DNA of 59,550 nt from Bacteroidota bacterium (GTDB lineage Bacteria > Bacteroidota > Rhodothermia > Rhodothermales > Bin80). The number at the start of each line of letters is the position of its first letter. The stretch's first letter is position 1. The notes below the pieces were generated by a model. That model was not told the DNA's origin. It searched no databases and saw nothing but the letters and a program-made list of their open reading frames with translations. Where the stretch lies: positions 1-59,550 of the forward strand of contig JAPOTS010000033.1 in assembly GCA_026709065.1 (NCBI GenBank), in the 5' to 3' direction. Below, one piece after another: positions 1 through 59,550 of the stretch. Both the position numbers and the translations under genes were made by a program.

Positions 1-55
1 ATCCTCTTCTTCTGCGGAGGTTTAGACCTGTACCCACAAATATCGTGGTAGAACC
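1..55 (-). repeat. GGTTCT element, copy A (cut by window edge)
   Basis: Read leftward from 55 it begins GGTTCTACCACG and is almost identical, with one difference, to the copy at 57430-57484. Short hairpins are possible (CCAC with GTGG, AGGT with ACCT, CCTC with GAGG). The tail of the FRG gene reads into it and stops at 22-24. The left end lies outside the window. Confidence 0.7.
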
Positions 56-726
56 AAACTTTTAATGGTTGAGGGATCATGTCTCTCTTCAAGTGTAGGG
101 GTGAGTGTGAATAAGCCCTGCTGTGCTACTACATTTGCAGAGAGAGCACCACATACACGGACTATTTAAAATAAATGATTAGAATCGTGCAAATACTTAT
201 CAATTGTTAAAATAAAAATAGAAATTCTCTTGTCAGAACTCCATATTTCTTGCATCCTGAGAGCCTCACTTACAGCAAAATAAACGGCAACAAAAGGGTT
301 TCTTGACCAATCCAAGAGTCTGGTCGGAAGCCCATGTAACCTTGCCATGACCATCGACTCTATCAATTCATTACTGGGCCACAAAGAAGGTTGACTACAA
401 TACTCTTCAAACTTTCTCTCAGATAGATTACGATCTCTAAATTCAATGGAGTCATTTGGAACAGTAATACCAACTTCATCACACCCAGAAATAAATTGCT
501 TCAGTAAATAAAACTCCAGTGCAAGTTGTTGTTCTACCATCGTAGTAGTCTCCTGAGATTGATGAAATCCCAATTGGGGGTTGGCACGATATATCGTTGG
601 AATTAAATTCCAGTTTGCATCAGCATGACCTCTGTAAATGTATTCTCTGCTTGGATAAGATCGCTTCTGGACATTACTTAGATGATCCCACAGCGATTCA
701 CCATCGTCAAAATGTAAATTCTTCAC
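22..726 (-). pseudogene. FRG-domain protein, interrupted by an in-frame stop
   Basis: Reading starts at a GTG at 726. Residues 31-33 are YRG and residues 131-140 are HGLPTRLLDW, the two most recognisable blocks of the FRG family. Members occur in prophages and islands and their biochemical activity is not established. An in-frame TAA at 166-168 ends a 186-residue product, but the same frame continues for 47 codons down to 25 and contains VVAQQGLFTLTP, a block I recall as typical of the FRG C-terminal half, before TAA at 22-24. The gene therefore looks like a longer FRG protein with one nonsense mutation, its 3' end replaced by the GGTTCT element. It starts 7 bases after the small gene at 734-1000, so the two probably share a transcript. 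A second, worse damaged copy of this pair lies at 28325-28915. A functional shortened protein cannot be excluded. Confidence 0.75.
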
Positions 727-733
727 TATATCA

Positions 734-1000
734 TTACATGTCCAATTCTATCCTTCTCGCATTTACCCAAGTACCATCATAATCTACCTCTTCTAAAATT
801 GTATTATGATAAGCTGAATGCCCATCTCCTTCACGAACAACAACTTGGGTTGTCTCTGGAATCCACTGATTAGGCTTACCTGAATCGAAATAGTATATAT
901 CCCATTCAGAGCCGTCTTCTAAGATTACTTTCCTACCTAATTTTTCAACTTTCAAGACTCTATCGGTTGTGCATCTGGAAGGAATGCCTTGCGATCCCAA
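734..1000 (-). CDS. Small partner protein of the FRG module, copy 1
   Basis: An 88-residue protein of unknown function, read from a TTG at 1000. From about residue 15 it aligns with the product at 28628-28915: shared are a G-R/K-x-x-x-L-x-D stretch, a YY-x-DS-x-K block, a W-x-P block and NTI/DTI-x-E-x-V near the end. Both copies lie directly upstream of an FRG gene, so the pair is a module. The first 14 residues do not match copy 2. A different frame opens at an ATG at 1056 and runs 34 codons to 952, so the true N-terminus may lie there and be separated by a frameshift near 960. No signal peptide or membrane segment is visible. No function is assigned; a regulator or antitoxin-like partner is only a guess from position and size. 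Confidence 0.6.
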   Translation of the reverse strand: MGSQGIPSRCTTDRVLKVEKLGRKVILEDGSEWDIYYFDSGKPNQWIPETTQVVVREGDGHSAYHNTILEEVDYDGTWVNARRIELDM

Positions 1001-1056
1001 AAAGGATGAGTAGGATATGGAAATCCAAGTGGAGCATCGGAGATTTTATCTTTCAT

Positions 1057-1320
1057 GAGTCAAGCAAAAATGGTTACGCTCAAGTTGATAGGAATAACTC
1101 ACACTTAATTTTAGTGAAGCAACTGTATATAGTTTCATATTTCACATGAGGCTAAACAAATTTTCTGAATATGGAAATTTTATAAAACCTCATCATATCC
1201 AGAATATAGAGCTACTATATTGCCCCGAAACACTATGGCATCATTCAGATATCTTCATCTGGTTAGATTCCTAATCCAATGTTTGACTTGTATTTCTCAA
1301 TCATACCTGAAAAAAAACTA
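1057..1320. other. Gene-free stretch upstream of the FRG module
   Basis: No convincing coding region or RNA gene is seen. It should hold the promoter of the leftward FRG module, but I cannot point to a clear one. Confidence 0.4.
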
Positions 1321-1463
1321 GGTCAGCAACATAATCAGGACTATGGGGAGTGTCAAGCATGACACTAAACACGTTAGGGTATAGCATCGGACACATTTAA
1401 GGCTCGTATGATTCCGAAATGTGTTTCCTTGAGATCAAACTCTTTATGTCAAGACAAGTACCG
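1321..1463 (-). repeat. Remnant copy of the ATPase leader and first codons
   Basis: This stretch closely matches 5312-5452, which holds the first codons and upstream region of the AAA ATPase gene. Here only codons for MLD-x-x-H-x-PDYVAD survive before the match ends. The upstream half, including a run ending in GAGATCAAACTCTTTATGTC, is better conserved than the coding part. It is a truncated second copy of the ATPase 5' region. Confidence 0.8.
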
Positions 1464-1548
1464 TATCTTTTGGGTCAATCCGAATCATCCCTCGGGTAAT
1501 CCAAAAACACCAATTTAAGAGTCGGAGCAAAGTAAAGCTAGTACTCAA

Positions 1549-1772
1549 GTAGCCCGGGGGAATTTCACCCCCAGGCCCTCACATAACCGTACGTGAACTT
1601 CTCAATTCATACGGCTCTTCCTATGCAAACAGTCTTCCGACTGCTACCGTTTCCGTTTGTTGCCTCCTTCCCTTTTGGGTTGGACGATCAACTTTCACGT
1701 CATAGGCCCGACCCTTCGCTCCATTTCCATTACAGAAACTTCATCACTACTACGATCTGGTCCGCCCCTGTG
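1549..1772 (-). mobile_element. Group II intron, 3' fragment only
   Basis: About 224 bases match the 3' third of the intron at 3428-4086. Domain V is at 1584-1617: a 34-base hairpin with GAGCCGTATG on one side and CACGTACGGTT on the other, carrying a terminal A where the other copy has C. It is followed by a GC-rich domain VI and a 3' end at 1549. Similarity stops abruptly at about 1772, so domains I to IV are missing and the copy cannot splice alone. Confidence 0.85.
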
Positions 1773-2040
1773 AGTTCATCGGTTGTAGCCCTATCAAGTG
1801 TATCCTGCTGTGTGGACTTCCAATGCTGAGGCAACAATGTGTACAGCTCTTCTTGTGGAATCGTGTCTATCCGCAGATTTGATCATCTGATCAAATAACA
1901 TCTGAAAGATAGGTAAATCTTGACAATTTTTCTGGGTGCCATAACAATGTAGGTCTAATGAAAAGCGGGCGCGTAGCTTGTGCTCTTACCCTAGCAAGCA
2001 CATCACCATAAGCGGCTGCTAGATCGCCCCCTGAGCACGA
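1773..2040 (-). pseudogene. Transposase-like coding debris
   Basis: Two leftward open stretches read like one protein broken by a frameshift near 1875. The upstream part contains GGDLAAAYGDVLARVRAQ and later FTYLSDVI; the downstream part contains LRIDTIPQEELYTLLPQHWK. The last block resembles the C-terminal end of IS66-type transposases, in which a YL-x-DVL stretch is followed by a LLP-x-x-W ending. The assignment is from memory of the family and is weak. The debris abuts the broken end of the group II intron fragment. Confidence 0.3.
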
Positions 2041-2075
2041 TTGATCATGTTGTGCCAGAGTAATCAGTCATGTTT

Positions 2076-2142
2076 TTGGTTCTTCCGCTTTTTCAGTGGG
2101 TTTACCGATTCTGATAGCCTACTGAAAAATCGGAAGAACCAA
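2076..2142. repeat. Palindromic MITE-like element (GGTTCT family)
   Basis: Arms at 2076-2097 and 2121-2142 are inverted repeats matching at 21 of 22 positions, each beginning TTGGTTCTTCCG. Inside, an AGTGGG/CCTACT stem encloses the loop. The left arm and loop (2076-2124) match 59494-59544 at the right window edge. No T-run follows either arm, so it is not an ordinary terminator. The arms look like transposon ends, perhaps ISL3-like, but no transposase is present. Confidence 0.7.
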
Positions 2143-2255
2143 ATCTTTAAATGTGGTCATAGTGAAATGATCCGAGATTTAAATTGAGAGTTCCTCATCC
2201 ATGAAATCACGATGCAATTTATGTGCAATCCCCGTTACTACATATCTTGACATTG

Positions 2256-2738
2256 TTATATTGAAAAGGTTACAGATCCATCCAATCCGTGATAAAATAA
2301 AGTTCCGATGCTCATAACATCTCTTCCTATCAGTGCGATAAAACCCATTGACTCCAAACTTGCTCCCATTGCTCGCTCTACATTGATATTAAGTTGATCA
2401 GTTATTAACTTGCCTGAATATATGGGGGCAGAATGACCGGCATGAGAAGCCGAAGTCATACTAGTCTTACCTATTACAACGAGTCCTAATTTTTGTGCGG
2501 CCGTTATATCAAAGCAGCTAATGCTTGCACCAGTATCATAAAGAATCATACCATTAATGACTTTCCCAGATTGACTGCTGCTTGATTCTGCAAGTACTTT
2601 TTGATGAGCGTCAGAAAACGTCAAGGCACCAGGAACGCATGGACCACGCAAAGCAAGAGTTTCAGATGCCGTTAATTGCTTTTCAGCTCCGTGAGAATCT
2701 GTAGCAACCTCAGCAATTCTCGTTGTAATTACTGGCAT
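2256..2738 (-). CDS. Retropepsin-like aspartic protease
   Basis: A 160-residue protein with the two hallmarks of a single-domain retroviral-type aspartic protease: the active-site LYDTGAS at residues 66-72 (catalytic Asp68) and the hydrophobic-hydrophobic-G block ALIGRD at 135-140. Proteases of this fold act as homodimers, each subunit giving one Asp. No signal peptide is visible, so it is probably cytoplasmic. Its ATG overlaps the stop of the upstream small gene (2729-2992) by 10 bases, implying translational coupling. I recall such pairs as recurrent in bacterial accessory regions, but the substrate is unknown. The family call is confident; the role is open. Confidence 0.8.
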   Translation of the reverse strand: MPVITTRIAEVATDSHGAEKQLTASETLALRGPCVPGALTFSDAHQKVLAESSSSQSGKVINGMILYDTGASISCFDITAAQKLGLVVIGKTSMTSASHAGHSAPIYSGKLITDQLNINVERAMGASLESMGFIALIGRDVMSIGTLFYHGLDGSVTFSI

Positions 2739-2992
2739 TTCAAAATACCTAATGATAATGCAGGTATAGAAACCACAGGCTCATCTTCGCCAGACCTACG
2801 AACCAAAAATGGGCCTGATCCGAACTTACGAACTCCAGCGGTAATTGCATCTGCTATGGTCGGAAAATCTCCTTCAACCTTTTCACCGTGAATCAACAGC
2901 ACACGATTGGGATACTGAAGTAGCAGTTTCTCCCAGTTACTTTCAAAAAAAGCAGACTCTTTCTGCAATAGGTTTGTTGGAATATCTGTCAT
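2729..2992 (-). CDS. Small DUF5678-like protein paired with the retropepsin
   Basis: Read from the ATG at 2992 (MTDIPTN), the product has 87 residues. An upstream ATG at 3091 would add a Ser-rich stretch that looks untranslated. The core reads W-x-x-LL-x-x-YPNR, then a GEKVEG turn, a T-x-x-DAI-x-x-GV helix and GPFLVRR, ending in SIPALSLGIL. This pattern fits the small alpha/beta proteins grouped as DUF5678; the match is from memory. It overlaps the protease gene by 10 bases. It may be a partner or substrate of the protease, which is inference from the coupling. Confidence 0.6.
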   Translation of the reverse strand: MTDIPTNLLQKESAFFESNWEKLLLQYPNRVLLIHGEKVEGDFPTIADAITAGVRKFGSGPFLVRRSGEDEPVVSIPALSLGILKCQ

Positions 2993-3427
2993 GGAAATAA
3001 ATGATGATTCAGTGCAATTTACGAAAAATGAATGAATTTGTTCGGATCTTATAGTAGGACGGGAACTTGATGACAGAGATTGAGTTAGCATTTTCTTAAC
3101 CTATCATCTACTGCGATTACGGTGGTATCCTTTGCCCAACATCTAACAACAACTACCTCAGATGAGGTGGTTTCTAAGTCAAAAAAACAAAATGCCAACA
3201 TATGGGAGAGATGTGTCCATGCAATACGATTGACATCACTGCACTGGGCTAAGTTGTGATCAAAAATCACTAAAACGAGAGTATAAGTAATCCATTTGGG
3301 GTTGTTTCAACAGAAAAAAGCATGAGATTCTTGTAAGGTACAGTTTAGTGTAGAATCCCCATACGATGGGTTTGCAATCGGTCCTGATTTGGACAGAAAA
3401 TGAGTCCTCGTATCACTTTTTTGTCAA
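2993..3427. other. Gene-free stretch upstream of the retropepsin pair
   Basis: A 61-codon open frame at 3085-3270 on the minus strand shows no family features and is not called. The leftward promoter of the pair is expected here. The right end is the 3' exon flank of the group II intron. Confidence 0.4.
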
Positions 3428-4086
3428 GTAGCCCGGGGGAATTTCACCCCCGGGCCCTCACAGAACCGTACGTGAACCTCTTGATTCATACGGCTCTTTC
3501 TATGTTAACAGTCTTCCGACTGCTACCGTTTCCGTTTGTTGCCTCCTCCCCTTTCGGGTTGGGCGATCAACTTCATAGGCCAGACCTTTCGCTCCATTCC
3601 CATTACAGAAACTTCTTCACTACTACGGTCTGGTCCGCCCCTGTGGAATACATGGTACTCAATGTCTTGCGGGTACTGCCCGCTTGTCAGGCTCCCTTAA
3701 CAGCATCCCGACAGGTTCCCATGTTCCGTATGAGGGCTCAAGCCACAGTCTCGCCATGTTTTTGCCGGAGGCCAGTTAGCCAGTAATCAGGTCCCCGCTA
3801 ACCTTATCCTGGAGTTGGGTAGAAACCCCATTTTTGACACTCGTCTGAATCTTTTCAACACCTCATCCATGGTTCACTTGCGTTCGACTCCGTGACCCAC
3901 ACCTGACAGGTTCCTACACCCGCCTTTTCCCTAGACGCTCACCACCACACCTCTTAAATGCAGCTGCTGCGGGTGGTTTGCAACCTCCGCCTATACAGCG
4001 GTTGCGAGGGGACTACCCTCATCCTTCATACAGTTCATACAGCTTGGTTAAGTCATTGACTTACCTCCATGTACCTCGTGGCACAC
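3428..4086 (-). mobile_element. ORF-less group II intron
   Basis: The element starts with GTGTGCC at 4086, fitting the GUGYG 5' consensus, and ends with an AC at 3428 after a GC-rich domain VI. Domain V is at 3463-3496, a 34-base hairpin opening GAGCCGTATG and closing CACGTACGGTTC, the signature of the ribozyme core. At about 659 bases it has room for the ribozyme domains but no reverse transcriptase. A short open frame reading MGMERKVWPMKL just before domain V may be what is left of the region before the lost maturase. It lies 137 bases downstream of the ATPase gene on the same strand. It would need a maturase in trans to move. Exact ends rest on consensus, not on a splice test. Confidence 0.85.
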
Positions 4087-4222
4087 ATACCTCAGATGAT
4101 TCATGATAGAATCGGCGCGTTTGATGGCAAATTTAAGGCAGGTGCGAGCATTCCAAAGAATTAGCACCCGAATCTCCGGTCACGTAATACAGGATTCGCT
4201 TGGGGTGATATGGAACTTCAAT

Positions 4223-5350
4223 TCATTCATGCGCATAATTAGAGATCAACCAAGTACGCATAGACGGAATCGGAATATTATATACTTCATCTTGGCTGTG
4301 CAGGATTCCACGCTCCACCGCTTTCTTAAACAAGCTCTTCGCTTTGTCTGGATCATCAAATTTTCTTGATAAAAACTCCTCAATGTTTTCTTTATCTAAC
4401 CCATCTCTTGTTGTGGTATTCTTGAACAATCGTGCCAAACTAGAGCGTTCTTTTCTACTGATTCCTTTTGCTCGCTGTTTGTAATATGCCTCCCGTCTGT
4501 TCTCTCCCACTTGATATACAATTTCCAGACCTTCAAAGGTCATCTCCCCATGATCATTTTGGATCTGCTTTGCAGCGGCATCCCCATAAGCAATCATATG
4601 CTGAGGCCAACCATGTGTTTTTTGAGCGATCTGATCAATCCACTCATCAGGATTCCCTATAGCACCACCCTCTTTTACAATCCAATCATGAATAACTGCA
4701 CGCTCAGGCTCTTTGTCCAATGCTCCCAATTCCACAAAACACCCTCCCTTGAATCTCGAAACTCCCAGTGAACTAAAGGCTTCTTCAGTCTGTCCTAATC
4801 CAGCCGCTAAAAGAATGACAGGCTTGTTTAACTCCCCGTTATGAATCGCTTCAAGTAAGTCTCCTGCCTCATCAAACTGAGAATTTGAGAGTTCGTTAGC
4901 ATTTGAAAGCCTCTGTGCTTCATCTAAAACTAGAAGGAGCGGTTTTCTTTTTCTTTTTTCAACGACGTTGAGACTAGTTGTTGAACGTGCAGGATTAGAG
5001 AGCGTAACTTCTGCAGTAAAAGCCTCCAATAGACTTAAGGAGACGTTATCAATCCCCGCTAACTTTCCAAAACCAAGGGCCCGTAACATCTTTCCTTTAT
5101 CCCAGAGTGCACCCGTCTTGATTTTTGCGACATGCCATCCATTGCTACTTGCCAATTTTTCACACTGATCCAACAAAGCAGTTTTCCCCGCACCTGGTGC
5201 ACCTTGAATCAGAAATGTTGATCCCCCTTGCATATTGATTGACTCTTCAACAAGCGTTTCAAAGCTACTTAAAATCCGCTCCCGCCCGTGAAAATATTTG
5301 GCAGGCCCACGGTCTGCAACATAATCAGGTATATGGGAAATGTCAAGCAT
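4223..5350 (-). CDS. AAA-type P-loop ATPase of unknown role
   Basis: I start at the ATG at 5350 (MLDISHIPDYVAD) because the duplicated leader at 1321-1463 also keeps MLD and PDYVAD; open codons continue upstream to 5386. From that upstream start, Walker A is GAPGAGKT at 62-69 and Walker B is LLLVLDEAQ at 150-158, with an FHGRE block at 32-36 as in AAA_16/ORC-like NTPases. The C-terminal 120 residues are charged and helical, perhaps a winged helix, ending PSMRTWLISNYAHE. There is no membrane segment. A group II intron follows. Similar stand-alone ATPases occur in islands and may be sensors, but no partner gene is adjacent. The ATPase call is firm; the function is unknown. Confidence 0.75.
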   Translation of the reverse strand: MLDISHIPDYVADRGPAKYFHGRERILSSFETLVEESINMQGGSTFLIQGAPGAGKTALLDQCEKLASSNGWHVAKIKTGALWDKGKMLRALGFGKLAGIDNVSLSLLEAFTAEVTLSNPARSTTSLNVVEKRKRKPLLLVLDEAQRLSNANELSNSQFDEAGDLLEAIHNGELNKPVILLAAGLGQTEEAFSSLGVSRFKGGCFVELGALDKEPERAVIHDWIVKEGGAIGNPDEWIDQIAQKTHGWPQHMIAYGDAAAKQIQNDHGEMTFEGLEIVYQVGENRREAYYKQRAKGISRKERSSLARLFKNTTTRDGLDKENIEEFLSRKFDDPDKAKSLFKKAVERGILHSQDEVYNIPIPSMRTWLISNYAHE

Positions 5351-5452
5351 GACTATAATTACGTTATAGAACACCATTTGACACAATTAAGGCTTCTATG
5401 GTTCCGAAATGTATTTCCTTGAGATCAAACTCTTTATGTCAAGACATGTACC
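5312..5452 (-). promoter_or_regulatory. ATPase leader region, duplicated at 1321-1463
   Basis: The 5' end and upstream 100 bases of the ATPase gene recur at 1321-1463. The non-coding part (5388-5452) is well conserved between copies, suggesting a promoter or control site. No clear -35/-10 pair was identified. Confidence 0.5.
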
Positions 5453-6002
5453 GCGCAGACGAGAAGACACAGATAATCTTATAATTGTCTTGTTGATGTA
5501 TCAGAGATGATATTCAAATAGTTAGGTCAATTAAGCAGTGATCTCACCCATTCAAGATTGTTGGAATGACAATCCGATTGTTTTAAGCAACCTAGACTTC
5601 TACTGCAGGATGAGCCATCATAACTAAGGAACGTTGACTATCCTGACTTCCTTTGGATATTTCTGCGAGTCACTTTAGGTGAATGATAATTTTGAGGGTT
5701 CTACCATATAGGATACAGTAGAACCCTCAAAAACCAATCTTTGGTGAAACATCAGAGAATCATATCAATTGATATACCCCTGAATCACACTTACAATAGA
5801 TCAACAGGATGTTTTAGAAGTGATCAGATGATTAAGCCTTATAGATAGCGTGTATGACTATGATGGATCAATTAAGAAACTCTCAATATAGCTGTCATCA
5901 TCATTCGGTCGACAGCATCTCTATTCAATTTTCTGCTCCACCCCATCTTGTCGGTGAAACATAGACATTCAATCGCTTTCTACATTCTTAACTGGAGTTC
6001 GA
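5453..6002. other. Gene-free stretch downstream of the TonB receptor
   Basis: No coding region is recognised. It contains the strong hairpin at 5692-5730. Confidence 0.5.
5692..5730. repeat. Perfect 13-bp hairpin of the GGTTCT type
   Basis: TTGAGGGTTCTAC at 5692-5704 is perfectly complementary to GTAGAACCCTCAA at 5718-5730, with a 13-base loop. It lies about 270 bases past the stop of the leftward TonB receptor gene and could act as a weak terminator, but neither strand has a real T-run after the stem. The core GGTTCTACCA is shared with the dispersed GGTTCT elements. Confidence 0.65.
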
Positions 6003-8705
6003 CTATCTAAGCACTATCTGTAAACCAAGATTGAATGAGCGAGGCAAACCAAGGAAGACCTCAGCATCATCTGCGCGATTCAGTCCGGTCCCATTCCCTC
6101 TGAATGCATTAAACCTAGAATTATTGGTAGCGTCCTGTATATAAAAGGAATCAAATACGTTATAAATATTTGCAAATACACGAACTTGCTCGGGTCCTAA
6201 TTGAAGAGGGATTGTGTATCCGACATTGATATCAAAGACACTGTATCCAGGAACCTGCCACACAGGTACACCGGCCTGCTCACTATCTGTGCGACTGGTT
6301 GGATCAAAATCAGCATAGTAGTTTGAGTATGTCCGCCCAGTGAATTTGGCATACATTCCTTTCGTAGGAAATATACTGATGGCATAGGCGATCTGAGTTT
6401 GGGGAGCATCTCCCACTTTCAGGTCTTTCACATAGAGTGTGACATTCTCTTGGGTGGATGGATCCGAACGGTCAGGTGTATAATCAGCATTAACATCATC
6501 GGTGTATTTCCAATCACCAATTGAAAGTGCAATATCTCCCCGAATCAAAGAGGAAGGCTGATAAGCAATTTCTGCTTCTATGCCGCGGTGAATGGCATTT
6601 AAGCCTAGAAGATTGATAATTCCATCGTCACCATCTTCTTCAACAACCGTACGCGTAAATGTTCTGTCATTCCATACCGTATTGTACAGGCTCACCGTAG
6701 CATTCAATGTGCGGCTTGGGGACTCAAACGAAACCCCAGCCTCAAATGCTTGGAACTGCTCATTCTTCGGATCTGGATTCAGAACACCGGTTATATCATT
6801 AAGGGCTCCATCAAGAATTGGCACTTTTGAGACCAGTCCAAGATTCACAAAGACTGATAGCAATTCGCTGGTCTTATATGAAGCTCCACCTTTGATCTGG
6901 TAACCTCCAATCCTCTCAGTCTCTATGGTAAATGTGCTTCCATCACCTGCATCACGAAAGAAGTCCTCATGTGCATACTTGATCGTAGAGTATCCACCCA
7001 TTGCATAGGCATAAATTCTGTCGCCAGTATAGGCACCTTGAACATAGCCTCCTAACCAATCAACTGTATTCGTGTTATTATAATTAAACCTATCACCTGG
7101 CTGGAGAAGCTCTCCCCCTTCAGGCCAGAAATCACTATCAGATCGTCTGTAGCCACTTCCCCCAAGTAGGTCGCGGACAGTCCGGTAATGTTGAATTGAG
7201 GCCGTACGCCAATCAATGCCTGTCTCAACTGTTAATGACTCTGTAATATCATATCTGAATTTAGAAATCGCACCAATCGTCCACTGTACATTATGGCTGT
7301 TGCGCAAGATTCCCCGAGATTCACCATTTTCGGAATTAGCTGTAATGGTTGCATCATAATCTACGACGCGAGAGGGACCTTCATAATTCCACGCCATACG
7401 GCCATGCGTTCCTGTTCCACCTCCTTTACCCCCTGAATAATACAATACATTTGACCAAAGAGCCCGATCGCTTAACTGTGCAAAATAGTTCAGATTAATC
7501 TGGGGTTTATGAAAGAAATTCTCCCGCTCATTGATCTGATTCGCTGAGTTACGATTCACACTTCCAAAGCCATTGTGTTGCTGTCTTGAATAAGAAGATG
7601 ATACAGTGGACACATTCTGATTCCAACGTCTTCCTTGAGATGAATAGGTTTCAAAAATTTCATTAATAACAGCATCGTCAAGTCCATCCTTTTCAAAAAC
7701 CTTCCTCGCAAAATCATGATCATAAGCTGCAATGTTTTGGCGATACAGATTTTGCCCATGGCGCTGAGGTGCGCCAACTGCATAGAAATCAACCCGATGT
7801 CTGTCATTGATATTCCAAGCCGCTGCAGCATAGTAGGCCCACGCATCCGTCCAAGTCCCCTTATAGTAACCATTGCCACTTTTTCGTACGCCGTTAACAG
7901 TAAATGCAAAGCGATTATTGATCAATCCTGTAGAAGCCGATATGGTTGATTTTAGAAATCCGTCATTACCAAATTCCTGCTTCAATAAGATTCGGCGACG
8001 ATTAGCCGCTGGATCGGTAATGATATTGAGAGTCCCACCAATTGATGGGGTTGCCAGATTCACCGCGGACAGTCCTCTCTGAAGTTGAATAGATGTTGTA
8101 GCATCCCCTACACCATCCCAGTTTGACCAGTAAACCCAGCCATTCTCCATATCATTGACTGGGACACCGTTAATCATTACTGCAACATTCCTCTGATTGA
8201 AACCGCGTACATTCACGCGCGCATCGCCAGCACCTCCTCCCTGTGCAGTACTATATACAGATGGTGTTGTATTCAAAACTAGTGGAACATCACGAGAACC
8301 TAACTCGCGTTCAATCTGTAATTTTTCAATATCTGAGTAGGCAACTGGTGTTTGACGATTGAGTGCTCTGGAGGCAAATACTTCCATAGCCTCAAGGGCT
8401 TCACTTGAAGACACCAAAGAGAAATTAACCGTCAGTGGTTCATTGAAAAGTGTAATGACCTGAGATACTCCTTCAAAACCTAAATAAGAAATGTCAAGGG
8501 TATAATTACCCGGAGTCAATGACTCAATAGTGTAACTACCATTAGTGTCAGTCACCGAACCAGTCGCAGTTCCAGAGATAATCACGGTAGCACCAGGCAG
8601 AGGTAGACCCGTATCCGAATCAATAATTACTCCTGAAATTGTTCCCTGAGAAAATGCAACCGTAGCAATGAATAATGATGTAAGAAGTGTAGCAAATAGT
8701 TTCAT
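6003..8705 (-). CDS. TonB-dependent outer-membrane receptor
   Basis: A 900-residue receptor for energy-driven import across the outer membrane. A signal peptide ends at about residue 20 (VAFSQ). Residues 21-105 form a carboxypeptidase-regulatory-like beta domain (GTISGVIIDSDTGLPLPGA), then a plug domain (about 115-240, with VNVRGFNQRNVAVMINGVPV) and a long 22-strand-type barrel with alternating aromatic strands to the C-terminus. This layout is standard for Bacteroidota. No SusD-like or other partner follows, so the substrate (siderophore, vitamin, peptide or glycan) cannot be told. It appears to be a single-gene unit, transcribed leftward from the promoter candidate at 8724-8751. Confidence 0.92.
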   Translation of the reverse strand: MKLFATLLTSLFIATVAFSQGTISGVIIDSDTGLPLPGATVIISGTATGSVTDTNGSYTIESLTPGNYTLDISYLGFEGVSQVITLFNEPLTVNFSLVSSSEALEAMEVFASRALNRQTPVAYSDIEKLQIERELGSRDVPLVLNTTPSVYSTAQGGGAGDARVNVRGFNQRNVAVMINGVPVNDMENGWVYWSNWDGVGDATTSIQLQRGLSAVNLATPSIGGTLNIITDPAANRRRILLKQEFGNDGFLKSTISASTGLINNRFAFTVNGVRKSGNGYYKGTWTDAWAYYAAAAWNINDRHRVDFYAVGAPQRHGQNLYRQNIAAYDHDFARKVFEKDGLDDAVINEIFETYSSQGRRWNQNVSTVSSSYSRQQHNGFGSVNRNSANQINERENFFHKPQINLNYFAQLSDRALWSNVLYYSGGKGGGTGTHGRMAWNYEGPSRVVDYDATITANSENGESRGILRNSHNVQWTIGAISKFRYDITESLTVETGIDWRTASIQHYRTVRDLLGGSGYRRSDSDFWPEGGELLQPGDRFNYNNTNTVDWLGGYVQGAYTGDRIYAYAMGGYSTIKYAHEDFFRDAGDGSTFTIETERIGGYQIKGGASYKTSELLSVFVNLGLVSKVPILDGALNDITGVLNPDPKNEQFQAFEAGVSFESPSRTLNATVSLYNTVWNDRTFTRTVVEEDGDDGIINLLGLNAIHRGIEAEIAYQPSSLIRGDIALSIGDWKYTDDVNADYTPDRSDPSTQENVTLYVKDLKVGDAPQTQIAYAISIFPTKGMYAKFTGRTYSNYYADFDPTSRTDSEQAGVPVWQVPGYSVFDINVGYTIPLQLGPEQVRVFANIYNVFDSFYIQDATNNSRFNAFRGNGTGLNRADDAEVFLGLPRSFNLGLQIVLR

Positions 8706-8723
8706 AAGAAGAAAAGTGATGTA

Positions 8724-8751
8724 AGTATAGTTAGAAAATCATGTTAAACAA
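8724..8751 (-). promoter_or_regulatory. Candidate promoter of the TonB receptor
   Basis: On the minus strand TTGTTT (8751-8746) and TATACT (8729-8724) are separated by 16 bases, close to the sigma-70-type consensus. The -10 lies 18 bases before the ATG. It does not match the Bacteroidetes TAnnTTTG box, so it is only a candidate. Confidence 0.35.
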
Positions 8752-9304
8752 TTCACAGCGGCAAAATTCCCCTTTGAATGTTACCTCTGCATAAGAAAAT
8801 GATTAAATTCTGTTAAGCAGGAAGTGATCTATGGAATAGATCTGCGATGGTATAACTTGATGGATTGTTACTGAATATCTCTAAATTAGTTCAGAATGTC
8901 TTCCATAATTATCGAGTTATTGGGTTCAATCTTGGATAGGTGATTCCATGTTTTGAATCTAAGTATTGAATGATTTACTGCCATTCTTGGAACTCTACAT
9001 ATTTTCTTGATTTATCCATAGATGTCAATGGAATTGAGAGTAAATATTTTTTGTTATAGATCCTAGGATCGTCCATCGCTTATCATAAGACTATCAATCA
9101 CTCATATTCCTATAATTTGATATTGATGGACTCCTTTGTTAAGGAATATGGAACTTATATCAACCGTTTCATACATTCCATATCGTATCCACAAGGGGGA
9201 GGGTTTTTACAATTTATTTGGACAATTGGAACATCAGATCCATGCCAGAGTTTTAGATTGTTTATCTCGCAATATTTCGCAAATAAACCATTTTTTTATT
9301 ACGA
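8752..9304. other. Divergent intergenic region
   Basis: About 550 AT-rich bases lie between the leftward receptor and the rightward TPR gene. No RNA gene or convincing open frame is seen. It presumably holds control sites for both neighbours. Confidence 0.4.
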
Positions 9305-10126
9305 ATGAATTCTATTCGCTCTCTATATTCTGTATCATTATTGATTCTAGCATTTATTGCGTCATCTACCTCAGTAAATGCGCAGCAATACAAAGAAGAT
9401 TTCAATTCGGCACAGGAAGCTGCTAAGCAGGAATCTTGGACAGAAGCACGCACCCTTTTTGTGAGTGCGGCCAATGGTGCTGATGAAGCATCTGATCCTG
9501 ATGTTGCTGGGCGTTCTCGACAAATAGTAGCGAGGATTGATTACAGATTGGGAACTACTGCACTCCGAGCAGAAGACTTTGAAACTGCCCTGCAGCATTA
9601 CAGGAACGGCGAAAACGTCTTCCCTGCATTTATCAAAAATAAATACGGTCAAGGACTTGCTCTAAAAAACCTTGATAGAATTGATGAAGCCATAGAAAAT
9701 TGGACGGTCGTAATGAGTGCACCTGGAGACCGTAAGACTAGTTTAGCAGCCGAAAAAGCTATTCGTGATCACTTCATCAGCGAAGCATCTGCCGCACTCG
9801 CCAAACGGAATGCTCGATCCTCCGATGCCGATATCGCACTTGCCGCTCTCTCTTCATTGACTCAAATCATGGAAGCTGATGCAGATGTTTTTTACTATAC
9901 TGCTCTTGCTCACTATACCAAAGGGGATGGAGGATCTGCGATTTCTTCTGCACAACAAGCCTTAGCCGTACATTCTGGAAGTCGTTCAGACAAAGCCAAG
10001 ATCTACTATGTCTTGGGCGAAGCCTTCGTGAGTGTTAATGATCGAGATTCTGCCATTGATGCATTTCAAAATGCTGTTTATGGCTCATATAAACTATCAG
10101 CAGAGCATTATCTGGAAACTCTCTGA
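9305..10126 (+). CDS. Exported TPR-repeat protein
   Basis: A 273-residue protein with an N-terminal signal peptide (cleavage near VNAQ, residue 27). Helical repeats with TPR character follow: a FNSAQEAAKQESWTEARTLF unit, a unit around residues 80-115 (LGTTALRAEDFETALQHY), then units around 195-225 and 230-260 (YYVLGEAFVSVNDRDSAIDAF). TPR proteins are periplasmic or outer-membrane scaffolds, and the partner is unknown. It is followed by a strong terminator at 10155-10186, so it is transcribed apart from the sugar genes. Pattern and length give confidence in the class but not in a specific role. Confidence 0.8.
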   Translation: MNSIRSLYSVSLLILAFIASSTSVNAQQYKEDFNSAQEAAKQESWTEARTLFVSAANGADEASDPDVAGRSRQIVARIDYRLGTTALRAEDFETALQHYRNGENVFPAFIKNKYGQGLALKNLDRIDEAIENWTVVMSAPGDRKTSLAAEKAIRDHFISEASAALAKRNARSSDADIALAALSSLTQIMEADADVFYYTALAHYTKGDGGSAISSAQQALAVHSGSRSDKAKIYYVLGEAFVSVNDRDSAIDAFQNAVYGSYKLSAEHYLETL

Positions 10127-10154
10127 TCTCATACATATTTTTCAATCATATCAT

Positions 10155-10186
10155 GCCCGCAGTCCGACTGGACTACGGGCTTTATT
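10155..10186 (+). terminator. Rho-independent terminator after the TPR gene
   Basis: GCCCGCAGTCC and GGACTACGGGC form an 11-position stem with one mismatch and a GACT loop, followed by TTTATT. It separates the TPR gene from the sugar operon starting at 10200. Confidence 0.8.
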
Positions 10187-10199
10187 GTGAATAAAATTA

Positions 10200-10916
10200 A
10201 TGGCTTCATCCGACTCAATTCTAGGCACTGGTTGCGTGATTGACGATGATGTGATCATCGGATTGGATTGTATGATAGGAAATTATGTAACTGTACATTC
10301 GGGAACACGCATAGGTAACGGGGTTAGGATCGGTGATCATTGCATCTTAGGGGCTCAACCCATGAGAGCTCCGCGTAGCACCCTAAAAAAATCAGATGCC
10401 CTCAATCACTTGTTAATTGATGACGATTGCCTCATTGGGAACCATACCGTGCTCTATCAAGGTTGCCATTTATCTTCCCATGTCATGGTCGCAGACTTAG
10501 CTAGTATTCGTGAACGAGTTACCGTTGGGCAGTATACAATCATTGGCCGAGGGGTAGCAGTTGAAAATGATTGCTCCATAGGAGAAAAATGTAAAATTGA
10601 GACCAATGCCTATATCACAGCATATTCTACATTAGAAGACTATGTATTCATTGCTCCAGCGGTCATTACTTCCAATGACAATTTTGCTGGACGAACCAAG
10701 GAGCGGTCTAAATTCTATAAAGGGGTAACTGTGCTTCGTGGTGGACGTATCGGGGCAGGTGCTACAGTACTCCCCGGTAAAATCATCGGCTCTGATGCGA
10801 TGTTGGCAGCAGGCAGTGTACTTACACATCATATCCCGACGCGTCAACTTTGGGCAGGAAATCCAGCTCGCTATATGCGGATGGTCCCAGAAAATCAGCG
10901 TTTGGAAAACCAATAA
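10200..10916 (+). CDS. wbpD: Hexapeptide-repeat N-acetyltransferase, WbpD/WlbB-like
   Basis: A 238-residue left-handed beta-helix protein built of hexapeptide repeats (IGNGVRIGDH, IGRGVAVENDCSIG, IGAGATVLPG). The C-terminal part has the block around RTKERSKFYKGVTVLRGGRIGAGA and ends with AGSVLTHHIP and W-x-GNPAR, typical of UDP-amino-sugar acetyltransferases of the WbpD/WlbB type, which acetylate the 3-amino group of UDP-GlcNAc(3N)A using acetyl-CoA. It is the first gene of an operon: the aminotransferase starts 3 bases after its stop, followed by the dehydrogenase. Context makes WbpD more likely than LpxA- or DapH-type enzymes. Confidence 0.75.
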   Translation: MASSDSILGTGCVIDDDVIIGLDCMIGNYVTVHSGTRIGNGVRIGDHCILGAQPMRAPRSTLKKSDALNHLLIDDDCLIGNHTVLYQGCHLSSHVMVADLASIRERVTVGQYTIIGRGVAVENDCSIGEKCKIETNAYITAYSTLEDYVFIAPAVITSNDNFAGRTKERSKFYKGVTVLRGGRIGAGATVLPGKIIGSDAMLAAGSVLTHHIPTRQLWAGNPARYMRMVPENQRLENQ

Positions 10917-10919
10917 CTC

Positions 10920-12035
10920 ATGAATATCCAGATGGTTGATCTCAGGGGGCAATACCTGAGACTCAAAGAAGAAATTGATGCTGCTGTCAACGATGTCCTA
11001 GATTCTACACGCTTTATTCGTGGACCATTTGTTACAGAGTTTGAAACTGCACTCGCTAAGTATACCCAAGTCCAACACGCGATCGGTGTCGCCAACGGTA
11101 CAGATGCACTTCAAATTGCCTATATGGCGCTTGGAATAGGACCTGGTGATGAAATCATCACCCCATCTTTTACCTTCATCTCCACCGCCGAAGCAGCCTC
11201 TTTGATTGGTGCGACTCCTGTCTTTGTAGATATTGATCCAAAAACTTTTTGCTTAGATCCTAATAGGGTTGAATCGTCTATCACCCCAAGAACAAAGGCG
11301 ATCGTTCCTGTCCACTTATTCGGTCACTCCGCAGACATGGATCCTATTTTAGCACTCGGTGCAAAATATAATATTGCGATTATTGAGGATAATGCGCAGG
11401 CGATTGGGGCTACCTATAAAGGATCTAAAACTGGTAGTCTTGGAACTTTGGCTTGTTGCTCATTTTTTCCATCTAAAAATTTAGGCGCTTATGGTGATGG
11501 CGGTGCAATTTTAACCTCTAACACAGAATTGGAAGCTCAGTGCCGTATGATTACCAATCATGGAGGCCGTCACAAATACTTGAATGAAGTGGTTGGCATC
11601 AACAGTCGGCTAGATGCTCTGCAAGCGGCAATCCTCAATGTGAAGCTCACTCACTTAGACGCGTTTACTGAATCTCGACGAAATGCTGCATCACTTTACA
11701 ACTCTCTTTTTGAAGATATAGATGAAATCATCTGCCCCTATGAAGCAGACTGGGGACACCATGTGTACCATCAATATGTCATTCGAATACAACAGCGAGA
11801 TGAGCTCGTTGATGCACTTTCAAATTCTGGGATTCCACATGGAATCTATTACCCAGTTCCACTCCACCAACAGCCCGTTTTTGAAAGCCAAGCACATGAT
11901 CTTGATCTTCCTGAAACCGAAAAAACTTGTCGTGAAGTGTTAGCCTTACCTATGCACACTGAACTCACCCCTTCTCAACAGCGCCGCATTGCTGATGTGG
12001 TCATTGCTCATGCAACTCATCTGAACCATGCCTGA
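10920..12035 (+). CDS. wbpE: PLP-dependent sugar aminotransferase, WbpE-like (DegT/DnrJ/EryC1)
   Basis: A 371-residue member of the DegT/DnrJ/EryC1 family. GTDALQIA (60-67) and the segment IIEDNAQAIGA (154-164) form the cofactor pocket, and Lys186 in SFFPSKNLGAYGDGG is the Schiff-base lysine. WbpE transfers an amino group from glutamate to the 3-keto sugar made by WbpB. It overlaps the next gene by 8 bases. Together with the neighbours it would make the 3-amino function of a UDP-2,3-diacetamido uronic acid. Exact substrate specificity is inferred from the gene set. Confidence 0.82.
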   Translation: MNIQMVDLRGQYLRLKEEIDAAVNDVLDSTRFIRGPFVTEFETALAKYTQVQHAIGVANGTDALQIAYMALGIGPGDEIITPSFTFISTAEAASLIGATPVFVDIDPKTFCLDPNRVESSITPRTKAIVPVHLFGHSADMDPILALGAKYNIAIIEDNAQAIGATYKGSKTGSLGTLACCSFFPSKNLGAYGDGGAILTSNTELEAQCRMITNHGGRHKYLNEVVGINSRLDALQAAILNVKLTHLDAFTESRRNAASLYNSLFEDIDEIICPYEADWGHHVYHQYVIRIQQRDELVDALSNSGIPHGIYYPVPLHQQPVFESQAHDLDLPETEKTCREVLALPMHTELTPSQQRRIADVVIAHATHLNHA

Positions 12036-13044
12036 AATTCGGCTTGCACAGATCGGGGTTGGACACTGGGGAAAGAATTTACTCCGTAATTTCAGCTCAA
12101 TTCCCGGTTGTAGCGTTGTGGCAGTCTGCGATTCTAATTCTAACGTATTGGAGTTTGTAGAACATCATTATCCGCAGGCTGATACCAGCAAGTCTGTTGA
12201 TGAGATTCTCAGTAGAGATGATCTTGATGGCATCGTGATTGCCACCGAAACTCACTCCCATTTCGCGATTGCTAAAGCTGCATTAGAGAGTGGCCGACAT
12301 GTTTTTGTCGAAAAACCCATGACAGAAAGCGCTGATGAAGCACAGACGCTCGTTTCGTTATCCGATGAAACAGGATGTCACTGTATGGTCGGCCACCTGC
12401 TATTGTATCATCCTGCGTTTAATTATGTCGAGGATCTAATTAAGGCAAATTCTCTGGGAGACATCTACTACATGTATAGCGTACGAGTCAATCTTGGCAT
12501 TGTACGTCAACAAGAAAATGCTTTGCAAAGCCTTGCCCCTCATGACCTTTCCATTGCTCTCGCATTTTTGAACCAGCAGCCCTCTGCAGTTGCAGTCCAT
12601 GCTCAGGCCTATTTACAACCTGAAATTTGCGATGTCGCATTCTCAACGATTTTCTTTGACAATGGTGCTTTGGCTCACCTGCATACTAGCTGGCTTGATC
12701 CTCATAAAATCCGTAAAGTCACTCTGGTAGGAAGTAAAAAAATGGTTGTGATTGATGAAATGAGCGGGGCAGAAAAAGTTAGAATTTATGATAAAGGCGT
12801 AAATCCTCCCGGATATGTCGGGTTTGCAGAATCAATGACAACTCGTGTAGGAAATATCAGTATCCCTAATATTCAAATGGCTGAACCTTTACGTGTAGAG
12901 TGCTCTCACTTCATTGACTGCGTTCGTACAGGAGAATCTCCAAGATCCGATGCACGCAATGGCTTATCGGTTGTTCGTTTACTTGAAGCTGCTCAGAAAT
13001 CTCTCACAGCTGGTGGTGAGAAGATTCCTGTTCATCCAATTTAA
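12028..13044 (+). CDS. wbpB: Gfo/Idh/MocA oxidoreductase, WbpB-like
   Basis: A 338-residue NAD(P)-dependent sugar oxidoreductase. The Rossmann motif is at the N-terminus (LAQIGVGHWGKNLLR) and the family EKP motif is at 95-97 (HVFVEKPMTES); the catalytic region contains APHDLSIALA. WbpB/WlbA enzymes oxidise C3 of UDP-GlcNAcA, giving the keto substrate for the aminotransferase. Its ATG lies inside the end of the aminotransferase gene (8-base overlap). The dehydrogenase needed one step earlier (WbpA-like) is in the same window at 20709-22058, on the other strand. Confidence 0.8.
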   Translation: MPEIRLAQIGVGHWGKNLLRNFSSIPGCSVVAVCDSNSNVLEFVEHHYPQADTSKSVDEILSRDDLDGIVIATETHSHFAIAKAALESGRHVFVEKPMTESADEAQTLVSLSDETGCHCMVGHLLLYHPAFNYVEDLIKANSLGDIYYMYSVRVNLGIVRQQENALQSLAPHDLSIALAFLNQQPSAVAVHAQAYLQPEICDVAFSTIFFDNGALAHLHTSWLDPHKIRKVTLVGSKKMVVIDEMSGAEKVRIYDKGVNPPGYVGFAESMTTRVGNISIPNIQMAEPLRVECSHFIDCVRTGESPRSDARNGLSVVRLLEAAQKSLTAGGEKIPVHPI

Positions 13045-13071
13045 TCGTTTATTCAACATTTCAATAATTGT

Positions 13072-13839
13072 GTGCAAAATAAGACTCACCTTGATCGACT
13101 TGTTGCATATTTTGAGCAACCGTTTTTCATTACTGACGACCCCATCAGTATTTGTCATGCATTCTCTGACAAACATGATCGTGAAATAATTGGTCTTTAC
13201 GCGGCTACGCTTGCATGGGGATCTCGTGCAAGCATCGTTGCTAAACTTGAAGATTTATGTACGCGAATGGGCTATAAGCCATGGAACTTCGTCAAAGATT
13301 TTGATCCGACGCGTGACAGTGATGTTCTACATTCATTTGTTCATCGTACTTTTCAACCAGAAGATTGCATTGCATTTACGCATAACTTGAGTCTATTGAT
13401 GAACCAATATGGAAATGTTGAAAACATCTTTGAATGTGATCCTAACTCCCCCGACATTAGCGAGTCGATTGAAAAATTCAGCCTACGAATGATGACAATT
13501 CGCGCAGACACTCCATCTCGCTTATCAAAACACCTTGCCCGCCCCAGTCGTAATAGTGCTTGCAAGAGATTGTCTCTGTATTTGCGCTGGATGGTGCGCC
13601 CTGGTCCTGTTGATTTAGGAATTTGGAAAACCATCAAACCAAGTCAGCTACTTTTACCCTTGGATATTCACTCTGGTCGACAGGCACGCGCATTAGGTCT
13701 TCTTGACCGTAAAATGAACGATTTCAAAGCTGTCATTGCTTTAACTGAAACATGTCGGGCACTTGACAAACATGATCCAGCCCGCTATGATTATGCGCTC
13801 TTCGGGCTTGGAATGTATGGAGATCCTTTTAATGACTGA
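13072..13839 (+). CDS. TIGR02757 (DUF2400) family protein
   Basis: A 255-residue protein read from a GTG at 13072. LAWGSRASIVAKLEDL near the N-terminus and the segment LYLRWMVR...DLGIW followed by LLLPLDIHSGRQAR are typical of the TIGR02757/DUF2400 family, widespread in Bacteroidota and of unknown function. It resembles helix-hairpin DNA-glycosylase-like folds only loosely. There are no membrane segments. It sits between the amino-sugar genes and the glycosyltransferase, overlapping the latter by 8 bases, but this position probably reflects operon packing rather than a role in glycan synthesis. Confidence 0.8.
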   Translation: MQNKTHLDRLVAYFEQPFFITDDPISICHAFSDKHDREIIGLYAATLAWGSRASIVAKLEDLCTRMGYKPWNFVKDFDPTRDSDVLHSFVHRTFQPEDCIAFTHNLSLLMNQYGNVENIFECDPNSPDISESIEKFSLRMMTIRADTPSRLSKHLARPSRNSACKRLSLYLRWMVRPGPVDLGIWKTIKPSQLLLPLDIHSGRQARALGLLDRKMNDFKAVIALTETCRALDKHDPARYDYALFGLGMYGDPFND

Positions 13840-14794
13840 TCGCAAAAACTCTCAGCCATCAATTTGCCTTATTTTTCCTTGCCATAATGAGGAAGAAGTC
13901 CTTCCTGACTTGATCAAGGTTCTTACATCTTTGGACTTAGGGATTCCGATGCGAGTTCTATTCATTGATGATGGAAGCTGCGATGATACACTGAACATTT
14001 TAAAGAAGGCCTGCCGTTCTGATGACAGAATGGCTTGCATTAGTTTATCACGAAATTTTGGGCATCAGGTTGCCGTGGGGGCAGGTTTGAAGCATGGAAA
14101 AGGTGATCTCGTTGCCGTTCTTGACTCAGACCTTCAAGATCCCCCAGAATTGCTCAAACAGTTCATCTCACAATGGCGTGAAGGCTACGATGTGGTCTAT
14201 GGAATTCGGACCAATAGAAAGGAATCTTGGTTTTTGCGTGCCTGTTATAGTAGCTTTTATAGACTTCTTGATAGAACCTCAAATATTCAAATTCCAAGAG
14301 ATGCTGGTGACTTTGCTCTGATGGATCGCAAAGTAGTGGATGTATTGAATTCATTGCCTGAGCATCGTCAGTTTATCAGAGGTCTGCGAGGATGGGTTGG
14401 CTTTAAACAGATTGGAACCAAATATGCACGCCCGGCCCGTCATGCTGGAAAACCGAGCTATAATATGAAGCGTCTGACTCGGCTAGCGCTTGATGGATTG
14501 CTCTCTTTCTCTTCGGCACCTCTAAGAATTTCTACTTGGCTTGGTGTCGGGGCGGCATTTTTGGGGTTTTGTTATTTAGCTTACGCACTAATTGTATTTA
14601 TGAGCGGCAAGGACATCCCACAGGGCTGGACCTCAACGGTCGTGTTGATTCTTTTTTTAGGGGGAATTCAACTCATTGTTTTAGGGATTCTTGGAGAGTA
14701 TTTAGGAAGAATCTTTGAAGAGGTTAAAGGACGCCCCCACTATGTAATCAATGAATCAGCAGGTTGGGTCAGCGATTCTGATCATCAAGATTAG
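13832..14794 (+). CDS. Polyprenyl-phosphate glycosyltransferase (GT2, DPM1/GtrB-like)
   Basis: I take the ATG at 13832 (MTDRKNSQ), which overlaps the stop of the previous gene, giving 320 residues; earlier in-frame codons are buried in that gene. The GT-A motifs are FPCHNEEE, FIDDGSCDDT and DSDLQDPPE, with MDRKVVDVL further on. Two membrane helices follow near the C-terminus (a stretch with GVGAAFLGFCYLAYALIVF, then VVLILFLGGIQLIVLGILG), as in GtrB/ArnC-type enzymes that load a sugar onto undecaprenyl phosphate at the inner membrane. It fits a surface-polysaccharide or O-antigen modification role. The donor sugar is not evident. Confidence 0.88.
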   Translation: MTDRKNSQPSICLIFPCHNEEEVLPDLIKVLTSLDLGIPMRVLFIDDGSCDDTLNILKKACRSDDRMACISLSRNFGHQVAVGAGLKHGKGDLVAVLDSDLQDPPELLKQFISQWREGYDVVYGIRTNRKESWFLRACYSSFYRLLDRTSNIQIPRDAGDFALMDRKVVDVLNSLPEHRQFIRGLRGWVGFKQIGTKYARPARHAGKPSYNMKRLTRLALDGLLSFSSAPLRISTWLGVGAAFLGFCYLAYALIVFMSGKDIPQGWTSTVVLILFLGGIQLIVLGILGEYLGRIFEEVKGRPHYVINESAGWVSDSDHQD

Positions 14795-15419
14795 AGGCAT
14801 TGATGCAAAGAGATTCTCTGGCTAAACGATAGATATTGATTGAAATATAGCGCACATCAACCAGCTGTGAGTCATATCATTCGTCTGTGTTACGGTTTTA
14901 GTAGAATACCTTGGAAATCTCTTTCACCAACACTTGTGGCTTAAATTGTTTAAGTGAGTGTACGGGGATATAGAGACGGTTTTTAAGGAAGACTTTCCCG
15001 AAGAAACTATGGAGGGACGATTGTAGAATCAGATCTTCAATATGAGGTTCAATTATATGATGTTTGCTATCTTCACTATAATTTAGAATCATCAGGTCTA
15101 AAACAAATTCTTAAATTTCTATTAATTTAGTGTGCCTCACGCCGTGATGAGGATCTTAGGATGTGATTAAACTTCAGTTAATTGCATGGATGGAAAATTG
15201 GTTTGCGAGGTACATCTACTAAAGACCTTTACGAAAAATAGCTATAGGAAATGTATTCACCCTTCAATTCCATATCACTAAAAGATAGTTCACAAGATGC
15301 AACGATTCAAAAAACAAGTATTATTCCCCAAGTGACTGTTTTTGAAATCGAAAGATCAGACCTTGAAACGGTTGATAAGGTAATTTTTTTACGCCGCCTG
15401 AGTAGCTTGTGATACTTAC

Positions 15420-15872
15420 CGCAAGTTTGCAAGGTTAGTAGATTTTTGAAAGAAATTTCAAAATAGTTTACGGATTTTCGAGGGGGCAATCAGTGATTTT
15501 AGCCCCAAATCGGGCTATTTTGAGCGTTTTGAAAATCTTTTTATCAACAACCCCTAATGCAGTGGCCTTTTTGTCAAATTTTTTGGACTCACGATTAACT
15601 CCTTTCATTTGACTATATTTTTCGTGTTTATTTGAGCCAAACCCCGAACCCTCAAATCAGCCAAACTATTACCTACCATGTTGACGGTTATTCAAAAGCT
15701 AGGCTAATGAAATTGGGCAAAAATGCAAAAAAAGTGAAAGCAGAACGCCCGCAAGAAGAACCACCAGAAATGGAGTAAAAAGTCATATAAAATAGCCCCT
15801 TCGTTCAAAATTCCTCACATAAGGAAACAGCAAAAATTGCGGAAAAAGTCCACCACAATTTGCAAACTTGCG
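15420..15872. repeat. Distant inverted repeat bounding a 453-bp segment
   Basis: CGCAAGTTTGCAA at 15420-15432 recurs inverted, without mismatch, as TTGCAAACTTGCG at 15860-15872. The repeats could be the ends of a dead mobile element, but no transposase is readable between them. Confidence 0.4.
15500..15521 (+). terminator. Possible terminator hairpin
   Basis: TAGCCC and GGGCTA form a 6-bp stem with a 6-base loop, followed by TTTT. It is about 700 bases downstream of the glycosyltransferase gene, so its client gene is unclear. Confidence 0.4.
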
Positions 15873-15989
15873 TTACCTTGATGATCGTAGGCGCGTCAAG
15901 GGACATGAATGGTTTATCAACTGGAGTGTTTATATGTCCGCCACAACCGAACTTGAGTTTCAGAGCGCCTATTACGATGAATAGGGACA

Positions 15990-16277
15990 GTGAATCCGAA
16001 GTTAGTGGGACACTTTTTTTTCGAAAAAAGTGACCGTGATTTAAATTTAAATGTTGATGTCATTTTTGACTTGAACCTGCCGACAACTGTTACAGGTGAG
16101 CTTAACGAGACTAAATTTAGTGCTTCGGAAATCAGACGTAACTTATCTTGGGGCGTAGGTATACCACTCTCTTCTTCAGTGAGCGTAAGTGGTTGGATCA
16201 ATAGTACTTATGAAGGTTACAATCGCAGTTTTAACAGTAACTCCAAATCATGCTCAACTCGACTTTTCAAAAGGTAA
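15990..16277 (+). pseudogene. Fragment resembling an outer-membrane beta-barrel
   Basis: A 95-codon frame from a GTG. The stretch LNLNVDVIFDLNLPTTV and the later GVGIPLSSSVSVSGWINS alternate polar and hydrophobic residues like barrel strands. There is no signal peptide, and the frame ends in unrelated sequence. The open stretch just before it (to 15980, with MSATTELEFQSAYYDE) has the same character in another frame, so both may be pieces of one broken porin-like gene. Weak call. Confidence 0.3.
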
Positions 16278-16422
16278 TCAATACCCTGTCAGGGCGAATC
16301 TTAGATTCTGATACATGTATTGCCATGATCAAAAGACTATCAAGCTCAAGCAAGTGAGCATTACTTGATTACTGAATGCATGATCAATCACCCTACTGTA
16401 TTATTACAAAATTTGTTCATAT

Positions 16423-16917
16423 TTGAAAATGAGATACCTATTAGTCACATTACTCTTCTTATCTGTAATCGCTACATTCTATACACCCCAGATAAAAGCT
16501 CAATCAGGTTTCGGAATAGGCTTTATATATGGCAATCATATCGATGGACTTAGCCTGCGCTATGAATCTATTCAGATTCTCTTCCAGTCCGTGGGTCAAA
16601 GAGTGGAACCACTTACCGAAGACGGAGATAGATTCTACATCAATGCTGCCCTTCGGTATAATCATCCTGTCGGGTCATGGAATAGGGTAAAGTTTAAAGT
16701 TTTTGGTCAAGTTGGAAGAGAATCCGTCATTCCAGTTGAAGGCACCTCTGAACGATGGCGGTTTTCTAGCGGGGGTGCTGCGGAAGTTCCCATAACTAGA
16801 AACTCTGTTTCCAAGGGGCTATTTCTTGGAGCGAATGTCGCATTTTCTATTGACCATACGGGCGATCTTGGATCCTTCCCTATCGCTTGGGGATTGGGAG
16901 TTCATGTCCATTTTTAA
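16423..16917 (+). CDS. Secreted small beta-barrel-like protein
   Basis: A 164-residue protein with a clear signal peptide (MKMRYLLVTLLFLSVIATFY, cleavage near IKAQ); a second ATG at 16429 is an equally good start. The mature part has repeated amphipathic strands (SGFGIGFIYGNHIDGLSLRY, INAALRYNHPVG, VKFKVFGQVG) and ends in VHVHF with a terminal Phe, as outer-membrane barrels do. It is about the size of an 8-strand barrel. It precedes the second TonB receptor by 63 bases and may be in its operon. No specific family is recognised. Confidence 0.65.
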   Translation: MKMRYLLVTLLFLSVIATFYTPQIKAQSGFGIGFIYGNHIDGLSLRYESIQILFQSVGQRVEPLTEDGDRFYINAALRYNHPVGSWNRVKFKVFGQVGRESVIPVEGTSERWRFSSGGAAEVPITRNSVSKGLFLGANVAFSIDHTGDLGSFPIAWGLGVHVHF

Positions 16918-16980
16918 CTCGGATTAAGAGTGATATCAGTAGTCTAAATTTAGCCTTTCGCTCATTCGTATATCCTAAAT

Positions 16981-19359
16981 TTGAGAATGCATGACTCATT
17001 CAGATTATTTGTCTATGGGCTACTACTGCTATTGATTTGGATAGCCCAGTCTGACTCAATATTTGCCCAGAGTGTGACCATCAGTGGTTATGTGGAAGAT
17101 GAAACGAATGGTGAGCGGATTACAGGGGTAAGCATCTATGCTGCTGACCTTAAAACTGGTACCACGACAAATCAGTACGGGTTCTATACCCTGACATCCG
17201 ACCCAGCCCCTTCCTTGTTGTGGATTTCTCATATAGGATACGAGCCAATCTCGAACCCTCTTGTGGTTACACGAGATACAATACTCACCTTTAACCTTGT
17301 ACCTCGTGTGCTGAAATTAGGAGATCTTCAAGTTGTTGCGGAGAGAGAGACTGAACTTGATAATATTCAGATGAGCCGTCACGTAATACCCATCGAGGAA
17401 ATTGAAACTCTACCTGTGATCCTTGGAGAAATTGATGTTCAGAAAACACTTCAACTCCTCCCTGGAGTTCAGTCGGGGATTGAAGGGAGTAGTGGCCTCT
17501 ATGTTCGAGGTGGACGTGCAGATCAAAATATGATTTTATTAGATGGACTCCATATATACAATCCCAATCACCTATTTGGATTCTTCAGTGTTTTCAACTC
17601 ATCTGCGATGAGACAGGTTGAACTGATTAAAGGTGGATTTCCAGCGCGCTACGGAGGTCGACTCTCATCGGTCGTGAATTACTCTATGAAGGAAGGTAAC
17701 TTAAAACGATTTGAGGGGGAAGGAGCGCTTGGAATCATTTCCTCAAGATTAGTTCTTGAAGGGCCAATCGTCAAGGATCGAGCTTCTTTCTTGATTGCCG
17801 GCCGAGAAACATTCTCAGATGAGTTGATGAAACTCTATTATAATGGACAAACGGACCAAAATAGTGCAGGTTTTTACGATTTGAATCTCAAAACCAATTT
17901 TATACTTTCCCAACGAAATCGCATTTACCTGAGTGCTTATGCGGGCCAGGATAAGTTTTCCTTTTTACGAAAACCATTTCCTGGAAGCGAGGAAATAGAA
18001 AATAGTTATAGGCTCGGCTGGCAAAATCGCTTAGCATCTCTACGTTGGAATCGCGTCATCGGAGATCGTCTATTCGCTAGTGCTCTTATCGGGATTACAC
18101 ACTATCGCTTCAACTCAAATACACAGTTTATTGACATTGAAGATGGTGAATCCATTGAGTTCAATCAGACATGGTTCTCAGGGATTGATGACTGGACTGC
18201 AAAAATTGATTTTGAGTATCTCCCAAACACACAGCACTTTCTTCGATTTGGTACACAGGCCATTTTGCATAGATTTACACCTGGAAGTACTCAAACACTA
18301 TTTGACCAATCGGGTAAGCCTCCTGTTAATCTATTACAAACTCCTTCTGGGGCGATTCGCTCTCGAGAGATGTCATTCTATGCCGAAGACGAAATACAAC
18401 TACTCCCTTCTGTAAAGATATCCACTGGCCTTCGATTTTCTATGTATTATACTAGTGACAAACGGTTCCAGTCTTTTGAGCCTAGGTTGTCAACCAACGT
18501 ACGAATTGCAGAAAATACCGTCGCAAAAGCTTCTTATGTCAGATCCAAACAATATGTACATTTATTGACTGGAGGGGGATCGGCATTTCCAACCGATCTG
18601 TGGATTCCAAGCATCAATGGTATTCCTCCCCAAAGCGGCTATCAGTTTGCTGCAGGTCTTGTGCAAAATTACCAAGATGGGCACTATCAATTTTCTATGG
18701 AGGGCTATTATAAGCGAATGAAAGGACACATAGATTACTCGTTTGGATCTGACAGATTTCAGTCTGCTTTATTGGATTGGCCAGATTTAATTGAAAGTGG
18801 TTCTGGTTCATCAAGAGGTTTGGAGATGTTGATTCGGAAAAAAGGCGGTCCATTGTCTGGATGGATCGGCTATACATGGGCAAAAACAACTCGACGGTAT
18901 GACCTGCTCAATAACGGAATTCCCTTTCCTGACGGATTTGATCGTCGCCATGATATATCGTTAGTCATGCAATATCAGTTATCTGACGCAATTCACCTTT
19001 CGGCTGTATGGGTATATGGAAGCGGGTACCCCGTATGGGTCCACCAAGGGCGATATATTGTAGAACCACGGCCAGAGTCGGGGTTCAATTATTCATATAA
19101 TGCTTTGGAGCCTGGCCCAGTTAATTCAGCACGGGCACCAATCTACCACCGTCTTGACTTCAGTATATATTTTACGAAGCAGAAGTCTTGGGCAGAGCGC
19201 ACAATTACCATAGGCGTATATAATGCCTATAATCGGAAAAATCCTATGTTTATTTATCCAGATGAGTATTTCACTAGTGGTGATTTTACACTTATTCAAT
19301 ATGAACAGTTGAGCCTGCTTCAGTTAATTCCCTCAATTTCTTGGCAGTATATATTTTGA
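16981..19359 (+). CDS. TonB-dependent receptor with carboxypeptidase-regulatory-like domain
   Basis: A 792-residue receptor. A signal peptide ends near FAQ (residue 30). A CarboxypepD-reg-like domain follows (VTISGYVEDETNGERITG), then a plug with YVRGGRADQNMILLDG and the LIKGGFPARYGGRLSSVV block, and a barrel rich in aromatic residues ending SISWQYIF. The DUF4249 lipoprotein gene begins 3 bases after its stop. This receptor/DUF4249 pair is common in Bacteroidota and is thought to act as an import complex, but the substrate is unknown. It is shorter than SusC proteins and has no SusD neighbour. Confidence 0.92.
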   Translation: MRMHDSFRLFVYGLLLLLIWIAQSDSIFAQSVTISGYVEDETNGERITGVSIYAADLKTGTTTNQYGFYTLTSDPAPSLLWISHIGYEPISNPLVVTRDTILTFNLVPRVLKLGDLQVVAERETELDNIQMSRHVIPIEEIETLPVILGEIDVQKTLQLLPGVQSGIEGSSGLYVRGGRADQNMILLDGLHIYNPNHLFGFFSVFNSSAMRQVELIKGGFPARYGGRLSSVVNYSMKEGNLKRFEGEGALGIISSRLVLEGPIVKDRASFLIAGRETFSDELMKLYYNGQTDQNSAGFYDLNLKTNFILSQRNRIYLSAYAGQDKFSFLRKPFPGSEEIENSYRLGWQNRLASLRWNRVIGDRLFASALIGITHYRFNSNTQFIDIEDGESIEFNQTWFSGIDDWTAKIDFEYLPNTQHFLRFGTQAILHRFTPGSTQTLFDQSGKPPVNLLQTPSGAIRSREMSFYAEDEIQLLPSVKISTGLRFSMYYTSDKRFQSFEPRLSTNVRIAENTVAKASYVRSKQYVHLLTGGGSAFPTDLWIPSINGIPPQSGYQFAAGLVQNYQDGHYQFSMEGYYKRMKGHIDYSFGSDRFQSALLDWPDLIESGSGSSRGLEMLIRKKGGPLSGWIGYTWAKTTRRYDLLNNGIPFPDGFDRRHDISLVMQYQLSDAIHLSAVWVYGSGYPVWVHQGRYIVEPRPESGFNYSYNALEPGPVNSARAPIYHRLDFSIYFTKQKSWAERTITIGVYNAYNRKNPMFIYPDEYFTSGDFTLIQYEQLSLLQLIPSISWQYIF

Positions 19360-19362
19360 TCA

Positions 19363-20379
19363 ATGTCAAAATGGACTGTCATTCTGCTATTTGCACTGCT
19401 CTGTGGATGCGAATCGCCAGTTGAGTTAAACACTCCCGAAGATTATCAGGCCAAATTGGTCGTAGAGTCTCATTTTTCCCCTGATAGCCTCTGGTGGCTT
19501 AGAGTACGGAAAAGTGCCTCTATACTGGACACTATTTCCACCTCAAGTGAGTTAATTACACCGGATGTTACCGTAATTATTTCTGGGGAAAACAATTTTT
19601 CTGATACGTTGCAGTACGACACTCGCGGGATATTCAGGTCGGTTCATGCACACCGCCCTGTCAGTGGAATGATATACACAACCCAAGTCAGTGCGACTGG
19701 ATACCCCCAAGTAGAGGCATCTTCCGAGGCTCCTATTCTGAAAAGCAATCTACTGACTGTCAGCAAAATAGATGTAGATGACTCTCTTGGAACAGAAACA
19801 TATTCGCTTCGCTTTCAAGTGGAGGATATGCCTGGTAGCAACTATTATCAGGCATCTATTTCCCAAGCAGTCCCATTCTGTGATTCGGATACTGCTGGAA
19901 TCGTCATCCACGATGCTCCCGATGCGTTACTGTATTATGATCGGCTCACATTTGAGAGCAACTCTCCTCTATTTCGTGATTTTATAGAGACCCTAGATGA
20001 TCCAACTCTCCCTGCAATTGACGAAAATTTCTGGAGACCTTACTTCTCAGACAAATTGTTTGAATCCACTATACAGCAATTTGAAATCACGTTTGAATCA
20101 AAACTGCTCAAGTCAATCCAATCTCGTTTTATCCTTGAAATATGGGCACTTAGTGATGAATTGTTTGCATATGAGCGATCCCTTGCAATTCATGATATCA
20201 ACTTTGGATTACCAAATATTGCACGGTCAACTCCTATTAGTCTGTATTCTAATGTGCAGAACGGCCTTGGTATCTTTGCTGGATTCACTCGTGATGTTCA
20301 CAGATTTGACTCTCAACAAAATGAATGGCAGGAGGATGTATTGGAATTCAATATTGAGGAGATACAACCCTGCCATTAG
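19363..20379 (+). CDS. DUF4249 lipoprotein
   Basis: A 338-residue lipoprotein. The signal sequence ends in a lipobox (LLCGC; Cys at about residue 15), so it is anchored in the outer membrane. The mature start reads YQAKLVVESHFSPDSLWWLRVRKS, a hallmark of DUF4249, followed by beta-rich sequence and a C-terminal block with GLGIFAGFTRD. DUF4249 proteins almost always follow a TonB-dependent receptor, as here with a 3-base gap. The likely role is as an accessory surface component of that receptor; the ligand is unknown. Confidence 0.85.
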   Translation: MSKWTVILLFALLCGCESPVELNTPEDYQAKLVVESHFSPDSLWWLRVRKSASILDTISTSSELITPDVTVIISGENNFSDTLQYDTRGIFRSVHAHRPVSGMIYTTQVSATGYPQVEASSEAPILKSNLLTVSKIDVDDSLGTETYSLRFQVEDMPGSNYYQASISQAVPFCDSDTAGIVIHDAPDALLYYDRLTFESNSPLFRDFIETLDDPTLPAIDENFWRPYFSDKLFESTIQQFEITFESKLLKSIQSRFILEIWALSDELFAYERSLAIHDINFGLPNIARSTPISLYSNVQNGLGIFAGFTRDVHRFDSQQNEWQEDVLEFNIEEIQPCH

Positions 20380-20708
20380 TACTGTTCGTCTTATTCATAA
20401 TGTCTCACGACTCCCGCTGTAAACGTTTTGAAGGATCATCACAGTAGAGCTAAGGCATCCCGATTTATTGCAGAGGGTGTAGATCCTAAGAGAAATTGTT
20501 TGAGCAATTCCAAGTTCACGTCAGAAATTTATGAGTTATGATCCTGACTGGGCAAAGGTTTAATAAAACTGTGAGGAGCTATAATTGAACTTATTCTTTG
20601 CTCTTATTTTCTTATTTGCTGGTTATTTTCACTGTTAGTTATTTTACAATTATGGGTAATGATCTGAAAGTAATCATCAATTATTTCAAGTTTGGCTACG
20701 AATTATTA
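20380..20708. other. Convergent intergenic region
   Basis: It lies between the ends of the DUF4249 gene and the leftward UDP-sugar dehydrogenase gene. I see no gene and no strong terminator hairpin. Confidence 0.4.
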
Positions 20709-22058
20709 TTATGGCAGATGTACATCTTTGGTTGGACCATGAGAATACTTTAAGATTTGATCATGTTCTTGATGCAATGTCGCTCGAGTGTCTACGATCG
20801 TCTGAGCTTGACCATAGATATCTGACCATAGATAGCAATCATGATCAGTTGCAATCAGCACACAATCCGAATGGACTATTGCCTCGTTCAAATTACTGAC
20901 CGACAGCATCTCCTTATCATTGAGATGAATGACTGGTACATAAGAATCATGATAACTAATCATAGCACCTTTATTGCTAAGTAATTGAAGAATATCTAAA
21001 GCAGGTGATTCTCGTAAATCACCTACATTTTTTTTATAGGCAACCCCAATGACAAGAATGTTGCTACCATTAAGAGGTTTTCCTACCTCATTCAAAACAT
21101 CCTGAACTCTGTGAACCCAGTATCTTGGCATATCAGTGTTGATCTCGGTTGCCAACTCAATGAATCGAGCAGTATATCCCAGTGTCCGTAACTTCCAAGA
21201 GAGATACTGGGGATCAATTGGAATACAATGCCCACCCAAACCCGGACCAGGAAGAAACTTCATATAGCCAAAAGGTTTTGTTGCTGCTGCCTCAATCACT
21301 TCCCAAGCATTGAGTCCTAATTTGTGACAGATCAGTAGCACTTCATTGGCCAATCCAATATTGACAGCCCGAAATGTATTTTCCACTAGCTTTGTTAATT
21401 CAGCAACTTCAGTGCTTGAAACAGGAACAATGGATTCAATCACCGACTCATATAATATCTTTCCTACTTTGAGGCATGTCGGTGTAACACCACCCATCAC
21501 TTTAGGAGTATTCACTGTAGTCCAATCCTGGCGGCCTGGATCTACGCGCTCTGGCGAAAAACATAGGAAAAAATCTTTTCCAACTTCTAACCCACCCGCC
21601 TCGTCATGGAAATGAGGGAGGATCACCTCGGTCGTCGTTCCTGGATAGGTCGTACTCTCTAAAACGATTAACATACCTGGGTGAAGATGTTTAGCAATTG
21701 CATCTGTGGCACTTAAAATGTAGGAAACATCAGGCGCACCGGTTTTTCGTAGTGGAGTTGGAACACAGATACTGACGGCATCGCATTGATCAAGTACATC
21801 AAACCCATCGGTCGCCCTCAATAAACCGTCAGATACTAACTGAGCTAATCGCTCACTTGGTACATCTTCAACATAAGAAGTTGCACCGTTGATTAGGCGA
21901 ACCTTTTCTACATCTATGTCAATTCCGATCACCTTAAATCCCCTCTCCGCAAAGGCCACTGCGAGCGGTAATCCAACATAGCCTAGTCCGATCACTGCAA
22001 CTGTTAGATCAACTGCATGAATTCGCTCAATCAAAGCATTAGAAACCGTATCACTCAT
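20709..22058 (-). CDS. wbpA: UDP-N-acetylglucosamine 6-dehydrogenase, WbpA/WecC type
   Basis: A 449-residue NAD-dependent dehydrogenase that oxidises C6 of a UDP-HexNAc in two steps. It has a Rossmann motif VIGLGYVGLPLA (23-34), ICVPTPL, the catalytic cysteine Cys278 in LGGHCIPIDP and, near the C-terminus, GVAYKKNVGDLRESPA. GGHCIPIDP rather than GGSCFPKD marks the UDP-HexNAc branch and separates it from the UDP-glucose enzyme at 25647-27014. Its start overlaps the sulfurylase gene end by 8 bases. It would feed UDP-GlcNAcA to the wbpB-E-D set at 10200-13044. Confidence 0.85.
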   Translation of the reverse strand: MSDTVSNALIERIHAVDLTVAVIGLGYVGLPLAVAFAERGFKVIGIDIDVEKVRLINGATSYVEDVPSERLAQLVSDGLLRATDGFDVLDQCDAVSICVPTPLRKTGAPDVSYILSATDAIAKHLHPGMLIVLESTTYPGTTTEVILPHFHDEAGGLEVGKDFFLCFSPERVDPGRQDWTTVNTPKVMGGVTPTCLKVGKILYESVIESIVPVSSTEVAELTKLVENTFRAVNIGLANEVLLICHKLGLNAWEVIEAAATKPFGYMKFLPGPGLGGHCIPIDPQYLSWKLRTLGYTARFIELATEINTDMPRYWVHRVQDVLNEVGKPLNGSNILVIGVAYKKNVGDLRESPALDILQLLSNKGAMISYHDSYVPVIHLNDKEMLSVSNLNEAIVHSDCVLIATDHDCYLWSDIYGQAQTIVDTRATLHQEHDQILKYSHGPTKDVHLP

Positions 22059-23781
22059 CTATTTCAGGTTGAACAAAAAATGCAAGCTCCCTGAGCTTTG
22101 TCATAACCAAGCCTATACTTTCTTCAACTGTTTCTAGTTCAGTATTACATATTACTTCTGGATCGTTAGGAACTTCATAGGGATCATCAATTCCAGTAAA
22201 TCCTTTGATCAAGCCCGCTCTTGCCTTGGCATACAGTCCCTTTACATCTCTACGTTCGCATACCTCAATGGATGCATTGGCAAAAACCTCTATGTAGCCA
22301 CCCTCGCGCTCAATACGCTGACGATTAATTGTACGATCTTCTTGGTATGGAGCGATTGGAGCACAAATGACGACTCCCCGATGCTTGACAATCTCGGAGG
22401 CGACATACCCAATGCGCTGCACATTCGTGGAACGATCCTCTTTTGAAAACCCTAACCCCTTACTCAGATTCGTACGAACCACATCCCCATCAAGTAAGGT
22501 CACTGGACAGGATAAGGTTTCTAACAAGCGAGATTGAAGCGCATTTGCTATGGTTGACTTACCCGATCCAGATAACCCTGTCAAAAATACTGCAAATCCC
22601 TTATGCGATTTAGGAGGGTATGTCTGTTGTAACTCCTCAATGATCTCTCTGTAAGAAAACCATTCGGGAATCTCATCTCCATTAAGCAACATCGTCCGGA
22701 GTTGTGTCCCCGAAATACTGAGCGTTGTCTCATTCTTTCGGACCTCATCAATCGCCTTATAAGCATTTGACTTTGGAGCATACACCATCAAACGAAACGG
22801 GACAACCTCAATGCCTAACTCTTTAGTATGCGATTTAAGCAAATCCTGAGCTTGATAAGGACCATAGAATGGCTCCCCATTACTTCTATTGCCGGGGCCC
22901 GCATGATCGCGTCCAATAATCAGATGCGTGCATCCATAGTTCTTGCGAATGATGGCATGCAATAGCGCTTCACGCGGCCCTGCCATCCTCATTGCTAATT
23001 GTAACAAACTTAGAAAAACTTTCCCTTTGGGGTAATATTGAAGCAACTTCTTGTAGCTTCTGACTCGTGTAAAATGATCAATATCTCCAGGTTTTGTTAA
23101 CCCTACAACAGGATGAATTAATAAGTGACCTCCTACATCGCGTGCTGCTCTATCAGTTAATTCTTTGTGTGCTCGATGCATCGGATTACGCGTTTGAAAT
23201 GCCACAATACGGGAACATCCGTGCGATTCAAATTCTGTTCGCAATTGTCTGGGAGAATGCCTTAGACTATGAAAATCATAGTGTGGCGGCATTTGTATTC
23301 CCTCCAGATGCCCACCGAGATAGTAGGAGCCTGCACGTCGCATAAGATAATCTACGGCAGGATGCTCACAGCTATCAGTACCAAAAACTTCAACAGCCTC
23401 TTTCTGTTTATCTGGTCTCCATAAATCCCCACGATTAAGGATTGCAATGAGAATTCCTGTCACATCCCTAAGTGCAATTTGATCACAGTTACCTATGCGT
23501 TGTGTATCCTCTTGAGTCAGATCAAGTGTGATCGGTATGGGCCACAAAAATCCTGATGATAGACGCATGCGTTCTAAGACGCTGTCATAATCACCTTGAT
23601 TTAAGAATCCTTTAAGAGGAGAAAATGCACCAGAGAGAAGCAATTCTACATCGCATAATTGGCGATCATTCAAAAAAATTGATGGAAATTTAATGGACTC
23701 ATCCCTTAAATGATCAGCACGCAAAGGGCTCGCAAGAAGTTGTGAGAGGGAACCGCCGTGAGGTTCAATCAATGGTTGCAT
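22051..23781 (-). CDS. sat-cysC: Bifunctional ATP sulfurylase / APS kinase
   Basis: A 576-residue fusion. Residues 1-390 are ATP sulfurylase with QTRNPMHRAHKEL (196-208) and GRDHAGPGNRS (290-300). Residues about 395-576 are APS kinase with the P-loop GLSGSGKST (402-410) and the DGD block (LLDGDVVRTNLSKGLGFSKEDR). Together they convert sulfate and 2 ATP to PAPS. No APS or PAPS reductase or sulfite reductase gene is nearby, so PAPS may serve sulfation rather than cysteine synthesis. It is placed between a sulfate-type SLC13 permease and a UDP-sugar dehydrogenase, overlapping the latter by 8 bases, which supports a link with sulfated glycan production (inference). Confidence 0.93.
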   Translation of the reverse strand: MQPLIEPHGGSLSQLLASPLRADHLRDESIKFPSIFLNDRQLCDVELLLSGAFSPLKGFLNQGDYDSVLERMRLSSGFLWPIPITLDLTQEDTQRIGNCDQIALRDVTGILIAILNRGDLWRPDKQKEAVEVFGTDSCEHPAVDYLMRRAGSYYLGGHLEGIQMPPHYDFHSLRHSPRQLRTEFESHGCSRIVAFQTRNPMHRAHKELTDRAARDVGGHLLIHPVVGLTKPGDIDHFTRVRSYKKLLQYYPKGKVFLSLLQLAMRMAGPREALLHAIIRKNYGCTHLIIGRDHAGPGNRSNGEPFYGPYQAQDLLKSHTKELGIEVVPFRLMVYAPKSNAYKAIDEVRKNETTLSISGTQLRTMLLNGDEIPEWFSYREIIEELQQTYPPKSHKGFAVFLTGLSGSGKSTIANALQSRLLETLSCPVTLLDGDVVRTNLSKGLGFSKEDRSTNVQRIGYVASEIVKHRGVVICAPIAPYQEDRTINRQRIEREGGYIEVFANASIEVCERRDVKGLYAKARAGLIKGFTGIDDPYEVPNDPEVICNTELETVEESIGLVMTKLRELAFFVQPEIDE

Positions 23782-23877
23782 CTAGAATGATGGATAACAG
23801 ATTTCTAAGGTGAGAAGACTCTATCAAATCATTGCTGAACTCTCGCCACTGAGATGATTTCAGATTCTGCATCTAAA

Positions 23878-25644
23878 TCAAAGCCACTTCATTGAAATGA
23901 TAATCACAGCAGTCGTCATGACCAGTAAGCTGATCGGCAAACCTACCCGTATGTAATCTCTTACTTTATAATTTCCAGCCGCCATAACCATTAAGTTAGT
24001 TTGATATCCAACAGGTGTCATAAAACTTGCGGCAGCCGCGAGCGCAACCGTCAATATGAACGCTTGTGGTTCTATATTCAATGATGTTGACATTGAGAAA
24101 GCAACGGGGAGCATCAATACTGCTGCGGCTTTATTGGCAATCAACTCGGTCAGAATGTTAGTGCATGCATAGAGCCCGACCAAAGCTAAGATTGGGCTCA
24201 CCGTAGCAAACCCTGTTAATAATTGTGCAAGCCCATCGGCAACACCTGTATTTTCAACTGCAACACCGATACCTAATGCAGCAGCAATCAGCAGAAGTAC
24301 TTGTAGGTCTAGAGCATTACGCGCGGAACGAATTCCGATACAACGTGTCATTACCATGGCTAACGCTCCACCAAATGCTACTGTAGATAATGGAAGAAGC
24401 CTAAACGCAATAAACACAATCATCACTGATAAAATACCCAGTGAGACCAATATTTTCCGCTTGGGGGGTTTACCATGAGATGTGCCACGTGGTAATACAT
24501 AGAAAAACTCTGAATGACTTGAGCTCCAACGATCTTCAAAGTCTCCAACTGCTCCGACTAGAATTAAATCACCAGCTTTTAATGGGACATCGGTCATCGC
24601 ACCTTCTAACCCTCCTGCCCGCTGCTGAACAGCAAGAACGATTCCACCATAGGTTGTTAAAAAATCAATATCTCCCAACGACTTCCCAATTAAATTGGAT
24701 GTATCGCTAATGACAGCTTCATACATGGGAAGCAAATTGGCCGTCCTCTCCCTGGAAATAGAGACACCAGACTCCAAGCCAGGCCTCAAAAGTAGATCCT
24801 CTAATACTGAAACTTCACCACTAAAACATAGAATATCCCCCTCACCAAGGATGAGTTGCTGATCTACTGGCATCACATGCTTACCCCTCCGAACATGAAC
24901 GATCGTGGCAGATTCATCTTCGGTATTCAATTTTGATTGCTCCAATGTAAGCCCCGCAAATGAGGAGCCTTGGCTAATCCTGATTTCAAAGAGACATTGC
25001 TGTAACCGAGACCGTGTAAATACAGGTTCAGATGCCCTATCTGGCAATAATCGTACCCCAACGAAAGCCAAAAATATCAAGACTACGATCGCTGCGGGCA
25101 ATCCAATAAGAGAAAAATCAAAAAGTCCAAGAGGAGGATAACCGTGTCCTTCAACTAATCCAGCGACAACTACATTGGTTGAAGATCCCATTAATGTGAC
25201 CATACCCCCCGCAATAGATGCATATGACAGAGGGATCAGCATTTTTGATGGAGATATCTTTGATCTGTAAGCCCATCGCTGAACGGGTTTTATCCACATT
25301 GCAACCACTGGTGTGTTATTCATAAACGCTGAAATCAATGCAGTTGGAGCCATCATTCGTAAGAGCGAAAATGACAGTCGGTGAACTCTGCGAAGTAGCC
25401 TCCATTCAATTCGACGTAAAAGCCCACTCTCTTCAATCGCTGCCGCGACGACAAATAACGATGCCAATGCAATGACAGCTCCATTAGAAAATCCAGCAAA
25501 TGCCTCTGCAGGGGTGATAATCCCAGCGGTAAGAAAAACTCCGAGTGCGACCAAGAAGATAGCATCAGGCCTTGCAAGATCCTTAACAAGGGCGACTGCA
25601 ATTCCAACGATAGTGCCAATAGTTAACCAAGCCTGCCAATCCAT
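23878..25644 (-). CDS. SLC13-type permease with TrkA-C domains, probable sulfate importer
   Basis: A 588-residue integral membrane protein. Helical segments at the N-terminal half include the SNGAVIALASLFVVAAAI and MGSSTNVVVAGLV motifs of the divalent-anion:Na+ symporter (DASS) family. A central soluble part of about 200 residues contains two RCK_C/TrkA-C-like repeats (the regions around ISQGSSFAGLTLEQSKL and EAVISDTSNLIGKSLGDI), then more helices with a second conserved block (FMTPVGYQTNLMVM). SLC13 proteins of this build import sulfate or related anions. It ends 96 bases before the PAPS-forming gene and starts 2 bases after the UDP-glucose dehydrogenase gene, so sulfate is the most likely substrate. 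Confidence 0.85.
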   Translation of the reverse strand: MDWQAWLTIGTIVGIAVALVKDLARPDAIFLVALGVFLTAGIITPAEAFAGFSNGAVIALASLFVVAAAIEESGLLRRIEWRLLRRVHRLSFSLLRMMAPTALISAFMNNTPVVAMWIKPVQRWAYRSKISPSKMLIPLSYASIAGGMVTLMGSSTNVVVAGLVEGHGYPPLGLFDFSLIGLPAAIVVLIFLAFVGVRLLPDRASEPVFTRSRLQQCLFEIRISQGSSFAGLTLEQSKLNTEDESATIVHVRRGKHVMPVDQQLILGEGDILCFSGEVSVLEDLLLRPGLESGVSISRERTANLLPMYEAVISDTSNLIGKSLGDIDFLTTYGGIVLAVQQRAGGLEGAMTDVPLKAGDLILVGAVGDFEDRWSSSHSEFFYVLPRGTSHGKPPKRKILVSLGILSVMIVFIAFRLLPLSTVAFGGALAMVMTRCIGIRSARNALDLQVLLLIAAALGIGVAVENTGVADGLAQLLTGFATVSPILALVGLYACTNILTELIANKAAAVLMLPVAFSMSTSLNIEPQAFILTVALAAAASFMTPVGYQTNLMVMAAGNYKVRDYIRVGLPISLLVMTTAVIIISMKWL

Positions 25645-25646
25645 TG

Positions 25647-27014
25647 CTATACAGAATCATGATGATCATTGGCTAAACCTATCGACGGTACTGGTCGTCC
25701 AATGGAGTAGTATTCAAAACCTCGTTCAGCCATTCTATGAGCGGTATATAGATTACGCCCATCAAATATAAGAGACTTGCGCATAAGTCCTTTCATGCGC
25801 TGAAAATCAGGCCGTCGAAATTCTGGCCACTCTGTACAGATGATGAGCATATCTACATCGGGTAAAGCACCGTATGCATTCTCCGCATAGGTAATTTTAT
25901 TGCCAAATATAGCCTGGGATGTCTTCATAGCCTCTGGATCAAATGCTGTGATCTCTACACCCAGTTCTAATAGCCCATGTATTACAACATGTGCAGGGGA
26001 TTCACGAACATCATCTGTATTCGCCTTAAATGCTAGTCCCCAAATCGCTGCATGTTTTCCTTTTAATTGATCCCCAAAATAGGCTTTAATGCGTTCAACA
26101 AGGAGATTTCTCTGGGTATCATTCACATCAAGCACGGCTTGAAGGATTTTGAACTCATAATTATGGCTTCGGGCAGTTCGTAGGAGTGCTTGAACATCTT
26201 TTGGAAAGCAACTTCCTCCAAACCCGATCCCTGCGTAAAGAAAATGTCTCCCAATTCGGCTATCACTCCCAACTCCAATGCGGACCTTATCGACATCTGC
26301 CCCAACAAGATCACACAAATTTGCAACCTCATTCATGAAGCTGATGCGTGAGGCCAAAAATGAATTCGCTGCATATTTGGTGACTTCCGCGGATCGCTCG
26401 TCCATGACGATGATGGGATTACCTTGTCTAACAAATGGCTCATAGAGTCTCTTCATTTTGGTTGAGGCTCTTAAACTTGTTGTTCCAAGGATGATTCTCT
26501 CTGGTTTCATAAAGTCATCGACCGCGGCACCCTCACGAAGAAATTCTGGGTTAGAGACGACATCAAAGTCCTGACCAGAGACAGCTCCTTTCTCAGTAAG
26601 GACGCTCCTGACTTGATCAGCAGTTCCAACTGGAACGGTGCTTTTGTTGACAATGATGCGATAAATTGACCCACTGCGGGTTCCTAACCATTCCCCTATG
26701 TTCTGGGCTACACCAAGTACATAGGATAAGTCGGCTTCGCCGTCTGCATTGGGGGGTGTGGGGAGTGCGAGAAAAATGATTTCAGAGTTTCTGAGAGCTT
26801 CATTCAGTGAAGTGGTAAACGTCAGACGCTGGTCGCGAAGATTGCGCTGAAGCAGAGCATCCAGATCTGGTTCATAGATTGGCATCTTACCTTGGCGCAA
26901 CACTGCTACCTTTGATTCATCCACATCTACACACCATACATCATTGCCCATTTCAGCAAAACAGACACCAGAAACCAATCCAACGTAACCAGTTCCAACA
27001 ATTCCAATTTTCAT
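25647..27014 (-). CDS. ugd: UDP-glucose 6-dehydrogenase
   Basis: A 455-residue enzyme making UDP-glucuronate from UDP-glucose with 2 NAD+. It has an N-terminal KIGIVGTGYVGLVSG, ALPTPP, KSTVPVGTAD, the catalytic Cys269 in GFGGSCFPKDV and a C-terminal GLAFKANTDDVRESPA. It is first in a leftward operon with the permease, sulfurylase/kinase and UDP-HexNAc dehydrogenase. It diverges from manC across 157 bases (27015-27171) that should contain both promoters. UDP-glucuronate is a precursor for acidic exopolysaccharide and cell-wall sugars. Confidence 0.93.
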   Translation of the reverse strand: MKIGIVGTGYVGLVSGVCFAEMGNDVWCVDVDESKVAVLRQGKMPIYEPDLDALLQRNLRDQRLTFTTSLNEALRNSEIIFLALPTPPNADGEADLSYVLGVAQNIGEWLGTRSGSIYRIIVNKSTVPVGTADQVRSVLTEKGAVSGQDFDVVSNPEFLREGAAVDDFMKPERIILGTTSLRASTKMKRLYEPFVRQGNPIIVMDERSAEVTKYAANSFLASRISFMNEVANLCDLVGADVDKVRIGVGSDSRIGRHFLYAGIGFGGSCFPKDVQALLRTARSHNYEFKILQAVLDVNDTQRNLLVERIKAYFGDQLKGKHAAIWGLAFKANTDDVRESPAHVVIHGLLELGVEITAFDPEAMKTSQAIFGNKITYAENAYGALPDVDMLIICTEWPEFRRPDFQRMKGLMRKSLIFDGRNLYTAHRMAERGFEYYSIGRPVPSIGLANDHHDSV

Positions 27015-27171
27015 ATCACTATAGAGTCACTAGTATGATCTTGGTAAGTTTAACGCGAGTAGATCAATTTTTGACCAAGAATTATCTCGTATAACCTATT
27101 TTACTATAAATTGAGCGATTAGTCAACTATTAGTGGCTTTTGATCAACCTTGAACTCACAAAACCAATTAA

Positions 27172-28239
27172 ATGATTTATAGCATCATCATGGCTGGCGG
27201 GATTGGAAGTCGGTTTTGGCCGCAAAGTAGAGAGGCGCACCCTAAGCAATTCATTCGTGTATTTGAGGAGCAAACCCTGCTACAACAGACCGTAAGTCGT
27301 ATCAAGCCTCTGGTTCCACTTGAACGAACTCTGGTTGTTACGCATGAGCGTTATGTCCCCCTCACATCCCAGCAGCTCCCTGATATTTTAGAGAATAATA
27401 TCCTTGGTGAGCCGATTAGTCGAAATACAGCCCCCTGCATAGCATATGCCGCCTTTAAGCTACATCAAATTGATCCTGAGGCAATCATGGTGATTCTTCC
27501 ATCGGATCACCTGATTAAGGATGAAGAGCGTTTCCTTCAAACACTTCAAAAAGCCACCGATGTAGCCCAAGCACCTGGAGCACTTGTGACGATAGGTATT
27601 CAACCGTCTTACCCAGCAACTGGATATGGGTACATCCAATATGATCCCACAGAAAATATACATCAAGGAGTCTACCCTGTACGCACATTTGCAGAGAAAC
27701 CAAACGAATCGACTGCGGAGCGATTTCTTGATTCAGGTGATTTTCTGTGGAATAGTGGAATCTTTGTCTGGCGAGTTGATTCCATTCTTTCTAATATGAA
27801 AATCCATTTGAAGAGCACTTGGGATGCTTTTCAGGAGGCAAGTGATCATCTTGGTACAGATCAGGAGGCTTCTTCAATTATTAAAGCCTATCACAAAAGT
27901 GCACGCATCTCCATTGATGTGGGTGTGATGGAGCGTGCAGGAAATGTGCATGTAATTCCAGGTAATTTTGGATGGAGTGACATTGGGGATTGGCGTGCTG
28001 TCTATGATTTGAGTGAAAAAAATCAGCATGGAAATGTTCTTAGAGGTAATGCCATTGTTCATGATACAAGCCGATGTTTGGTGGATGCAGGAGAACGACT
28101 CATTGCCATAGTTGGCATCCATGACGCAGTGGTCGTTGACACTGATGATGCACTCTTAATCTGTCATCGAAATAGTACTCAACAAGTGAAAAATATCGTT
28201 GATTATCTTCGTGCTCACCAACACAAAGATTTTGTATGA
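27172..28239 (+). CDS. manC: Mannose-1-phosphate guanylyltransferase
   Basis: A 355-residue nucleotidyltransferase forming GDP-mannose from mannose-1-phosphate and GTP. It has the signature MAGGIGSRFWPQSRE (8-22) followed by PKQF, GEPISRNTAPC, LPSDHLI, FAEKP and NSGIFVW. It is the short type without the C-terminal phosphomannose isomerase domain. It is divergent from ugd and is the last gene before the second accessory patch; a small hairpin with a T-run at 28271-28290 follows. Confidence 0.92.
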   Translation: MIYSIIMAGGIGSRFWPQSREAHPKQFIRVFEEQTLLQQTVSRIKPLVPLERTLVVTHERYVPLTSQQLPDILENNILGEPISRNTAPCIAYAAFKLHQIDPEAIMVILPSDHLIKDEERFLQTLQKATDVAQAPGALVTIGIQPSYPATGYGYIQYDPTENIHQGVYPVRTFAEKPNESTAERFLDSGDFLWNSGIFVWRVDSILSNMKIHLKSTWDAFQEASDHLGTDQEASSIIKAYHKSARISIDVGVMERAGNVHVIPGNFGWSDIGDWRAVYDLSEKNQHGNVLRGNAIVHDTSRCLVDAGERLIAIVGIHDAVVVDTDDALLICHRNSTQQVKNIVDYLRAHQHKDFV

Positions 28240-28269
28240 TCTCCTCCCGATCAATCAAGTGTGATTGTG

Positions 28270-28342
28270 TCCTCAGAAATTTGAGGTTTTACCATCAATC
28301 GTTTGGATAAAGATTCAGATCACCTCAGAAATCTGCAGAACC
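28270..28342 (-). repeat. GGTTCT element at the end of the second FRG gene
   Basis: Read leftward from 28342: GGTTCTGCAG, an AT-rich step, then TGAGGT, which pairs with ACCTCA some 30 bases on and is followed by AATTT. The order of parts is the same as in the palindrome at 2076-2142, but the outer arm on the far side is degenerate. The FRG remnant ends inside it at 28325. Confidence 0.55.
28271..28290 (+). terminator. Possible terminator of manC
   Basis: CCTCA and TGAGG form a 5-bp stem with a 6-base loop followed directly by TTTTA, 32 bases after the manC stop. It overlaps the far end of a GGTTCT element. Confidence 0.5.
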
Positions 28343-28631
28343 AAAATTTAACTGAATCATTCTGAGTAGGTATACAAGCTTCGTAGCAGTTATAAATAAA
28401 GTACGTAGCATTGCTAACTCTGCAAATAACTGATCTTCAGAATTCAGTGGATGCCCAATGAACTGAGTAACTGTTTTTAAATTTAGGGCGCAGAACGGCA
28501 GGTATTAGTTGCCATCTTGCATCAGAGTGTCCGCGGTAAATAAATTCATCGCCTGAAATATAATTCTGTTGGTATTTAATTATTTCTGTCCACAGAGACT
28601 CTGAATTTTTGAGGTTAATTTCCTCAATCAT
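28325..28631 (-). pseudogene. FRG-domain protein, frameshifted and truncated second copy
   Basis: The frame from the ATG at 28631 gives 64 residues, with EFIYRGHSDARWQLIPAVLR matching the first FRG block of the gene at 22-726. It shifts frame near 28465: the next frame reads GHPLNSEDQLFAELAMLRTL, which corresponds to MVEQQLALEFYLLKQF in copy 1. It then runs into NFGSADF and a TGA at 28325-28327, inside a GGTTCT element. The HGLPTRLLDW block and the rest of the domain are absent. The start overlaps the stop of the small partner gene in an ATGA arrangement, so the module organisation is preserved although the gene is dead. Confidence 0.75.
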
Positions 28632-28915
28632 TGAGAAGGTCGTAAAAGTCGAGGATCAGTTTCTCTGTCAGCACCAACCATATTGCCTGATTCAACATGC
28701 TCAATAATTGTGTCATATGGTGGGAATGCATTGGTAAATACAGTCCAAGAATCCATATCTTTTTTAAGCCTTAGAATGACCTTATCATTGGGTAACCAAT
28801 CCATAGATTTAACAGAATCAGGGTAGTAAACCCACCAGACAGAATCATCATTAAGTGTGAGCCTTTTGCCGAAGACCTCATTTTTGACGATATGAAGTTT
28901 TAATGGATATTCCAT
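28628..28915 (-). CDS. Small partner protein of the FRG module, copy 2
   Basis: I use the ATG at 28915 (MEYPLKLH), giving 95 residues, because similarity with the copy at 734-1000 begins just after it; an ATG at 28981 would add 22 unmatched residues. Shared features are K-x-x-x-x-G-K/R-x-x-x-L-x-D, S-x-W-x-x-YY-x-DS, W-x-P and TIIEHVESG near the end. It overlaps the FRG remnant by 4 bases. The gene itself looks intact while its FRG partner is dead. Function unknown. Confidence 0.6.
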   Translation of the reverse strand: MEYPLKLHIVKNEVFGKRLTLNDDSVWWVYYPDSVKSMDWLPNDKVILRLKKDMDSWTVFTNAFPPYDTIIEHVESGNMVGADRETDPRLLRPSQ

Positions 28916-29659
28916 GTCAGTTTTGAAATGGTGAAAGTGGATCAGTGCTGATTTTCTCCATTTGATGATTCGGATGAACAATCAATGGAGTGCAGGTCTG
29001 TTTGTTTCAAGCAACTATGGTTTGAACAAAGTTCATTTGTACAAAGGAGTGAGTGAGAAAAATGAATCATTTCACAGGAATCTAAACTACCGATTCAAAA
29101 GATGTCCAACTGACTTTTTTCATTTCTGTGTTTGTTTGTGAGTGTGGAACGACCCCAATGAGTTGCCTTCTTCCATTAGAATGACCTCATTAATGATCTC
29201 CTGTGATGCGTTGGATTACTATTGACATTTGCCCCATTCTACACAATGAGATTGGCATCTACTATCTTGATTATTTAATCATTGATTGGGTGGAGAAAAG
29301 ATACTGAGTTGAGCTTCCATCATTGTCCACCATCTTTAAAGATTAGATGTTCAAAAAAGGTGAAATATTGGATAATTTTTACCCGTCTTTGTAGCCTTTG
29401 GTGTATTCCTCTTATGGTATCCGATTGACATCGTCATTGTAAGACGATTAAATAGATTTGATATAGCATGAGGAGTACACCGACCATGCAGATTCATCTT
29501 CATGGGTGATGATTATGTAAAATGTTCAGTCTATTCATAAGAATTTTCAAAGGTTTTAAATTCAAAAGATTAATGGAGTGAGAGATGTTCTGGCTCTTCT
29601 CATATGATGTAGATTCAAAAAGTACTATAGCACTAACAGGGACCGATCAGTCATTTACG
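28916..29659. other. Gene-free stretch
   Basis: No gene is recognised. An open frame on the plus strand from 29585 is the reverse of the gene at 29660-30628 and is not real. The region should contain the leftward promoter of the FRG module copy 2. Confidence 0.4.
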
Positions 29660-30628
29660 CTAATTGTCACTTGGATTAGTAGTTTCAATGTTAGACTCAT
29701 ACTCCTTTGTGGTAGTAATAAAAGCTTCATACATCTGCTGTATACGATCAATCATCCATTTATAATAGCCTTGTTTATGAGCTTCATTATCGGGGTCCCA
29801 TTTGTCTTTAATACACCGAATTCTAGAGGCTTGCTTGCCCTCAGACGGATGCCAATGAATCTCATCTTTAACAAATTCCTCAAAGGTATCCTTTTGTTCA
29901 TGCAAAAACTGGTATAAATCGTCATTTTTATGGATATAAATCCCTGCAGACATCTGTTTTTTTTGAACAGAGAAATCTAAGCGAATGATTGCATCTTTAC
30001 TTCCTATTGAGATATCAAACCATGATTGGGGTCTTGGTCGGTTGGTCAAAATTAAGGTTTTTGTATCCCGCAAAGATGTATGATGCTTTTTGAGTTCATC
30101 CCAGAACTCAAAGTAGACCATTTGGGTGATACTAGCATCAGAAGTACTCAACTTGATCGCTTTTGACCAATAATTGGGTTCTACAATGACATTGAATTTA
30201 GGTGCTGGTTTTGAATCACCAATACGATATACCTCAATTCTTACAAGAAAGAATGCAATTTCGTTATCCATATGATCGTTGAACCATTCAATAGCCCGTT
30301 GATGCTCATAGGTAGTTTCTGATACAATCCAGATAATTATAGATGCATCAAAACTTGAGGCATAAGTAAGGAGTTTCCCTAAATGATCATGGTCAGTCCG
30401 ATTCAATTGATTCTCAATAATTATTTTCTTTCCAGTGTCACTCTCCTCTGCTATAATATCCACATAGAAACGACCTGTATACTGTTCTGTTTTTACGTTT
30501 CCACCAGAAATACCAATCTCTTTAAATAAAATATTGATATTTTCTGCAAGCCACGGGGTGAAGTGCTGTGCTTCATTTGACCATGCCTCTTTCGGGGGCA
30601 CAATCTCTAAAGTTGCTAAGTCAGCCAT
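29660..30628 (-). CDS. DUF4268 protein with PD-(D/E)XK-nuclease-like N-terminus
   Basis: A 322-residue protein. The N-terminal half contains YVDIIAEE (Asp57) and IIIENQLNRTDHDHLGKLLTYAS (Glu72, Gln74), the D...ExQ layout of restriction-endonuclease-like folds. The C-terminal half is DUF4268, with ITQMVYFEFWDELKKHH and a long charged tail. Such proteins appear as single genes in accessory regions and near restriction systems; a nuclease role is inferred from the motif, not shown. No methyltransferase or partner is adjacent. It sits alone in the second accessory patch, with long non-coding flanks on both sides. Confidence 0.75.
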   Translation of the reverse strand: MADLATLEIVPPKEAWSNEAQHFTPWLAENINILFKEIGISGGNVKTEQYTGRFYVDIIAEESDTGKKIIIENQLNRTDHDHLGKLLTYASSFDASIIIWIVSETTYEHQRAIEWFNDHMDNEIAFFLVRIEVYRIGDSKPAPKFNVIVEPNYWSKAIKLSTSDASITQMVYFEFWDELKKHHTSLRDTKTLILTNRPRPQSWFDISIGSKDAIIRLDFSVQKKQMSAGIYIHKNDDLYQFLHEQKDTFEEFVKDEIHWHPSEGKQASRIRCIKDKWDPDNEAHKQGYYKWMIDRIQQMYEAFITTTKEYESNIETTNPSDN

Positions 30629-31683
30629 CTGTAGTATGTGAGTGATAAAATTTAGGCAATATATGACATTTTCAATAAATCAAACCAGAATTACAATTTC
30701 TCTACAACATGAACTTGGGTTTAGAAAAAAATACTGCCTCGCAAATTGAACCATGAAAATTCAGATGCTCTGTGTCATGAATATGATAGATACGATTTCA
30801 TGACAGTCACCATAGTACCACTAACCTGTTAACCTACGCTGTGAACAACCTGCCTCTTTAAGACCTATATTCGCCTTGCTAAACGGAAACATTCTGTGGT
30901 ACATTGAGATGCTTTTTACATTATTGTTACACATAAATTGATTCGTGATTTTAACCTCTGCATCATCGTTTTCCGTTAGTCAGCCCGATTTTCTGTGAAT
31001 TGGAGCTTACACCTCTCGTGCGTTGACACACCCCTCCCAAAAATCCTAACTGTTTGATATCTGTTAGTGTTCTACAATGCTGGCTAATCCAACCTTTAAG
31101 ATTGTCAGAATAATCTGATCTGCAGCGAATACCAAGAGACAAAACAATCAATAGCGTGCACATTCTTGTATTGCGTATACGAAATTTCATGCCTCAAACT
31201 CATCTTTGATTCAGCAAGAGCACGGTATACTGAGAAACTCTGAAGATAACGAACCTACTCTGGGGCGAGAATCCAGGATTGTGCTGTACCTTCCGTTGAC
31301 GAAGATGCTCCGCCTTTTGATTAGTGGATTCTTTATCTATCATCGGCACATTCCCAGACTTTATAGCTCTGTATGGATCTCTTCTGAATTCTGGTTTATC
31401 CCAAAGCCATGAGCGGTACTGCCGATAAACTTGGAGACTTGAATGTTCATGATGCTGGGCATGGTATATCAAAATGTGATGAGGTGTAGCAGTTTACACC
31501 CCTCAAAGAAAGTAGGATATTTTACTTGGGATTTCTCAGCTGTAAAAGGAGAATGTTTTTAGGCTTAAGTCTGTTTATTTCAACACATTTCATTGAACGT
31601 TGTATAACCCGTGTTTCCAGCGTAGTCAGATGGGTTGTATACTCAATACGGGGTTCAAATCACTAAACTCAGTTTCAGAATTT
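30629..31683. other. Long gene-free stretch before the efflux operon
   Basis: About 1 kb without a recognisable gene. Minus-strand frames at 30963-31190 and 31200-31472 have protein-like length but no family features. A short inverted repeat (GGTGTA with TACACC, 31483-31500) has no T-run. The promoter of the efflux operon should lie in the last 150 bases. Confidence 0.4.
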
Positions 31684-33273
31684 ATGCGTTCATTAATCCT
31701 ACTATTCTTTCTTCTCTTGCCAATTACAAACATACTTGCCCAGAATTCACCGCCTCCGATTCGCGTAAATCTTGCAGAAGCAATTGAAATTGCCCTGATC
31801 AAAAACTACGAACTCCAAGCCATTCGTATTGCCGAAGAAGACTTTCAACTTCAAGTCAAAGGTGGATTCAGTATCGCTTATCCAACCATTGAAGCATTTA
31901 GTTCTTACACCCGAAACATCAAGGATGCCAACCCCTTCGCAGGAAGTTCAGCAGGAGATTTCTTCTCTGGATTCGCATTTGTTGAGTGGCTGGGCTATAA
32001 CGAAACGGTCCGGACAGATGGCCTCACTGCTACACAGCCCATATCATTTGCTGAATTCGCTGATCGCCAACAACGAGGCATAGATGCTGCGGGTATCATC
32101 CCAGCAGAGCCAGGAGATAACCCATTCTCAGTGGCCAATCAATATCTGAATTCAATTACTGCAACCTATGAAATTTTCAATGGGCCTAACTGGATTACAC
32201 TATTCCAAAAAAGTGGTATACGAACAAGATTGAAGCAAATTTCCAAGGCCACTGAACGTCAAGAACAGGTTATTATCGGACAAGTCCGTGAAGCATTTTA
32301 TGCTGCGCTATTAGCGGAAGAGGAAGCCCGTGTGGCAGCCCAAAGCGTTGCTCGTACGAAAGCATCTCGTGACGAAACGGCCTTGAGGGTTAGCAGTGGC
32401 ATTCTACCAAAAATTGACCGATTAACGATGGATGTAGAGTTGGTCAATCAAGAATCTAATTTAGTACAAGCTCAATCAAAAGCATCCAATCACTTGGATC
32501 AACTGAAGTACCTTCTTGGAATTCCTCTTGAACAAGAACTCACTCTCAATGGACAACTTAAGGTCCAAGATCCAACCTCCTACATTTCACTAGTAGGAAT
32601 GGATCTGTTTGAACAGGCGAGCCAAATACGGCCCGATCATGAAGAGGCCCGCTTAGCCCATACCTTCGCCAGAAATAGATTTCGCGCAAGCAAGGCAAAT
32701 CGCCTCCCCGTCCTTGAAGTCTTTGCAAACTTCAACTACTCTGGACGAGTCCCAGATAATCGCACCTTTACTGTCACCGATCCAACGAATCCATTTTCAT
32801 TCTCGCAAGGATCAAATACTTACTTCAGCAAAGCCTATTGGCAATCCGCATTTAATGTCGGCCTGAACCTCACTTGGACAATTTTTAATGGTTTCGGACG
32901 TAGAAATTCGATTGCACAAGCCGAAGTCGTTGCCCGTCAAGCCGCACTAAATATTGACCTTCTAAACGCTTCGACTAAATCAGAGATCAATTCTGCGATG
33001 AGAAGCTTAGAAACCGCATTTCATCAGATCAAACATCAAGAAGCAAACGTTGCGAATGCTGAACTAAACTACGAATACACCCTCGCCCGTGTTAACGAAG
33101 GAGTCGCAAACACCTTGCAACTACGAACGGCCTCAACACAATTAGATACAAGTAAACTCAATTATCTACGCGCGGTCCACAGTTTTCTCACATCCAAGAG
33201 CCAATTAGAAGTCGCTGTCGGAATCCCCTTTGATCAACAGTTTGATACACAACTCGCAACTACATACAAGTAA
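31684..33273 (+). CDS. TolC-family outer-membrane efflux protein
   Basis: I choose the ATG at 31684 (MRSLILLFFLLLPITNILAQ) because it begins a perfect signal peptide, giving 529 residues; codons upstream to 31600 do not look translated. The product has the two long helical hairpins of TolC-type channels: VNLAEAIEIALIKNYELQ near the start, a coiled region around EEARVAAQSVARTKASRDE, and the second repeat with LNLTWTIFNGFGRRNSIAQAE. It is the outer-membrane part of the tripartite efflux system encoded by the next two genes, 9 bases downstream. Confidence 0.92.
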   Translation: MRSLILLFFLLLPITNILAQNSPPPIRVNLAEAIEIALIKNYELQAIRIAEEDFQLQVKGGFSIAYPTIEAFSSYTRNIKDANPFAGSSAGDFFSGFAFVEWLGYNETVRTDGLTATQPISFAEFADRQQRGIDAAGIIPAEPGDNPFSVANQYLNSITATYEIFNGPNWITLFQKSGIRTRLKQISKATERQEQVIIGQVREAFYAALLAEEEARVAAQSVARTKASRDETALRVSSGILPKIDRLTMDVELVNQESNLVQAQSKASNHLDQLKYLLGIPLEQELTLNGQLKVQDPTSYISLVGMDLFEQASQIRPDHEEARLAHTFARNRFRASKANRLPVLEVFANFNYSGRVPDNRTFTVTDPTNPFSFSQGSNTYFSKAYWQSAFNVGLNLTWTIFNGFGRRNSIAQAEVVARQAALNIDLLNASTKSEINSAMRSLETAFHQIKHQEANVANAELNYEYTLARVNEGVANTLQLRTASTQLDTSKLNYLRAVHSFLTSKSQLEVAVGIPFDQQFDTQLATTYK

Positions 33274-33282
33274 CACTCATTA

Positions 33283-34452
33283 ATGAGACATATTTCAACC
33301 CTACTGCTGTACTCTATTCTATGGATTTCATGTGCTTCCCCACAGGGTAGCGAACCCGTTCAATCTCCTGCTCCATTACTATCTGCCAAACGCGTTGAAG
33401 TTCTTAATCTGTCTCCGACTACATTTAATGATTTGATTGAACTCACTGGTATCGTTGAAGCTCGACATGATGTGATTGTCTCATCAAAAACTACTGGTAC
33501 GTTAGAACAGATTGTAGATCTTGGAACGACAGTACGCTCTGGGCAGGTTGTGGCAAACACTGATGATGATTTGCTTCGTGCAAATCTCTTACAGGTAGAG
33601 GCACAAGTGAGTAATGCCGAGGCAGGACTCAAAATTGCCGAGGAAAGCTATAATCGGCAACGCCCTCTTTTTTCTGACTCAATCATTAGTGAACTAGAAT
33701 ATATTGGATTAGAGACCACTCTGTCCCAAGCTAAATCAAATGTTGCTCAAGCGAAGGCAATCTATAAGCAGGTTGCTCTTCAATTGAACTACACCTCTAT
33801 CACCGCACCTATCTATGGGACAGTTGAAGCACGGTATGTTGAAGTCGGTGAACAAGTTGTCCCCGGCACTCAGATTTTAAGATTAGTTGATACCCGGGAT
33901 GTATTTATCTCGGCTGGAATTTCAGAAAAATTTGCAGGCGATATCGAAGTGGGAACACCCGCACAAATTCAATTCCCATCGGCTGGAATTTCTCCCCGAG
34001 AGGGGCGTGTGATATTTGCTGGACGCGTCATAGACCCTGAAAGCAGATCCTTTGAAGTCAATGTGGCCTTTGAGAATAATGATGGAACAATGAAGCCCGA
34101 AATGATTGCAGACCTTGCAATTCTCAGAACGACCATTGAGAATGCACTCGTGATTCCTCGTAATGCAGTCACTCGAACCGAAACAGGCCATTCAGTATTT
34201 ATCGCCTCAGAAATGGAAGACGGTTATACTGCTCTTGTCAAAGATATTCAACTCGGTGCAGAATATGCAAATAAAGTCGTGATCATAGAAGGCCTCTCAC
34301 CTGGTGATCAGGTGGTCGTGAGAGGCCAATCTACTCTTGCAAATCAAGACCTTGTCATCATTGATCAGACGTATACTCAATTAGACGAATTTGGAGCTCC
34401 AGTAATGGACTCATCATCTGGTATCATGCTTGACCAATCAGGAGACAACTGA
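33283..34452 (+). CDS. RND efflux periplasmic adaptor (membrane-fusion lipoprotein)
   Basis: A 389-residue adaptor with a lipobox (WISCAS, Cys17). It contains a lipoyl-type half (SSKTTGTLEQIVDLGTTVRSGQ), an alpha-helical hairpin of about 60 residues, the second lipoyl half (ITAPIYGTVEARYVEVGEQV), a beta-barrel and a membrane-proximal domain. It links the RND pump to the TolC-like channel. Its stop overlaps the pump's ATG by one base (TGATG). Confidence 0.92.
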   Translation: MRHISTLLLYSILWISCASPQGSEPVQSPAPLLSAKRVEVLNLSPTTFNDLIELTGIVEARHDVIVSSKTTGTLEQIVDLGTTVRSGQVVANTDDDLLRANLLQVEAQVSNAEAGLKIAEESYNRQRPLFSDSIISELEYIGLETTLSQAKSNVAQAKAIYKQVALQLNYTSITAPIYGTVEARYVEVGEQVVPGTQILRLVDTRDVFISAGISEKFAGDIEVGTPAQIQFPSAGISPREGRVIFAGRVIDPESRSFEVNVAFENNDGTMKPEMIADLAILRTTIENALVIPRNAVTRTETGHSVFIASEMEDGYTALVKDIQLGAEYANKVVIIEGLSPGDQVVVRGQSTLANQDLVIIDQTYTQLDEFGAPVMDSSSGIMLDQSGDN

Positions 34453-37400
34453 TGAAAATTGTTGACCTTGCGATTCGTTATCGCCCAACCGTCGCCATTC
34501 TGACAATTATGCTCTCACTTGGAGGGCTTGTCAGCTATCTGACAATTTCCAAAGAGGCATTCCCATCCATTGAGATCCCAACGGTGGTTGTTACCACGAT
34601 TTATCCTGGAGCTAGCCCCAGTGACATTGAGTCCCTAGTGACCCGCATCATTGAGGAAGAGATACAATCCGTCTCTGACATTGAGGAAATTCGATCTACT
34701 TCCGTCAGAGGTGTCTCAACGATTATGGTTGAGTTTACCACTGGTGTATCACTTGATTTTGCCTACCAAAGAGTCCGAGATAAAGTTCAGATCGCAAAAG
34801 CCCGACTTCCAAGTGATATTGAGGAACCGATTGTTGCTGAGTTTGATGTTGAGGATATTCCAATTATGAGCGTCAACTTAGCAGGTGCCTATTCAGTTTC
34901 AAAGCTTAAAGATATTGCCGAAGAACTCGGTGATGAACTTGAGAAAATTCCTAATATTCTTGAAGTTGAACTCATCGGTGCATTAGATCGGGAGGTAAAA
35001 GTTGATGTAGATATTCGGGCCCTGCAGGGATATGACCTGACATTCTCAGACCTCATTGAGACCATTAACTCCGAAAATTCCAACACCCCTGGTGGCACTA
35101 TCCGAGTTGATAGCAGAGACTATATCGTTAGGATTGATGGGGAATTTAGAGATATTCGCGAGGAAATTGAAGGATTGGTTCTCAAAAACCCAAACGGATA
35201 CCCTGTTTATGTTCGTGATGTCGCAGATGTCTATCTCGGCTATAAAGAACGTTCAACCTATTCCAGATTACAACTACTCCAAGAGGAGGAAGGGAAACAA
35301 CTCTTCCGCCTTGCAGAAACTGCTAGTTATCCCGTCATCACTCTGAATGTGAAAAAACGCAGTGGAGCCAACATCCTTGACACTGCTGACGAAATTCGTG
35401 ATGTTCTTGATGCATTTCCGCTTCCTACTGGAGCACAAATCGCTATCACTGGTGACCAGAGCGAAACCGTCCAGTTATTGGTTGATGACCTTGAAAACAA
35501 TATTATCAGCGGCCTAATTTTTGTTGTACTGGTCCTGCTCTTTTTTCTGGGATTCCGAACTGCTGTACTGGTTGGAATTGCCATTCCTCTTTCAATGTTT
35601 CTCACGTTTCTGGTCTTCCAACTCATTGGCCAGGAATTGAATTTTATTATTCTCTTTTCACTGATTATCGCACTCGGCATGCTCGTTGATAATGCCGTGG
35701 TAATTGTGGAAAATATTTACCGGTTTCGAGAGTTAGGGTATTCACGATTTGAGGCAGCCAAACTCGGAACCGCTGAGGTCGGAAGTGCTGTCGTTGCATC
35801 CACCGCGACCACTGTTGCCGTCTTTATACCCATGCTATTCTGGCCAGGAATTACGGGTGAATTTATGGGCTATCTACCCTTGACCCTCATCATAACCCTG
35901 ACATGCTCTCTGTTTGTTGCCATCGTGATCAACCCCGTAATCACTGGATATTTCGTGCGCTTAGATACAGAATACTTCGTGCGCTTGGATTCAAGACCTA
36001 AAATGAGATATTCATTGGCTGTGCGATCAATTCTGGCCGTACTGCTTGGGGTGGTTGCCTTAATTATTGGACTTTCAAATTGGAAAAGCCTCTTAGTGTT
36101 ATCCATTGCATTGCCAATTTTAATTGCCGCTCACAAATTCGTTTTCAGCCCTGTAACACATCGCTTTGTTGGCCAAGCCCTACCAAATCTCATTCGATGG
36201 TATCGTAGTTTTCTGCACAATCAATTGCAATCCAATTACGAATTTGACGTGTCAATCTTTCACAAGACATGGCTCTGGATCAGTGCTGGAATATTGTATG
36301 CCATTGGATTATCATTAATACTTTATGATGCTTTCGCTGGTTTTACCCAATTAAGTTTTATTTATGGACTCATTGGATTTGCAGTGGTGATTCTTATTGT
36401 CACAGCTACGATCAGAACTCCAAATCCTATCCTACGAAATTCACTCTGGTTTATTTCGCTGACCTTGGGCGTTGGGTTAGCAATCATCGGTGGTGTCATT
36501 GCTGGGCTTGCCAATATTCCTGCTGCAATAACATTATTTTACCCCGCTGGAATTCTATTTTTACTGGGAATATTATTAGTCGTTATTCACTGCGTTGAAA
36601 CAATCTATCTCAGTGGAATGGCAAGTATCAAAGCGGGGATCGTCTTTGCAATTTTCTCATCTGCGTTTCTTGGGTTGATGGCCCTAGTGCGTGGAGCTGA
36701 ATTTCAGGTCATTTTCATTCTACTCTCTTTACCCGCATTGATCATCGCCATCGGCGCATTAGGGCATCTCTTAAATGGTGGAGTATTCCAGCAGCGAACC
36801 CATCTATTGTTGACCGATAATCGATCTCGTCTGATGGTCTCAGTTGCAGGAGGATTTATAGCAATCATTACATTATTTTCAGTTGCTCCGACTGGTGTAG
36901 AATTCTTCCCTGATACGGATCCAAACATCATTACCGTTGACTTAGAGCTTCCTCTTGGAACGCATTTAGATGAAACCAACAATATCACTGAAATTGCTCA
37001 ATCACGCATTAACTCCCTGATTGAAAGCAATCAATCGGACCAAGGGAATATTAAAAATGTCTTAGTGAATGTGGGGACTAGTAGCAGCGGAGGGGATTTA
37101 ATGGGAGGTGGACCTGGTAGTCCTGAAAGCTCAGTGGTCACTCTTAATGTCGTTCGTTACGGAAATCGGTCAGAAACAAGCCGAAATACGCTTCTTCGCC
37201 TACGAGAATCCCTTCAGGGAATCCCTGGAGTCATTTTTGAAATTAACAAAGATAATGCTGGGCCACCAGTGGGTAAACCTGTAAATATTGAAATTACTGG
37301 GCGCGATTTTTCAGAAATCACTCGCATTACCAAAGAAATCACCGATATTCTAACACGGTCATCCCTTGATAATACTATCCCCCAATTAGTTGATATCAAT

Positions 37401-38459
37401 AACAATCTCAACACTGGACGCCCTCAAATTCAGGTTCATATTGATCGTGAGCGTGCTGCTCGGATAGGACTGGATTCTCGTGAAGTGAGCAGTGTCATCC
37501 GCTCTGCAATTCAAGGAAGTGAAGCGACAAAGTATCGCTCGGGAGAAGATGAATACGATGTGATTGTTCGCCTCAAGGAAAACCAACGTGCGAGTTTGGA
37601 GACGCTTGATGCCCTAACGGTGATCCACGATGGAACGCAAATTCCTCTCTCGTCTATCGCTGACTTTGAAATCAGTGGTGGATATGGATCCATCACTCGA
37701 TTAGACCTCAATCGTGTTGCTACTGTAACTGGGGATGTGATCCCAGGTGCGAATGGCGCTGCAGTTCTACAACAAGTACAGAATCATCTCTCAGAGTATC
37801 AAAATTCCATGCCGTTAGGGTATCAAATGACCTACACTGGGGAAAGTGAAGATCAAGCCGAGGCGTTTGGGTTTTTACAGGTTGCCATGGCAATTGGAAT
37901 TGCTGCAATCACGATTATTTTGATCGCACAATTTAATAGTATTATTGCGCCAATAATTATCATGCTTGCGGTGATTCTTGGGCTGATTGGAGTTCTACTG
38001 GGCTTGATTCTGACGCGGACTCCATTTGGGCTGATGACATTTATCGGATTGATCAGCCTTGCTGGAATCGTTGTGAATAATAATATTGTTTTGATTGATT
38101 ACATTCGTCAACTCCGCGACCGTGGAAAAACAAAACTTGATGCAATCATTGATGGCGGAGCAACGCGTCTTCGCCCCGTACTGCTGACCTTCTTAACAAC
38201 CGTAATTGGGTTAGTTCCCCTTACGTTCGGACTCAATGTTGACTTTGTTGGATTATTATCAAATCTGACTCCAAACTTTGAGTTTGGATCTCAAAATACT
38301 CAGTTCTGGGGCCCGATGGGCATTGCAATTATCAGTGGATTAACATTTGCTACCTTCCTCACATTGGTGATCGTACCTGTGATGTATTCAGCGTTGGATT
38401 CATTAGCCTGCTATATGACATCTGCTAAAAAATCTGATGTAGCCGAACCTGACCCATGA
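34452..38459 (+). CDS. RND multidrug-type efflux pump with extra membrane segment block
   Basis: A 1335-residue inner-membrane pump of the AcrB/HAE1 class, nearly 300 residues longer than usual (about 1050). The normal parts are all there: an N-terminal helix, porter domains, helices with LGMLVDNAVVIVEN (408-421; Asp413 in the proton-relay position, followed by Asn), TM6 ending near 497, and after the insert TM7 (about 797-815), the second porter half and the final helices with GLISLAGIVVNNNIVLIDYI. Residues about 515-790 are an insertion with roughly eight hydrophobic helices where AcrB has only a short cytoplasmic link. It overlaps mpl by 4 bases. The substrate is unknown. Confidence 0.93.
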   Translation: MKIVDLAIRYRPTVAILTIMLSLGGLVSYLTISKEAFPSIEIPTVVVTTIYPGASPSDIESLVTRIIEEEIQSVSDIEEIRSTSVRGVSTIMVEFTTGVSLDFAYQRVRDKVQIAKARLPSDIEEPIVAEFDVEDIPIMSVNLAGAYSVSKLKDIAEELGDELEKIPNILEVELIGALDREVKVDVDIRALQGYDLTFSDLIETINSENSNTPGGTIRVDSRDYIVRIDGEFRDIREEIEGLVLKNPNGYPVYVRDVADVYLGYKERSTYSRLQLLQEEEGKQLFRLAETASYPVITLNVKKRSGANILDTADEIRDVLDAFPLPTGAQIAITGDQSETVQLLVDDLENNIISGLIFVVLVLLFFLGFRTAVLVGIAIPLSMFLTFLVFQLIGQELNFIILFSLIIALGMLVDNAVVIVENIYRFRELGYSRFEAAKLGTAEVGSAVVASTATTVAVFIPMLFWPGITGEFMGYLPLTLIITLTCSLFVAIVINPVITGYFVRLDTEYFVRLDSRPKMRYSLAVRSILAVLLGVVALIIGLSNWKSLLVLSIALPILIAAHKFVFSPVTHRFVGQALPNLIRWYRSFLHNQLQSNYEFDVSIFHKTWLWISAGILYAIGLSLILYDAFAGFTQLSFIYGLIGFAVVILIVTATIRTPNPILRNSLWFISLTLGVGLAIIGGVIAGLANIPAAITLFYPAGILFLLGILLVVIHCVETIYLSGMASIKAGIVFAIFSSAFLGLMALVRGAEFQVIFILLSLPALIIAIGALGHLLNGGVFQQRTHLLLTDNRSRLMVSVAGGFIAIITLFSVAPTGVEFFPDTDPNIITVDLELPLGTHLDETNNITEIAQSRINSLIESNQSDQGNIKNVLVNVGTSSSGGDLMGGGPGSPESSVVTLNVVRYGNRSETSRNTLLRLRESLQGIPGVIFEINKDNAGPPVGKPVNIEITGRDFSEITRITKEITDILTRSSLDNTIPQLVDINNNLNTGRPQIQVHIDRERAARIGLDSREVSSVIRSAIQGSEATKYRSGEDEYDVIVRLKENQRASLETLDALTVIHDGTQIPLSSIADFEISGGYGSITRLDLNRVATVTGDVIPGANGAAVLQQVQNHLSEYQNSMPLGYQMTYTGESEDQAEAFGFLQVAMAIGIAAITIILIAQFNSIIAPIIIMLAVILGLIGVLLGLILTRTPFGLMTFIGLISLAGIVVNNNIVLIDYIRQLRDRGKTKLDAIIDGGATRLRPVLLTFLTTVIGLVPLTFGLNVDFVGLLSNLTPNFEFGSQNTQFWGPMGIAIISGLTFATFLTLVIVPVMYSALDSLACYMTSAKKSDVAEPDP
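35949..35993 (+). repeat. In-frame tandem duplication at the start of the RND insert
   Basis: Codons for YFVRLDTE are followed at once by YFVRLDS (residues 500-514), a 24-base period with mainly third-base differences. It marks the left border of the extra membrane block. Confidence 0.7.
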
Positions 38460-39919
38460 GATCTCTGGAGGACTTTGCGGACGCGAACCTCAGAATTTTT
38501 GACCGCCCCTTACCGAAACCCGATACCCGCGATATCTACCTGATAGGAATCTGTGGCACTGGAATGGGGGCTTTGGCGGGCCTCTTGACAGAGGCAGGAT
38601 ATTGCGTTAGAGGATCTGATAGCGGAGTATATCCACCGATGAGCACATTTTTGGATAATATTGGTGTGCATGTCCACGGAGAGTTCTCGGAAACAAACCT
38701 TAGCCCCCTACCCGATCTCGTCATCCCTGGAAATTCATGTGTTCCGACCCACATTGAAGCCACCGTTGCACGAGAAAAATCCATTCCCCAATTATCATTT
38801 CCTGAAGCTCTGAACCATTTCTTTCTAAAGCAACGTCGTAGTGTTGTTGTTGCAGGAACACATGGCAAAACAACGACCTGTGGAATGCTCATTCACCTGC
38901 TACGTTCAGCAGGGCGAGATCCCGGATTTTTAGTTGGAGGTGTACTCCAGGAAATAGAAACGAATTTTTCTGTGGGATCTGGGCCACACTTTGTCATTGA
39001 GGGAGATGAATATGACAGTGCCTATTTTGATAAACAACCAAAATTTATGCACTACGCGCCTCAGGTTGCAGTTGTGACTTCTGTGGAGTTTGATCACGCT
39101 GATATCTATTCCTCTTGGGAAGAATATTATGAGGCATTTGAAGCCTTCACCGAGCTCATTCCATCTGATGGCTTATTGGTTGTTTCAGGTGATGACCCTG
39201 TTGCCAAGAAGCTACGAGCCCACGCTGCACCAACACTTACTTATGGACTTAGCCGTGAACATGACGTATACGGTCAAATTGTTGATGCTTCTCAGTTAGG
39301 CATCCGGTTCCACCTCATTGCCCAAGGCAGCGATCTTGGCGTAATGACACTTCCTATGAATGGCAGGCATAATCTTCAAAATGCACTTGCCATCTGCGCT
39401 GTTGCATTACATGAAGGCTTGGATGCCCAAGAAATCGCACATGGACTGTCAACCTTCCCGGGGGTCAAACGCAGGCAAGAAATTATAGGGGAGCCCGGCG
39501 GTATTCTTGTCGTAGATGATTTTGCACATCATCCAACAGCTGTCCGCGCCACTATTCAAGCCACCAAAGAGCGATGGCCGACCCGGCGATTGCTCGGGGT
39601 ATTTGAGCCTCGTTCTAACTCAAGCCGCCGAAAAATATTTGAAGTCCCCTATGGGAATGCATTTACGGGAGTAGACTGTGCCTATATTTGCTCTCCGCCC
39701 TTTCGTCATAATGATATGCGTGACGAGTTTCTAGACATCCATGCGGTCGTCTCTCTAATTCATCAAACGGGGACCGAGGCCAAATCATTTGATTGTGCTG
39801 ATTCTCTACTAAATGCACTGCTCCAAGATGTTCAAGCGGATGATCTAATATTGATCATGAGCAATGGAAGTTTTAGTGGATTACATAAGAATTTACTTTC
39901 CGCTCTTTCTAAGTCATAG
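38456..39919 (+). CDS. mpl: UDP-MurNAc:L-Ala-gamma-D-Glu-meso-DAP ligase
   Basis: A 487-residue Mur ligase of the Mpl branch, which reattaches recycled tripeptide to UDP-MurNAc with ATP. The N-terminus has IGICGTGMGALAGLL (30-44), the ATP loop is GTHGKTTT (134-141), then EGDEYDSAYFDKQPKF and the C-terminal VVDDFAHHPTAVRATI, the Mpl/MurC signature. EGDEYDSAYFDK favours Mpl over MurC. It starts inside the end of the pump gene (ATGA overlap), so it is probably translated from the same message even though it is a cell-wall recycling enzyme. Confidence 0.9.
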   Translation: MRSLEDFADANLRIFDRPLPKPDTRDIYLIGICGTGMGALAGLLTEAGYCVRGSDSGVYPPMSTFLDNIGVHVHGEFSETNLSPLPDLVIPGNSCVPTHIEATVAREKSIPQLSFPEALNHFFLKQRRSVVVAGTHGKTTTCGMLIHLLRSAGRDPGFLVGGVLQEIETNFSVGSGPHFVIEGDEYDSAYFDKQPKFMHYAPQVAVVTSVEFDHADIYSSWEEYYEAFEAFTELIPSDGLLVVSGDDPVAKKLRAHAAPTLTYGLSREHDVYGQIVDASQLGIRFHLIAQGSDLGVMTLPMNGRHNLQNALAICAVALHEGLDAQEIAHGLSTFPGVKRRQEIIGEPGGILVVDDFAHHPTAVRATIQATKERWPTRRLLGVFEPRSNSSRRKIFEVPYGNAFTGVDCAYICSPPFRHNDMRDEFLDIHAVVSLIHQTGTEAKSFDCADSLLNALLQDVQADDLILIMSNGSFSGLHKNLLSALSKS

Positions 39920-39925
39920 CGAACT

Positions 39926-42310
39926 ATGTCAGGAATCGTTGGACATTTATTGATTCTGACGGCATTTGTAAGTTGCATCATCTCCGTGTTTGCTTTCTAT
40001 CAAGCATCACAGGATGGAGATGATTCCGCGACTTTTCTGCGATTTGGCAATGTCTTATGGTCTGTGATGACAGCTTGTCTGCTGAGTGCATGGATACTGT
40101 TAATCATCTTGATCGCCACCCATCAATTTCAATATAATTATGTGTGGGCGCACTCCTCGCGAGACCTACCTTTTCATTTTTTGTTTTCAGCAAGTTGGGA
40201 AGGCCAAGAGGGTTCTTTCTTGCTCTGGATCATAATGAATTGTTTGATGGGCCTTGCTTTGATACGGTGGGTGACTCCTTCATACAAGGCCCCGGTTATG
40301 ACTGTGGTTGCATTTTGCCAGGCCTTTCTTCTGACCATGATATCTGGGATCCAACTGGGGTCCTTGGAGATCGGAGCCGCTCCTTTTGCAACTCTGGCAG
40401 ATGCAAACCCAGATGCGCCAATCTTTCAGGCTAATCCAGATTTTGTTCCGGCGGATGGAACTGGACTTAACGATCTACTACAAAACTACTGGATGGTCAT
40501 TCATCCACCTATGCTGTTTGTTGGCTTCACGACCATGATTGCTCCATTTGCATTTGCTGTGGTCGCACTATGGAAACGACGTTATACTCAGTGGGTACGT
40601 CCCGCTTTGCCTTGGACTCTCATCAGTGTCATGTGTTTGGGAGTTGGCATTGCAATGGGAGGATATTGGGCGTATGAGACTTTAAATTTCGGTGGCTATT
40701 GGGCATGGGATCCTGTTGAAAATTCATCATTTGTTCCATGGCTTGTCGGAATTGCAGCCGTACACTTAATGCTAATTCAAAGCAAAGGGGGCATCGGCCA
40801 TAAATCAGCACTTTTTCTGTCTATTTTAGCTTATATACTAGTGGTCTATTCTACATTTCTTACACGGAGTGGGATCTTGGGAGATGCCTCTGTCCATGCC
40901 TTTGTTGACCTTGGTCTCTACAACCAGCTTCTAATCTGGATCAGTGCGATGGGACTTTTAGGCTTTGGGTTGTTTCTGTTTCGTTACCGTGAACTGCCCT
41001 CTGCACAACGGGATGCCCATTTTCTGTCACGTGAATTTTTGGTGTTCTCGGGTGCAGTCCTTTTGACGGTCGTCGCTACAGTCGTGATTTTAGGAACGAG
41101 TTCACCGATTTTCGGAAAAATTTTCTATAATAACCCTGCAACGGTTCCAATAGATTTTTACAATGATTGGACATTACCATTAACAATTGGTATCCTAATT
41201 CTTGCAGGATTGGGCCAGCTTTTCTGGTGGACGAAAATGAATATTAGTCAAATCAATCGTGTTTTGGTCTGGCCTGTATTGCTATCGTGTCTGAGTACAG
41301 CCCTAGTATTAATTTTCACTCCTTTTGCAGCGGACACTGTCGGAGAAGGGGCTCAGTTTTGGCAACGGCATGGTTATGGAATCCAGTTGATGTTGCTCCT
41401 TTTTGCAGCCTTCTTTGCACTCTTCGGTAATGCGATCGTGCTCTATCGTTTTGCACGCACTAATATCAAGTTGGCTGGAGGTGCCCTGGCTCACATTGGG
41501 TTGGCCGTCATGGTCATTGGGATTATTGCGTCCTCCGGATTTAGTCAGGTGATTTCGGATGCGCCTCCTGGGAGTGATCGAAACAATTTTGTTGTAGAAC
41601 AGGGGCGACCCATCAGTGTTGATGGGTATCAAGTCAGTTATGCAGGTACTGCACCTGGAGAGCGCGGACACACCCGCTTTCTGTTAGATATTATTGATCC
41701 TAAAGGAAATGCATTCCGTCTTGAGCCAGTCGCCTATGAATCAAACACTGGGCAGTGGATCCAACATCCAGATCTGAAAGCGTACTTTGAAAAAGATGTC
41801 TTTGTAGCCGTCACGCCTCGTCAGATGCTTGAAAATGGAGGGTCAAGGAATGAATTATCGTTAAGCCGAGGACAAAGCTCTATGATTGCCGATGGGAATT
41901 ATCGGCTCACCTTTGCGGGCTTTGAAACCCGAATAGATCTCCGCTCTATTTTATCTCCTGATGATATTGAACAAACCGAAATTGCGGTTGGTGCTGTGCT
42001 TCAGGTTGCAGATATGACTACAGGCCTCATTGATGAGATTATGCCTATTTATCTCATTCGCCGAGACCGTTCCGTAGTACCTCTGGTTGCTGAGAGTGGT
42101 GGGATTGGGTTTTATTTTACGGGTATGAATGTTGACACAGGCGAAATTTCTCTCTCCCTTGACGGAGCATCCATCGCTGACTTCGTTGTCGTTCAAGCTC
42201 AAGAAAAGCCTGCCATCAGCTTTGTCTGGATTGGTATCATCCTGCTGAGTGGGGGCTTCCTCCTATCCGCGGGGCGTCGGATATTTTACCTGCGCCGCCG
42301 TAGTACATAA
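39926..42310 (+). CDS. ccmF: CcmF-like cytochrome c haem-lyase subunit
   Basis: A 794-residue polytopic membrane protein of the CcmF/NrfE family that takes part in haem attachment to cytochromes c at the outer face of the inner membrane. Evidence: WEGQEGSFLLW (91-101), IHPPMLFVG (192-200), the tryptophan-rich WWD segment with GGYWAWDPVENSSFVPW (256-272), and a C-terminal periplasmic domain before the final helix. It follows mpl by 6 bases. Other ccm genes are not in the window. A ligand-binding His-rich pattern could not be checked in detail. Confidence 0.88.
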   Translation: MSGIVGHLLILTAFVSCIISVFAFYQASQDGDDSATFLRFGNVLWSVMTACLLSAWILLIILIATHQFQYNYVWAHSSRDLPFHFLFSASWEGQEGSFLLWIIMNCLMGLALIRWVTPSYKAPVMTVVAFCQAFLLTMISGIQLGSLEIGAAPFATLADANPDAPIFQANPDFVPADGTGLNDLLQNYWMVIHPPMLFVGFTTMIAPFAFAVVALWKRRYTQWVRPALPWTLISVMCLGVGIAMGGYWAYETLNFGGYWAWDPVENSSFVPWLVGIAAVHLMLIQSKGGIGHKSALFLSILAYILVVYSTFLTRSGILGDASVHAFVDLGLYNQLLIWISAMGLLGFGLFLFRYRELPSAQRDAHFLSREFLVFSGAVLLTVVATVVILGTSSPIFGKIFYNNPATVPIDFYNDWTLPLTIGILILAGLGQLFWWTKMNISQINRVLVWPVLLSCLSTALVLIFTPFAADTVGEGAQFWQRHGYGIQLMLLLFAAFFALFGNAIVLYRFARTNIKLAGGALAHIGLAVMVIGIIASSGFSQVISDAPPGSDRNNFVVEQGRPISVDGYQVSYAGTAPGERGHTRFLLDIIDPKGNAFRLEPVAYESNTGQWIQHPDLKAYFEKDVFVAVTPRQMLENGGSRNELSLSRGQSSMIADGNYRLTFAGFETRIDLRSILSPDDIEQTEIAVGAVLQVADMTTGLIDEIMPIYLIRRDRSVVPLVAESGGIGFYFTGMNVDTGEISLSLDGASIADFVVVQAQEKPAISFVWIGIILLSGGFLLSAGRRIFYLRRRST

Positions 42311-42335
42311 CAGAGTTAGAGGTGCCCAATAGTGG

Positions 42336-43448
42336 TTAAATATGGACGATGGCTTCTTGTGCCAATTGACGGCCTGACGGTGTGAGTTCAAGAGTTTCAC
42401 CGACTGTGCGTAACAATTTTTGAGAGGCTGCGCGTGAAATGACTCCTTCTGCAAATGCCTCTTCCCATTCTAAATGATCTTGAAGATGATCAATACGGCA
42501 TTCTTGAACTGCTTCGGGTGTATTTTCATGTTGCATGAGATGAATGACCAGCATCTTTATTGCGAACTGCCATCTTTGATTGCGTTGGCGTGCCCTTGTT
42601 GAAAGTAGTCCTTGTTGGGGAGCAATACAGAACAGAATACCAAACTGAACGCCGACCATTACGGCCATACATCCAGCAATGGATGCGTTGAGAAGATAAG
42701 CCAACCAGTACCCTGTAATTGCTGCAATGATGGCTAATAGTACGCTGTAAATCAGCATTCTACTTAATCTATTGGTCAATAGATATGCGCTTGCGGGAGG
42801 CCCTATCATGAGCGCGATCACCAATACTGATCCTACCGCATCAAATGCAGCCACGGCTGTCATAGAGACAAACCCCATGAGTAAGTAATGAAGAACTCCG
42901 GGTATAAACCCGAGTGTCGTCGCCAAGGCGCTGTCAAATGTAGACAGCTTCAATTCTTTATAGAAGAGCGTAATAAAGCCTGCACATAGTAGCCCCACAC
43001 TTCCAGAAGAATACAGTGCTTGGGGGCCTATATCACGACCAGCGATGATCAGACGATCAAACGGTACGAAAGCTAATTCTCCCAACAAGACGGCATCTGT
43101 ATCTAAGTGAACATCCCTTGCAAATTGTGCAATCATGATGATGCCAATCGCAAATAGCGTTGAGAAGACGAGCCCTATAGCAGCATCCTCCCGAACAAGA
43201 TTTGTTTTTCTGAGCCACTCAACGAGTGCAACCGTCAATAGTCCCGTTAGTGCTCCACCCATGATTAATAGAGGAGAAGACAGGCTTTCTGTCAGAAAAA
43301 AGGCGATCACTATGCCTGGAAGAATCGCATGGCTGATTGCATCACTCATCATTGCCATTTTACGCAGAATTAAAAATGCCCCTGGCAAGGCACACACAGC
43401 GGCAACGACTGAGGCAACGAGTTGAATTTCTAATTGAAATTGGCTCAT
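42336..43448 (-). CDS. Metal ABC transporter permease with winged-helix tail (second permease)
   Basis: A 370-residue ABC-3 family permease (ZnuB/MntB/TroC type). Nine or so helices occupy residues 10-285, with the family block SVVAAVCALPGAFLILRKMAMMSDAISHAILPG near the start. After the last helix a soluble tail of about 80 residues (EAVQECRIDHLQDHLEWEE to LELTPSGRQLAQ) resembles the winged-helix DNA-binding domain of DtxR/MntR-type regulators, more diverged than in the partner permease. Its ATG overlaps the end of that gene by 4 bases. Likely imports Mn, Zn or Fe. No substrate-binding protein gene is adjacent. Confidence 0.85.
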   Translation of the reverse strand: MSQFQLEIQLVASVVAAVCALPGAFLILRKMAMMSDAISHAILPGIVIAFFLTESLSSPLLIMGGALTGLLTVALVEWLRKTNLVREDAAIGLVFSTLFAIGIIMIAQFARDVHLDTDAVLLGELAFVPFDRLIIAGRDIGPQALYSSGSVGLLCAGFITLFYKELKLSTFDSALATTLGFIPGVLHYLLMGFVSMTAVAAFDAVGSVLVIALMIGPPASAYLLTNRLSRMLIYSVLLAIIAAITGYWLAYLLNASIAGCMAVMVGVQFGILFCIAPQQGLLSTRARQRNQRWQFAIKMLVIHLMQHENTPEAVQECRIDHLQDHLEWEEAFAEGVISRAASQKLLRTVGETLELTPSGRQLAQEAIVHI

Positions 43449-44557
43449 TGGATTCGCTCATTCACTAGACGATGACACAGCTGAACTCCAGAGGGAGTCA
43501 ATGCCCATGCTCCATTTTCTTTTTTCGAAACGAGCCCTTTTCCCTCAAGCCTACTCAATTGTCTACGAAGAGTCCCTGTTTGAGGATATATGACTCGTAA
43601 TGCCCTCTCCATATGAGGGTATTCTAAACTATCATGGGTTCTGGCTAAATCAAATAAATCCATTAAAACCGCTTCACTCCTCAGCTTACGATTCTGTAGC
43701 GATCGGCGTATCCACTGCCAAAGGATTCCGCGATGTGGAGCAGCAGTAAGTGAAATCCCAACAATCGCAGTCGCACACATCACAATAATGGGACCCGTTG
43801 GCAAATTTGGAGCGCTAATGCTAAAGATTACACCCCCCGCGCCTGATAATGCTCCCATGCACATCGCCAAAATTGTCATGACCCCTAAGCGATCCGTCCA
43901 TTGACGGGCAGCGACAGCAGGGGCAATGATCATCGCACTCATCAGGACAACTCCAACGGTCTGTAAACCAATGATGATTGCAATCACCACCAGTGTTGTC
44001 AACCCAAAATCTAATCCTCGCACTGGTAGAACTAGACTATGAGCAAATTCACGATCAAAGGCTAATAACTTGAACTCTTTCCAAAACAGTAAAACGATTA
44101 CTAAAGCGATTGCACCCATGACTGTCATTGTAATGACATCTTGGACCACCAGAGATGCTACTTGACCAAATAAGAATGAATCAAGCCCTGCCTGATTGGC
44201 ATTGGGGGATTTCTGAATAAACGTCATTAGCACTAAGCCTACGCCGAAGAACACAGACAGGATCAGTCCTAATGCGGTGTCGTACTTTATGCGTGAATGC
44301 GTTGTGATCAGTAAAATAACTGCGGTGGCAAGCCAACCTGAGATCCCTGCCCCAACCATTAATATCAAAGGGACCTTGCTACCAGTGAGGATGAAAGTAA
44401 TGCCGATCCCAGGAAATGCTGCATGAGAAACTGCATCTCCTAATAAACTTTGCTGACGTAAAACGACAAATGTCCCAAGAACCCCGCTAACACCCCCTAA
44501 TATGGTCGCACCCAGTACGACGGTTCTAAGGGTATAATCATTGAAGAACTGCTCCAT
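43445..44557 (-). CDS. Metal ABC transporter permease with winged-helix tail (first permease)
   Basis: A 370-residue ABC-3 permease with the standard N-terminal GVSGVLGTFVVLRQQSLLGDAVSHAAFPG and a core of eight to nine helices including VGVVLMSAMIIAPAVAARQW. The C-terminal 85 residues are soluble and read like a DtxR-type winged helix: YPHMERALRVIYPQTGTLRRQLSRLEGKGLVSKK, ending WALTPSGVQLCH. It is sandwiched between the ATPase gene (2-base gap) and the second permease (4-base overlap). Such fusions are known in the family; whether the tail binds DNA or metal is not shown. Confidence 0.86.
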   Translation of the reverse strand: MEQFFNDYTLRTVVLGATILGGVSGVLGTFVVLRQQSLLGDAVSHAAFPGIGITFILTGSKVPLILMVGAGISGWLATAVILLITTHSRIKYDTALGLILSVFFGVGLVLMTFIQKSPNANQAGLDSFLFGQVASLVVQDVITMTVMGAIALVIVLLFWKEFKLLAFDREFAHSLVLPVRGLDFGLTTLVVIAIIIGLQTVGVVLMSAMIIAPAVAARQWTDRLGVMTILAMCMGALSGAGGVIFSISAPNLPTGPIIVMCATAIVGISLTAAPHRGILWQWIRRSLQNRKLRSEAVLMDLFDLARTHDSLEYPHMERALRVIYPQTGTLRRQLSRLEGKGLVSKKENGAWALTPSGVQLCHRLVNERIQ

Positions 44558-44559
44558 GA

Positions 44560-45297
44560 TTATGCCGGGTTTTTGATGATCGCAACTCGACCGCCATAGG
44601 TATGCCGCAGATTCTCGTCTGTAAAGACTTCTGAAACTGGACCACTTACGATACGCCTTATATTTAAGAGTAGAACTTCATCAAAGTATGAGGTGACGGT
44701 CTGCAGATCATGATGTACGACAAGTACTGTTTTTCCAGAAGATCTAAGGGAATGTAGAATCTCAATAATTGCATGCTCTGTTGTCGCATCAACTCCTTGA
44801 AGGGGTTCATCCATCAGGTAGACATCAGCATCTTGCACAAGTGCACGTGCTAAAAATACTCTCTGTTGCTGTCCGCCAGATAGCTGGCTTATCTGACGAT
44901 CAGAGTAATCATCCATCTCTACTTTTTTGAGCGCAGAAATCGCTACTTGGTGCTCACTTTGGCCGGGGCGTCGTATCCAACCAAGTCTGCCATAGAGCCC
45001 CATGAGTACAACATCCATCACGCTGGTAGGAAAATCCCAGTCAACGCTCCCACGCTGTGGAACATATCCTACCGAAGATGCGACTTTTTGATAGGGTTTT
45101 CCTAAGATACGGATTCGCCCTGCTGCTGGTTTAATGAGGCCTAGTATTGCCTTAATCAGCGTTGTTTTGCCAGCCCCATTGGGGCCGACAATCGCCATCA
45201 GAGTACCCGGCATCACGTCAAGATCAACATCCCAAAGAACGGGGTTTTCTCTATAAGCAACTGTAAGATCTCGAACCTCAACTGCACTCTGCATCAT
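44560..45297 (-). CDS. Metal ABC transporter ATP-binding protein
   Basis: A 245-residue ATPase. Walker A is [10 protein letters not shown], the signature is LSGGQQQRV, Walker B is [13 protein letters not shown] and the H-loop His lies in [11 protein letters not shown]. The sequence [21 protein letters not shown] is typical of Mn/Zn-type transporters (MntB/ZnuC/TroB). It is the first gene of a three-gene leftward operon; the ATG is followed by a second Met. The upstream 133 bases contain a palindrome at 45308-45328 that may be an operator for the DtxR-type regulator at 56326-56973. Confidence 0.93.
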
Positions 45298-45307
45298 AAA
45301 TTGATCC

Positions 45308-45328
45308 TAATGAGATTAATCGTAATTA
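45308..45328. promoter_or_regulatory. Candidate operator palindrome before the metal ABC operon
   Basis: A 21-base imperfect palindrome has TAAT and ATTA ends around a perfect GATTAATC core, starting 11 bases upstream of the ATP-binding gene's start codon. Its size and AT-rich symmetry resemble DtxR/MntR/Fur-type boxes. A binding regulator is inferred only. Confidence 0.35.
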
Positions 45329-45430
45329 TTTTGCTTACCCTGTCGGAGTATCTGTTCTATGGTAATCCTCTAAATTTCAAATTCCCATAGGACAATCTAC
45401 TCATTCTCATTTTCTCAATTTTATTGGGAC

Positions 45431-48400
45431 TTAGCTATTGAACTGGCGATTGATATGATTGGGTAGCAACTCTTTTGCAAGATCATTGAGTTTACTCATG
45501 ATCCCTTCATTTGAGAGTATTTCTCTGATTCGTTTGGAACAACTTTTCTGTGCCCATTCAGTGTTTTGATCAAACTCTTTTTCAATTAAATCCTCTGCAT
45601 CAACCGTCAGTTGGGCCATCTGATGATGCTTCTCATTTGTATCATCATATCTGGGGATGGGAATTTTCTTCCAAGGTGTTCTACTGAAATCTCGACCACT
45701 GTTTCTAGCTTCTGCAAAACATTCTTCAAGAGCGGACGCATTTAATATCCCTACTAAAAAAGCTGATTCATAAACGCTATCTGCTTTATACCAATATACT
45801 GTGGAATCAACGATCGCATGCCCCACAGACATTCGAGCTGCTCTCATTATGTCTCCACTTCCGGGGTAAACGACTATAGTTTTATCACTCGTGGAATTCT
45901 CACTATAAAGTTTTAGTTGACTTGTAATTTTCTTTTGAAAGTTAATCTGTTCTATCAGTGTTTTTGGTGTACTTTTTCCAAGCCCACAGAATTCTTGATA
46001 AATAGAGTCAAACTTTTTCCATGAAGGAATATTGGTAGGGACTGGATGAACATATATGTTTGCTTCATCCATGGGGACAATTGTTTGATCTAAATGTGGA
46101 GTTATGATAAATGGGAGTAACTTCTTTGATCTGAGTGTTAAACGGATCCATGTTTTCGGAAAGATTCCCTCCTGAGAGCGAATGTCTTTCCATGGTGGAT
46201 GCATAGAGTGCTTTGTCTTTACCTTAAATGTACTTCTCTCGGAATCCTCTTCAACGATTTCATTTACAAGGGTAAGAACCTTAGGCGTGATCGTTGCGCC
46301 CTGCTTAAATAAACTTTCTGAGTACCCTGATTTTTCCACTGGGAATGGATCAGGCATTACCTTGAAAGCTAACATCGGCTCAGCTTCCGCCCATTTCATA
46401 TGCGGTTTAGGGCGTTTTGTACGATTCTCTAAATCAACATAAACCATCTTAACTGGCATGTTTGGAATGCGAACATTTGACGCTCTTCCTATAAATAACG
46501 CGCAACATCTACGGGCATCTCCTCCTTCAAACGGATTAGGATGGTACAAATCAATAATTTGCTTTAAAACATTCGTGTGCGAGTTTCTAAATTTTTCCCA
46601 GTGTTCTGTCTTAATTGCAGATCTCTTAACAAGCCATGCTGATGGATCATGGCTTGGATCACTCAAGTAAAGTTCTCTACAGCGTTTCACAAATAATTGC
46701 GCTATATCAAAATGTGGTGCGGTATTTCCACCTGGCCACAAACCTGTATGATTCTGGGTGTAGGCCTCCAAAGTACGCTTTCGCTCAGCTACTTGTATAC
46801 TTTTCATTGAGACCCATGGTGGATTTGCGACAATGCGATTAACCTTTCGCTGTGAAAGCTGATAAGGACCTGACATATTCACGATATACCAAGTCCATAC
46901 AGAGTTCTTCTCCTTTTCAATGATTGTGGTAAGGATTGAATGGGCTTCATGAATAAGGTCCCTTTCTGCATTTGGTACCGATTCAGGAATATCATGCGGA
47001 CATGGTTTCTTCTGAAGTGCTGCCTCTACAAGCCTTCTGGTCATATCAGCGAATCCAGTGCTCTGCACGAAAGAGGAAGGTAGGATCACTTCATATCCAC
47101 CTGGCGAACGAAATATCATTTGATTCTCGCCTGGGGTAAATAACTGAGGCTTATCATCGGGAAGATCTTCCCTAATTTGTAGAGAGTCACCCTCGTATAT
47201 ATTAAGATAACTCGGGCTAGGGATGCGAACAAGCGCCCTCATCAGCGTAGCCCTAGACATTTCAGCAGCCACCGGGTGTACATCAATTCCATTAATTAAC
47301 TTAGCTACCACCTGAGCGTTTTCCTCTGGAGTGAGATATTGCTCTTTCAAGACCTCAGACTCCATGATTCTTCGCGCTGCGAAGTACAGAAACGTACCTG
47401 ATCCGCAAGATGGATCAAGTACGCCCACTCCATTGATTGCATCTGAATTGCGTTGAGCACGAATAGCAGACTTAATTGCATTCGCAATCCAGTCTTCGTC
47501 CAATACATCTTCAACCATAAATTGTGCTAGCCAGTCAGGAGTGTAAAACTCTCCGAATGCTCTACGGTCATCATCACCTACAAAATTTTCGTATAGTGGA
47601 CGTAACACGTCACCCTTGGTGCGAGTCCAATCAAAATCAAATACTCTTGATAACAAACTTTCTGCCCATTCTCGACCCTTTTCGGTTTCAGTCACCCATG
47701 CAATAAAACCATCTCCAAGTAGCTTATTTAAATCAGGACGGGTCGTAGGATGTGATACTGCATGAATTACACCACGAGCTAATGCTACCAGAAATGAGTG
47801 CGATACAAATAGACGCTCTTGCTGATCTGCCTGAGATGGTGCCATACTTGATGTTCGGAGTAGATCAAGCCATAGACTTTTTTTTGTGTGAATACTGGAT
47901 CTTAAACTTACATTTACTTTGGCATAGATAGATTGTAATTGATCTATATATGGTTTGAAAATTTCAATAGGGTTGCTTGGAATTGATGGTTTCCCATAGG
48001 GCTTGTTTGGAATACAACTTAGTACTTTTGAGAGTAAATGAATTGCATCATTCGGGATAAATTTTTCAAATAGTGCCCCTTTTTCATGACCATTTTGTCG
48101 GTCATATTTCCAAGCATACCAGACCTTTCCATCGGTAAGAATACCCGTGAAATCTGGAGGATCATGATCTTGTTCAGGAATTCTGGATGATTCTTCCTTT
48201 GCAATCTCACGAAGATAGTTGTTGAGTTGAGGCTTATTATCTTCTGACACTGAACCAGGAGATTTTGTCTCAATTACCATGCGATAACGATGGGAATAGA
48301 TATCCATCGCTTTTCGCCCCAATGGATACTCCATTATCGAATCAATCCCACATTCTTCAAGCATCTGTACCATCTCTGTTTGTACATGGATCTCACTAAG

Positions 48401-48463
48401 TCCTTTGGGATTGAGCAATAGTTTATCCGCACATTCTAAAGCCTTTTTTGAAAATTTTTGCAT
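45431..48463 (-). CDS. Fused nuclease-DNA methyltransferase (type IIG-like restriction enzyme)
   Basis: A 1010-residue single-chain restriction-modification enzyme candidate. The N-terminal domain has D54...E65-T-K67 (IETK), a PD-(D/E)XK nuclease centre. A helical connector follows, then an N6-adenine methyltransferase core with GEFYTP (304-309), motif I DPSCGSGTF (350-358) and motif IV NPPW (547-550). The C-terminal 300 residues end in a block with SGRDFSRTPWKKIPIPRY, like target-recognition domains of Eco57I/type IIG enzymes. BREX PglX is an alternative, but no other brx gene is near. It stands alone between the metal transporter operon and the arsenosugar operon. Confidence 0.85.
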   Translation of the reverse strand: MQKFSKKALECADKLLLNPKGLSEIHVQTEMVQMLEECGIDSIMEYPLGRKAMDIYSHRYRMVIETKSPGSVSEDNKPQLNNYLREIAKEESSRIPEQDHDPPDFTGILTDGKVWYAWKYDRQNGHEKGALFEKFIPNDAIHLLSKVLSCIPNKPYGKPSIPSNPIEIFKPYIDQLQSIYAKVNVSLRSSIHTKKSLWLDLLRTSSMAPSQADQQERLFVSHSFLVALARGVIHAVSHPTTRPDLNKLLGDGFIAWVTETEKGREWAESLLSRVFDFDWTRTKGDVLRPLYENFVGDDDRRAFGEFYTPDWLAQFMVEDVLDEDWIANAIKSAIRAQRNSDAINGVGVLDPSCGSGTFLYFAARRIMESEVLKEQYLTPEENAQVVAKLINGIDVHPVAAEMSRATLMRALVRIPSPSYLNIYEGDSLQIREDLPDDKPQLFTPGENQMIFRSPGGYEVILPSSFVQSTGFADMTRRLVEAALQKKPCPHDIPESVPNAERDLIHEAHSILTTIIEKEKNSVWTWYIVNMSGPYQLSQRKVNRIVANPPWVSMKSIQVAERKRTLEAYTQNHTGLWPGGNTAPHFDIAQLFVKRCRELYLSDPSHDPSAWLVKRSAIKTEHWEKFRNSHTNVLKQIIDLYHPNPFEGGDARRCCALFIGRASNVRIPNMPVKMVYVDLENRTKRPKPHMKWAEAEPMLAFKVMPDPFPVEKSGYSESLFKQGATITPKVLTLVNEIVEEDSERSTFKVKTKHSMHPPWKDIRSQEGIFPKTWIRLTLRSKKLLPFIITPHLDQTIVPMDEANIYVHPVPTNIPSWKKFDSIYQEFCGLGKSTPKTLIEQINFQKKITSQLKLYSENSTSDKTIVVYPGSGDIMRAARMSVGHAIVDSTVYWYKADSVYESAFLVGILNASALEECFAEARNSGRDFSRTPWKKIPIPRYDDTNEKHHQMAQLTVDAEDLIEKEFDQNTEWAQKSCSKRIREILSNEGIMSKLNDLAKELLPNHINRQFNS

Positions 48464-48547
48464 AACTACTTTATAATCGTATAGAGTATTAGTCTTTAAT
48501 GACTAATATAATCCATGCCGATTAATTCAAGGTTTAGAATCAATATT

Positions 48548-49639
48548 TTATGTAATTGCTCCGCCACAACTGCTGCCTGCACCTGCGGTGCATCCGTAAC
48601 AATGGCGTGCTGTGCGTACCTCATGATTGATCCATGTAGTGAGATCAAACTCTGAAACATGGGGGCGAGGCACATTCATGCGCATCTCAAGTTGCTGGTT
48701 AAAATCACAGTCATACAAGTACCCATCCCAACTAACGGAAAGCGTATTTCGGCACATCAGTCCTGCAATGGTGGATGGATTAAATGCCTGAAGAAGTCTG
48801 TTGAGATACACCTCAACCTGATTGGTCTCAACCAACCACTCAAGATATCTCGACATTGGGAGGTTATTGAGCGTCAATAACTGATCAAATATGATATCAT
48901 AATTTCTTTTTAGGGCGATCTTCCACTCCGATTCTAATGAGGCCTGATTTCCAGATAGAAAGGCTCCTACTGGATTGGTCACAAGTGTTAACCTTCGTTG
49001 ATGATCTCCTTGGCCATAGCCCGCTTGATTTAAACGATGTAATGCGTCAATTGACTTTTGATAGGTTCCATCTCCGCGCTGAGCATCCGTCCCCATTTTA
49101 CGATAATGGGGTAAAGAACACACAACTTCGACTCCACGCTCGGCAAACCATTCCGGTAAATGTTCATACCGGCGAGTCAACAAGATCGTCAAATTACATC
49201 GATCAAGAACACGAAGTCCCCGTTCAATGCACTGATCAACTAAATATTCAAAATTCGGATTTAGTTCTGGTGCCCCTCCTGTAAGATCAACAATCTGGGC
49301 ACCTGATTTATCAATCGCTCGTAAACATGCATCTACCGTCTCACGGTTCATATTTTCTTGTGTCCTATCTGGGCCTGCATCCACATGGCAATGCCTGCAT
49401 GTCATGTTGCAGAGTTTGCCAAGATTGATCTGAAAGATCTCCAATCTCTCTGGCTTGAGTCGAGGCCAACCAGATGAGGCCAGATCTAGCTCAAACTGCC
49501 CACTGTTGGTTGGACCTCCTGTTACGTTGGCAGCATCAAGCACCTTGAATTGCTCTTCTGGGCATGCCAGAGGAGCAACCCTATATGACAATGAGGAGGT
49601 AGCCCGTGGACCACTTGGAATGGTATCCAATGAAATCAT
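48548..49639 (-). CDS. arsS: Arsenosugar biosynthesis radical SAM protein
   Basis: A 363-residue radical SAM enzyme. The 4Fe-4S/SAM cysteines are Cys77, Cys81 and Cys84 in CNMTCRHCHVDAGPD. The C-terminal DUF3641-type domain contains YDCDFNQQLEM and HCYGCTAGAGSSCGG, the cysteine-rich tail of ArsS. ArsS transfers a 5'-deoxyadenosyl group to a methylated arsenical as the step towards arsenosugars. It is the last gene of a leftward operon with the peroxidase-like gene (19-base gap) and arsM. All positions where relatives may use selenocysteine read as ordinary codons here. Confidence 0.88.
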   Translation of the reverse strand: MISLDTIPSGPRATSSLSYRVAPLACPEEQFKVLDAANVTGGPTNSGQFELDLASSGWPRLKPERLEIFQINLGKLCNMTCRHCHVDAGPDRTQENMNRETVDACLRAIDKSGAQIVDLTGGAPELNPNFEYLVDQCIERGLRVLDRCNLTILLTRRYEHLPEWFAERGVEVVCSLPHYRKMGTDAQRGDGTYQKSIDALHRLNQAGYGQGDHQRRLTLVTNPVGAFLSGNQASLESEWKIALKRNYDIIFDQLLTLNNLPMSRYLEWLVETNQVEVYLNRLLQAFNPSTIAGLMCRNTLSVSWDGYLYDCDFNQQLEMRMNVPRPHVSEFDLTTWINHEVRTARHCYGCTAGAGSSCGGAIT

Positions 49640-49658
49640 CTTATGGGGTGGATATATG

Positions 49659-49991
49659 TTACATGCTTAATTGCTTCACCTGATCCATCATCTGCATCCC
49701 ATGAACCAACGAGGCCCCTCCGCGGATTGCTGTGGCGACATGTACTGCTTCGGTCATTTGTTCCAGATCAGATCCTGACTCTAAACATGCCGTTGTATAA
49801 GCATCAATACAGTAAGGACACTGAACTGTATTGGCAACCGCTAGAGCAATCAGTGCCTTTTCTCTGACAGTCAATGCACCCTCTTCAAAAACCTTATTGT
49901 AATACTCAAAAAATGCATTGGCTAACTCTTGATTTCCCTCAGCAATTTCTCCAAACCGAGGGAGTTGGGAACGATCATAATAGTGATTCAT
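49659..49991 (-). CDS. Arsenosugar-associated AhpD/CMD-like peroxidase protein
   Basis: A 110-residue member of the carboxymuconolactone decarboxylase/AhpD-like family. The catalytic CPYC pair is at residues 58-61 (QCPYCIDAYTTA) and the helix AVHVATAIRGGASLVHG follows. Small proteins of this kind are encoded between arsM and arsS in arsenosugar loci, as here; redox assistance to arsenical or iron-sulfur chemistry is suspected but unproven. Confidence 0.85.
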   Translation of the reverse strand: MNHYYDRSQLPRFGEIAEGNQELANAFFEYYNKVFEEGALTVREKALIALAVANTVQCPYCIDAYTTACLESGSDLEQMTEAVHVATAIRGGASLVHGMQMMDQVKQLSM

Positions 49992-50011
49992 ATTTTAAGT
50001 TATTTAATTGG

Positions 50012-50737
50012 TTAAGATAATCTGCGATAAGCACGAATTGTAAGACTCTCAAGTCCATCATGATCATTAATCACCTTCAAGCGGTGCGAACGAACAATTT
50101 CAATATCTGTAAATCCTACTGAAGAAATTAATTGCAAGTAGGCATTTTTACGTGAGGCCCCAGCCACACAACCAGCAATTTCTTCAGCCTCTCGGAGCAG
50201 TGTCGGATCAGGATCTCCCTCAATAACAACATCCGATATGATGAACCGGCCTCCTAAGCGAAGGACTCGACGAATCTCTGAGTAAGCCGCTAATTTATCA
50301 GGCACAAGATTGAGGGTACAATTACTAATGACCACATCAATAGACGAATCTTCAAATGGAAGTTGTTCTATGTCTCCCTCTTGGAAAAACACATTATTGA
50401 CACCTACCTCCAGGGCATTGGACTTTGCCCGATCAACCATTGACTGCGCAATATCTAAGCCGTAAACCATCCCTTTCTCTCCCACGAGTGGAGAGGCGAT
50501 CATTGCGTCCAATCCTGCTCCAGACCCTAAGTCAAGGACTATTTCACCAGAAGTAAGATCAGCATGATCCACTGGAGTCCCACAACCAAGCCCTAAATCT
50601 GCCTGAGCATGATAGCCTTGTTGAGGTTTGTAATCAACCATGCAGTACCCTGAATCCAATTGATCACGAGCAATAGCATCGTATTTTTGTCGCACCGATG
50701 CCTTGGTAGAGCAACATGTAGTGATTGACTCAGTCAT
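50012..50737 (-). CDS. arsM: Arsenite methyltransferase
   Basis: A 241-residue SAM-dependent methyltransferase. The SAM loop is LDLGSGAGLDA (68-78). The ArsM-type cysteines are present: Cys52 in LGLGCGTP, Cys140 in SNCTLNL and Cys190 in EEIAGCVAGA. These bind As(III) so that it can be methylated. A CC pair at residues 8-9 may also bind arsenic. It is first in the operon, with arsS and the peroxidase-like gene following on the same strand, which makes dimethylarsenical supply for arsenosugar synthesis the likely role. Confidence 0.92.
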   Translation of the reverse strand: MTESITTCCSTKASVRQKYDAIARDQLDSGYCMVDYKPQQGYHAQADLGLGCGTPVDHADLTSGEIVLDLGSGAGLDAMIASPLVGEKGMVYGLDIAQSMVDRAKSNALEVGVNNVFFQEGDIEQLPFEDSSIDVVISNCTLNLVPDKLAAYSEIRRVLRLGGRFIISDVVIEGDPDPTLLREAEEIAGCVAGASRKNAYLQLISSVGFTDIEIVRSHRLKVINDHDGLESLTIRAYRRLS

Positions 50738-50805
50738 GGATTATTTATTCCTGAACGCGTTAACCCAATAAACAAATGTGTGTTCGTAAAATTAATGAAC
50801 ATGAT

Positions 50806-52593
50806 TCACTGCGGCATCTCTACAATCTGTTCCTGCTCCAGATACTGTAATTCATACAGGGTATGATAAAGCCCCCCCGCATTGACTAGCTCATTATGGG
50901 TTCCTTGCTCATGCAAGGCTCCTTTATGAAGCACTAGGATAGTATCCGCATGCCGAATTGTTGAAAGTCTATGTGCAACAACCAATGATGTTCGCCCCTG
51001 CAACACGCGTTCCAAAGCACGCTGAATCATATGCTCAGTCTCTGTATCTATGCTAGATGTTGCTTCATCCAAAACTAAAATATCTGGATCATACGCCAGA
51101 ACCCGAATAAATGAAAGTAGTTGTCTCTGCCCCTGCGAGAGCGATACACCCCGCTCACGAACCTCATGATGATATCGGCCAGGAAGTTGTTCAATAAAGT
51201 GATCTGCTCCAATTGATTTGGCCGCATCTATGATCTGCTCAATGGTGATCTCAGAGTTATCAAGAGCAATATTTCGGAATATCGATCCTGAAAACAGGAA
51301 AACATCTTGTAACACAAGTCCAATCCGCCATCGCAAATACTTGATTTTCATAGAACGGATATCCTGCCCATCAATGAGAATCCGCCCTTTCTGAATATCA
51401 TAAAAGCGCATCAAAAGACTAATTATGGTCGTTTTTCCACTTCCTGTAGCTCCAACAATTGCCGCATTCTGGCCCTTGCTAATTTTGAACGATACGCCGC
51501 GAAGTACCCAGTCAGGTGTCCCATCATCAAGATTCTTGTAAGCAAACCACACTTCTTCAAAGATGATTTCCCCATCAAATCGTTCTGGTGGTTGCAATTT
51601 TCCTGACTCTGGTAAGGACTGATCATTGTCAATAACATCAAAGATACGCTCTGCCCCAGCCATCGCACTTTGAAGCGTATTAAACTGGTCCGAAAGATTA
51701 CGAATCGGCTCAAAGAACTGCCGACAATACTGGATAAAAGCAATCAGGACTCCAACGGTCAGTGCTCCACCAATAGCGCTGACTCCTCCCGCCCATAAAA
51801 TAAACCCAATCGCAATAGATGCAATTATATCTACTGCGGGCCAAAAAAGAGAGTGATAAAATACCGTTTTGAGTTGAGCGGTCTGATGATCATCATTAAT
51901 TTTCTCAAACCGTTTCATTTCCACTTTCTCCCGACCAAACAGCTGGACAATCAGCATTCCTGTCACATGCTCCTGCATGAACGAATTTAAGCGAGCAACC
52001 TGTTTTCGTGTTTCCCGATACTGGCCTCTCACATTGCGTTTGAACCACATTGTCACCATCAACATAAATGGCATGACACATAACGTGACGATGGCAAGCA
52101 CCCAATTGAGACTAAACATGAACGCTGCGATGAACACTAGCTTAAACAAGTCTCCCAAGATCACTACAACCCCCGCTGATAAGACATCCGAAAGAGCTTC
52201 TACATCAGACGTTGTACGTGTGATGAGCCGTCCTATAGGAGTCCGATCAAAAAAAGAAAGCGATTGCTTTTGTACATGATTAAAGACTCGGACTCGAACA
52301 TCATAGATCGCCTGCTGACCTATCCACTGTGTAAAATATGCATTTGCATAACCGAGAACTCCTTCCAGTGCGATTGCAGCCAATAAAGCGTAGATCAATA
52401 ATGATAACCCATCTAATTCGCCTGACACGATGTGACGGTCTATGGCAAGACCAATCAGCCAAGGACGAAGTGGGCCTAAAAACGAAACGATAAGCACCAG
52501 ACAAAACGCCAGAAATACCCAATGTTTATAGGGCATCAGATATCCTATAATTCGCCTAAGTAGTTTCCGGTCTAATCCTTTTTGGGCGCTCAT
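50806..52593 (-). CDS. ABC exporter half-transporter (consensus ATPase site)
   Basis: I take the ATG at 52593 (MSAQKGLDRKLLRR), one base after the RNase Z stop, giving 595 residues. An in-frame ATG at 52692 lies inside rnz and is unlikely. A six-helix type I exporter domain (about 15-310) is followed by an ATPase with GATGSGKTT, signature LSQGQRQLL and Walker B ILVLDEATSSID. The catalytic Glu is present. With the product of 53538-55340, whose site is degenerate, it fits a heterodimeric exporter of the TM287/288 or YheI/YheH type. The substrate could be lipid or drug and is not evident. Confidence 0.88.
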   Translation of the reverse strand: MSAQKGLDRKLLRRIIGYLMPYKHWVFLAFCLVLIVSFLGPLRPWLIGLAIDRHIVSGELDGLSLLIYALLAAIALEGVLGYANAYFTQWIGQQAIYDVRVRVFNHVQKQSLSFFDRTPIGRLITRTTSDVEALSDVLSAGVVVILGDLFKLVFIAAFMFSLNWVLAIVTLCVMPFMLMVTMWFKRNVRGQYRETRKQVARLNSFMQEHVTGMLIVQLFGREKVEMKRFEKINDDHQTAQLKTVFYHSLFWPAVDIIASIAIGFILWAGGVSAIGGALTVGVLIAFIQYCRQFFEPIRNLSDQFNTLQSAMAGAERIFDVIDNDQSLPESGKLQPPERFDGEIIFEEVWFAYKNLDDGTPDWVLRGVSFKISKGQNAAIVGATGSGKTTIISLLMRFYDIQKGRILIDGQDIRSMKIKYLRWRIGLVLQDVFLFSGSIFRNIALDNSEITIEQIIDAAKSIGADHFIEQLPGRYHHEVRERGVSLSQGQRQLLSFIRVLAYDPDILVLDEATSSIDTETEHMIQRALERVLQGRTSLVVAHRLSTIRHADTILVLHKGALHEQGTHNELVNAGGLYHTLYELQYLEQEQIVEMPQ

Positions 52594-52594
52594 T

Positions 52595-53533
52595 CTACAG
52601 AATCGGACTGATAGGAAGGGGGTCGGGCTTAATCGGATAGACTCGGAATTCTTGGGCAATCTCTGAATCAGAAAAGACAGACCTTGCCTCATCTTCTAAA
52701 ACCGTTACATCTCGATATCTTGAGCTGAAGTGTGTTAAAAGAAGCTGTTTGGTATTCGCCTTCTTGGCCACATGCGCAGCATCTAATGCAGTGGAATGCC
52801 CTGTCTCACGGGCACGCTCCATGTCTGTTTGACTGAACGTCGCTTCATGGATCATCAAATCTGCATGGTCAGCTAAGGCAAGCCCTCCACTACATGGACG
52901 CGTATCGGAGACGTAAGCGAAGACAGTTGTTGAATCCTTTCTAACTTGATCTGGCGAAATCATCTTCCCATTTGATAGTTCAACCACCTCCCCAGCAACC
53001 AATCTTTTAAATTGCTCTGGCTCAGTGACTCCAAGACGTATGGCTAATTTTCCGTCAATCTGGGCGGGATTAGAGTCTTTCTCTACCCGATATCCTATAC
53101 AGAATATACCATGATCCAAACAATGAGCACTCACCCGAAAACGTTCGTGTTGATATACCTCACCAGACTCAAAACCCTCTTCTATATTGATATATTGAAT
53201 CGGATAAGTGAGATCTTCTGGTTTTAGCCCAGAAATAGAATTGATGATTGTTGAAAGTCCCTGTGGAGCCACAATGATGAGTTTTCGCTCACGTCTTTCA
53301 AGTGACATAGACATCAATAATCCAAAGATTCCAAGATAATGATCTCCATGCAAGTGGGTAATAAAGATTACGCGGATACGCATGTGAGAAATTCCAGCCC
53401 TTAGGAGCTGATATTGGGTTCCATCACCGCAATCAAACAGAAAAATATCTCTATTGGCTCGAATTGCATACGCGGACTGCCCACGAGACTTCACAATGGA
53501 TGCAGAGGATGTCCCTAACGGAATTAGCTCCAT
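52595..53533 (-). CDS. rnz: Ribonuclease Z
   Basis: A 312-residue metallo-beta-lactamase-fold tRNA 3'-processing endonuclease. It has PLGTSSA and FDCGDGTQYQL near the start, the zinc motif THLHGDHYLG (His60, His62, Asp64, His65), HCLDHGIFCIGYRVE, YVSDTRPC and the C-terminal HFSSRYRD. Its length matches bacterial RNase Z. It is packed between two exporter genes with gaps of 1 and 4 bases, so it is co-transcribed with them, although no functional link is apparent. Confidence 0.92.
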   Translation of the reverse strand: MELIPLGTSSASIVKSRGQSAYAIRANRDIFLFDCGDGTQYQLLRAGISHMRIRVIFITHLHGDHYLGIFGLLMSMSLERRERKLIIVAPQGLSTIINSISGLKPEDLTYPIQYINIEEGFESGEVYQHERFRVSAHCLDHGIFCIGYRVEKDSNPAQIDGKLAIRLGVTEPEQFKRLVAGEVVELSNGKMISPDQVRKDSTTVFAYVSDTRPCSGGLALADHADLMIHEATFSQTDMERARETGHSTALDAAHVAKKANTKQLLLTHFSSRYRDVTVLEDEARSVFSDSEIAQEFRVYPIKPDPLPISPIL

Positions 53534-53537
53534 GGTA

Positions 53538-55340
53538 TCAATTAAAGGACTCTAATCGTTCTTTGAGTAATTGGCGCTGATACATCTGAGCGTATAGACC
53601 ATCCAGCTTCATTAGAGATAGATGGGTTCCTTGCTCGGCGATTTGTCCTTGATCAAGTACAATAATTTGATCTGCTCCTTTGATACTTGAGATTCGATGG
53701 CTAATCAGAATCATGGTATGATGGCCCTGCCGTTTACGTAGGTGTTCCAAAATTCTATTCTCAGTTTTTGTGTCAACACTACTGAGTGCATCATCCAAAA
53801 CCAGAATTCTGGGCTTTCGTATCAGGGCGCGCGCAATCGTGGTGCGCTGAGCCTGCCCCCCGGAAAGCGAAACCCCGCGCTCACCAACCTCGCTATTTAG
53901 TCCCAGCGGGAATTCTAACACCGTTTCAAGTAACTCTGCTTCATGTGCAGACTGATGGATGTCTTCTTTGGATGCACCGACTGTTCCAAACGCAATATTG
54001 TTTCCGATGGAATCACTGAATAGAAAGACATCTTGGGGGACATACCCAACGGCTTCTCTTAATACAGACAGTGGAAGTGTCTTGATATCTTTCCCATCTA
54101 TAATGATTCGTCCCTCGGAGGGCTCATATAAGCGACTGAGTAAATCAATGAGCGTTGTTTTTCCAGATCCAGTTCTACCTACAATTGCGAGGCTTTGACC
54201 CGCAGGGAGAGTGAACGTGATGTTTTGAAGTGCGAGAGGTAAATCGTCCTCATATCTAAATGAAACGCGTTCAAACCTCACATGCCCATTAATCTTCATG
54301 ATGGAGTGGTTTGAACGATCATCATCCGAAATATCAGGAACATGGTCCAAGATTTCATAGATCCTCTCTGCAGATGCACTCGCACGCTGCATCATAGAAA
54401 TCACCAGACCAAATGCAGCAACGGGCCAAGTCATCAGCGCCACATAGATGATATATTCTGCAATATTTCCGATGGTAATGAGTCCCTCTGCAACAAGGCG
54501 ACCTCCGACCCAAACAACCATCACTTCGGATAAGCCGACCACGATAAGAAAGACTGGCCTCCAAGCAGCCTCCACACGCGCCAATCCTAACATGCGCAAC
54601 TTATAGATCCTGCTTTCATTCTCAAACGCTTGGGTTTCGGTTTCTTCTCTTGCATAGGCCTTGACTAATCTAATTCCAGCTAGAGTCTCCTGCACCCGAC
54701 TCGTCAGTTGTGCATATTGGCGCTGAAGTGCTTCACTACGCTTATGCACGAGTTGCGCGACAATAAATATTGCCGCGGCAAGTAGAGACAGGGGCATCAA
54801 AGCATACAGTGTCAAGGTTGGAGAGATAATCAGCATGGCTGTAATGGAAGCGATCACAATGACTAGAGCACGGGTTGAGTACATGATCGCTGGGCCGATA
54901 TAACGGCGCACCTGTTCAATATCGCTTGTTGCACGAGTGATCACATCTCCTGTTTTGATGTGATTATAGAAGCGCGTAGACAGTTTTTGGAGATGTTCGT
55001 ACAACGTATTACGTAAATCAAATTCTATATGACGAGAAGCGACCACGACAGTCTGACGCATCAAAAACGTAAACAACCCACTCGCCAAGCTCAAGCCAAT
55101 TATAATGAGAGCAAAGATCAATAATGTCCAGAAAAAATTCCAGTAGAGGGAATGCTGGAGGGCTGTGGCTTCAAATTGACTGTATAATGTTGCGAACCGA
55201 GGAATGCTGTCAATTGCCTGACGAACAACCACAGGCACGGCGATAGCAAAGATCGCAGAGATGATGGTAAATATTAACCCCGGTACATATAACCTCCAAT
55301 AACGTATAAAATAGTGGTTTAACCGGGTAAGTGACTGCAT
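53538..55340 (-). CDS. ABC exporter half-transporter (degenerate ATPase site)
   Basis: A 600-residue type I exporter half. Six helices are at about 15-320. The ATPase has Walker A GRTGSGKTT, signature LSGGQAQRTT and Walker B ILVLDDALSSVD, with Asp in place of the catalytic Glu. That substitution is what one subunit of heterodimeric exporters such as TM287 or YheI normally shows. The partner is the product of 50806-52593. It starts the leftward operon, 95 bases from the divergent arginase gene. Confidence 0.9.
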   Translation of the reverse strand: MQSLTRLNHYFIRYWRLYVPGLIFTIISAIFAIAVPVVVRQAIDSIPRFATLYSQFEATALQHSLYWNFFWTLLIFALIIIGLSLASGLFTFLMRQTVVVASRHIEFDLRNTLYEHLQKLSTRFYNHIKTGDVITRATSDIEQVRRYIGPAIMYSTRALVIVIASITAMLIISPTLTLYALMPLSLLAAAIFIVAQLVHKRSEALQRQYAQLTSRVQETLAGIRLVKAYAREETETQAFENESRIYKLRMLGLARVEAAWRPVFLIVVGLSEVMVVWVGGRLVAEGLITIGNIAEYIIYVALMTWPVAAFGLVISMMQRASASAERIYEILDHVPDISDDDRSNHSIMKINGHVRFERVSFRYEDDLPLALQNITFTLPAGQSLAIVGRTGSGKTTLIDLLSRLYEPSEGRIIIDGKDIKTLPLSVLREAVGYVPQDVFLFSDSIGNNIAFGTVGASKEDIHQSAHEAELLETVLEFPLGLNSEVGERGVSLSGGQAQRTTIARALIRKPRILVLDDALSSVDTKTENRILEHLRKRQGHHTMILISHRISSIKGADQIIVLDQGQIAEQGTHLSLMKLDGLYAQMYQRQLLKERLESFN

Positions 55341-55435
55341 TCAGTAAGTTAATTGTATGATTGCTTACGAGTTCATGTAACTTCGGATCCACAAATCTAC
55401 AAATTTTTCACTGGCTAGAGACGATGAGACACTAA

Positions 55436-56329
55436 ATGAGTCATAAACTTCACCATATTCATTTGATTGGCGTTCCAATGGATCTCGGACAGAATTTACG
55501 AGGTGTTGATGTTGGTCCGAGTGCACTTAGATATGCAGGGATTGCAGACCGGCTCAGAAGCTTAGGGCATTCTGTCGAAGATTTGGGCAATATACATACT
55601 TCGCACAGGGACTCCTTATCCTCCAACGCTAACTATGTCCAACCGATTCGTGATACCTGTGCTCTGCTGTATGAAACGGTTCGTCAATCGCTTGCGAAAG
55701 GTGCGTTTCCTTTAATCATGGGAGGCGATCATTCCATCTCAATTGGTAGTATAGGAGGTACGACTCATCATGGTCCGAAAGGAGTACTCTGGATTGATGC
55801 GCACGCAGACTGCAACACGCCCGAATCTTCACCGAGCGGAAATATACATGGAATGCCACTTGCTGTTCTCCGCGGACATGGGCCTGATCAATTAACAGAT
55901 CTTGGACGATTGGGACCAAAGTTGCAATCCAAAGATGTTGTACTGATTGCATTGCGTGATCTTGATCTGGATGAGCGTCGTGTCTTGAATGCATCCAAAA
56001 TGGGCATTTATACAATGCGAGATATTGATGAGCGCGGAATTGCAGATGTGACGAGATCTGCCCTCGCACAACTTCAACATCATCATAGTCTGCATGTTAG
56101 CTTTGATGTAGACAGTATTGACCCTCATTTTGCACCGGGGGTTGGGACTCCGATTGAAGGGGGGCTTCAACCCAGAGAGGCGCATCTTATCATGGAATTG
56201 ATCGCCGAAGACGGTAGACTATCCTCCGCTGAGATTGTAGAGATCAATCCAATTATTGATAAGCAGAATAAAACTGCAGAGCTGGCCGTGGGTCTTGTGG
56301 AATCATTGATGGGAAAAACAATTCTTTAA
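55436..56329 (+). CDS. rocF: Arginase
   Basis: A 297-residue ureohydrolase, converting arginine to ornithine and urea. The binuclear manganese ligands are in GGDHS (97-101, His99), DAHADCN (121-127) and SFDVDSIDP, and GVGTPIEGGL follows as in arginases rather than agmatinases. It begins with IHLIGVPMDLGQNLRGVDVGPSALR, typical of arginase. The gene ends in a 4-base overlap with the convergent regulator gene. Mn dependence fits with a nearby metal regulator, but a regulatory link is only a guess. Confidence 0.92.
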   Translation: MSHKLHHIHLIGVPMDLGQNLRGVDVGPSALRYAGIADRLRSLGHSVEDLGNIHTSHRDSLSSNANYVQPIRDTCALLYETVRQSLAKGAFPLIMGGDHSISIGSIGGTTHHGPKGVLWIDAHADCNTPESSPSGNIHGMPLAVLRGHGPDQLTDLGRLGPKLQSKDVVLIALRDLDLDERRVLNASKMGIYTMRDIDERGIADVTRSALAQLQHHHSLHVSFDVDSIDPHFAPGVGTPIEGGLQPREAHLIMELIAEDGRLSSAEIVEINPIIDKQNKTAELAVGLVESLMGKTIL

Positions 56330-56973
56330 ACCACCACATAAATACTGTCTGCGATTTCATTGTTAATAAATTGATTTTGATTCTCAGTACGAACGGTCAT
56401 CCCTGTCTGGGTTTGATCAATGATTTGAAGCTCCGATCCTGGCATTAAGCCCATTTTTTCAGCTAAATGCAAGATATCTGAGTTCGTATCAGAAAGGTGA
56501 TGAATCGCAAGGGTTTGATTCTTTGGAGCCCTGCTCAGAACCGTTGTTGATTGGCGTATAATCTTTAAATCCCTGGTCGGAATTGGATGTCCATGAGGGT
56601 CATGTGTTGGATGACCTAATAAGGCATCTATACGCTCTTCAAATTCTTCTGAAATATGATGCTCAAGGTGTTCGGCCTCGTCGTGCATCTTTTCCCATGG
56701 ATATCCCATCATTTCTCGGAGGTAGGTTTCCAAGAGCCGATGATGGCGAATGATTTCAAGTGCTATTTTCTCGCCCGACTCAGTGAGCCTTACGCCTTTA
56801 TAGGACTCATGGACAACGAGTTGCATGCGATCAAGTCGTTTCATCATACCTGTGACTGATGCCGCCGATACATCTAACATGCGTGCGATATCACCTGTGG
56901 TGACCACCGATTTTTGCTCCTGAATCGTAAAGATTACTTTCAGGTAATCTTGAATAGCAGAACTCAGAATCAT
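56326..56973 (-). CDS. DtxR/MntR-type metalloregulator
   Basis: A 215-residue regulator. A winged helix occupies residues 1-65 (GDIARMLDVSAASVTGMMKRLDRMQLV), then the metal-binding and dimerisation helices with HHRLLETYLREMMGY and EAEHLEHHISEEFEERI, and an SH3/FeoA-like domain from about 145 (LHLAEKMGLMPGSELQII). These are the features of iron or manganese repressors of the DtxR/IdeR/MntR family. The metal cannot be told apart by motif alone. A plausible target is the metal ABC operon at 42336-45297. Confidence 0.9.
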   Translation of the reverse strand: MILSSAIQDYLKVIFTIQEQKSVVTTGDIARMLDVSAASVTGMMKRLDRMQLVVHESYKGVRLTESGEKIALEIIRHHRLLETYLREMMGYPWEKMHDEAEHLEHHISEEFEERIDALLGHPTHDPHGHPIPTRDLKIIRQSTTVLSRAPKNQTLAIHHLSDTNSDILHLAEKMGLMPGSELQIIDQTQTGMTVRTENQNQFINNEIADSIYVVV

Positions 56974-57139
56974 GGGGAGTTATTCAATAAACTGTTTTTA
57001 ACAATGAGTTGAAGAATATGTGCTTATTGAGGCGCAGTTTTCAATGACGTAGATTGATTGGTTAACTTGATACAAAGACCTCTGTGACTACTGAATTAAT
57101 TTCAGAGCAGTCTCACATCTCGTCACTTTAAAGAAATCT

Positions 57140-57175
57140 GGTTCTACCACGTTTTGTGTGGAAACGATTGATTTT
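57140..57175 (+). repeat. GGTTCT element, plus-strand copy D
   Basis: GGTTCTACCACG is followed by a TGTGG that pairs with the CCAC, the same order as copies A and B but in the opposite orientation. A further GGAA/TTCC stem follows. Its right end is uncertain. Confidence 0.5.
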
Positions 57176-57429
57176 GCTTCCACCACATTTATTTTTTCAT
57201 ACGCGATAAATTTATAGAATCCTTGTTGCTTCACTCGCTAAATTAGGATCTCGCTGGTCTATTACAATGTGTGGAAATAGATAGGAGGCTACATCCAGTA
57301 GATGTTTATGTATCGAGTCTACAATGCATTATTTATCCACTGTCCAATGGGTAGAGAAAATGACGGAAAAATCAAAGAGATCAAAACTATTGAGAGAGGA
57401 TACAGAAGATTGAAAACTTCCGCGTTGTC

Positions 57430-57561
57430 ATCCTCTTCTTCTGCGGAGGTTTAGACCTGCACCCACAAATATCGTGGTAGAACCATTTAAAAATTTCAGA
57501 GTTGTTATCCTCTTGTTCTGTGATAGTCTGGACCTCTACCCATACGATTCATGATAGAACC
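57430..57561 (-). repeat. Tandem GGTTCT elements B and C, 77-base period
   Basis: Copies at 57430-57484 and 57507-57561 are offset by 77 bases. B is nearly identical to copy A at 1-55; C is diverged. Between B and C the CCAC/GTGG stem becomes TCAT/ATGG, which still pairs, suggesting structure. Because 77 is not a multiple of 3, this is not a coding repeat. Confidence 0.65.
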
Positions 57562-57862
57562 AAACTTTATAGGTCTGTGGGACAAAATCTCCCCCGACAA
57601 ACCGTCCTCTTCAAGGAGGGAACGATCCTGTAACCGCCCCCTCACACATACAGAAATCCTTGAAAATCCTTCCCAAAAGGACAGGATGTGGTGTTCAGTT
57701 TTTCCGGAAATCTTATATTTAACAGCTCTTTCGTAAACGAACTGCTGAACTCAGGCTATAGAAAATGCGTCTCAGGTGCTACAGGGCAATATTTCTACGA
57801 AAACATGTAGATTTTGCAAAAGACTCGACGGTATCAAATAACTTATATTGAACTAATTGATA

Positions 57863-58916
57863 TGAGCAATCGGATATGAAAAGAAGTATCAGAGCCTTAA
57901 ATTCAAGCGATATAATGCACAGCGGGCAGGAAGTGAAGAGAAAAAGCGTAGACGATCCAAAAACCCGAATTATCGTGCTCCGAATCAACCAATTGCAAAA
58001 CTTAAAAAAGTTTATACAAGGGTTGAAATAATTGCTCCTAACGTATTTTCAATGATTTAGAATCCTGATGAAACGATCCGTTTCTTTAATGAATTAGAAA
58101 ACGCTTTTGAAAAAATTTCTCGTCACAGACTGGTATTCATTAACCTGAATTCTGTGGATGAAATCACACCTGAATCTATAGTGCTTCTAATTTCAAAGCT
58201 TGATGAAATGAGCCCTAATCACCAAAGACTTGTGTATGGGAACGTTCCCAGAAATGATGTTGCTCAGGATATGCTTGCTGGCTGGTTCTGGATTTTACGA
58301 TTTTGTCAAGTCAAATGTCAGAATTAATAATTCCGCAATAGGAATCATAGAGAAGTGTGGAGACAGTTATGTTGATCCTGAAAAAGTAGCAGAATTATTA
58401 GATATGGTGGCAAGACACATGAAAATGACTGTTGATCAGGAAGATGGTCATCAGACTACTGCTATTGAGTGCATGACCAACACTATAGAACATGCGTCGG
58501 GAAATCAACCATCACGCAAGTGTGAGAAAAAATGGTGGTTTTCGGTTTATTATGATACACGAAACAATGTGGCCAAATTTGCATTCGTTGATACTGGTAT
58601 AGGCATTTTCGAAAGCCTAAAAAGGCGAAGGTTTCCATTATTTGGTTCTATAAAGAGATCTGAAATTTTAAAGTTGTTACTGGCTGATTCAACAGACAGA
58701 AATTCAATAAAACCCAAAGATCGCACCAGTACTAAATTGAGTCATCGAGGAAAGGGATTACCAAACATTGCAAGACGTAATCGGTTAAGAATAATCAGCA
58801 ATAATGTGTATGCTGATGTGGAAAATAATCAATACCTAATGATGGAACAAAATTTTTCGGGAAGTATAATATGCTGGAAATATTCAACACAAAATCATGA
58901 ACAGCACGATGACTGA
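57863..58916 (+). pseudogene. HATPase-domain protein, broken by a stop and a frameshift
   Basis: Frame one (57863-58280) reads an Arg/Lys-rich start, KVYTRVEIIAPNVFSMI, an in-frame TAG at 58058-58060, then NPDETIRFFNELENAF and LVYGNVPRNDVAQDMLAG. A tandem GCTG duplication at 58277-58284 shifts the frame by +1. The continuation to 58916 reads AGSGFYDFVKSN, the histidine-kinase-like ATPase motifs TAIECMTNTIEHA (N-box) and FVDTGIGIF (G1), and HRGKGLPNIARR (G2). The first 140 residues look like a STAS-type sensor part. No phospho-accepting His domain is evident. It overlaps the DUF4325 gene by 8 bases. A TTG at 58230 could give a shortened product with the ATPase domain alone. Confidence 0.72.
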
Positions 58917-59235
58917 ACAAAAATTTACCCTCCATGTGCGTGAATTTACAACTACTCCTGGACCGCGCTTTAAGGAGGACGGTCATTATTCTGGTCAGGA
59001 GTTTCGAGAGGATTATCTTCTTCCAAGATACCTAGAAGCCGTCAAAAGTGGGGCATGTTTACATGTCATACTAAAAGCTACAAAGGGTTACGCCTCTTCA
59101 TTTCTGGAAGAAGCCTTTGGAGGTCTTGTTCGCCAGGGGTATAAAAAGTCCGAAATAAGAAAGCATCTTAAAATCCATTCTAACGACAGACCTTGGTATG
59201 AACCAGAAATTTACAGCTATATAGATGAGGCTTAG
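58909..59235 (+). CDS. DUF4325 (STAS-like) protein
   Basis: A 108-residue protein from the ATG at 58909 (MTEQKF), which sits in an ATGACTGA overlap with the end of the HATPase gene; an ATG at 58897 is possible but less tightly coupled. PGPRFKEDGHYSGQEFREDYLLP and ATKGYASSFLEEAFGGLVR are the two conserved blocks of DUF4325, a STAS-like domain. HATPase plus DUF4325 pairs recur in bacterial islands and resemble partner-switching modules (ATPase plus anti-factor), although the target is not known. The gene itself is intact. Confidence 0.8.
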   Translation: MTEQKFTLHVREFTTTPGPRFKEDGHYSGQEFREDYLLPRYLEAVKSGACLHVILKATKGYASSFLEEAFGGLVRQGYKKSEIRKHLKIHSNDRPWYEPEIYSYIDEA

Positions 59236-59267
59236 CTGACCCATTCCAATCAAAAAGAATCAACTTC

Positions 59268-59522
59268 ATGGACTGGGTAGACACTCAACAAATAGAAATT
59301 GTAGAACTTTTACAATTAGTTGTATCTATCGTTCTCGCAGTTCTACTGGCCAGGATAGGATGGCGCTTCACCAATATCAGAGCTGCCAAAGATCTGGTCC
59401 TTGAAGAAGGTAGGAGATCTCTACAAGTCTGTAATAGTATTAGAAAAGAGCTGCGCAAGATACCTGATTCTGAAATTCCCAAATATGAAAATTTTGGATC
59501 TACAACTTTTTTAGTGGGTTAA
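59268..59522 (+). CDS. Short membrane protein, truncated by a GGTTCT element
   Basis: An 84-residue open frame with one membrane helix at about residues 14-31 (LLQLVVSIVLAVLLARIG), followed by a charged helical segment (LEEGRRSLQVCNSIRKELRK). The last residues, NFGSTTFLVG and the stop, come from the repeat that begins at 59496, so the native C-terminus is lost. It follows the DUF4325 gene by 32 bases and may be the third member of that cassette. No family recognised. Confidence 0.5.
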   Translation: MDWVDTQQIEIVELLQLVVSIVLAVLLARIGWRFTNIRAAKDLVLEEGRRSLQVCNSIRKELRKIPDSEIPKYENFGSTTFLVG

Positions 59523-59550
59523 CCGTTTTTTTGATAGCCTACTGGATATA
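59494..59550 (+). repeat. GGTTCT element, copy Y (runs off the window)
   Basis: TTGGATCTACAAC, a T-run, then AGTGGGTT and GATAGCCTACTG match the left arm and core of the palindrome at 2076-2124 in order and spacing. The stop of the preceding frame (TAA at 59520-59522) is supplied by the element. The expected right arm lies outside the window. Confidence 0.6.

Follow-up and report, generated by a model that had tools for sequence, protein, structure and literature searches.

The window, by which we mean the whole 59,550-nucleotide stretch of contig JAPOTS010000033.1 that was analysed, carries at its extreme end, which is also the end of the contig, the frames of a three-gene cassette lying in a row on the + strand. 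The genes are referred to here as K (a kinase-like protein), S (its DUF4325 partner) and M (a membrane protein). When the frames were compared with the family profile, K was found in the form of three collinear fragments, matching profile positions 5-65, 67-137 and 136-351. The first fragment (57866-58057, +) covers a basic N-terminal stretch (KKRRRSKNPNYR...) and the start of a STAS domain (i-E 1.1e-5) and is missing an in-frame start codon. It is broken off by a single in-frame TAG inside the profile match (58058-58060, +), after which the second fragment (58061-58324, +; open ORF from 58154) holds the remaining part of the STAS domain as far as a frameshift close to 58,277 (i-E 1.2e-12). 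The third fragment (58212-58916, +) encodes a SpoIIAB/RsbW-like GHKL domain, with its profile match at 58212-58913 (i-E 1.4e-43). The GHKL ATPase frame (58230-58916) gave a Pfam HATPase_c_2 match that is under the cut-off (E 0.0056), and it contains an N-box of the form E-x3-N-x3-H (around 58467-58493), a D-x-G box (around 58590) and an RGKG motif (around 58746-58757), the motif residues being those that are invariant across the K family.

The second gene, S (58897-59235, +), is an intact DUF4325, STAS-like protein of 112 aa (PF14213, E 3.9e-8, above the Pfam cut-off), in which the serine predicted from the family alignment to accept a phosphate, Ser68, is encoded at 59098-59100 (+). An alternative ATG start is found at 58909. 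It was previously suggested that K and S share an 8-base overlap; this is so if S starts at the ATG at 58909, but a start at the ATG at 58897 lengthens it to 20 bases. The window S also departs from the family at near-fixed sites, such as K60 where 93% of the family have D and A61 where 85% have G, as is expected in the absence of selection. The third gene, M (59268-59522, +), retains a hydrophobic N-terminal transmembrane segment only (profile 7-42 of 157, i-E 0.0015), and at 84 aa it is short against the 143 aa of a related copy described below and the approximately 165 aa of the family. A small membrane protein does therefore stand third, as proposed in the first-pass annotation, but in truncated form; similarly, the ATPase-DUF4325-membrane protein cassette described there was recovered in its order and in its S gene, but not with K as one open frame. 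Since K is split by a TAG and a frameshift and has lost its start, M is truncated and S has drifted, the window cassette reads as a pseudogenised relic in which S alone is whole, and this copy itself cannot function.

Upstream of the cassette lies a 347-bp MITE-like element (57139-57485, no strand assigned) with 23-bp inverted terminal repeats that are 87% complementary. About a dozen near-full-length copies (84-94%) were found in the genome of the window, and the end sequence of the element was found at several contig ends, including positions 1-56 of the window contig, so that the element probably breaks the assembly. The cassette had been described as lying next to structured repeats. The repeat does adjoin it, but is a separate, unrelated MITE and not a part of the cassette, and an Rfam search of the cassette region returned nothing.

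It could be argued that the breaks are sequencing errors or recoding and that the copy is functional, as the assembly is a draft and the contig stops 28 bases past the M ORF. We consider this very improbable. The lesions in K and M are independent of each other, whereas the neighbouring arginase, mntR and ABC transporter genes are intact, and two further broken copies were found. Contig C115 of the same genome begins with a second, fragmented copy of S and M, which is more decayed than the window copy and has Leu at the position of the conserved Ser. In a Bacteroidota MAG of another genus of the same family (G012, JAPPNA010000050), homologues of the ABC transporter, arginase and mntR are followed by the cassette at the equivalent place, with a TGA and a TAG within the N-terminal stretch of K and Ala for the conserved Ser of S. 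In five genomes of the same genus (G001, G002, G003, G005 and G006) the mntR-arginase neighbourhood is present and DUF4325 was not found. The simplest reading is a single old insertion at the mntR-arginase site that has been decaying and was mostly lost. On contig C115 (L260, 1-6558), an ORF (2487-3767) whose product resembles an AlbA_2/Schlafen-type protein lies approximately 2 kb from the S/M relic, together with a 946-aa ORF (3718-6558) that looks like a PHP-domain AAA protein of the TrlF type. Reading the ORFs by sequence alone, the region could possibly be an accessory or defence region.

Intact copies, which the first-pass annotation had proposed to look for, were found in many phyla, on plasmids and in prophages. 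The S profile detected 337 relatives on contigs from genomes and 205 on viral ones, of which 80 of each were kept, in addition to 10 plasmid and 2 phage records. K lies directly upstream of S in 153 of the 171 DUF4325 ORFs of related loci, with five further K genes recovered by profile and one frameshifted, and an ORF of approximately 165 aa closely follows the 3' end of S in 166 of the 171. In the non-redundant set of 119 loci whose three genes all read on the + strand, K and S overlap in 95 and lie within 30 bp of each other in the rest, while S and M overlap or are separated by at most 30 bp in 116. This gene order is far beyond chance, and K-S-M is a conserved operon. The three proteins also co-diverge, with distance correlations of r 0.62, 0.70 and 0.50 for K-S, K-M and S-M, whereas permutation gave maxima near 0.05. 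The carriers in the K tree belong to 13 phyla or more. Phylum changes number 16 on this tree, where 12 is the minimum; the K family is accordingly old and has been only moderately exchanged among phyla, recent transfer not being proved by the tree. The cassette proteins are already held in PHROG families 3364, 5816, 34946 and 35480, as clusters to which neither a function nor an operon logic is attached. When a proviral cassette (L144) was used as a DNA query, no E. coli genomes with the cassette were found. On plasmid p4 of Leptospira interrogans (L014) an intact-looking cassette has behind it a nucleotidyltransferase/HepT-like pair that is probably a toxin-antitoxin locus. An intact copy is also carried by Mucilaginibacter frigoritolerans. 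Vibrio parahaemolyticus CP099927 (L012) carries an orphan S-M pair, with K absent and Gly for the conserved Ser; three other Vibrio records, two of V. parahaemolyticus and one of V. vulnificus, also gave S matches at the same identity, 44%.

K is a protein of approximately 360 aa, in which a basic helix at the N-terminus is followed by a STAS domain and then by a GHKL domain of the SpoIIAB/RsbW type. In an AlphaFold2 model of K (mean pLDDT 91, pTM 0.85), a long N-terminal helix stands before an alpha/beta domain of STAS size, with the GHKL domain after it. The fold of the GHKL part was best matched by SpoIIAB (1l0o, Z 13.3, 134 residues aligned at 3.0 A) and RsbW (6m37, Z 11.1), with CheA behind, and in a sequence search of the PDB the best hits were to SpoIIAB (E 0.0023). 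The middle part of K aligned with an anti-anti-sigma profile (hhalign E 9.7e-6, probability 83%). The E and N of the N-box, the D-x-G and the last G of RG-x-G are invariant in 84 K sequences. It was proposed earlier that the window ATPase lacks the phospho-acceptor domain of histidine kinases, and none is present. Judged by its modelled fold, its E-x3-N N-box, its D-x-G and G-x-G motifs and this missing domain, K is predicted to belong to the SpoIIAB/RsbW type. In several relatives of the same order the K profile spans a short STAS gene, a stop (at approximately profile 76-218) and the next frame, as though K were a fusion of a classical STAS/kinase gene pair. The N-terminal extension (mean 57 aa) is strongly basic, with a median net charge of +14; therefore, nucleic acid is a likely ligand of K.

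We know of no function assigned to DUF4325, which is a common domain. The S proteins are approximately 110 aa long and end after DUF4325, without a C-terminal winged helix or other DNA-binding domain. The family alignment revealed a conserved N-terminal motif, R-x4-G-x2-SG-x2-FR, and a near-fixed pattern, [V/I]-x-LDGT-x-GY-x-[S/T]-S-FLEEAFGGL-x-R. By hhalign, S gave no significant match to classical STAS or anti-anti-sigma proteins, nor was there a significant match of S to PDB sequences; the designation STAS-like rests on the Pfam description of PF14213 and on the SS-x-L motif, and is to be taken as putative. The second Ser of the pattern, which is Ser68 in the window, was found in 163 of 166 S proteins. 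By motif, it corresponds to the phospho-serine of SpoIIAA (Ser58, in DSSGLG), and it is the predicted phospho-acceptor of S. The three exceptions are L012 and L093, in which K was not found, and L016, in which K has two stops. Loss of the Ser was thus seen in none of approximately 153 loci with an intact K and in 3 of 11 without one (Fisher approximately 2e-4, by our own arithmetic and in a post hoc comparison), and the conserved Ser depends on K. In relatives of the same order, single chains were also found with the arrangement HTH-GHKL-DUF4325 (L004) or STAS-GHKL-DUF4325 (L005 and L006). These fused forms suggest that the kinase and DUF4325 parts may work together. In another contig (L003, G029 contig C35) a different STAS-GHKL and DUF4325 pair lies just upstream of an ORF resembling a DUF1156-type DNA methylase, suggesting that kinase/DUF4325 pairs are used beside modification systems.

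The third protein, M, is approximately 165 aa long, with an N-terminal membrane helix and a helical bundle. Of 159 M sequences, 149 fall in one linked family, and in 93% one position is occupied by Thr or Ser. In 113 of 120 a hydrophobic segment lies close to the N-terminus, and because Lys and Arg are more frequent after this segment than before it (mean 3.2 vs 1.2), it is suggested that the C-terminal domain is cytosolic. The model of M is all-helical (pLDDT 92). A Foldseek search of the PDB with this model gave no match at E 0.001, only chance helical bundles, and no PIN domain, other recurrent Pfam match or recognised toxin family was found for M.

Kinase-STAS pairs with a known output were recently described. 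In CapKS and VapKSC, a STAS-GHKL kinase phosphorylates a STAS partner, which leads to the release of a repressor or a PIN toxin (Chambers et al., EMBO J, June 2026, PMC13373217). In that study it was shown that CapK is activated by ssDNA, that CapS, with a winged helix at its C-terminus, acts as the repressor of an immune operon downstream of it, and that VapKSC protects against phage Bas42, while DUF4325 and a membrane output go unmentioned in its main text (PMC13373217). The earlier statement that no output had been established for such pairs does not hold for the wider kind, where transcription and a PIN toxin are proven outputs and VapKSC gives phage protection, but it does stand for the subfamily with a membrane protein, for which we found no published function. 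Like VapKSC, K-S-M is a three-gene operon with a STAS-GHKL kinase, a small STAS or STAS-like protein with a conserved Ser/Thr and a third gene; unlike VapKSC, its third gene encodes a small membrane protein and not a PIN nuclease, its S is a DUF4325 protein with a conserved N-terminal motif, and its K has a very basic helix before the STAS domain. As in CapK-CapS, the gene for the STAS or STAS-like protein is directly 3' of that for the STAS-GHKL kinase, but S lacks the winged helix of CapS, and M is a fixed partner. Activation by ssDNA, as in VapKSC and CapKS, would be compatible with the basic N-terminal helix of K; no counterparts in K could be assigned to the ssDNA-binding Trp/Phe of CapK/VapK. 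As it has neither the PIN toxin of VapKSC nor the winged helix of CapKS, we class K-S-M as a variant of the kinase-STAS immune switch and as a member of neither. No paper on the K-S-M cassette was found by a literature search, most subscription papers and preprints being outside its reach; the system is real and widespread and, as far as the searched literature shows, undescribed.

Like SpoIIAB-SpoIIAA and RsbW-RsbV, the cassette combines a serine-kinase fold of the GHKL type, with an N-box, and a STAS-like partner whose Ser stands where a helix begins. Since K is most like SpoIIAB and RsbW, it is conceivable that the pair belongs to an ordinary sigma-factor partner-switching locus, the situation that the first-pass annotation had named as fatal to its reading of a transplanted module. 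This appears most improbable: a Sigma70_r2 gene was found within 30 kb of the cassette in 0 of 14 genomes, the nearest on the same contig being approximately 34 kb away, and the genome of the window has separate classical anti-anti-sigma genes. Furthermore, K-S-M differs from the classical systems in having a STAS domain fused to the kinase, a second STAS-like partner and a membrane protein as its constant third gene, and in having no sigma factor. A partner-switching module, as had been suggested, and one working outside sigma control, is well supported by the SpoIIAB/RsbW-like K, the conserved Ser of S, the lack of a nearby sigma-70 gene in the 14 genomes and the carriage on prophages and plasmids.

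The setting of the intact cassettes points to mobile elements. Among 35 non-redundant viral loci with enough flanking sequence, a gene matching a CI-type repressor profile lies directly upstream of the cassette in at least 11 and is the second gene in 3 more. Pfam searches of 54 upstream neighbours of proviral cassettes gave 12 Peptidase_S24 and 6 P22_Cro matches, and PHROGs assigned 16 upstream neighbours to 'transcriptional repressor' and 11 to 'CI-like repressor'; the downstream neighbours include terminases, portals and integrases. In Marinobacter phage AS1, a sequenced isolate, the operon lies beside Cro/CI, and this phage was the only one of 50,697 phage records to be matched by K. By our estimate, chance alone would seldom place a gene just after cI in a prophage of the typical 50 genes. 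The position just after cI is that of rexAB in lambda. By analogy, K-S-M would resemble RexAB in being made of prophage genes for a cytosolic sensor and a membrane protein, the likeness lying in the position after cI and the membrane helix; no sequence relation was seen, and RexAB has no kinase/STAS switch. In a prophage of Pseudomonas putida, RexAB was found to consist of a DNA-binding sensor and a membrane-damaging effector (PMC12894663), and this system is the best functional analogy for the proposed output of K-S-M.

The same neighbourhood could be read differently, with K-S as a prophage or plasmid regulatory switch that controls lysogeny or induction, and M as a membrane anchor or sensor that feeds K-S and not as an effector. 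The place beside cI/Cro in many prophages and in phage AS1 agrees with such a role, as does the fact that CapS, a relative in kind, is a repressor of transcription. We nevertheless regard it as unlikely, given that S, unlike CapS, has no DNA-binding domain added to its DUF4325 and that the cassette was also found on plasmids and on bacterial contigs without a repressor alongside. Some of the plasmid copies are near other toxin-antitoxin pairs, and VapKSC is built likewise with a PIN toxin, both of which would suit a toxin-antitoxin stabiliser of mobile elements, with M as toxin, S as antitoxin, K as trigger and phage defence a by-product at most. Its mechanism overlaps with that of a defence switch and only the selected purpose differs, but the cI-operon position favours a function for the lysogen, and a stabiliser seems to us rather improbable. 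PADLOC 2.0.0 had no model or meaningful match for K, S or M. In the PADLOC comparison of 148 flank proteins with 145 matched controls from the same contigs, 61 vs 8 families were obtained, which is suggestive of defence islands, although many models overlap on one protein and the gain in proteins is small or unproven; three restriction-modification types are among the defence families near the cassette.

The explanation that we prefer, and to which we would give about an even chance, is that K-S-M is a mobile switch in which K and S control M as a defence effector, the window holding a dead copy. In this proposal K, in which the kinase is joined to a STAS domain of its own and to a basic helix, would be a soluble SpoIIAB/RsbW-like serine kinase. 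Infection would most likely activate it through a signal from nucleic acid or damage, as ssDNA activates CapK. Active K would phosphorylate S on the conserved Ser (in the window copy, Ser68), as SpoIIAB does SpoIIAA. Unphosphorylated S would keep M inactive by way of the cytosolic helical domain of M, and phosphorylation of S would free M, leading to a halt of growth or damage to the membrane, by which the infection would be aborted. Carried by plasmids and prophages, and often placed right after cI, the cassette would amount to a Rex-like system of exclusion with a kinase switch as its gate. We infer the kinase reaction, the signal, the binding of S to M and the role of M as effector from homology, conservation and position. 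Tentatively, and with somewhat less than even confidence, we propose that K-S-M makes up a so far undescribed, phylum-wide class of systems for phage defence or superinfection exclusion, in which the membrane effector is freed from its DUF4325 partner by a SpoIIAB-like kinase. Sitting in the cI operon of many prophages, it would be the kinase-gated equivalent of RexAB.

Three orphan families that recur in phages as 'unknown' are thereby brought together in one operon with a testable logic. The operon links to the CapKS and VapKSC switches described in 2026, to which the membrane protein would add a third kind of output. Finally, the location of the operon behind cI suggests that prophages may quite generally guard their host through membrane effectors gated by a kinase.
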